DNA of 32,737 nt. Origin: an uncultured Thiotrichales bacterium (GTDB lineage: Bacteria > Pseudomonadota > Gammaproteobacteria > CAIRSR01). The position numbers were made by a program, and so were the translations under genes. Where the stretch lies: NCBI GenBank assembly GCA_903824965.1, contig CAIJYR010000012.1, positions 1 to 32,737 on the forward strand. The letters are read 5' to 3'. The notes below the pieces were generated by a model. That model did not search any database. It was not told the origin of the DNA and saw only the letters and a program-made list of their open reading frames with translations. This document shows, one piece after another, positions 1 through 32,737 of the stretch. How positions within the stretch are numbered: the first letter of the stretch is position 1; each line of letters opens with the position of its first letter.

Positions 1-112
1 CAATATGTTACTATAATCATCTCGTCCATTTTACTTCCCCATCGGCAACCAATAGATTGATTACTATAAGGCTACATTAATCCATTACCTCTTGGAAGGA
101 TTCTGATGGTGG

Positions 113-232
113 TCATAGGTGGCAACTTGGGTTATCTAATACCCAACCAACAAGAACCGTGACAGCCAATAGAATGGATAAAAGTGCCGCAAAAATGCCT
201 GCCCTTTCTAGTACAGTGGATTGAGTGTGCAT
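113..232 (-). CDS. 39-aa single-TM peptide, possible remnant of a sensor N-terminus
   Basis: This short reading frame has an excellent ribosome binding site (GGAGGAG, 4 bases before the ATG at 232). It encodes a charged start (HTQSTVLERAG), one hydrophobic helix (about residues 12-32) and a GWVLDNPS motif, then stops at TGA. A hydrophobic helix ending in G-W-x-x-x-x-P is common at the N-terminus of membrane-anchored histidine kinases and diguanylate cyclases. Just past the stop another frame reads TTIRILPRGNGLM, which could be the continuation, so a frameshifted or truncated sensor is plausible. It lies 54 bases downstream of the response-regulator gene on the same strand. It could also be a genuine small membrane protein. 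The family assignment is inference; the RBS and helix are visible directly. Confidence 0.45.
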   Translation of the reverse strand: MHTQSTVLERAGIFAALLSILLAVTVLVGWVLDNPSCHL

Positions 233-286
233 ATTCTCCTCCAGCACCGCCCCAACTCTTCGGAGATAGATTTACTGAGCAAGAGG

Positions 287-2791
287 TTATCCCCGCCGTT
301 TGTGTTTCTCTCTGTGTTCCTTTGCCCAATCTAAAAAGAGATCGGCTGCCATAGGACGACCCATAAGATAGCCTTGCCCTTCGTCACAACCTTCTGCACG
401 CAAGAAATCCCATTGCGCTGGTTGTTCGATACCCTCTGCAATGGTGCGCAAGCCCATACTTTTACTAAGCGCAATAATGGCACGCACGATAGAGACATCA
501 TGACTGTTTCCCGCCAGATCGCGCACAAAGGATTGATCGATCTTGAGGTGGCTGAGCGGCAAGCGTTTCAGATAACTCAAAGAAGAATATCCCGTACCAA
601 AATCATCAATGGCGATCGATACGTTCATTTGCCGGAGTCGATCAAAGATAGAAACCGCATGCTCTGCATGATCCATGATAAAACCCTCCGATACCTCTAG
701 CTCTAAGCGTTCCTGCGGGAGGCCCGTTTCTTGAAGGGTTTGCTGAATGAAATTTGGCAAATCTTGATCCCCAATGATAGAACCAGAGAGATTCGTTGCG
801 ATCCGAGGAAGCGTGAAACCCTGTTCCTGCCACGCGATCAACTGTAGACAGGCAGCACGCAGTACCCAGGCATCAATGGAGGAAATCAATCCAATTTCCT
901 CCGCGATGGGTAGGAAACGTCCTGGTGGTATCAGACCAGCGGTGGGATGCTCCCAGCGAACCAATGCCTCTGCACCTGAGAGCACACCGTGTTCCATATC
1001 CACCAACGGCTGAAAATACAACCGAAGCTCATTACGACTCAGCGCCAGTCGGAGGTCTGTGGTAATGCGAAACCGCTCTTGCGCCACTTCGGTAAGGCCG
1101 TGTGAACAAAATTGATAGTGATTGCGTCCATGCTCCTTGGCCTGGCAAAGTGCAAGGTCAGCACTGCGCATCAAAGCACCTGTGGAATCACCATCTTGGG
1201 GATAGAGGCTGATACCAATGCTGGTCGTTACATACAAGGTACGTTCCGCGACCACAAAGGGAACGCAGAGTGCTTCACGAATTTGACCGGCAACGGTTGC
1301 CGTATGATGGGTATCCGTCACATGAGAAAGCAATGCTGCAAACTCGTCCCCCCCTAAGCGTGCCACAGTGTCAGGGCTTTGTACACATCCCTGGATACGG
1401 ACAGCGACTTTGTTGAGCAGGTCATCCCCGGCCCAATGGCCCAGGTTATCGTTGACCTCTTTGAAACGATCGATGTCGATGAGGATGACAGCCACCCGAC
1501 ATTGATCCCGTTTGGCGGCGACGATGGCAGAGGTGAGTTGATCGTGGAAACGCTCACGGTTGGCCAACCCAGTCAGGGTATCGTAGTAGGCAAGCTGGTG
1601 GAGACGTGTGCGAACATGATCCTGGGTGCTGAGATCAGAATACACGCACACGTAATGACTGAGTGCGCCCTTCTCATCGTGCAAAACAACAATCTTGAGC
1701 CATTCAGGATAACACTCCCCATTGGCACGTCGGTTCCAGATTTCGCCCTTCCATTGTCCGGTTTGTTGCAGCGATTTTCGCATATTCGCAAAAAAAGCCG
1801 CATCCTGTCGTCCAGAGGACAACATCGCAATAGGCCGTCCCACAGCCTCCTCCGCACGGTAGCCGGTAGCGCGGGTAAAGGCAGGATTCACCGAATGTAT
1901 GGTTTCATCCGGCTCCAAGATGGCCAAGGCATCCGACATGTGTTCAATCACTGCAGCGGAAAGACGTAACTGCTTTGAGGCAGTCATGTGCGTGGTGATG
2001 TCCACCATCGTCCCCACCACACGCAATACGATCCCCCCTCCTGCACGTTGCCACTCACGTTCTACGACCTTCCCTCGTGCCAACACCCAAATCCAATCAC
2101 CGTTGGCAGTGTGCATCCGATACTCTAAGGTCATCCGTTCTTGTGTACCCTCTGCGAGGGAACGATAGGCCGCTTTCACCTGCTCTCGCTCGTCTGGGTG
2201 CAATCGTTCAAACACGGAGGACAGCCTGTTAGGAATCGTCCCAGGAACGGCACCCAGCATGATCTCAAAACGGGGACTAAGATAGACCGTATTGGACGCA
2301 ATGTCCCAATCCCATAAACCATCGAGGGTGGCTTCTAAGGCATAGTGTAAACGTTGCTCACTCACTTTCAGAGAATCGAGTGACTGCGCAAGCAATTGTT
2401 CACGTTCAAACAATGTCAGATAAGATTGGATACGGTTCAGCAACAAATTATCATCAATGGGTTTTGTAATATAATCGATGGCACCTACCTGATAACCACG
2501 CCGCACAAAAACCTCGGATTTGAACACGGCGGTCACAAACACCACAGGAATGTGGCGGGTGCGTTCGGTCATGCCTAGGTGCCGCGCGGTTTCAAAACCG
2601 TCCATGTGGGGCATCTGGACATCGAGGAATATGAGGTGAACTGCTTGTTCGATGGTGCGAGCGAGTGCTTCCTCCCCAGAGGATGCCTCGATTACCTGAC
2701 AACCCTCCAACCGATTCAGTAAAGTATGCAGGGTGAAACGATTATGCTCGTTGTCATCCACAATGAGGATAGTAAAAGGTGGTACTTCCAT
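287..2791 (-). CDS. Response regulator with PAS-PAS-GGDEF-EAL (c-di-GMP turnover)
   Basis: This 834-aa cytoplasmic protein has, in order: a receiver domain (residues 1-125, acidic pair D12/D13, phosphoacceptor D57 in FLDVQMP, K110), two PAS domains (about 145-268 and 275-392), a GGDEF domain (about 395-560) and an EAL domain (about 575-825). The GGDEF motif is intact (480-484), so diguanylate cyclase activity is possible. The EAL domain keeps EALVRW (608-613), TNLSG, the DDFGTG loop (D729/D730) and AEGIE, so phosphodiesterase activity is likely. The inhibitory I-site, normally RxxD just before GGDEF, reads QSPD, so product inhibition is probably lost. No membrane segment is seen; input should come through the receiver and PAS domains. 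It follows the CheB-CheR gene with a 20-base gap, so the two are probably co-transcribed. Which activity dominates cannot be read from sequence. Confidence 0.93.
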   Translation of the reverse strand: MEVPPFTILIVDDNEHNRFTLHTLLNRLEGCQVIEASSGEEALARTIEQAVHLIFLDVQMPHMDGFETARHLGMTERTRHIPVVFVTAVFKSEVFVRRGYQVGAIDYITKPIDDNLLLNRIQSYLTLFEREQLLAQSLDSLKVSEQRLHYALEATLDGLWDWDIASNTVYLSPRFEIMLGAVPGTIPNRLSSVFERLHPDEREQVKAAYRSLAEGTQERMTLEYRMHTANGDWIWVLARGKVVEREWQRAGGGIVLRVVGTMVDITTHMTASKQLRLSAAVIEHMSDALAILEPDETIHSVNPAFTRATGYRAEEAVGRPIAMLSSGRQDAAFFANMRKSLQQTGQWKGEIWNRRANGECYPEWLKIVVLHDEKGALSHYVCVYSDLSTQDHVRTRLHQLAYYDTLTGLANRERFHDQLTSAIVAAKRDQCRVAVILIDIDRFKEVNDNLGHWAGDDLLNKVAVRIQGCVQSPDTVARLGGDEFAALLSHVTDTHHTATVAGQIREALCVPFVVAERTLYVTTSIGISLYPQDGDSTGALMRSADLALCQAKEHGRNHYQFCSHGLTEVAQERFRITTDLRLALSRNELRLYFQPLVDMEHGVLSGAEALVRWEHPTAGLIPPGRFLPIAEEIGLISSIDAWVLRAACLQLIAWQEQGFTLPRIATNLSGSIIGDQDLPNFIQQTLQETGLPQERLELEVSEGFIMDHAEHAVSIFDRLRQMNVSIAIDDFGTGYSSLSYLKRLPLSHLKIDQSFVRDLAGNSHDVSIVRAIIALSKSMGLRTIAEGIEQPAQWDFLRAEGCDEGQGYLMGRPMAADLFLDWAKEHREKHKRRG

Positions 2792-2811
2792 TCGTGACCC
2801 CCATCGTTCGA

Positions 2812-4512
2812 CTAGCGACAGCGGTAGATACGCTGTTCGCGGTGGTGCGTGACAAAGAAACGATCGCCGACATTCTGTGATATAGGTTCGGTCGGTCCCA
2901 GCATGAGAAAACCATCTCGGTGCAGCGATCGCGCAAAGCGGTTAATAACCTCGCACTGTAAGGATGGTTTAAAATAAATCAGGACGTTACGGCACAGGAT
3001 GAGCTGAAATTCATTAAAAACCCCATCGTGAATCAACGAATGGCGGTGAAAAAAAATACGCTTCCGTATTCGTTGCGAGGCTTTGAAGAACATGCCACAA
3101 CAGTCGTCAAGAGAGGCCAAGAGATCCTGTGTGCCGCCTGCCTGAAGATAGTTTGCACGCCCTTTTTCCAGCACAGGGCCAGGCATGGGAAAAAAACCAG
3201 CTTCTGCTTGGCGGAGTACATGAGGATTCATGTCTGTGGCAAACAGGATACTTTTCTCTAGCATCCCCAACTCATCGAGTACAATCGCTAGAGAATAAAT
3301 CTCTTCTCCGGTTGCACACCCCGCAGACCATATCTTTACCATCGGGAAAGTGTCCAGATAAGGCAGCACTTCCTCACGCAGAACCAGCAACTGTTGCGGA
3401 TGACGGAAGAACTCCGTCACGGCCACCGACATCTCTACAAGAAACATCTCGAAGATCGCAGGATCAGAAAGGATCTCCAACTGTAACGTAAAGAAATCAG
3501 ATACATCGAGCAGTGACATCAGACGCTGAATACGCCGCGCCACGGTAGCACTCTGATAGTCACTAAAATCGTATCCATAACGAGATTGGATGGCTTTTAG
3601 TAAAAGATCCACCAATCCTGTATTCAATGATGACTGGGCTGCACTTTCTTTCACACCGACGAGGCTTGCCAGAAAACAAGTAAGGCCCGCACGATCCAAT
3701 ATAAAATCATAGCTCCCCTTTTCCTTGACGGCATTCGGCAACAATGTCGCCCCATGGCACTCTGTGCTCTCCTCGACCACGACCCAGCCGCCCTGTTCGC
3801 GAATCGCCACGCTTCCAGCCACACCATCCCAACCAAAGCCACATAGTACTACGGCAACGGCCTCCTGACCATATTCGAAGGCGACAGACTCAAATAGCGC
3901 ATCCAGGGAGGGACGGGCGAATTGCACTTTGGCATCGCGGGTCAGATAGATCTGTCCATGGGCGACTTTTAAGTGATGTCCTGGGGGTGCAATATAGATC
4001 GTACTTGGGCGTACGGGCATCAGGTGTGTGGGCATGATCACGGCATATTCGGTACGCACCCGTAAGAGTTGATCTAAAATGTTTTCGTGATCATCGAGAA
4101 TATGCTGCACGATAAAAATCGTGAGGGGACTCACTGGCAGGCGTTCGATGAGATACAACAAGGGATGAAGGCTCTCTGCCGATCCACCTATGACCAGTGC
4201 GGACATTGTCTTCCCTCTCGATCGGAGGGTATGGTATCCCATCTGAATCACTGGAAACCCCAAACGGGCCAGGGTGTGCATCAGGGCAAGCTCGTAGGTG
4301 TAGATTCTGAAAGCCCGACCACTCTGCAGCAGAAACGCGAGACCTTCGATGAGTTCATTGGGTAAGCTGGGTGCGTCAAAAAAGCTCACTTCGCATGGCG
4401 CAGTGGTGGTGATGCAGGCGTTCACGATCCGATGCACATCTTCCGCAGAGACAGCGGTGCCCAACACAGAGACCTTACGCACACCTGCTTGATCAGAAAC
4501 ACTAATGTTCAT
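2812..4512 (-). CDS. CheB-CheR fusion: methylesterase plus glutamate methyltransferase
   Basis: This 566-aa protein, counted from the ATG at 4512 (MNISV), has three parts. Residues 1-95 form a small alpha/beta region that may be STAS-like. Residues 103-285 are a CheB methylesterase domain with its triad S111 (VIGGSAES), H137 (IVQH) and D229 (GFGWDG). Residues 297-566 are a CheR SAM-dependent methyltransferase domain (TEFFRHP, WSAGCATGEE, ILCRNVLIYF). In classical chemotaxis these enzymes remove and add methyl groups on receptor glutamates. Fused CheB-CheR proteins without a receiver usually belong to two-component pathways outside the flagellar cluster, which fits the neighbouring response regulator. 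No PAS or histidine kinase tail is present. An ATG at 4557 would add 15 residues but has no good RBS, whereas 4512 has GGGGA upstream. It is divergent from the HDOD gene. Confidence 0.9.
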   Translation of the reverse strand: MNISVSDQAGVRKVSVLGTAVSAEDVHRIVNACITTTAPCEVSFFDAPSLPNELIEGLAFLLQSGRAFRIYTYELALMHTLARLGFPVIQMGYHTLRSRGKTMSALVIGGSAESLHPLLYLIERLPVSPLTIFIVQHILDDHENILDQLLRVRTEYAVIMPTHLMPVRPSTIYIAPPGHHLKVAHGQIYLTRDAKVQFARPSLDALFESVAFEYGQEAVAVVLCGFGWDGVAGSVAIREQGGWVVVEESTECHGATLLPNAVKEKGSYDFILDRAGLTCFLASLVGVKESAAQSSLNTGLVDLLLKAIQSRYGYDFSDYQSATVARRIQRLMSLLDVSDFFTLQLEILSDPAIFEMFLVEMSVAVTEFFRHPQQLLVLREEVLPYLDTFPMVKIWSAGCATGEEIYSLAIVLDELGMLEKSILFATDMNPHVLRQAEAGFFPMPGPVLEKGRANYLQAGGTQDLLASLDDCCGMFFKASQRIRKRIFFHRHSLIHDGVFNEFQLILCRNVLIYFKPSLQCEVINRFARSLHRDGFLMLGPTEPISQNVGDRFFVTHHREQRIYRCR

Positions 4513-4605
4513 GGTGTATTGTCCCCGTTCGTGACAGGCAGTGGTTCGATCGGGCATACTTGTCGAGGCTAGATTCTGATCCTATCGATCATTGAGGAAG
4601 AAACC

Positions 4606-5475
4606 ATGGCTACCGCAACAGAACTGGACGAATCGGCAAGCGTTGAGATGCTAAAGGGTATCACGATCCCTCCGCAACCGGTTGTTTTGCAATCCGTGAT
4701 GTTGGAACAGCAGCGTCCCGACCCTGACATGCAGAAAATCGGTAGCATTATCGCAAAGGACATTAGTTTATCAGCAGCAATGTTACGGGCGGCCAATTCC
4801 CCAGCGTTTGGTCTGAGACAGAAAGTTACTTCTGTTTCGCGTGCTGTGTTGTTGCTTGGTGCACGAAATACGATCAGCCTTGTGACTGGCCTTGTGCTCA
4901 GACAGGTCATGTCTCCCAAGGGCGCTCCAAAAGGGAAACTGAACTTGGAGGTATTCTGGGACAATGCAGCCGATACAGCACTCCTGTGTTCTTTTTTAGC
5001 AAAACATTTCCGGTGGATTGCGCCCGATCATGGACACCTGCTTGGCTTGTTTCACGATTGCGGTATTCCATTGATGATGCAACGCTTTCCAAATTACGCT
5101 GATGTGTTGCGCCTTGGCCAGGTGGGTGTTCAGGAAATTGCAGTCTCTTTAGAAGACCAATACTTCAAGACCAACCATGCGGTGATTGGGTACATTATGG
5201 CGCGTTCCTGGTGTCTGCCGGACGATCTGCGGAAGGTGATTCTCCACCACCATGATGGCGATGTTTTTACCCGGAGTACCGATGTTTCTGTATCCCGTGC
5301 GGTTGCGCTCCTCAGTCTTGCAGAACATTTGTCTTGTTTATTTAAACAGGAAGATGACTCTGCAGTATGGGCAAAAATAGCCGAGCCCCTGATGGAGGTG
5401 CTTGGGGTAAACGATGATGATGTCACGGAACTCGGAAAAGATGCGGTCGACATTTTGTCCACATCGGTTGCATAA
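4606..5475 (+). CDS. HDOD domain protein
   Basis: This 289-aa soluble protein is almost entirely an HDOD domain (about residues 15-215). The signature is IPPQPVVLQSVM near the start, the helix ISLSAAMLRAANSPAFG, GLFHDCGIPLM (H150, D151) and a later VILHHHDGD segment. HDOD proteins are HD-superfamily relatives that usually lack full phosphohydrolase metal ligands and act as signalling adaptors in motility, c-di-GMP and stress pathways. The start is supported by GAGGAAG about 8 bases upstream of the ATG. It is divergent from the CheB-CheR gene across about 90 bases, suggesting shared regulation. The reading frame is certain; the role is inferred from family and context. Confidence 0.88.
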   Translation: MATATELDESASVEMLKGITIPPQPVVLQSVMLEQQRPDPDMQKIGSIIAKDISLSAAMLRAANSPAFGLRQKVTSVSRAVLLLGARNTISLVTGLVLRQVMSPKGAPKGKLNLEVFWDNAADTALLCSFLAKHFRWIAPDHGHLLGLFHDCGIPLMMQRFPNYADVLRLGQVGVQEIAVSLEDQYFKTNHAVIGYIMARSWCLPDDLRKVILHHHDGDVFTRSTDVSVSRAVALLSLAEHLSCLFKQEDDSAVWAKIAEPLMEVLGVNDDDVTELGKDAVDILSTSVA

Positions 5476-5534
5476 TGGTGCTGCCCCGCGATAACCCAAG
5501 TACGTTGAGAAAAACGTCCACCCACTAGCTGTAT

Positions 5535-5624
5535 TGGGTATATCGAAATGGATATGGGCGGTATACCCACGATCATGACAATGTGAGATCCTTCTTTTTT
5601 TATCGCTCCCCATTACGGGGTGCG
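5535..5624. promoter_or_regulatory. Inverted repeat and hairpin in the leader of the DsrL-like gene
   Basis: The 176-base spacer between the HDOD and DsrL-like genes holds two symmetrical signals. The first is a perfect 8-bp inverted repeat, TGGGTATA at 5535-5542 and TATACCCA at 5562-5569, centred about 5552, which is operator-like. The second is a small hairpin at 5604-5624 (CCCC/GGGG with outer CGC/GCG) just after a T-run. The RBS AGGAGA follows at 5641. No convincing sigma-70 promoter was seen. A regulator-binding role is a guess based on symmetry and position. Confidence 0.25.
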
Positions 5625-5651
5625 GATTGAAGCAAACTACAGGAGAACCAG

Positions 5652-7616
5652 ATGGCTGTTTCCCACGATGACCTGAAGCAAGCCCTCACCTTTCGGCGGT
5701 TCAAAGATGGTGACAGCCACCACCGCCCGTGGCAGGAGGAGATCTTCAAGGCCAGTTGGACCCATAAATGCCCGACGTATGTCCACCGTACCCCCCCTTG
5801 TCAGGGTGCCTGCCCCTCCGGTGAGGATATTCGTGGTTGGTTGGACATTGTGCGTGGCATCGAAAAACCCACTGGCGGCGCACCTTGGCAAGAGTACGCT
5901 TTCCGCCGTTCGACCAATGCCAACCCCTTTCCCTCCATGATGGGGCGTGTCTGCCCCGCTCCGTGCGAGGATGGGTGTAACCGTAACGCGCTCGAAGATC
6001 ATGTTGGCATCAATTCGGTGGAGCAGTACATCGGTGATTGGGCCATTGAACACGGGGTAAAATTCACGGCTGGCCCAGACAGTGGTCGCAAAGTTGCCAT
6101 CATCGGTGGTGGGCCTGCGGGTTTGGCAGCGGCCTACCAGTTGCGGCGCAAAGGCCACGGGGTCACGATCTTTGAGGCCTATGGACAGCTAGGGGGCATG
6201 TTCCGTTTCGGCATTCCTGGGTACCGCATCCCCCGTGACAAGCTTGACGCGGAAATTGCCCGCATTGTCGAGATGGGTATTGACGTTCGCCTAAATACCC
6301 GTGTGGGTAAGGATGTATCGCTTGAATCGCTAGAGAAGGAGTTTGATGCTCTGGTGTGGGCGCTGGGTGCGCAGAGTGGTAGAGATTTGCCGATCCCTGG
6401 TTTTAAGGAATCGGAGAATTGTGTATCGGGTGTTGCGTTCTTGTCGACCTTCAATGTGGGTCGCTTGCAGATGGTTTCTCCGCGTGTTGTGGTTGTGGGT
6501 GGCGGTGATACCTCCATTGACGTGGCGTCTGTAGCCCGCCGTTTGGGTCATGTAGTGGACAGCCACGACAAAGATCGGCCAGAGCACGTCATTCTGGGCT
6601 ACACCGCTCATGATGTCTCAGGATCTCTAAAGCGCACTGGCGCGACGGTGACTTTGACCTCTTTGTTCCCGGTCGAAAAAATGACCGCCGCAGAACACGA
6701 GGTACAGGACGCGCAGCGTGAAGGGATTACCATTATGGGCAGTGTGTTGCCCTTGGAGATCATCCGCAATGCCGATGGTCGTGCTACGGGCATGAAGCTT
6801 TGCCAGTGCACTATGCAGGGGATGAAGCCAATCCCCAAAGAGGGCACAGAGTTTGTCATAGAAGCTGATTTGTTTGTCTCTGCCATTGGTCAATCTGGGG
6901 ATCTCACAGGACTTTCCCCCTTGGACAACGGCCGTGGCTTTATTGATTGCGATCGTAATTATCAGGTCAAGGGTCGTAAAGGGCATTTCGTCGCGGGGGA
7001 TATTATCCGTCCCCATTTGTTGACGACCGCCATTGGCCAGGCTGCTGTTGCCGTCGAATCCATCGAACAGTTCTTGCAGAACCAGGAATTGACCAAACGT
7101 CCGAAAGTGGATGTGCGTCATTTTGACCTGATCAACAAGCTGAACGAGGTGGGGCTTTCTCCCACGACTTTCAAAGCCGAAGGTGCTGGCATCGAGGGTG
7201 GTCTGCGCGGCACCTCAGAAGCTACGTTTGCGGTTCACAATTTTGAAGATCGATCCGCCAACGATGTGATTCCGCATGGACGGTTGTTCTTGGGGCACTT
7301 TAAATATGTCCCGCGTATCCGTCGCAAAGAGATTCACATTGATGCTGAGGAAGTGCTTGGCAATTTCAGTGAGCGTTTGGTGGCTCTGAGTGAGCCGCAG
7401 GCCAAGGAAGAAGCTGGGCGCTGCATGAGTTGTGGGATGTGCTTCGAGTGTGACAACTGTGTCATTTTCTGTCCTCAAGAAGCTGTGAAGAAAACCCCCA
7501 AGAAGCAGTCCACCACAGGACGGTATGTCTATACTGACTATACTCGTTGTGTTGGTTGCCACATCTGCGCCGAGGTCTGCCCAACCGGATATATCGAAAT
7601 GGGGATGGGCGAGTAA
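5652..7616 (+). CDS. dsrL: DsrL-like iron-sulfur flavoprotein (GltD-type NAD(P)H oxidoreductase with ferredoxin tail)
   Basis: This 654-aa protein has three parts. Residues 30-115 carry GltD-type Fe-S cysteines (C40, C50, C54, C101, C105, C109). The body has an FAD-binding GGGPAGLAAA loop (about 152-161) and an NAD(P)-binding VVGGGDTSIDVA loop (about 281-292). The tail from about 585 is a two-cluster ferredoxin domain with CMSCGMCFECDNC...C and CVGCHICAEVCP. This architecture, the HKCPTYVHRTPPCQG start and the total length match DsrL, the NAD(P)H:acceptor oxidoreductase that works with dissimilatory sulfite reductase DsrAB in sulfur oxidisers. No other dsr gene is in the window, so the pathway link is inferred and an electron-bifurcating or glutamate-synthase-like relative remains possible. 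AGGAGA 5 bases before the ATG supports the start. A BIME-like repeat follows the stop codon. Confidence 0.7.
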   Translation: MAVSHDDLKQALTFRRFKDGDSHHRPWQEEIFKASWTHKCPTYVHRTPPCQGACPSGEDIRGWLDIVRGIEKPTGGAPWQEYAFRRSTNANPFPSMMGRVCPAPCEDGCNRNALEDHVGINSVEQYIGDWAIEHGVKFTAGPDSGRKVAIIGGGPAGLAAAYQLRRKGHGVTIFEAYGQLGGMFRFGIPGYRIPRDKLDAEIARIVEMGIDVRLNTRVGKDVSLESLEKEFDALVWALGAQSGRDLPIPGFKESENCVSGVAFLSTFNVGRLQMVSPRVVVVGGGDTSIDVASVARRLGHVVDSHDKDRPEHVILGYTAHDVSGSLKRTGATVTLTSLFPVEKMTAAEHEVQDAQREGITIMGSVLPLEIIRNADGRATGMKLCQCTMQGMKPIPKEGTEFVIEADLFVSAIGQSGDLTGLSPLDNGRGFIDCDRNYQVKGRKGHFVAGDIIRPHLLTTAIGQAAVAVESIEQFLQNQELTKRPKVDVRHFDLINKLNEVGLSPTTFKAEGAGIEGGLRGTSEATFAVHNFEDRSANDVIPHGRLFLGHFKYVPRIRRKEIHIDAEEVLGNFSERLVALSEPQAKEEAGRCMSCGMCFECDNCVIFCPQEAVKKTPKKQSTTGRYVYTDYTRCVGCHICAEVCPTGYIEMGMGE

Positions 7617-7636
7617 TCGTCCTTTCAGCCTTTGAT

Positions 7637-7853
7637 AAACCCCTTCCCCGTGAGCGGGGGAGGGGCTGGGGGAGAGGGTTGAGCTTTTGACGTTGATTGC
7701 AGTTGCTTTGAAGTTGCTTTTGATTGATTAAATAATCTTGATTAAATAATCTTGATATTTTCTAAATAACAAAGCCAATCAACAAATCAACCAAGAAAGT
7801 CAAAACCAGAAGCCTACCTCTCCCCAATCCCTCTCCTGGAAGGAGAGGGGCAT
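7637..7853 (+). repeat. BIME-like element, copy 1 (two inverted REP hairpins with AT-rich core)
   Basis: The left end is a GC-rich hairpin (CCCCTTCCCC, loop GTGAG, CGGGGGAGGGG) followed by a CTGGGGGAGAGGG tail. The right end is a similar unit in inverse orientation (CCTCTCCCCAAT then CCCTCTCCTGGAAGGAGAGGG). Between them is an AT-rich core with a 14-bp direct repeat (GATTAAATAATCTT at 7726-7739 and 7740-7753). A second copy lies at 20905-21070 in opposite orientation with near-identical ends. It fills most of the spacer between the DsrL-like and kinase genes and may terminate transcription. Similarity to REP/BIME repeats is structural; no RAYT transposase is in the window. Confidence 0.75.
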
Positions 7854-7916
7854 GCTTACAGTCAAAGCTCCTTATTCCGAGAGCACGCTCAACTCCATTT
7901 TACAGGAATCAAGGCG

Positions 7917-8456
7917 ATGCAAACCCTCGCCGTCGTAGGCATGGCCGGTTCAGGAAAGAGCGTGGTCACAACACACCTTCAATCCAAAGGCATGGAGCGC
8001 ATCTATTTCGGCAACCTGGTCATCCAGGAAGTGGCGGCACGTCATCTCCCCCTCACACCAAACAACGAACGTCTAGTACGCGAGGATCTTCGCCGTATTC
8101 ATGGCATGGCAGCCATGGCCGTGCTCTCCCTGCCTGTCATCCGTGCAGCCCTGGAAAGGGTGCCCGTGGTCATCGATGGCCTTTACAGCTTCGCGGAATA
8201 CAAACTCCTCCGGCAATCGCTCGGAGATTCCCTCGTGGTGCTCGCTGTAACCAGCACCCGCGCCCTACGCTATGAACGTCTTGCAAAGCGTCCTGTGCGC
8301 CCGCTTACAGCCGCCGAGGCAGAATTGCGTGATATGGCCGAGATCGAAAACATCGAAAAGGGCGGGCCAATCGCCATGGCAGATTTCACCGTGATCAACG
8401 ATGGTGATCCAAGTCAATTACTGGCAACCGTGGATCATTGGTTACAGGGGCTGTAG
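7917..8456 (+). CDS. P-loop kinase resembling the UPF0200 / dephospho-CoA-kinase-like family
   Basis: This 179-aa protein has a clear Walker A motif (GMAGSGKS, residues 8-15). The rest resembles the UPF0200 group, best known from archaea: YFGNLVIQEV after strand 2, the helix LVREDLRRIHGMAAMA, VVIDGLYSFAEY (about 84-95) and the terminal PIAMADFTVINDG. These proteins look like nucleotide or dephospho-CoA kinases, but their substrate is not established. AGGA 10 bases upstream of the ATG supports the start. It stands alone after the BIME-like repeat, and a truncated BrnT frame overlaps its 3' end. A P-loop NTPase is certain; the family assignment is likely; the substrate is unknown. Confidence 0.65.
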   Translation: MQTLAVVGMAGSGKSVVTTHLQSKGMERIYFGNLVIQEVAARHLPLTPNNERLVREDLRRIHGMAAMAVLSLPVIRAALERVPVVIDGLYSFAEYKLLRQSLGDSLVVLAVTSTRALRYERLAKRPVRPLTAAEAELRDMAEIENIEKGGPIAMADFTVINDGDPSQLLATVDHWLQGL

Positions 8457-8461
8457 ACTGG

Positions 8462-8680
8462 CCTAGACGCTCAAAACCGATCGCGATTCTGATTCATGAT
8501 CATTCCGCTGGTGAGGAAAAGTGGATCTTGCTTGGCAAGATGTTGAATGAGATCATCGTTGTTATTGTGCATACGTTTAAAAAGAGTGATGAGATAGAGT
8601 ATGTCAGAATAATTAGTGCAAGAAATGCCACGAAAAGAGAGCGACAAACCTATCAAGAAAGGTATCAACATGAAAGATGA
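8462..8680 (+). pseudogene. BrnT-family toxin remnant lacking its N-terminus
   Basis: The frame reads IAILIHDHSAGEEKWILLG, then IIVVIVHTF, then EYVRIISARNATKRERQTYQ. This matches the C-terminal two thirds of BrnT ribonuclease toxins (EERxxxLG, VVVHT, IRIISARxATxxER). The usual first 35-40 residues, including the W-x-x-x-K-x-x-x-N-x-x-K-H-G element, are absent. The frame instead runs directly out of the kinase gene, and its only upstream start is a TTG inside that gene at 8438. A deletion probably removed the start. The following antitoxin gene appears intact and overlaps it by 11 bases. Reading this as BrnT is fairly secure; loss of activity is inferred. Confidence 0.6.
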
Positions 8681-8873
8681 ATATCATTTCACAAATGCGG
8701 AGCAGGGCAAGTTCTATCGCCCGATGGATGAGCTAGAAATGCCTATTTATCTCGATGATGAAATCAAGGCATTCTTTTGGAAGAAAATGGACAGTGGTTC
8801 GTTTTCGTTAAATGAGATTATCAAGGCACCACTCAAAAAAGACATTGAGGTTTCAAAGAAGCTTGCGCCTTAG
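8670..8873 (+). CDS. BrnA-like / CopG-type antitoxin
   Basis: This 67-aa protein contains EYHFTNAEQGKFYRPMDEL followed by MPIYLDDEIKAFFWKKM and SLNEIIKAPLKKDIE. An E-Y-x-F-x-x-A-x-x-G-K-F-Y start and a ribbon-helix-helix-like tail are typical of small antitoxins found beside BrnT toxins. The ATG at 8670 is preceded by AAAGG and sits inside the end of the BrnT-like frame, the usual coupled arrangement. With the toxin broken, this would be a surviving orphan antitoxin. The base composition is more AT-rich than neighbouring core genes, consistent with transfer. Confidence 0.6.
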   Translation: MKDEYHFTNAEQGKFYRPMDELEMPIYLDDEIKAFFWKKMDSGSFSLNEIIKAPLKKDIEVSKKLAP

Positions 8874-8921
8874 TTTCAGAACTGTTACACCGACTCTTGC
8901 ACTATGAGGGTGTCTCATTCA

Positions 8922-9359
8922 ATGGAAAATCATTATACCTGTTCTGTAATAAATGATGCCTTGCTTGCGTTAATTGTTCGCTTTGTAGGAGGCAATTACG
9001 ATATTCATTTATGCGACAATGCGTTTATACAGCAACAAATGAACGATATCCAGGCACACATCAATCAATTCCCAATAGAAGAACAAAATTACCAGGCATT
9101 GGTATGGATCGAGCGGTATGCAAAAACATATCGTGAACGCTGGGAAGGCGAGATGATTGCTAGTGAGTTGCAGCGAAAAAGATGCGAAGACTGTCCGCTT
9201 ACCAATAAGTCCGAATATGCATGCCAAATCCATCAGGCGTGGCTGGATTTGCTACAGCAGTATATTCAGGAAAGAATCAGCTCTCAGAAATATATAGAAG
9301 ACACGCTCCAGTTACTGGATGAGCATAAGCGGGTTCTGAAATTGAGAGTCGGCGCATAA
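8922..9359 (+). CDS. Hypothetical protein with CxxC...CxxH motif
   Basis: I do not recognise this 145-aa protein. It is mostly helical by eye, with no signal peptide or membrane helix. The notable feature is RCEDCPLTNKSEYACQIHQ, a C-x2-C-x9-C-x2-H pattern that could bind zinc or an Fe-S centre, flanked by long amphipathic helices. The ATG at 8922 is preferred because GAGGG lies about 10 bases upstream; the in-frame ATG at 8904 has no RBS. It follows the antitoxin gene by 48 bases and shares its AT-rich composition, so both may belong to one acquired patch. A role with the toxin-antitoxin remnant cannot be shown. Confidence 0.6.
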   Translation: MENHYTCSVINDALLALIVRFVGGNYDIHLCDNAFIQQQMNDIQAHINQFPIEEQNYQALVWIERYAKTYRERWEGEMIASELQRKRCEDCPLTNKSEYACQIHQAWLDLLQQYIQERISSQKYIEDTLQLLDEHKRVLKLRVGA

Positions 9360-9521
9360 ATACTGCATTTCCTGCATTTGGGTACTCTGCTTATATACAA
9401 TGCAATCAGTGGCGTTTATGATACTCCTCTCTTCCGACACAAATTTTATTTTTATGCTAACCGTATCCAGATAATGATGGTTTGAACGGATTGTATCCAG
9501 CAAAAACCTTTGTCGGATTTA
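9360..9521. other. Convergent AT-rich spacer, no feature recognised
   Basis: This 162-base gap separates the convergent CxxC protein and the SHOCT/DUF2061 protein genes. A terminator for both would be expected, but no strong hairpin with a T-run was seen. It belongs to the AT-rich patch that starts near 8460. Confidence 0.5.
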
Positions 9522-10670
9522 TTACTTCTGTTGGGTGTCGTTCTGTTTCTGTTCAGCACCGCTGGAAAAGTCAATGACGGGCAGTGCAGGGTTGCTCCGT
9601 GGTCCCCACGTATTCCAAGCCATCTCATGTAGGTAATACCGCGCAGGGCTGAAAACCCCCTTTGCCAACGCCAAACCACCCGCAAGGTAAATATTCCCTA
9701 GAAAGAGATAATTGATACCTGTCATCCAGATCGTCGATTGCACGGTATGGACGGCGGTTTTTGCGAGACCTAAACGCCGTACATCCACGTTGTCGTCTGG
9801 TTCGACAGTAATGGGACGCAGGATAGTAGTACGCTGTGTCCTAAACGCATCGTCTGTGATCCAACCCTGTGCGTGTAACTCGTCTAGTCTGTGCAAGCGG
9901 CTACCTATTTCGGACGGCAACAATGTTGTGACATTGGGGTTTTGCGGAAGAGGTGCTTCGTTGCTGATCTGGTTCGCGAACCCTCGTTCGATCAGGTAAC
10001 GTACACTGTCCTGCCAGCGAAGGAGGGCCTGGGTCTCAGGATTGGGCTTGGAGGTTGTGCTGGGAACGGTCGGAACGGTTGGGGCTGTTTTTGGATCGAC
10101 TGTTGTAGAGGCAGCCACACTGCCTTCTGAGGCGAATCCATACCGGACGTCGATCACCTCTTGTGCATCCGCAATCCGAAATCCGACGACACGCCACTGT
10201 TCTGGCAAGTGCCACTGGTTGCCAGTCGCGAAAGAGACTGCTGACGCCCATGTTGCGAACGTATCGGGTTGATAACCATTCGCTTGTACAAAAACACAGA
10301 AATAATGTTGATTACGGTGTTCGAGGATGTGCGCGAAGCGTCCGGGTTGTTTCTGGCAATCACGACTGATACCCCATCCAAGGCTGCTTGGAGTAAGATT
10401 GGTATGAATTGCGACAAAGCCACCCACTGCACTGGCATTTGTGCTAAAAAGGATCACGCTGTACACCGGTGCCATGGGCGTGTGTACCACCTCGCGACCC
10501 GCGACCACCCACGACCCTTCGGGCAGCGGAATCTGCTTTCCAGCAAGCGTGATCTGGTTGCGGTGGATCTGTAGGGCGATAGGATCAGCGTTGATCGGTT
10601 CAGCAAACGCGGAAACCGTCACCATACCGATGGCGAAACAACCATACAGAAATACGATGATAGGCTGCAT
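9522..10670 (-). CDS. Exported protein with SHOCT-like and C-terminal DUF2061 domains
   Basis: This 382-aa protein has an N-terminal signal peptide (residues 1-23, cleavage near AFA-EP). A beta-rich periplasmic region (about 30-180) with two to three cysteines follows, then a Pro/Thr-rich linker (about 185-210). A SHOCT-like helix pair (IGSRLHRLDELHAQGWITDDAFRTQ, starting near 255) comes next. The tail (about 300-356) matches DUF2061: TVQSTIWMTGINYLFLG, an Ala/Gly-rich second hydrophobic segment, then YYLHEMAWNTWG. DUF2061 is usually a small stand-alone membrane protein, so here it probably anchors a larger exported module. The ATG at 10670 is chosen because the open frame upstream lies antisense to greA and the signal peptide begins here. 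The gene is divergent from greA. Function unknown. Confidence 0.7.
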   Translation of the reverse strand: MQPIIVFLYGCFAIGMVTVSAFAEPINADPIALQIHRNQITLAGKQIPLPEGSWVVAGREVVHTPMAPVYSVILFSTNASAVGGFVAIHTNLTPSSLGWGISRDCQKQPGRFAHILEHRNQHYFCVFVQANGYQPDTFATWASAVSFATGNQWHLPEQWRVVGFRIADAQEVIDVRYGFASEGSVAASTTVDPKTAPTVPTVPSTTSKPNPETQALLRWQDSVRYLIERGFANQISNEAPLPQNPNVTTLLPSEIGSRLHRLDELHAQGWITDDAFRTQRTTILRPITVEPDDNVDVRRLGLAKTAVHTVQSTIWMTGINYLFLGNIYLAGGLALAKGVFSPARYYLHEMAWNTWGPRSNPALPVIDFSSGAEQKQNDTQQK

Positions 10671-10812
10671 AGTGATAGACGTTCTTGCGTGGCTTGTATC
10701 GTGACTGTAGCCTCTCTTGCTTGCAGCATCAACCGGCGTGATGGCCTTGATCTTCTCTGAACCTGAATCGGTCTCATCTGGCTTTTTCCAACCATCCAAA
10801 AAGGAGCAAATC

Positions 10813-11289
10813 ATGCAAAAGGTACCCTTAACTGCACGGGGTGCAGAAAAGTTGCGTGCAGAGTTACAGCAACTCAAGAGTGTAGCGCGACCCACCGTCA
10901 TCAAAGCGATCGCCGAGGCACGTGCCCATGGAGATCTGAAGGAAAACGCCGAATACCACGCTGCACGCGAACAACAAAGCTTCATTGAGGGCAGGATCGG
11001 TGAGATCGACGCAAAACTCGCAGCGGCCCAGATCATTGACGTCACGACAGTCAATGCCCATGGCCGTGTGGTGTTCGGGACGACGGTGGATCTGATCAAT
11101 ATCGAGACCGGCGAAGCCGTCAGCTACCAAATTGTCGGAGAAGATGAAGCAGACATCAAACAAAACCTGGTCTCGATCACCTCACCCATTGCTCGTGCCC
11201 TCATCGGTAAGCTCAAGGGGGACACCATCCTGGTTCGCGCCCCAAGTGGCAACATTGAATACGAGATCTCGGATGCTCGCTATGTATAA
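10813..11289 (+). CDS. greA: Transcription elongation factor GreA
   Basis: This 158-aa protein has exactly the usual GreA length. The N-terminal coiled coil carries the [17 protein letters not shown] signature, whose acidic tip residues reach into the RNA polymerase secondary channel to stimulate cleavage of backtracked RNA. The C-terminal FKBP-like domain follows ([16 protein letters not shown] to [14 protein letters not shown]). AAGGAG at 10801 is optimally placed before the ATG at 10813. The open frame extends upstream to 10717 but without an RBS or conserved residues. Only 30 bases separate it from the RND pump gene, so read-through is likely. In many proteobacteria greA follows carB; that context is absent here. 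Confidence 0.96.
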
Positions 11290-11319
11290 TGCCTGATATA
11301 TTGCACGAAAGAGTCTACT

Positions 11320-14300
11320 ATGCCACGGTTTTTCATCGATCGGCCTGTTTTTGCGTGGGTACTGGCCATTTTAATCACCCTGTCTGGTACCATCGCGGTT
11401 TTTAAGCTGCCGGTTTCAGCATACCCGCCCATTGCACCTCCACAGGTCAGCATTACAGTCACCTACCCTGGTGCCAGTGCTGAAGTTCTGGAAAAAACAG
11501 TCACTTCGATTATTGAGCAACAACTCACAGGAATCGACAATCTTCTGTACTTTGAGTCCAGTTCCCGATCTAATGGTAGCGCACAAATTACCCTCACGTT
11601 TGACACCACGGCTAACCCGGATATCGCGGCCGTGCAGGTACAAAACCGCGTGAGCTTGGCATCGCCCCGTTTGCCCCAGGAGGTGGTGCAAAACGGTATC
11701 GTTGTCGCCAAGATCAATCTTGATTTCTTGATGGTGATTGCTCTGCAATCTACAGATCGCAGCTTGGATACCTATGCGTTGAACAATTTGATCACTGCGC
11801 AGGTATTGGATCCTGTTCAGCGCCTGCCTGGGGTGGGTGCGGCCACCCTGTTTGGTTCGAGCTATGCCATGCGCATCTGGCTCAATCCTGATCGGCTGCG
11901 TGGGTATGGTTTGGGTGCTGCTGAGGTGCTGGCGGCGATTCGTACCCAGAATGTCCAAGTGGCGACGGGTGCCCTTGGTGCGGATCCGATATCGGCTGGC
12001 CAGGGATTTACGGCGTCGGTGAGTGCATCAAGCCGCTTTACGTCGATTGCCGAGTTTAACGACATTCTTTTGCATACGAATGCGGATGGGAGTCGGGTGT
12101 GTCTCAAGGACGTTGCCCGCATTGAACTGGGTGCGGAGTCGTATGGTCGAACGGTTCATCTCAATGGCGATCCGATTGCAGGATTTGCCGTTCAGCTTGC
12201 CACTGGTGCCAATGCGCTTCAGGTAGCTGCTGTAGTGCGTGCCAAGATGGATAAGCTTCAGCCTTATTTCCCACCAGGTGTGACCTGGATGATCCCCTAT
12301 GACAGCACACAATTCATCACCATTTCTATTGAAGATGTGGTCTATACGTTGATCATGGCGATGGTACTGGTGTTCTTGGTGATTTTACTGTTTCTGCAGA
12401 ACCTGCGTGCCACGTTGATTCCTACACTTGTCGTGCCGGTTGCGCTCATGAGTGCTTTTGCGGGCATGTACCTTGCGGGTTTTTCGATCAACGTGCTCAG
12501 TCTGTTCGGGTTGGTGTTGGCAATTGGCCTGGTGGTGGATGATGCCATCGTAGTCGTGGAAAACGTAGAGCGCATCATGACCGAGGAGGGTCTTTCGCCC
12601 AAGGAAGCGGCCCGCAAAGCGATGGATCAGATCACGGGCGCGGTCATTGCCATGACGACGGTGTTGGCGGCGGTGTTCCTGCCTATGGCGCTTGTGGGGG
12701 GGAGTGTTGGGGTCATTTACCGCCAATTTTCTCTGACCATTGCCATTTCGATGTGTGTCTCGGCGCTGATGGCATTGAGTTTTACCCCTGCGTTGTGTGC
12801 CAATCTACTGAAACCGAGTCATCACGCACCCAATAGGTTTTTACGTGGTTTCAACTATGTGTATGGTGGACTTACGCATGTGTACATGCTGCGGGTGGCT
12901 GCTGCTGTCCGTCATACACCGCGTTGGATGATTGCGTTCTTTTTGTGCATTGGGCTGGCTGTGTATTTGTTCAAGAGTCTTCCAACGAGCTTCTTGCCAG
13001 AAGAAGATCAGGGCTATGCCTACGTGATTGTACAACTCCCGCCAGGTGCCACGATGGAACGCACCAACCAGGTTTTGCGCGAGATGGAAGCAATCATCCA
13101 GAGAAATCCTGCAGTTGATCGGGTTTTGGATGTAGCTGGGTTTAGCTTTGTGGGTCAGTCAGAGAATGTTGGATTGGGTTTTATCCGCCTCAAGGAGTGG
13201 AGTCTGCGCCAGAAGCCAGAAGAGCAAATTGGCTCAGTGATTCAATGGGCCAACAGAGCACTACAAAGTATCAAAGCGGCGCGGATTTTTGTCATCAATA
13301 TGCCAACCGTTCGTGGCTTGGGACGCTTTGGCGGTTTCGATTTTCGTTTGGAGGATCGGGGTGGTCTTGGTCATGGCAAGCTGATACAAGCGTCTGGTGC
13401 GTTGTTGGGGACGGCTGCGAAGGATCCGCTGCTTTTTGGGGTACGTCCTAATATGCTTGAAGAGGCGCCAGAATTGCACCTTCATGTGGATCGTATCCAG
13501 GCTCAGTCCATGGGGATTTCGCTTTCTGAGATTGATGGTGCACTACAGTTGATGCTTGCGCCTGTCTATGCGGATGATTTCAACTACCAAGGCCGTGTAT
13601 TGAAGGTGCTGCTCCAGGCCGACAGCGGGTATCGTGCCCACCCAGAGGATCTAAGTCGCTATTATATTCCGAGTCGGAATGGTGGGCCGGATGATATGGT
13701 GCCATTGAGTAGCGTTGTGACGCCGAGTTGGGTGCTCGCTCCCCCCTCGATTGACCATTTCAATGGATACGGTACTGTGCAGATCAACGGTGGTGCTTCG
13801 CCTGGTCACAGTTCTGGGGAAGCCATGGCGGCGATGGATCGCATTGTCGCACAAGATCTGCCTAAGGGGATTGGTTATGAGTGGGCGGGCGCATCCTTTC
13901 AGGAGATTCTGTCTGGCCAAGAGGCACCCGTTTTATTTGCGCTCTCTTTGTTGGTGGTGTTCTTGGCTTTGGCGGCGCTCTATGAGAGTTGGTCTATTCC
14001 GGCGGCGGTCATGTTGGTGGTTCCGCTTGGCATGTTGGGTGCGATAGGATTCACCTGGATGCGTGGTCTGGAGAATGATGTGTATTTTAAAGTGGGAATG
14101 ATCGCGGTCATTGGACTGTCTGCGAAGAATGCCATTCTCATCATTGAGTTTGCGAACACCCTGCACCAACAAGGCAAGGGCGTCTTAGAGGCTGCGATTG
14201 AGGCTTGTCGTCTGCGATTCCGGCCTATTTTGATGACCTCGATTGCGTTCATCCTTGGGGTTTTGCCGCTTGCGATCTCGACGGGTGCGGGTGCCAACAG

Positions 14301-14424
14301 TCGTCACGCTATTGGTACGGGTGTGATGGGGGGTATGTTTGGCGCCACGCTGCTAGGTGTCTTGTTTGTGCCGGTGTTTTTTGTGGTGATCCGCCGATTG
14401 TTTCGTGGTAAACCTCGCGATTAG
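11320..14424 (+). CDS. RND (HAE1, AcrB-type) inner-membrane efflux transporter
   Basis: This 1034-aa protein has the standard HAE1 length. It begins MPRFFIDRPVFAWVLAI and has two sets of six transmembrane helices, each preceded by a large periplasmic porter/docking loop. The proton-relay aspartates are present in LVVDDAIVVVEN (D407, D408), and the helix-10 lysine is in SAKNAILIIEF. These support a functional proton/drug antiporter of the AcrB/MexB class exporting amphiphilic compounds through a tripartite complex. No membrane-fusion protein or TolC-like channel gene is adjacent, so it must borrow partners encoded elsewhere. It follows greA by 30 bases. Substrate specificity cannot be read from the sequence. 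Confidence 0.93.
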   Translation: MPRFFIDRPVFAWVLAILITLSGTIAVFKLPVSAYPPIAPPQVSITVTYPGASAEVLEKTVTSIIEQQLTGIDNLLYFESSSRSNGSAQITLTFDTTANPDIAAVQVQNRVSLASPRLPQEVVQNGIVVAKINLDFLMVIALQSTDRSLDTYALNNLITAQVLDPVQRLPGVGAATLFGSSYAMRIWLNPDRLRGYGLGAAEVLAAIRTQNVQVATGALGADPISAGQGFTASVSASSRFTSIAEFNDILLHTNADGSRVCLKDVARIELGAESYGRTVHLNGDPIAGFAVQLATGANALQVAAVVRAKMDKLQPYFPPGVTWMIPYDSTQFITISIEDVVYTLIMAMVLVFLVILLFLQNLRATLIPTLVVPVALMSAFAGMYLAGFSINVLSLFGLVLAIGLVVDDAIVVVENVERIMTEEGLSPKEAARKAMDQITGAVIAMTTVLAAVFLPMALVGGSVGVIYRQFSLTIAISMCVSALMALSFTPALCANLLKPSHHAPNRFLRGFNYVYGGLTHVYMLRVAAAVRHTPRWMIAFFLCIGLAVYLFKSLPTSFLPEEDQGYAYVIVQLPPGATMERTNQVLREMEAIIQRNPAVDRVLDVAGFSFVGQSENVGLGFIRLKEWSLRQKPEEQIGSVIQWANRALQSIKAARIFVINMPTVRGLGRFGGFDFRLEDRGGLGHGKLIQASGALLGTAAKDPLLFGVRPNMLEEAPELHLHVDRIQAQSMGISLSEIDGALQLMLAPVYADDFNYQGRVLKVLLQADSGYRAHPEDLSRYYIPSRNGGPDDMVPLSSVVTPSWVLAPPSIDHFNGYGTVQINGGASPGHSSGEAMAAMDRIVAQDLPKGIGYEWAGASFQEILSGQEAPVLFALSLLVVFLALAALYESWSIPAAVMLVVPLGMLGAIGFTWMRGLENDVYFKVGMIAVIGLSAKNAILIIEFANTLHQQGKGVLEAAIEACRLRFRPILMTSIAFILGVLPLAISTGAGANSRHAIGTGVMGGMFGATLLGVLFVPVFFVVIRRLFRGKPRD

Positions 14425-14514
14425 AATCGCTGCCTTTCGATGCCTCCCCTTGACGACGAGTCGTATAGGGGTTCTGCGATACTTTTTCATACAACACCGA
14501 TGCAGGAAAACACA

Positions 14515-15504
14515 ATGACCAAAGCACAAGAAATAGCCAACGTACAAAACGATATTGTCCTGACAGGATTGCGGCATAGAACAACCATTGTTGGCATCAC
14601 GCTGTGTGTACTTGCCATGTATGGTTCTGTTTTTGTGGTGAACCCAACCGAACGCGCCAATGTGCGTCGCTTCGGGACAGTCCAGTACCATACACCGCTC
14701 GCGTCTGGATTACACTTTAAAATACCCATGCTAGATACGGTAGATAGGTTGCAAGTCAGCTTGACGACTTTGCATGTTCCGGACTTCGATGTCATGACCG
14801 TGGACAATCAGAAAGTGACCCTGAGTATCAATTACAACTTTACCATTCCAGATAATGCAGTGAACCATATTCTCTACGAAGTGGGACGATCGGGAGATTT
14901 TGATACAGATTCAAGTGTGCTTCCTGTTGTAAAAGACAGAACCGCACGGGTTTTTGCGGGCCAAAACATGGTCACCGTCAATGCAAACAGAGAAAAGATA
15001 CAGGAAAACGTAGAGCATAGTGTTTCGGAAGCCATTAGGGAGATTTTTGGTATCCAGGCGCATAGTTTGCAAATCTCAGCGATTACCCCTTCTCCGGCGT
15101 TTATGCAATCCAACGAGTTGGCGGTAAAAGCCAAGAACGACGCAGTCGCTGCTGAAAATCAGAAACGTACTGTGCAATACCAGGCTGACCAAAGCGTCAT
15201 CAAGGCGCAAGGTGCTGCCGATGCTGCCATACAAAACGCAAGAGGACGGGCACAGTCTGTTTTGTTAGAGGCGGAAGCGAACAAGCAAAAGCTTGTTCTA
15301 GAAGGACAGGGCCAAGCCGCGAGAATTCGGGCAGAAATCGAACCGTTTGGTGCCCCAGACAAGTACATTCAATACCTGCAAGCGTTGGCCGTCACAAAGT
15401 GGAATGGCCAGCAACCACAGATTGTTGCAGGATCAGGTGGATCACTGAACGTCGTTGTCCCCATGCCTACCATGTCGAGCAGTGCCGTGACTGGGAGTAA
15501 GTGA
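14515..15504 (+). CDS. SPFH / prohibitin-family membrane protein
   Basis: This 329-aa protein has one N-terminal membrane helix (about residues 22-42), then an SPFH domain (VNPTERANVRRFGTV to about 215). A coiled-coil stretch rich in Ala, Glu, Gln and Lys (about 215-285, with AAIQNARGRAQSVLLEAEANKQ) and a Gly/Ser/Val-rich tail follow. Prohibitin and HflK/HflC-type proteins form large ring assemblies at the membrane and often modulate proteases such as FtsH. The ATG at 14515 is chosen because AGGAAAA lies 6 bases upstream; the frame is open back to 14440. It is 90 bases after the RND gene. A REP-like hairpin after the stop codon probably ends the transcript. Confidence 0.85.
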   Translation: MTKAQEIANVQNDIVLTGLRHRTTIVGITLCVLAMYGSVFVVNPTERANVRRFGTVQYHTPLASGLHFKIPMLDTVDRLQVSLTTLHVPDFDVMTVDNQKVTLSINYNFTIPDNAVNHILYEVGRSGDFDTDSSVLPVVKDRTARVFAGQNMVTVNANREKIQENVEHSVSEAIREIFGIQAHSLQISAITPSPAFMQSNELAVKAKNDAVAAENQKRTVQYQADQSVIKAQGAADAAIQNARGRAQSVLLEAEANKQKLVLEGQGQAARIRAEIEPFGAPDKYIQYLQALAVTKWNGQQPQIVAGSGGSLNVVVPMPTMSSSAVTGSK

Positions 15505-15522
15505 TCTGGTTTTCGACTTAAG

Positions 15523-15555
15523 CCCCTCCCCGAAGATTCGGAGAGGGGTTTGGGG
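15523..15555 (+). repeat. REP-like hairpin, probable bidirectional terminator
   Basis: A hairpin of CCCCTCCCCGAA paired with TTCGGAGAGGGG is followed by a TTTGGGG tail, like the end units of the BIME-like elements at 7637 and 20905. It occupies the 57-base gap between the convergent SPFH and HicB-type genes, where a terminator is expected. There is no long U-tract, so termination is inferred from position. Confidence 0.6.
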
Positions 15556-15561
15556 ATATGA

Positions 15562-15900
15562 TCATACGTGACTGCTTGTGAAGGCCGACAATGCCCGAAC
15601 AACGACTTCGTTGAGTGAAATGTTCTCTTCAATGGCCCGCAAAGTGGCTTCCCTGTGTACTTTTGGGGGTAGACGAACATTAAACGAACCCTTCAAAGGC
15701 TTCTGCGGTGGCCTATTTAGGGTGGCGCACGTCTCAATGTAATCATCGACAGCGGCACGGAACTTTGCCTCCAATTCCTCTGGAGAGGCAGCTTCGTATG
15801 TCACCACACCATTGATAAATAAAATCTCACCGCGACATACCTTTCGGGACATATCGAGTTCTGCTGTACCCTCGTATCCTTTGTATTTAAGGATGTCCAT
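15562..15900 (-). CDS. HicB-family antitoxin without adjacent HicA
   Basis: This 112-aa protein has a HicB-type partial RNase H-like fold at the N-terminus (DILKYKGYEGTAELD, then YEAASPEELEAKFRAAVDDYIETCATLNRPPQKP). A short ribbon-helix-helix DNA-binding tail follows (FNVRLPPKVHREATLRAIEENISLNEVVVRAL). Such proteins normally neutralise HicA mRNA interferase and repress their own operon. Here neither upstream nor downstream DNA encodes a recognisable HicA. AAGGG 6 bases before the ATG supports the start. Its upstream DNA holds a small palindrome (CTGCGCTTTCGCAG near 15936-15949) that could be its operator, then a palindromic repeat element. Solitary HicB proteins can act as regulators. Confidence 0.8.
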   Translation of the reverse strand: MDILKYKGYEGTAELDMSRKVCRGEILFINGVVTYEAASPEELEAKFRAAVDDYIETCATLNRPPQKPLKGSFNVRLPPKVHREATLRAIEENISLNEVVVRALSAFTSSHV

Positions 15901-15990
15901 CTTTACCCTTTAAGTAAGCCTGCGGCACTGAACTGCGAAAGCGCAGGTACGTATCCTGATTGTGAACGCAAGCCATTGCAGGTACGATAT

Positions 15991-16136
15991 TTTGACTTTG
16001 TACTAACAAAAGAAAGGGGCTGGTTTTGACTTGCCTTTTTACGATTATATGATCAAGATACAGTCAAAATACAGTCAAAATACAGTCAAAATACAGTCAA
16101 AACCAGCCCCCTCTTTCTTTTTAGTACAAAATCAAA
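15991..16136. repeat. MITE-like palindromic element with about 42-bp inverted ends
   Basis: The left arm, about 15991-16033, contains TTTGTACTAACAAAAGAAA then GGGGCTGGTTTTGACT. The right arm, about 16092-16136, is its inverse with small indels (AGTCAAAACCAGCCCC, TTTCTTTT, TAGTACAAAA). The arms flank a core of about 58 bp that carries the 11-bp tandem repeat. No open reading frame lies inside. The motif AGTCAAAACCAG also occurs at about 7798 inside the BIME-like copy 1. It resembles a non-autonomous transposable element or a large cruciform upstream of the nonulosonate synthase gene. No clear target duplication was seen. Confidence 0.65.
16058..16101 (+). repeat. Four perfect tandem copies of an 11-bp unit
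   Basis: The unit ATACAGTCAAA is repeated four times without mismatch at 16058, 16069, 16080 and 16091. The 11-base period is close to one turn of B-DNA, so all copies face the same side of the helix, like iterons or multiple operator sites. It lies 98 bases before the start of the nonulosonate synthase fusion. Replication slippage within the palindromic element is an equally good explanation. Confidence 0.8.
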
Positions 16137-16198
16137 AGCATTGGATGGCCTTGGATACCTGAGCCGTTACACGCCAACACGAACAGACGAGAAGAAGC

Positions 16199-18076
16199 AT
16201 GGCAAGCATCCGCATTGCAAATCGCACCCTTGGTTCTGGTCAGCCAGTCTACCTGGTTGCGGAGTTGTCCGCCAACCACAACGGGCATCTGGATCGTGCG
16301 CTGGCCTTGATTAGGGCCGCTAGGGAGGCCGGAGCCGATGCCGTCAAAATCCAGACCTATACGGCTGACACCATTACCCTCAAGGCAAGCGGTGAATGCT
16401 TTACCGTGGCTGGCGGTACTCCCTGGGACGGTCGAACCCTGCATGATCTCTATCAGGAAGCCGCTACCCCCTGGGAATGGTACCCTGACCTCGCCGCCGA
16501 AGCAGCCGCACAGGGTTTGGCGCTTTTTTCCTCTCCGTTTGATGCAACTGCCATCGATTTTTTAGAGATGCAAGGGGTACCAGCCTACAAACTGGCCTCT
16601 TTTGAACTGGTGGATCTGCCCCTGATTCGACGCATCGCGGCCACCGGCAAACCCATGATGCTCTCGACCGGCATGGCTACCTTAGGCGAGATCGAGGAAG
16701 CGGTACTCACCGCCCGTGCTGCAGGTGCTGCGGAGATCCTCTTGCTCAAATGCACCAGTGCCTACCCTGCCCCTCCCGCAGAGATCCATCTACGCACCCT
16801 CCCCCACCTGGCCCAAGCGTTTGATGTCCCTGTGGGACTGTCCGATCATACCCTCAGCACTGCGGTACCTATTGCTGCTGTGGCCTTGGGTGCGTGTCTG
16901 ATCGAAAAACACCTCACGTTGTTACGCGCCGAGGGGGGTGTCGATGCTGCCTTCTCTTTGGAACCTGTGGAATTTCGTGCCATGGCGGAGGCCATACGCA
17001 CCACCGAACAGGCACTGGGTACCGTCCGGTATGCACGCACTGCCTCTGAGGAGCGCAACCGTGTTTTTCGGCGGTCGTTGTTTGTGGTGCAATCCGTGCG
17101 AACGGGCGAGCCTTTTACGACGGACAATGTACGATCCATCCGCCCGAGCCATGGTTTGCATACCCGTTACTTAGAGGACATACTGGGACACACGGCCGCG
17201 CAGAACATCGCCCCAGGTACGCCGCTTGCCTGGTCGCTTGTTGGAAATCCACACAGTCCCGACAGGGACACATCCCCTCTGCGCGTGGTAGGGGTTGTGC
17301 AGGCACGCCTCGGTTCCACGCGCTTGCCGGGCAAGGTGCTGGCTGACCTAGAGGGACGACCCATGATCCAGCATATTTTGGATCGGGTATCGTTGGCCCG
17401 TTGGGTGCATGTGACGGTCATTGCGACCACGGTTGATCCAAGCGATGATCCCCTCGAAGCCTATGCGAAACGGGCTGGCATCGGTTGTTACCGTGGCCCT
17501 GTGGATGATCTGGCGACTCGCCTTCGCAATGCGGCACATGCTTTTGGGGGTGACATCCTCGTGCGGGTATGGGGGGACTGTCCTTGTGTTGACCCTGTGC
17601 TCATCGACGAGGCGCTAGAGCGTTTGTTTGCGGAGAACCTCGCGTACATCAGCAATTCCATCGCCGCTGGACGCACCTATCCCTATGGCCTCGACTTTGA
17701 AATCTATCGGGTCGCGCTGCTGGATCGCTTGTGTGCCGACACCAACGACCCTTTTTATCGAGAGTTTCCGTTCGAGTGGGTCACGGCGCACCGGAACGAG
17801 TTGCGGATGGGTACGCTACGGCTGGAGGAGGATTGGTCACACCTCTACCTGACCGTGGATTATCCAGAAGACCTTGCCCTTGTCCGATCGGTCTACGACG
17901 CGCTCTATCGACCGAACCATGCGTTTGGTTGGCGGGAGACCGTGGATTGGTTGCTAGAACGACCCGACTGGATCCAAACGGTGGCGAACTTGCGACGCAA
18001 TCCCGAATACCATCAGAAAGCAACGGAACGATCAGGAAGGGTTCCGCTGCAACCGGATGGCGCCCATGGTGCATAG
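16199..18076 (+). CDS. Fusion: nonulosonic acid synthase (NeuB/PseI/SpsE) + SpsF-type cytidylyltransferase
   Basis: This 625-aa protein is a two-enzyme fusion. Residues 1-280 form the NeuB-type TIM barrel (VAELSANHNG, ADAVKIQTY, FSSPFD, metal-ligand histidines H217 in SDHTLS and H238 in EKHLT). Residues 285-348 form the antifreeze-like SAF domain (RRSLFVVQSVRTGEPFT). This half condenses a hexosamine derivative with phosphoenolpyruvate to make a sialic acid-like sugar; pseudaminic or legionaminic acid is more likely than Neu5Ac. Residues 362-600 are an SpsF-family nucleotidyltransferase (VQARLGSTRLPGK, VWGDCP, LTVDYPEDLALV), expected to activate the sugar with CMP. No other gene of the pathway is nearby. 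Its 3' end overlaps the convergent DUF423 gene by 45 bases. Fold assignments are firm; sugar identity is open. Confidence 0.88.
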   Translation: MASIRIANRTLGSGQPVYLVAELSANHNGHLDRALALIRAAREAGADAVKIQTYTADTITLKASGECFTVAGGTPWDGRTLHDLYQEAATPWEWYPDLAAEAAAQGLALFSSPFDATAIDFLEMQGVPAYKLASFELVDLPLIRRIAATGKPMMLSTGMATLGEIEEAVLTARAAGAAEILLLKCTSAYPAPPAEIHLRTLPHLAQAFDVPVGLSDHTLSTAVPIAAVALGACLIEKHLTLLRAEGGVDAAFSLEPVEFRAMAEAIRTTEQALGTVRYARTASEERNRVFRRSLFVVQSVRTGEPFTTDNVRSIRPSHGLHTRYLEDILGHTAAQNIAPGTPLAWSLVGNPHSPDRDTSPLRVVGVVQARLGSTRLPGKVLADLEGRPMIQHILDRVSLARWVHVTVIATTVDPSDDPLEAYAKRAGIGCYRGPVDDLATRLRNAAHAFGGDILVRVWGDCPCVDPVLIDEALERLFAENLAYISNSIAAGRTYPYGLDFEIYRVALLDRLCADTNDPFYREFPFEWVTAHRNELRMGTLRLEEDWSHLYLTVDYPEDLALVRSVYDALYRPNHAFGWRETVDWLLERPDWIQTVANLRRNPEYHQKATERSGRVPLQPDGAHGA

Positions 18077-18430
18077 CAACCATCCTATGATAAACAGTGA
18101 TCCGCCAACAGAAGTCACCACGGGAAAACCGTGTGTGCCGGTGATGCTGCGTAGATAGAGGGTGCCGCTGAACAAAAGAATGCCGACGAAGATCAACCAA
18201 CCCGCCCACACAAAACAGGGGATGGTGGGAAAACGTGCCACAAGCAAACCAAGGATCAGAAGCGCCAGAGCATGTAACTGGTGGTACTGGAGAGCCATTG
18301 GAAACAACCCAAGCGTGTCGTTGACGGCCAGGGATGACTTGAGTACATGCCATCCCGCTGCACCGAACGCAACGGAAAGCGCAGCAGTGAAACCACCCAA
18401 GATGAGGAACCATTTGGCGTGTGTGGACAT
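18032..18430 (-). CDS. DUF423 family small membrane protein
   Basis: This 132-aa protein has four hydrophobic helices (about residues 7-27, 45-64, 71-91 and 100-122). It shows the family pattern FGAAGWHVLK near the first helix, then YHQLHALALLILGLL and LFSGTLYL. DUF423 proteins, such as E. coli YgdD, are small inner-membrane proteins of unknown function. The last 45 bases overlap the convergent end of the nonulosonate synthase gene, so no terminator can lie between them and the two mRNAs would be complementary at their 3' ends. It follows the phosphoesterase gene by 92 bases on the same strand. Confidence 0.85.
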   Translation of the reverse strand: MSTHAKWFLILGGFTAALSVAFGAAGWHVLKSSLAVNDTLGLFPMALQYHQLHALALLILGLLVARFPTIPCFVWAGWLIFVGILLFSGTLYLRSITGTHGFPVVTSVGGSLFIIGWLLCTMGAIRLQRNPS

Positions 18431-18522
18431 TGGATTCCTGTGGAAATTCGATCGTTGTTAGGGGAACTGGACACAGCGAGTATATACACGAAATGGGCTG
18501 ATGGGAACGGTGTGGTGTGTGT

Positions 18523-19362
18523 CTAGGAGGGTATTTTACCAACAGGAGGAATCAACCGCACACCTGTGCGATCGTCATATTCCCATAGTTTAAAATCAAG
18601 GTTCTTCTGGGTCACAAACGTTTTATTGATCGACCAGTCGCCCGTATTCATTACCCTGAGATGCTGAAAATGGATGGGTCTGTGGGTATGCCCAGAAACC
18701 AGCCATCGACCACCGCGATCCATTTTACTCAGCAGTTTTCTTTGGTAGCGTAGGTATTCTTGCTCAGACCCTGTTTTGTCGTAGTCGATCACCGAAAGAA
18801 CAAATCTTTCGTACCATTGCAAGCCCCCCGGGAGGATGCTGAGAACCATGTACAGTAGATAGGCCAACTGAATCAAAACAGCCCACTGGAATCTACCATA
18901 CTGTGCTTGATGTCCGTGTATCACGACTACGGTATCATCCCTATACTCTTGAAATACCTTCCAGCCTCTTTTTCTTAGGTAGGATTTGATGACCCTCGGC
19001 AACACCATCCGAAGCGATCGAGTGCAATGGTTCCCAATAATATAAAACCGTTTTCTTGAGATGCCTTCCAGTGCCTCGAACAATTGGTGGTATGCTTTTG
19101 GGTTGTTCAGAAATTGATCCCTCGATGAAACAAACCAGTTCTCTAGTCCATCGCCAACGATGAAGATCCTATCAAACATAAAGCCTTGTTCTTTGAGTGA
19201 TTTAAGAAGCCGATAAAGGGATCGCTGGTTATTTTGCTCATAACGAGAGGACTCTGGGATAAAGTGTATATCGGACAAATAGATCGCATCGTAGGACACA
19301 CGATCGAGCCTTAGGCGTGGGCTACCCTTTGCCATCCCCTTTGCCATCCCCTTTGCCATCAT
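18523..19362 (-). CDS. Calcineurin-like metallophosphoesterase, LpxH-related
   Basis: Counted from the ATG at 19362 the protein has 279 aa. Metallophosphoesterase motifs appear in order: SDIHF (D31, H33), GDGLENW (D71), GNHC (N111, H112), VIHGHQ (H149) and SGHTHRP (H225, H227). The GDxxExW form and overall layout resemble LpxH-type UDP-2,3-diacylglucosamine pyrophosphatases, and a hydrophobic segment (162-179) could be a membrane-contacting lid. The usual GN(H/R)D aspartate is replaced by cysteine, so activity or substrate may differ. The start forms an ATGA overlap with the lnt stop codon, indicating translational coupling. The N-terminus is a tandem MAKG repeat from a 12-bp duplication. An ATG at 19401 would lie well inside lnt. 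Confidence 0.75.
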   Translation of the reverse strand: MMAKGMAKGMAKGSPRLRLDRVSYDAIYLSDIHFIPESSRYEQNNQRSLYRLLKSLKEQGFMFDRIFIVGDGLENWFVSSRDQFLNNPKAYHQLFEALEGISRKRFYIIGNHCTRSLRMVLPRVIKSYLRKRGWKVFQEYRDDTVVVIHGHQAQYGRFQWAVLIQLAYLLYMVLSILPGGLQWYERFVLSVIDYDKTGSEQEYLRYQRKLLSKMDRGGRWLVSGHTHRPIHFQHLRVMNTGDWSINKTFVTQKNLDFKLWEYDDRTGVRLIPPVGKIPS

Positions 19363-20852
19363 GAGATAGGGTAAGAAGTTTTCTGGCGGCGTTTCAGCCA
19401 CCCACCCGACAGCAGACTTAGAAGCACGATCCCCCAGAGTGGAGTACTCCCGATACGTGCATAGGGGGTCATGCCGATCATGGGCTGAACGTCTGCTGTA
19501 ATCGCATCGTCTTGGAACAAAGGAGACTGTTTCAGGATGGTACCCTCAGGGCCAATGAATGCAGAAATGCCCGTGTTTGTGTCGCGCAGCAACCAGCGTC
19601 CTGTTTCTAGGGCACGCATTTGTGCCATCTGTAGATTCTGATACGGTGCAAGGGAACGGCCAAACCAGCCATCGTTGCTTACATTGATGAGGAACTCTGC
19701 CGCAGGAAGTGCAGAGGCTATTTCTTCTGGAAAAGCAGCATCATAACAAATAGAAAGGCCCACGCGGTGTCCTGCCAATCCAATGGGTGCTTGTTGTGCC
19801 GATCCAGGAGTAAAACCGGACATTGGTATTTTAAAGAAGTTTATCAAAGGATCCAGAAGTATTTGCAGAGGTAGAAATTCGGTAAAGGGTACCAGATGAT
19901 GCTTGAAATAGAACTGATTGCCTGGCAAAGACACCAGTGCATTATAATAATGCTGCGTCTTTTGATCTAGGTAGGGTAGACCGATCAACAGATCGACGTT
20001 GTGTTCTTGCGCTTCCTTTGTGAGAATGTCTAGAAACTCGGTGGCCTCGTGGTAGAAAACTGTGAGTGCGTTTTCTGGCCAAACGATGAGCTGCGCATCC
20101 CAATGTTGTTGTGTCATTTCTACATAGCGGCGAATCGTTGCCTGACGTTCTTCCATGCGCCAGCGGACTTGTTGGGGGATAGCGACCTGCAGCATACTGA
20201 CCCGCACGAGTTTGCCGTTTGGGGTTGTCCACGAAACGCCCTCCAATAGGGCCGATCCACCCCAGAGTAAAAGGAGGCAGAGTGCCCAGATTGCCTTTCT
20301 GCGCCAGGTGTTGGCCCGCCATAGAACGAGCAGCAGCCCACCTGTTGCAGCCGTCGCGAAGGAGACGCCCATGACGCCCACGATGGGTGCAAGACCACGC
20401 AGGGGTGAATCCATTTGGCTGTAGCCGAGGTAGAGCCAAGGAAAACCCGTAAAAACCCAACCCCGCACGCCTTCGAAGACAATCCACAAGGAAGGGAAAA
20501 TCAGTATCCAGTGAATGGGTTGACGATCTGCGAAAAAACGAGCGGTTATATAGCCTTGGAAGGCAGGAAACAAGGCTAAGACGGATATGAAAAGCAGTGT
20601 AATGACTCCGGCTAACCAAAGGCTGATGTGGGCCATGTCGTGAATACTCACGAATACCCAACTGACCCCCACGCCGAAGAAGGCAAGGCCAAACCAATAC
20701 CCATCACGGAAGGCTTGCAGAGGGGTAGATCTTTCCCAGAGCATAAATAACGCTAACGGCATCAAGAACCCAATTGGAAAAAATCCAACAGGTGCAAATG
20801 CAAGCGGCAGGAGAGCGCCCGCCAGCATTGAGTATAATCCTTTATAGGACAT
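19359..20852 (-). CDS. lnt: Apolipoprotein N-acyltransferase
   Basis: This 497-aa inner-membrane enzyme adds the third acyl chain to the N-terminal cysteine of lipoproteins, using phospholipid as donor. The N-terminal half has about six membrane helices. The periplasmic nitrilase-like half carries the catalytic triad E260 (VWPEN), K317 (FKHHLVPFTEF) and C369 (LSICYDAAFPE), and NVSNDGWFG is conserved. A final helix (about 470-485) re-enters the membrane. It normally follows corC directly; here a BIME-like repeat separates them. Its stop codon overlaps the next gene start (ATGA). Loss of this enzyme is usually lethal in gammaproteobacteria, which supports this being core chromosome. Confidence 0.95.
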   Translation of the reverse strand: MSYKGLYSMLAGALLPLAFAPVGFFPIGFLMPLALFMLWERSTPLQAFRDGYWFGLAFFGVGVSWVFVSIHDMAHISLWLAGVITLLFISVLALFPAFQGYITARFFADRQPIHWILIFPSLWIVFEGVRGWVFTGFPWLYLGYSQMDSPLRGLAPIVGVMGVSFATAATGGLLLVLWRANTWRRKAIWALCLLLLWGGSALLEGVSWTTPNGKLVRVSMLQVAIPQQVRWRMEERQATIRRYVEMTQQHWDAQLIVWPENALTVFYHEATEFLDILTKEAQEHNVDLLIGLPYLDQKTQHYYNALVSLPGNQFYFKHHLVPFTEFLPLQILLDPLINFFKIPMSGFTPGSAQQAPIGLAGHRVGLSICYDAAFPEEIASALPAAEFLINVSNDGWFGRSLAPYQNLQMAQMRALETGRWLLRDTNTGISAFIGPEGTILKQSPLFQDDAITADVQPMIGMTPYARIGSTPLWGIVLLSLLSGGWLKRRQKTSYPIS

Positions 20853-20904
20853 GGGCTTCTTTATGGAATGGTAGGAAAGCGAGGGGGTGCCGTTGACTTT
20901 CAGA

Positions 20905-21070
20905 ATGCCCCTCTCCTGGAAGGAGAGGGGTTGGGGTGAGGTAGTCTTCTGGGGTTGACTTTCTTTTCTTTAATTGACTTTGCTATTTGAAAAATAATTA
21001 AATAATTCAGTCAATCTCAAAAGATCAACCCTCTCCTCCAGCTCCTCCCCCGCTCACGGGGAAGGGGTTT
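20905..21070 (-). repeat. BIME-like element, copy 2, inverted relative to copy 1
   Basis: Read on the minus strand the element starts AACCCCTTCCCCGTGAGC and ends in the CCCTCTCCTGGAAGGAGAGG hairpin plus GCAT, matching both ends of the element at 7637-7853. The core is AT-rich and shorter (no 14-bp duplication) and differs more between copies than the ends do. It sits between corC and lnt, normally one tight operon, and may attenuate transcription of lnt. Confidence 0.75.
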
Positions 21071-21100
21071 GGTACGAAAACAGTCCTAGGGTTTGCTTCC

Positions 21101-21958
21101 TTACTCTTTGTGCGCATCTGTGTGCCGCGTAACCTGAAGCAAATGAAGGCGGCGAACATCTGCTGCGAGCACAGTAAAAAGCAATGCCTCTAGTGTGATA
21201 CATTCCCCTCGCTGAGGCATTCGTCCAAAAGCACTGAGCACCAAGCCACCAACAGTTTCATAGGCATCGTTTTTGAACTCGGTACCAAAGTGCACATTGA
21301 AATCATTGATGCGGGTCAAGGCATTGACGATACAATCGTTCTCCCCTTGAGGAACAATATAGGCGACATCATCATTATCGTGCTCGTCACCAATCTCACC
21401 CACAATCTGTTCTAGTACATCTTCAATCGTGACCAACCCTGCCACACCACCGTATTCATCCACTACGATGGCCATGTGGTTACGGCTTGCACGAAACTCC
21501 TTGAGAAGCACGCTCAAACGCTTGCTTTCTGGAATAAAGGCCACTGGACGCAATAGATCTCGCACGCCAAACGGGACAGCACGATCCACGCATAAATGCT
21601 TGAGCAAATCCTTTGCGAGCAGGACGCCAAACACTTCATCACGGCTGTCACCGATGACCGGAAAACGCGAATGGGCGGATTCTACCACCAAGGATAAAAT
21701 ATCTTCCAGGGAGGCATCCGACGCAAGGACTACCATGTGAGAACGAGGCACCATGATATCGCGAACACGCGCCTCGGAGACCCGTAGCACACCCTCGATC
21801 ATTTGCAAAGAATCTGCGTCTAAGACGCCCCGTTCGCTGGCATCACGCAACCAGTCACGCAGTTCATTGCGATCATGCGGTTCCCCTGCGAGCACTTGTC
21901 CGAGACGTTCGAACCAAGATCGCCCAGAGGAACCGTTCTGTATTCGATCTTCCTTCAT
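21101..21958 (-). CDS. corC: CorC/YbeX family protein (CBS pair + transporter-associated domain)
   Basis: This 285-aa protein, counted from MKEDR, starts with WFERLGQVLAGEPHDRNELRDWL and VRVSEARVRDIMVPRS-like sequence as in E. coli YbeX. It continues with two CBS motifs (ILSLVVESAHSRFPVIGDS and FRASRNHMAIVVDEYGGVAGLVTIEDVLEQIVGEIGDE) and ends in a CorC_HlyC domain (ETVGGLVLSAFGRMPQRGE). It lacks the membrane DUF21 domain, as in YbeX. It is linked to magnesium/cobalt efflux and, in E. coli, to ribosome and lipoprotein-related functions. Upstream in-frame ATGs at 21994 and 22048 would overlap ybeY; the chosen start leaves a 16-base gap but has a weak RBS. Confidence 0.92.
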   Translation of the reverse strand: MKEDRIQNGSSGRSWFERLGQVLAGEPHDRNELRDWLRDASERGVLDADSLQMIEGVLRVSEARVRDIMVPRSHMVVLASDASLEDILSLVVESAHSRFPVIGDSRDEVFGVLLAKDLLKHLCVDRAVPFGVRDLLRPVAFIPESKRLSVLLKEFRASRNHMAIVVDEYGGVAGLVTIEDVLEQIVGEIGDEHDNDDVAYIVPQGENDCIVNALTRINDFNVHFGTEFKNDAYETVGGLVLSAFGRMPQRGECITLEALLFTVLAADVRRLHLLQVTRHTDAHKE

Positions 21959-21974
21959 AGTTTTTTCGGAATCT

Positions 21975-22448
21975 TCACGAGTAGGGATCCGCATAACCAA
22001 GGTGCACCAAGATGCTGGCTTCAAGTGCCTCCATCGTATGTGCTGCACCGGGTTCTTCGTGATCGAAGCCTAACAAATGCAAACTCCCATGAATGACCAA
22101 ATGCGCCCAATGTGCTTCTTTGTCCTTGCCCTGGGCGATCGCTTCTTGATGCACCACAGGAGCACACACCACAATATCACCAAGAAACGGAATACGCACA
22201 CGTGGTTGTGGTGCATCGTACTCGAAGGATAGCACATTGGTGGGGCCACTTTTATGACGATAACGCTGGTTCAAATCCGTCATTTCTTTCTCGCCCACCA
22301 CGCGCACCCCCACCTCAACGCCTCGTGTGGCATGGGTGGTTCTGCCGTGTTGCATCGCTTCCTTGATCCACCGCGTGATAAGACTCGGCGGTGGCATACC
22401 GTTTTCTCTGGGCGCGGCGTATTGTACTTTGACGGATGCTACTGTCAT
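21975..22448 (-). CDS. ybeY: Endoribonuclease YbeY (rRNA maturation)
   Basis: This 157-aa zinc metalloprotein has the family signature [16 protein letters not shown], whose three histidines bind zinc, and [11 protein letters not shown] upstream of it. YbeY takes part in 16S rRNA 3'-end maturation and ribosome quality control. The ATG at 22448 overlaps the miaB stop codon as ATGA, so its translation is coupled to miaB; an alternative ATG three codons upstream is less likely. In E. coli and most relatives the PhoH-like ATPase YbeZ is encoded between miaB and ybeY and interacts with YbeY. Here the overlap leaves no space for it. Confidence 0.95.
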
Positions 22449-23764
22449 CGTACACACTCGCCTCGTAGTGAATTGGGCAATGCTTCGGTGATTTTTACCT
22501 CCACAAACGATCCGACCGAGCCTAGATCACCGCGAAAGTTCACCACGCGGTTGTTTTCCGTGCGTCCTGCGATCCAAGCCGGGCTTTTGCGTGACAAGCC
22601 CTCTACGAGCACAAGCTGAACCGTGCCCACCATGGCCGCTGAAATACGCACTGCCTGTGCATTGAGGATGGCTTGTAGGCGTGCCAGTCGCTGTTTTTTG
22701 ACCTCAGCGGGGACACCATCTGGCATCTCTGCGGCGGGTGTGCCCGGGCGTGGACTGTAGGCAAAACTGTACGAATGGTCGAACCCCACGGACTCGACTA
22801 AGTCTAGCGTATCCTGAAAATCTTGTTCGGTCTCGCCTGGAAACCCCACGATAAAATCGGAGGAGAGACAGAGAGAGGGACGCGCTACCCGCAAGCGATG
22901 CACGATGGCTTTGTATTCCGAGACTGTGTGGCGGCGTTTCATGCGTTCCAGGATGGGGTCTGCACCACTCTGGACAGGCAAGTGCAGGTGTCCAACCAAG
23001 GTCGGGATCTTGGCATAGGCATCGATGAGACGCTGTGTCATTTCGATTGGATGAGACGTGGTGAAGCGCACTCGACCAATGCCTGGAAGGGTAGCTACGT
23101 GTGCTAGGAGCGATGCGAAGTCGGCCGGACCGTCTCGGTAGGCGTTCACGTTCTGGCCGAGGAGGGTCACTTCTCGCACCCCTTGGCTGGTCAGGGCCGT
23201 CACTTCGTCGATCACCTCCTGAAAAGGACGGCTTACCTCTTCGCCACGGGTGTAGGGCACGACGCAAAAAGAACAGTATTTGCTGCATCCTTCCATGACT
23301 GCGACAAAGGCCGTCGGGCCTTTGGCATGAGGGGCAGGAAGGCGATCAAACGTTTCGATCTCCGAGAAAGCGACGTTGACCACGGCCTTGCGGTGTGCCC
23401 AAACGGTTGCCAACATCTCCGGCAAGCGGCCCAAGCTTTGTGGGCCAAATACCAGATCAACATAGGGTGCTCGTGTGCGAATCCCCTCCCCTTCTTGGCT
23501 CGCGACACAGCCACCGACACCGATTACGACCTGAGGGCGAGCTTCTTTCAAGGGACGCCACATCCCCAGTTGTGAGAACACCTTTTCTCTTGGTTTCTCG
23601 CGCACAGAGCATGTATTCAGCAACAATACGTCGGCCTGTGCGGGGTCGGTGGTCAATTCCAAACCGCTCCTGGCCTTCAGGAGCTCTGCAATGCGTGCAG
23701 AGTCGTACTCATTCATCTGACAGCCAAAGGTTTTGATATAGAGCGTGCGTGGTTGCATCGTCAT
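22445..23764 (-). CDS. miaB: tRNA-2-methylthio-N6-dimethylallyladenosine synthase MiaB
   Basis: This 439-aa radical-SAM methylthiotransferase modifies adenosine 37 of tRNAs reading U-starting codons. The N-terminal domain carries the second cluster ligands C15 ([11 protein letters not shown]), C52 (LNTCSVRE) and C86 (VGGCVASQ). The radical-SAM cluster motif is [16 protein letters not shown] (C160, C164, C167). A TRAM RNA-binding domain ends the protein (about 375-437). The start codon overlaps the pgl stop as ATGA, and its own stop overlaps ybeY in the same way, giving a tightly coupled pgl-miaB-ybeY unit. Length and all cluster residues are normal. Confidence 0.97.
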
Positions 23765-24561
23765 GGCGGAATCGAATCATGGGGATTGGTGGCAGTGTCC
23801 AACGCAGTGTCCAACAAAGAGGCAGCCGCGACATCCAGATACCAGGTGAGGGAGCCACACGGTGCCAACTGCTGGACAGGCAAGCGTCTGCCGGAGGGGA
23901 CTGCCGAACCTGATACCGAACCCGATACCGAGCCAAGGGTCTGTGCCACTGCGGTTGCTTTGTCGGATCCCGCCACCAACAAAAGGACGTGCCGAGCATG
24001 GTCAAGGATCGGCTTGGTTAGGGTGATTCGCCAGGCTTGTGGGCCTGGTGCGTAATTTGCCACGGCTGCTTGGTGGGTTTGGTGCAACGCGCAACTGCCT
24101 GGAAAGAGCGAGGCAACGTGACCATCTGCGCCCATGCCCAAAAGGACAAGATCCAGACAGGGCACCCCTTGGTGGCGTAGTAACAACGCTTCTAGGGATT
24201 GTGCATAAGCCCACGCGCCCTGGCGTAGAGTACGCATCTCTGTCGGCATGGGGTGAATGTGCCGATCCAGAATCGGGACGTGATCCAGCAAGGTCTCCCG
24301 TACCATCCGAAAGTTGCTACTCAGGTGATCATGGGGCACTGTACGTTCGTCGCCAAACCAGATATGCACCTGGTTCCAAGGAAGGTGGGCATAGGCGGGG
24401 GTCGCGAGTGTACGGTACAACAAGGCAGGTGTTTGACCACCTGCGACTGCCCAGTGAAACACAGCACGCTCATCCACCGCCGTACACACCAGACCCGCGA
24501 TGTGATCAGCGACGGCTGTAGCCAGTGTAGCGGCGTTGGGGAAAATCCGCAGCGGATCCAT
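23761..24561 (-). CDS. pgl: 6-phosphogluconolactonase
   Basis: This 266-aa enzyme hydrolyses 6-phosphogluconolactone in the oxidative pentose phosphate pathway, the step after glucose-6-phosphate dehydrogenase. Family motifs seen are [34 protein letters not shown], and [18 protein letters not shown] with the conserved DGH. No zwf or gnd is in the window. Two in-frame 12-bp tandem duplications occur near the C-terminus: one gives SVSGSVSG (unit at 23904-23927), the other LDTALDTA (23792-23815). The segment between them replaces a loop and tail usually variable in the family. It is coupled to miaB by an ATGA overlap and lies 26 bases downstream of the repeat-rich membrane protein gene. Confidence 0.92.
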
Positions 24562-24587
24562 GAGGGAACGCTAAGTACACACCCAGT

Positions 24588-26105
24588 TCACTGCTGCATC
24601 CCGCTTTGAGAAGGGGGTGCATCGGTACTGCTTGTGCCTGTGGTGTGGTTGGGTTTCTCTTTATGCGCTTTATGAGGCTTATCCTTGTGGGCAGGTGCCG
24701 TAGTGGGTGTTCTAGCAGGTACCGGAGTCTGTGGAGGGGCGTGCGCCTCGGTCGGTACAGGAGTCGGTGCCGCAGCGGGTGGAGGTGCGTGTGTCTCGGT
24801 CGGTACAGAAGTCGGTGCCGCAGTCGAAGCAGGGGCATGTGTCTCGGTCGGCGCAGGAGTCGGTACCGTAGTCGGTGCGCTGGGGGGTGTCATGGATGAC
24901 ATAGCACCCATGGATGGCATAGGAGCCGATGCCGCAGTCGAAACAGGGGCATGTGTCTCGGTCGGCGCAGGAGTCGGTACCGTAGTCGGTGCGCTGGGGG
25001 GTGTCATGGATGACATAGCACCCATAGATGGCATCGGGGTCGGCGCCGCAGTCGAAGTAGGCGCATGTGTCTCGGTCGGCGCAGGAGTCGGTACCGTAGT
25101 CGGTGCACTGGGGAGTGGTATGGACGACAGAGTCCCCATAGATGGCATCGGGGTCGGTGCCGCAGTCGATGCAGGGGCATGTGTCTCGGTCGGTGCCGTA
25201 GTCGGTGCGCTGGTGGGTGTCATGGACGACATAGCCCCCATGGATGGCATCGGGGTCGGTGCCGCAGTCGAAGCAGGGGCGTGTGTGGTGTTGGATGCAC
25301 TGCCTGTGGGTGTGGTTGTGAGCGTGATCTTGCTCCAAAAGAGATACGCCAACCCGCACCCTACGAGCAGCACAGCGACCCCAGCGGCCGCAAAAACGGT
25401 GTGAACACGACGCCAGCGTGTCCTTGGAGAAACGTTTATAGCATCGTCTTGCATAGGGCCGCGACGAGGAATGGGTTTTTCCGCTGTGGTGTTTGCGTTT
25501 TCTCGAAAGGGGGATGCGCCCCCCTGGGTACGAATGATTTCTCGTGGTGTGTTGCGGGGTTGTAATGGCTTGGCGACGTCTTGTGGCAACTCAGCAGAAA
25601 GAGTGTTGGTGTGCAACGTGGGTGGCAGCGTGTTGTTCTTGTGTGGCGACATACGCAGGGTGCCGTCTTCTGGTTCTGCAGAAGCCGCATTGTTTTGCGC
25701 AGGGGGAGTCGTGTTGTTCTTGCGCTGCGGCATGCGGATGGTACCGTCTTCTGGTTCTGCAGAAGCCGCACTGTTTTGCGCAGAGGGAGTCGTGTTGTTC
25801 TTGCGCGAGCGCAGAATGGTGCGATCGTCTTCGGAGTCCTGCATCGAAGGGCCAGGGCTGGCCGTACCCTCTTGGGACGAGGGCAAAGCAGCGGCAGCGC
25901 CACCAGACTGTACAGCCCTACGCGATACACCGGGTTGGGTGGCAGCGGGGTTTGTCCAAGAAGACCAGCGAGGCGTATCGTCCGAGGAGGGTGATTCTCT
26001 AGCCAGTGTGTCGAGCACTTCACCACGTATGGCGCGATAACTCACGAAATCCAGTTTGCCTTCAGCATAGTCGCTGGCCAATGTACGTAGCGGTCGCTCA
26101 GCCAT
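24588..26105 (-). CDS. Repeat-rich single-pass membrane protein next to PP2C phosphatase
   Basis: I do not recognise a full-length family for this 505-aa protein. Residues 1-36 (MAERPLRTLASDYAEGKLDFVSYRAIRGEVLDTLA) form a short helical hairpin. A charged linker contains three near-identical 27-aa repeats at 93-119, 120-146 and 147 onward, each starting D-(R/G)-T-(I/L)-x-R and containing KNNT. One membrane helix lies at about 235-258. The outside part (about 260-480) is a Pro/Thr/Ala repeat with a unit of about 44 residues containing PAPTETHAP and PMPSMGAMSSM, in about four copies, then a Lys/His-rich tail. Positive charges before the helix suggest the N-terminus is cytoplasmic. The D-x-T-x-x-R repeats look like phosphothreonine sites recognised by FHA domains, and the next gene upstream is a PP2C phosphatase; this link is inference. 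AAGGA-type RBS is weak (GAGG). Confidence 0.65.
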   Translation of the reverse strand: MAERPLRTLASDYAEGKLDFVSYRAIRGEVLDTLARESPSSDDTPRWSSWTNPAATQPGVSRRAVQSGGAAAALPSSQEGTASPGPSMQDSEDDRTILRSRKNNTTPSAQNSAASAEPEDGTIRMPQRKNNTTPPAQNNAASAEPEDGTLRMSPHKNNTLPPTLHTNTLSAELPQDVAKPLQPRNTPREIIRTQGGASPFRENANTTAEKPIPRRGPMQDDAINVSPRTRWRRVHTVFAAAGVAVLLVGCGLAYLFWSKITLTTTPTGSASNTTHAPASTAAPTPMPSMGAMSSMTPTSAPTTAPTETHAPASTAAPTPMPSMGTLSSIPLPSAPTTVPTPAPTETHAPTSTAAPTPMPSMGAMSSMTPPSAPTTVPTPAPTETHAPVSTAASAPMPSMGAMSSMTPPSAPTTVPTPAPTETHAPASTAAPTSVPTETHAPPPAAAPTPVPTEAHAPPQTPVPARTPTTAPAHKDKPHKAHKEKPNHTTGTSSTDAPPSQSGMQQ

Positions 26106-26133
26106 TCGTCACACCCTCAATGGGTTCAATGGG

Positions 26134-26877
26134 TTAGTTAGTATCGGTGTGCGCTGTCGCCACCACTACGGTAATGTTATCGCGGCCTCTGCGGGACAGG
26201 GCAAGGTCGATGAGGGCATCCACGGCATCAGCGTCCTCGCCGTCCGCAAGCAGTTCAGCGATCTCTCTGTCTTCCAGTTCTTTGTCAAGCCCGTCGCTGC
26301 ACAACAGAAAGCGATCGCCGTCTTGTATGGGTTCTGCATCAATGTCCATGAACAAGGCATCCCTGGCACCCACTGCACGGGTGACAACATTGGCATTTGG
26401 GTGAGTACTGGCGGCTGCCCGTGTCAATAGACCGCAGCTCACCATTTCCTCCACCTGCGTATGGTCTTGGGTGAGCTGCACCAAACGGCCTTGACGGTAA
26501 CGATACAAGCGACAATCTCCCGCCCACAAGTAAACCGCGAGTCCGGCATAGGCGACCAAGACCACCGCAGTAGCACCGACGATGTTATCTCGCCCCCGAG
26601 AGAGGGCAAGCGTACGCAGGTTGGCGTTGCATACGAGGAGCTGACTCTCGATCTCATTGACGAGGCTGTGCAGGTTAGGGGGTCGATGGATGCCTCCCAG
26701 CGTTTCGATGATAGCGTTGCTGGCTACCTCGCCGGAGTCATGACCGCCCATGCCATCGGCCACCGCCCACAAACCGCGATCCGGCAATGCGATGCAAGCA
26801 TCTTCGTTATGGGCACGAACATTTCCCGTATCAGTACGAGAGGCAGAAGACCAGAAAAACGGCTGGTTGCAGATCAC
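26134..26877 (-). CDS. PP2C-family Ser/Thr protein phosphatase
   Basis: This is a compact bacterial PPM phosphatase (247 aa from the GTG at 26877). Metal-binding motifs are all present: TDTGNVRAHNEDA, WAVADGMGGHDSGE, YLWAGDCRLYRYRQG, LTQDHTQVEEM, LLCSDGLDKEL and RGRDNITVVV. It should remove phosphate from Ser/Thr residues in the cytoplasm, antagonising a Hanks-type kinase. No such kinase gene is in the window. The GTG start is preferred because AAGGA lies 7 bases upstream; a TTG at 26904 would add nine residues without an RBS. It is 28 bases upstream of the repeat-rich membrane protein and 54 bases downstream of the CBS gene, so the three are likely co-transcribed. Confidence 0.93.
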   Translation of the reverse strand: MICNQPFFWSSASRTDTGNVRAHNEDACIALPDRGLWAVADGMGGHDSGEVASNAIIETLGGIHRPPNLHSLVNEIESQLLVCNANLRTLALSRGRDNIVGATAVVLVAYAGLAVYLWAGDCRLYRYRQGRLVQLTQDHTQVEEMVSCGLLTRAAASTHPNANVVTRAVGARDALFMDIDAEPIQDGDRFLLCSDGLDKELEDREIAELLADGEDADAVDALIDLALSRRGRDNITVVVATAHTDTN

Positions 26878-26958
26878 GGGCGTGTCCTTAATGGGACGAG
26901 ACAATGGCGTACTATTACCACAGGACTAGCGCGGTCGCAACACCCAAAACCAGCCCCA

Positions 26959-27402
26959 TCACAACGCTTTTCGCAACAGTGCTTTGTGAACATCCCCTAG
27001 GCTGAGCACACCCTTGAGATGACCGTCCTCTGCCACTGGGATGCGACGTAGCTTGTGGTATACCATGACCGAAGTTGCCTTCAGGACTGGCATTTCTGGA
27101 TGGACAATGGAGATATTTCGGTTCATCAGGTCGCCCACTTTGAGCTTGCTGAGGTTCTGATAGTCATCTTCCATCCCTTCAAAGTCTGTTTTTCCGAGCC
27201 CCTGGCTGATCACGATGTCCAGGGTTGGGAAGAGATATCGCAGGATATCACTCTCCGAGATAATGCCCAGCAGACGATCGGTGTTCTCGACCACGGGCAG
27301 GCTTGGAATGCGATGCAGACACATACTTGCTGCCACCTCGTTGAGGCGATCGTCAGGCGATACGGTCTTCACCCATCGGGTCATTACTTCTTCGACTTTC
27401 AT
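26959..27402 (-). CDS. CBS-domain pair protein
   Basis: This 147-aa protein consists of two CBS motifs. The first is VEEVMTRWVKTVSPDDRLNEVAASM to LLGIISESDIL; the second is VGDLMNRNISIVHPEMPVLKATSVM to LKGVLSLGDVH. Between them lies an acidic insert (about residues 62-85, GLGKTDFEGMEDDYQN), longer than in minimal CBS proteins. Such pairs bind adenosyl nucleotides such as AMP, ATP or SAM and act as energy sensors. GGAGG 6 bases before the ATG is an excellent RBS and lies just after a strong hairpin (CCGCCCTGAAGGGCGG on this strand). The leader may therefore control translation. It probably heads the operon running to the PP2C and membrane protein genes. Confidence 0.88.
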   Translation of the reverse strand: MKVEEVMTRWVKTVSPDDRLNEVAASMCLHRIPSLPVVENTDRLLGIISESDILRYLFPTLDIVISQGLGKTDFEGMEDDYQNLSKLKVGDLMNRNISIVHPEMPVLKATSVMVYHKLRRIPVAEDGHLKGVLSLGDVHKALLRKAL

Positions 27403-27562
27403 CAGTGCCTCCGTGAAACCCCGCCCTTCAGGGCGGTGAGCAAGGGATAGAGCCTTCCGTTCGGGCTTTGGCTGTTCAACCCAGACCTTCTTTCATTCTA
27501 ATCTAGTGCGATGGCCGTTTTGGTGCTAAGCCCTGAACGGCGACTACTGTACCAGGGTTTCA
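27403..27562 (-). ncRNA. Structured spacer resembling an IS200/IS605 right end / omega-RNA, no TnpB
   Basis: Read on the minus strand, the 160-base spacer between rluC and the CBS gene contains three features. GCCGTT and AACGGC pair around a 16-base loop. AGCC and GGCT pair around AAAGCCCGAACGGAA. It ends in the hairpin CCGCCCTGAAGGGCGG followed by GGTTTCAC. Endings of the type GCCCTGAAGGGCGGGGTTTC are typical of IS200/IS605 (TnpB) right ends, where they form the 3' part of omega-RNA. No tnpA or tnpB is present, so this would be a remnant or non-autonomous element. It could instead be simply the structured leader of the CBS gene. Confidence 0.35.
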
Positions 27563-28573
27563 CTATGGGTTCACCCCCCTCTCGCCGATGCCGCCACTGG
27601 GATGCAGGGCTGTGAGCACGCGCTGGAGGTCTTTGTCCAACGGGGCTTCTAGCGACAATACCTGGCCATCCTCTTCAAACTGCAGTCTGTGTGCGTGGAG
27701 GAACAGTCGATGGAGACCCCAACCCCGCGCCAAACGGTTGAAAACAGGATCCCCATATTTTTCGTCTCCTGCGACCGGATGGCCGGTATGGGCCGCATGG
27801 ACACGGATCTGATGAGTGCGACCTGTCAGGGGTTTGGCTTCTACTAGACTGGCGGCGGGAGGGGTAGCCACCGTCTGTATAGGCGTTTGTTTAGACAGGC
27901 TAGTAAAACGTGTGACGGAGGCTTTGCCGGTTGCGTCCACGCATACCATGCGTTCCCCCGATTGGAGGTGATTGGTCAACAGGGGTGCATCCACTTGGTG
28001 TGTGCCGGATCGCCAGGTGCCGCGTACCAGAGCCAGGTAGCGTTTATCAACCCCACCATCTCGCAGGAGCGCGTGGAGGTGGCGCAAGACGCTTCGGCGT
28101 TTTGCGACCATCAGCAGACCTGAGGTATCGCGATCCAAGCGATGTACCAGTTCCATGCAGGGTGCATTGGGACGTAGGACACGCAAGACCTCGATGGCCC
28201 CAAACCGAAGTCCACTGCCACCGTGCACAGCCAAACCAGAGGGTTTGTTCAGCACAAGCAGGTGATTGTCTTCGTGGAGAATACAACCTTGCATGATGTC
28301 AAGAAGATGGGTGCTTGGGCGGGTGGGTGCGCTGGGTACGCTTTGGCGTACTGGGGGGAGTCGTACCCGATCACCTGCACAGATGCGATACTCTGGCCCT
28401 ACGCGACCCTGGTTGACGCGCACTTCGCCGCGACGCAGCAAACGATACACATGACTGCGTGGTACACCCTTCAAGTGTGCGACGAGGAAGTTATCTATGC
28501 GCTGTCCTGCTTGGTCGGGGGTAACCTCCAAGTGGCGTACAGGTAAGCGTGTCGATCCATTGGTTTCGTTCAT
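27563..28573 (-). CDS. rluC: 23S rRNA pseudouridine synthase, RluC type
   Basis: Counted from MNETNG at 28573 the protein has 336 aa. An N-terminal S4 RNA-binding domain (about 20-75, GQRIDNFLVAHLKGVPRSHVYRLLRRGEVRVN) is followed by the RluA-family catalytic domain. This includes LLVLNKPSGLAVHGG, the catalytic aspartate in HRLDRDTSGLL (D147) and KPLTGRTHQIRVHAAHTGHPVAGDEKYG. RluC converts three uridines of 23S rRNA to pseudouridine; RluD is the alternative, but divergence from rne, as in E. coli, favours RluC. The frame is open to 28633, but the extra residues (CFGTVGCFLGC) are not family-like. The chosen start has a weak RBS. Confidence 0.92.
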   Translation of the reverse strand: MNETNGSTRLPVRHLEVTPDQAGQRIDNFLVAHLKGVPRSHVYRLLRRGEVRVNQGRVGPEYRICAGDRVRLPPVRQSVPSAPTRPSTHLLDIMQGCILHEDNHLLVLNKPSGLAVHGGSGLRFGAIEVLRVLRPNAPCMELVHRLDRDTSGLLMVAKRRSVLRHLHALLRDGGVDKRYLALVRGTWRSGTHQVDAPLLTNHLQSGERMVCVDATGKASVTRFTSLSKQTPIQTVATPPAASLVEAKPLTGRTHQIRVHAAHTGHPVAGDEKYGDPVFNRLARGWGLHRLFLHAHRLQFEEDGQVLSLEAPLDKDLQRVLTALHPSGGIGERGVNP

Positions 28574-29029
28574 GGCTGCATGGTACAGGCAGACACACCC
28601 CAAAAAACAGCCCACAGTACCAAAACATACCAAGCGTTTGTGATCTGTCTCCGAAGTAGAATGGCAAAAATCCTTATCGTCTGCGTACTATTGGCCACGG
28701 ATGCTCTAGATTGTTATAGTTCAGTATCCGTTGGGCCTCGTCGCCGAGGCTGCGGATCCCCTAGATGACAGGGTCAAGAAAAGGTAAAGCGTTTTTCTTT
28801 TGTATTTTAACATAGAAAGTGCGGTTAATGGGTTGTTGTCAACACGATGGACACCTCCCGACCCCACCGTTCGCCCGACTCGATCTGCGCTTCTCGCGGG
28901 CTGCAAGTGGGAAACAAACGCTGGCCAGCCCCCCGTTCGGTGCGCCGCGTCCTACTCTTCCCCTGCCTGCCAATAGGGCCAGGCTCTTGAAGTGCTGTAG
29001 TAGGTTGGCTTCCATGAGAAACAGAGACA
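28574..29029 (+). promoter_or_regulatory. Long rne leader region with candidate promoter
   Basis: This 456-base spacer separates divergent rluC and rne. A sigma-70-like candidate for rne is TTGGCC (28691) and TATAGT (28715) with an 18-base spacing. That would give a leader of about 300 bases, comparable to the long rne 5' UTR of E. coli that mediates RNase E autoregulation. Inside it are a GCCTCG/CGAGGC hairpin (28734-28749), a U-rich stretch (28790-28810) and GC-rich self-complementary DNA up to 28980. No coding frame here looks real. Autoregulation is inferred from family knowledge. Confidence 0.4.
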
Positions 29030-31732
29030 ATGAAAAGAATGCTCTTCAACGCAACCCAGCCGGAAGAATTACGGGTTGCCCTGGTAGATGGCCACCGCCT
29101 CTACGATCTTGATATTGAGACCTCCTTACGCGAGACCAAGAAGTCCAACATCTACAAAGGACGCATCACCCGCATTGAACCGAGCTTAGAAGCGGCTTTT
29201 GTGGATTATGGCACTGATCGCCATGGTTTCTTACCCCTCAAGGAAATTGCGCGTGCCTATTTTAAGTCCGACGCATCCAGCCGTGGTATCAGGGATCTGT
29301 TAGACGAGGGTCAGTCTGTACTGGTTCAGGTAGACAAAGAAGAACGAGGCACCAAAGGGGCTGCCCTGACGACGTTTATCAGCCTGGCTGGACGGTATCT
29401 TGTGTTGATGCCGAACAATCCGAGGGCGGGTGGGGTTTCGCGTCGCATCGAAGGTGTGGAGCGCAGTGAACTGCGTGATGCCATGAGCGAATTGGACATC
29501 CCTCCTGGGATGGGGCTCATCATCCGCACGGCTGGGGTTGGGAAGAACGTAGACGAATTGCAATGGGATTTGGACTATTTGTTGCAGTTATGGCGTTCGG
29601 TGGAGGAAGCAGGCAAGCTGCGTCAAGCGCCCTTCCTGGTTTACCAGGAGAGCAACATCGTTGTGCGTGCGATCCGCGACTACCTGCGCAACGACATCGG
29701 CGAGATTTTGATCGACAGCCAAGAGGTGTATCAACAAGCCTGTGAGTTCATGCAGCAGGTGATGCCAGCGAGCCTGAATAAGGTCAAGTTTTACCAGGAT
29801 ACGGTTCCGCTTTTTTCGCGCTTTCAGATCGAGAGCCAGATTGCAACGGCCTTCCAGCGCGAGGTACGCCTACCTTCGGGGGGTGCCATTGTGATTGATC
29901 ACACGGAGGCATTGGTTTCCGTCGATATCAACTCGGGACGCGCCACCAAGGGCGGCGACATTGAGGAAACCGCTCTCAATACCAACATGGAAGCCGCCGA
30001 TGAAATTGCGCGTCAACTGCGTCTTCGGGACATTGGTGGTTTGATCGTCATTGATTTTATTGACATGACCCCGGCACGCAACCAACGAGAAGTCGAAAAC
30101 CGCCTCAAGGAATCCCTCAAGCTGGATCGTGCGCGGGTGCAGGTGGGGCGTATTTCTCGGTTTGGCTTGTTGGAAATGTCACGCCAGCGTTTGCGCCCTT
30201 CTTTGGGGGAATCGAACCAGGTGGTTTGTCCGCGTTGCAATGGCCAGGGCACCGTCCGTGGCATCGAGTCGCTGTCTCTCTCGATTCTGCGCCTGATCGA
30301 GGAAGAGGCCATCAAGGACAAAACCGGCAGTGTGATCGTTCAGGTGCCCGTCAGCGTCGGGACTTTCTTGCTGAACGAGAAACGCAATTCCATTGCTGCG
30401 ATTGAGGTTCGCCACCGGATCCAGGTGTTTGTGGTGCCGAACACGGCGCTAGATACCCCTGCCTACCTTTTGGAGCGCGTGCGGTGTGACGATCTGCCGG
30501 AAGAGGCGCGTCCGAGTTACCAGATGATCACAGAGCAGGAAGCACCGACCGAAATGCCTAGCCTCACGGTTTCGCGGCCAAGTGCGGATGAACCTGCGGT
30601 ACGGGCTGCCCCGCAAAGCACGCCCCCTGAACCCCGCGTGCTATCGAGTGTGTCGGAAGAAAGGGCGCTGGTTGTGGTGCCTAATACGGTACCTGCGGCC
30701 TCTGCGCCTACGGCACCGATGCGTCCGGGTTTTCTGCGTCGCTTGTGGTCGGTTTTGCGAACGGAGTCGACGCAGGAATCTGCTCCAGAACGATCTGTCA
30801 CAGAAACCTCGTTTGTGCCTACCAGGGAGGTACCCGAGAAAAAGCCTGTATTGATAGAGTCGATTGCCGTGCAGGAGACACGCGAGGGTACGTTTGTGCC
30901 CCGTGATTCGCGTCCTTCGCCTACGTCGGTGCCCCGTCCTGAGCGTGTCGATCGCTCTGAGGGTCGTTCAGAAGGGCGGCCTGATCGATCCGTGCGGCCT
31001 GAACGCACCGAGCGGCCTGAACGCACCGAGCGTCTGGATACTCGTCCGGAGGTGCGACGTGAACCACGCCCCCCGCGGGAACCGCGTGCGGAGGTTCGTG
31101 CGGGGGATCGTCCCCCTCGACCGCGTCCTGAGCGCATTTCTCAGTTTCGATCGGAGCGAAAAGAACCGCGTGGAGATCGATGGGAACGCGATCTTCTCCC
31201 TGAGCCTGAGGAGGATCGGCTTCTCCCGACGCTGCCCCTGTCGGTACCGACCAGCTCTCCGGTGGTTGAACCAGTACGCATGAGGGAGGCTGCCATCGAG
31301 GTGGGATCCGTACCGATGGGTGAACCTGTTGCCCCCCCCGTAGCAACTACGGCCGTCACCGCAGTGACGGTGCCCTCCTCCCCCGTGGTCGTGGTGTCGC
31401 CAGAAGAAGCAGCGGTTGCCACGGAAGAAAACGGCTCAGTGCTCGATGCAGACATGACACAGGAGGAATCAACGACCCTGGTGGCCAGCGAGCGTCGTGT
31501 ACGACGTGGACGACGGGGTGGACGCCGCCGTCGGCGTCTCGGTGGCCTCTCCCAGGGTGGGGAGAAGGGTGAGTTTTCTGCTGAGGAAGGCAATGGCTAC
31601 GGGGAGGGCGAAGAGGACAACGGCGTGGAAGAATCGCACGAGCCTCCGGTCACTGCGGTGTGTGCTCATGAACCGCCCCCCCCTGTGCGCGTTCCCGTAC
31701 CCGTAGAGGCGCATGAACCCCCTAGTCCGTAA
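29030..31732 (+). CDS. rne: Ribonuclease E
   Basis: This 900-aa endoribonuclease initiates mRNA decay and processes rRNA and tRNA. It starts [18 protein letters not shown] as in other RNase E proteins. The S1 domain (about 35-120), 5' sensor and RNase H-like core follow, with magnesium ligands D299 (VSVDINSG) and D345 (IDFIDM) and the zinc-link CPRCNGQG (C400, C403). The region after about 520 is the low-complexity scaffold expected of full RNase E rather than RNase G. It has a long Arg/Pro/Glu-rich RNA-binding stretch (about 640-725), a second Arg cluster ([15 protein letters not shown], near 822-836) and a Pro-rich end. An 18-bp in-frame tandem duplication (30995-31030) lies in the Arg-rich part. 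Divergence from rluC matches E. coli. Confidence 0.96.
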
Positions 31733-31749
31733 TGGTTTCTCTGCGTACA

Positions 31750-31781
31750 CCCCTCTCTGAAAATTCGGAGGGGGGCTGGGC
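31750..31781 (+). repeat. REP-like hairpin after rne, probable terminator
   Basis: CCCCTCTCTGAA pairs imperfectly with TTCGGAGGGGGG and is followed by CTGGG, the same plan as the hairpin at 15523. It lies 17 bases after the rne stop codon and 33 bases before hsdM, where a terminator would separate core from accessory genes. There is no U-tract, so termination is inferred. Confidence 0.55.
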
Positions 31782-31814
31782 TGACGAGACTTGCAATTCC
31801 TAACTGGTGGCACA

Positions 31815-32737
31815 ATGGCTCGCGGCAGACAGAAGAAAATCAATTCCGATGACAGTACGAATGGACAAGCCGATCGGAAAGGCAAAAATGGGAATGGAGC
31901 AAATCTCGGCTTTGAAGCGGAGATGTTTCTCGCTGCCGATAAGCTACGCGGGAACCTGGAACCATCGGAATACAAGCATGTCGTTCTTGGGTTGATATTC
32001 CTCAAGTATATTTCCGATGCCTTCGAGACGAAACATTCGGCACTCCTCGCAGAAGATCCAATTTCCGCAGAGGATGCGGACGAGTATCTCGCAGAAAATG
32101 TGTTCTGGGTACCGAAAGAAGCTCGATGGTCACATCTTCAGGCCAATGCAAAGCAACCAACCATCGGGAAGATGATCGATGATGCCATGCTCCTCATCGA
32201 AGGAAAGAATCCGCCTCTGAAAGGCGTATTGCCAAAGGACTACAACCGTCCAGCACTCAATAAGATCATGATCGGGGAACTCATCGACCTTCTGAGTCGG
32301 ATCGCGATGCACGACGAACAGGCACAAGCGAAGGATATCCTTGGGCGAGTCTATGAGTATTTCCTTGGCGGGTTCGCAGGATCGGAAGGAAAACGAGGCG
32401 GTGAGTTCTACACGCCACAATCGGTGGTGCGTACCTTGGTCGAGATGATTGAACCGTACAAAGGACGAATCTACGACCCGTGCTGTGGTTCTGGCGGAAT
32501 GTTCGTACAATCCGAGAAGTTCGTCCAAGAGCATGGCGGACGAATTGGCGACATTGCGATCTACGGTCAGGAATCGAACTACACCACCTGGCGACTCGCG
32601 AAGATGAATCTCGCGGTTCGTGGTATCGATGCCGATATTCGCTGGAATAACGAGGGGAGCTTTCACAAGGACGAACTCAAAGACCTGAAATTCGACTATA
32701 TCCTCGCGAATCCTCCCTTCAATGTATCCGACTGGGG
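31815..32737 (+). CDS. hsdM: Type I restriction-modification DNA methyltransferase subunit HsdM (5' part)
   Basis: The gene starts at the ATG at 31815 and runs off the window after 308 codons. An Asn/Gly/Lys-rich leader of about 30 residues precedes the HsdM N-terminal helical domain ([37 protein letters not shown]). The methyltransferase domain follows, with [28 protein letters not shown]-binding DPCCGSGGM (221-229) and catalytic NPPF (299-302, N6-adenine type). HsdM methylates adenine in a bipartite recognition site, together with HsdS, and forms the restriction complex with HsdR; those genes should lie beyond the window. The upstream RBS is weak. Its position after the rne terminator-like repeat suggests an inserted defence module. 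Confidence 0.93.

Follow-up and report, generated by a model that had tools for sequence, protein, structure and literature searches.

The nuclease IscB is considered ancestral to Cas9. Its systems have their guide on the 5′ side of the omega-RNA and their TAM on the 3′ side of the target. For HEARO, the omega-RNA of IscB-type nucleases, an ATGA or GTGA flank has been described. To our knowledge, little is known of the effects of IscB elements on their hosts. According to a passage of PMC9755519, RF02033 is present in 65% of HEARO-nuclease 5′ regions, and PMC9581776 places the TAM of IsrB, a relative of IscB, downstream of the target and gives it as NTGA-type.

The locus analysed here lies in a 32,737-nt stretch (the window) of the genome of an uncultured Thiotrichales bacterium (G000; 3.22 Mb, 265 contigs), which was compared with a genome of the same genus (G001), two of another genus in the same family (G002 and G003) and one of another family (G071). 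From the sequence comparisons, we regard it as quite probable that the spacer upstream of a CBS-domain gene in this window carries the relic of a non-autonomous IscB (HEARO, IS200/IS605 superfamily) element, left by a past burst, and that the TAM-side end of this family doubles as the ribosome-binding site of many host genes.

The spacer between the RluC-type and CBS genes

Read on the minus strand, the spacer runs through the CCGCCCTGAAGGGCGG hairpin, GG, TTTCAC, GGAGG and CACTG to the ATGA that starts the CBS gene (Table 1). The hairpin-GG-TTTCAC ending pointed out in a first-pass annotation, made from the sequence alone, is indeed present, directly before the ribosome-binding site and ATG (27402) of that gene. 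When the left part of the element (27495-27456) is aligned locally with a full copy's omega-RNA, it scores 40, against a maximum of 32 among 200 dinucleotide shuffles, and since no shuffle reaches its score the window copy is best read as a relic of about 93 nt with an internal deletion. We infer that the CBS gene is translated from a ribosome-binding site derived from this element.

Table 1. Features in and around the spacer (window coordinates).
Feature	Position	Strand	Basis
Decayed IscB/HEARO-family element, about 93 nt: omega-RNA 5′ fragment fused to TAM-side terminal hairpin	27403..27495	-	Similarity to other copies
Omega-RNA fragment TGAAAGAAGGTCTGGGTTGAACAGCCAAAGCCCGAACGGA, alignable with the 5′ portion of full copies	27456..27495	-	Local alignment score 40
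Terminal hairpin of transposon end, 6 bp, CCGCCC-TGAA-GGGCGG	27421..27436	-	Sequence
Element tip TTTCACGGAGGCACTG (family consensus TTTCTCGGAGACATTG)	27403..27418	-	3 mismatches to 20-mer
Shine-Dalgarno-like GGAGG within element tip, 5 nt before ATG	27408..27412	-	Sequence
ATGA: target/TAM tetranucleotide adjoining the element, first four bases of the CBS gene	27399..27402	-	Sequence, junctions
CBS-domain gene, two CBS domains, 147 aa	26959..27402	-	Pfam PF00571, E 2.6e-24
Leader upstream of the element, probably native	27496..27562	-	Likeness to the G001 leader limited to 16 nt (AACCCTGGTACAGTAG)
Upstream gene for an RluC-type pseudouridine synthase (S4 + PseudoU_synth_2)	27563..28633	-	Domain matches

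Little of the element body survives at this site. Only about 40 nt of omega-RNA are recognisable, the strand able to pair with the Shine-Dalgarno sequence in other copies is missing (by eye), and Rfam gave no HEARO match in 27300-27800 even at E ≤ 10 (only unrelated weak matches) and nothing at the gathering score in the window; given the short fragment and the lack of a HEARO match at E = 10, a domesticated guide RNA, one of the roles first suggested for this copy, finds no support here. Nor did the spacer prove ‘highly structured’: the predicted fold of its 160 nt (-51.9 kcal/mol) is no better than those of dinucleotide shuffles (z = -0.62; 47 of 200 equally good), and the same holds for the element with the gene start (27383-27500; z = +0.78, 158 of 200 equally good). 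Whole-genome searches of G000 for the tnpB zinc ribbon, Y1 tnpA and the IscB RRXRR domain gave no match on the window’s contig, in line with the reported absence of a transposase or TnpB. The alternative of an insertion scar, also raised at first pass, is borne out by an IS200/IS605-superfamily end that stands without its protein and with a fragment of omega-RNA, and this end does lead the CBS gene.

Copies of the end and their family

The search for the same spacer elsewhere in the genome, proposed as a check in the first-pass annotation, was productive: the last ~50 nt of the window element match at least 37 other places in G000 (40 of 52 candidates scored), and the likeness of the window end to other ends is far beyond chance (108 matches of a 20-nt tip pattern against 0 for its reverse). 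The typical end among 38 places reads CCGTCTCC-TTTCAT-CCCCGCCC-TGAA-GGGCAGGG-TTTCTC-GGAGAC-ATTG, followed by ATGA, and the family tip, CGGAGACATTG before ATGA, places a Shine-Dalgarno sequence 6 nt before the ATG. Counted by eye, the tip carries GGAG in 36 of the 38 places found by similarity, and the tetranucleotide after the end is ATGA in 37 and ATGG in one. Copies without iscB that keep both ends mostly measure ~345-395 nt, from GTCAACC to the end, and shorter deletion derivatives are common.

With up to three mismatches, the 20-mer TTTCTCGGAGACATTGATGA occurs 108 times in G000, twice in G001, 208 times in G002 and 76 times in G003, and its reversed control in none of these genomes. In the 100 of the 108 G000 places that were listed and fetched, the end is followed by ATGA in 94, ATGG in 3, ATGC in 1 and ATCA in 2, the pattern itself containing ATGA. 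We caution that, because the pattern contains both GGAG and ATGA, tips may include native sites, above all those with three mismatches (14 of the 100), and that some hairpin-less tips at gene starts may be native, since G001 has two matches. About ten gene-start tips show neither hairpin nor omega-RNA by eye; the hairpin test was crude, and several of the 23 tips classed by it as having neither show an imperfect hairpin by eye. In G001, which has no HEARO matches, one tip-like TTTCTCGGAGACACTG stands before GTGATGAAAC (L121) and is possibly an old relic.

The body, the ends and the target motif all assign the repeats to the IscB/HEARO kind; in the window copy decay has gone too far for an Rfam match. 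HEARO (RF02033) scored in 7 of the 19 loci tested with Rfam (L002-L020), on the same strand as the end and at E-values from 1e-19 to 7e-4, one of the seven exceeding the gathering score; the covariance-model search proposed at first pass, empty in the window, thus recovered HEARO at loci with the same end. At E ≤ 0.001, HEARO matched 37 times in G000 (up to 113.5 bits), 114 times in G002, 69 times in G003 and not in G001 or G004, and under stricter filters it was present in 13 of 274 genomes of the class, G000, G002 and G003 included. The IscB RRXRR domain matched four times at two places in G000, five times in G002, four times in G003 and not in G001. On contig C51 of G000, part of an omega-RNA (by eye) is followed by an iscB frame, by the same end, with GGAGGCACTG, and by the ATGA of a 194-aa ORF; this iscB does not look whole, because its frame spans 331 aa from the start codon compared with 413 aa in a G003 copy, and the second G000 iscB copy is split over frames. 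Y1 TnpA gave no match in G000 or G001, four in G002 and six in G003. Since no Y1 transposase was found in G000 and neither of its iscB copies looks whole, the family has probably stopped moving there. Contig C351 of G002 carries omega-RNA, iscB and Y1 tnpA in succession (L224, L271), a candidate autonomous IscB element; its tnpA is followed by a hairpin and TTTTCTCGCCAC and then, by eye, by neither ATGA nor GTGA.

Of the first-pass reading as an omega-RNA-like IS200/IS605 end, the superfamily, the omega-RNA fragment and the missing protein stand, whereas the family is that of IscB/HEARO and not of TnpB. The ribosome-binding site and CBS start do adjoin the end, as had been noted, but the bases that follow are the TAM side (ATGA) and not a guide, because the IscB guide lies 5′ of the omega-RNA.

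Three tnpB matches in G000 (L021-L023) have ends unlike the window end; two of them (L022 and L023, the latter cut short) have another end, TTGACGAACGGTAACGTCCGTTAAC, in common. The exact 22-mer end matched five times in Pararobbsia alpina, Paraburkholderia domus and P. fungorum (L115-L119), all five opening ORFs of 259-558 codons, and in no viral contig. The Paraburkholderia domus tip L119 has next to it, on the complementary strand, what by eye resembles a piece of tnpB, which suggests that such ends are common to IscB and TnpB elements. Among plasmids, the omega-RNA query matched three from Pseudomonas at 71% identity over 56% of its length. In G071, an orphan omega-RNA ends in GCGGAGATTCTG and ATGA before a 403-aa ORF, and the frame behind the end of its iscB element runs for only 33 codons.

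Ends at the starts of host genes

The ATG after the end opens at least 60 codons in 85 of the 100 listed G000 places (13 have a shorter frame and 2 no ATG); split by number of mismatches, the counts are 25 of 33 (none), 29 of 32 (one), 18 of 21 (two) and 13 of 14 (three). In a sample of ATGA sites outside core coding sequence in G000, 163 of 492 (33%) open 60 codons (binomial 1e-26), and the corresponding background is 18.5% in G002, 19.5% in G003 and 36% in G001 (42 sites). Pfam matches were obtained for 37 of 40 downstream proteins tested, a subset of the 85 chosen with a leaning to recognisable ones. The genes behind G000 ends include those for ribosomal protein S8, ribosome recycling factor, NusA, sigma-54 and a Trp/Tyr-type tRNA synthetase, as well as acyl carrier protein, biotin carboxylase, GARS, a NuoK-type subunit, KaiB and an Rrf2 regulator.

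Within the G000 gene-start tips, GGAG departs from consensus in 4 of 340 cells, compared with 96 of 1,020 at the other tip positions (p = 1e-8). This contrast weakens yet holds in stricter comparisons: without the most variable column (other positions 66 of 935, p = 9e-6), among tips with at most two mismatches (4 of 288 versus 57 of 864, p = 2e-4) and among tips with a clear end body (2 of 180 versus 29 of 540, p = 0.011). The 13 tips away from gene starts show no difference (GGAG 2 of 52, neighbours 7 of 156), at small numbers.

Tip classes in the other genus were taken from 50 loci of G002, picked by HEARO match and not by tip, and 39 of G003 (counted tips 208 and 76), leaving out two odd ATGA tips of G002 (one at an ORF start, one not) and one doubtful GTGA sequence of G003 that is not at an ORF start. 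GGAG tips stand at ORF starts in 20 of 25 cases and GGGG tips in 15 of 35 (G002 and G003 together; Fisher 0.007), a comparison in which tip class is confounded with age, as the GGGG copies of G003 are near-identical and so probably young. A second omega-RNA subtype of G002, with GCGGG-like tips (L072-L099, L209-L248), ends in CGCGGGCATTTG against GTGA and lies at an ORF start in 1 of 15 cases, against its own background of 15% (binomial 0.72); since GTGA starts are rarer, we read this as no excess, rather than as avoidance. At the lone ORF-start copy (L099), another element follows.

Orthologues of the CBS gene (two relatives) and of rpsH and acpP (three relatives) are without the element, so only G000 has it there. 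Before the ATGA of the CBS gene, native sites are seen in G003 (TTTCTGGAGGGTAAACG; an RluC-like gene upstream by eye) and in G001 (TTAGGAGGAAGTC; a different upstream gene). The case that would have counted against a transposon end, a spacer conserved only before CBS orthologues, is the opposite of what was seen: the spacer is absent in G001 and G003 and present before many unrelated genes. Native GGAG sites of rpsH stand directly before ATGAGC in G001 (CGGGAGTAATTGCCAG), G003 (CAGGAGTACTACCGG) and G002 (TAGGAGTAATTAGCAG); in G000, a 359-nt element with omega-RNA lies between the preceding gene (rpsN by eye) and rpsH, and a native site is not recognisable. For acpP, GCTGGAGGATTT is found in G001, G002 and G003 and is gone in G000, where the leader resembles those of the relatives up to ACCAACG and then gives way to the element. 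The left flanks of full-length gene-start copies give a mixed answer, with a clear native Shine-Dalgarno sequence in a minority only. One full copy, before an HU-like gene (by eye; L305 on contig C225 of G000), has a left flank ending in AAGGGGATAAAT, which looks like a separated native ribosome-binding site. Orthologues resembling ATP synthase subunit c were left out as an empty-site case because they have several paralogues; these occur in both G000 and G001 (L306, L311 and others), partly clustered.

We propose that IS200/IS605-type TnpA inserted the element next to ATGA and that, as the position of the ends and the sites of the relatives suggest, insertion between a native Shine-Dalgarno sequence and an ATGA start would cut off the old site and bring a new ribosome-binding site, because the end carries GGAG 6 nt before ATGA. 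Such insertions may have been tolerated or favoured, with the native site then decaying, and the tip would have become the working ribosome-binding site of the gene, which is consistent with the retention of GGAG and with tips that lack the rest of the element. At the window locus, the body would have shrunk to its present length, with GGAGG-CACTG-ATGA still starting the CBS gene.

An alternative interpretation is that the copies at gene starts are survivors of random insertion at ATGA, insertions within genes having been purged, ATGA being common at starts and the Shine-Dalgarno sequence of the tip being irrelevant. We consider this unlikely: it accommodates the abutment of ends on ATGA or GTGA, the background of ORF-opening ATGA sites (18.5% in G002 to 36% in the 42 sites of G001) and the confounding of tip class with age, but not readily the 85 of 100 ORF starts in G000, the excess of GGAG over GGGG tips at ORF starts in G002 and G003 (20 of 25 versus 15 of 35), the unrecognisable native sites of G000 acpP and rpsH, or the conservation of GGAG beyond its neighbours.

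The base stem of the end, of which GGAG forms the 3′ side, covaries across lineages (GTCTCC/GGAGAC, GTCCCC/GGGGAC, GCCCGC/GCGGGC) and is paired at 85%, compared with 78% when partners are shuffled (maximum 80%), in the 152 of 177 ends counted (25 were skipped); the Shine-Dalgarno likeness may therefore have begun as a by-product of this stem. Folding of 78 leaders, all of them from element copies, predicts GGAG to be frequently paired (median unpaired probability 0.27), which leaves room for regulation, and in many copies two mutually exclusive pairings can be drawn by eye within AGACGG...CCGTCTCC...GGAGAC. The repeats could on these grounds be a regulon of structured leaders, riboswitches or Shine-Dalgarno-sequestering switches, that merely resemble a transposon end. 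This seems to us highly improbable, because they are absent from the CBS (two relatives), rpsH and acpP (three relatives) orthologues, which is why the riboswitch reading is set aside, the downstream genes have no pathway in common, an iscB copy has the same end, Rfam names the body HEARO and the partner strand is lost in the window copy (by eye). A TnpB-type omega-RNA with its guide in the CBS ribosome-binding site (TldR-like, or a domesticated guide) is the least credible reading, since the general resemblance of IS200/IS605 hairpin ends, the presence of tnpB genes in G000 and the tnpB-like piece that, by eye, neighbours the Paraburkholderia domus tip on the complementary strand are outweighed by the different ends of the G000 tnpB copies, by the HEARO/IscB identity of the adjoining RNA and by an ATGA (37 of 38 similarity-found places) or ATGG (1 of 38) after the end, in place of a variable guide.

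Beyond the preferred reading of a relic whose family tip serves as a ribosome-binding site, we lean, with some reserve, towards a broader picture: an RNA-guided transposon family whose TAM-side end turned into a portable ribosome-binding site, for which ATGA starts would be safe landing sites, the host site decaying and the tip becoming locked into perhaps 3% of one genome’s genes (at least 85 of an assumed ~3,000), core translation genes included.

Comparison with known systems

As far as our literature searches show, it would be new for a TAM-side end to be coupled to the start of translation in host genes, as proposed here: among the titles and abstract openings searched, none described it, and Weinberg 2009, Kapitonov 2016 and Altae-Tran 2021 may report parts. 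Should host genes indeed be translated from the tip, a transposon of the Cas9-ancestor kind would have rewired how translation of core genes begins across a genome, and ATGA as a target motif would become understandable as a way of aiming at start codons. The reading also offers a testable route by which orphan omega-RNAs could persist without nuclease or transposase.

Leaders that sequester the Shine-Dalgarno sequence in a riboswitch-like manner share with many copies the possible alternative pairings around GGAG, but the repeats described here are of mobile origin, serve no common pathway and, in the window copy, lack the partner strand. TnpB omega-RNA elements (IS605/IS607) have a similar hairpin end and belong to the same superfamily; they differ in having guide and TAM on the opposite sides, and the three G000 tnpB matches end differently. 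Non-autonomous palindromic elements of TnpA systems (REP, PATE and MITE) likewise consist of dispersed hairpin ends without a transposase, whereas the copies here stand against start codons and have a built-in ribosome-binding site. REP elements are named in PMC8266576. The closest likeness in body is to HEARO RNA (RF02033), that is, IscB omega-RNA, and to ISC elements, with which the family shares the omega-RNA body, an iscB copy with the same end and the ATGA/GTGA junction; it differs from them in that most of the copies examined are without iscB, that the TAM-side end has a Shine-Dalgarno sequence and that 85 of the 100 listed copies in G000 stand at ORF starts.
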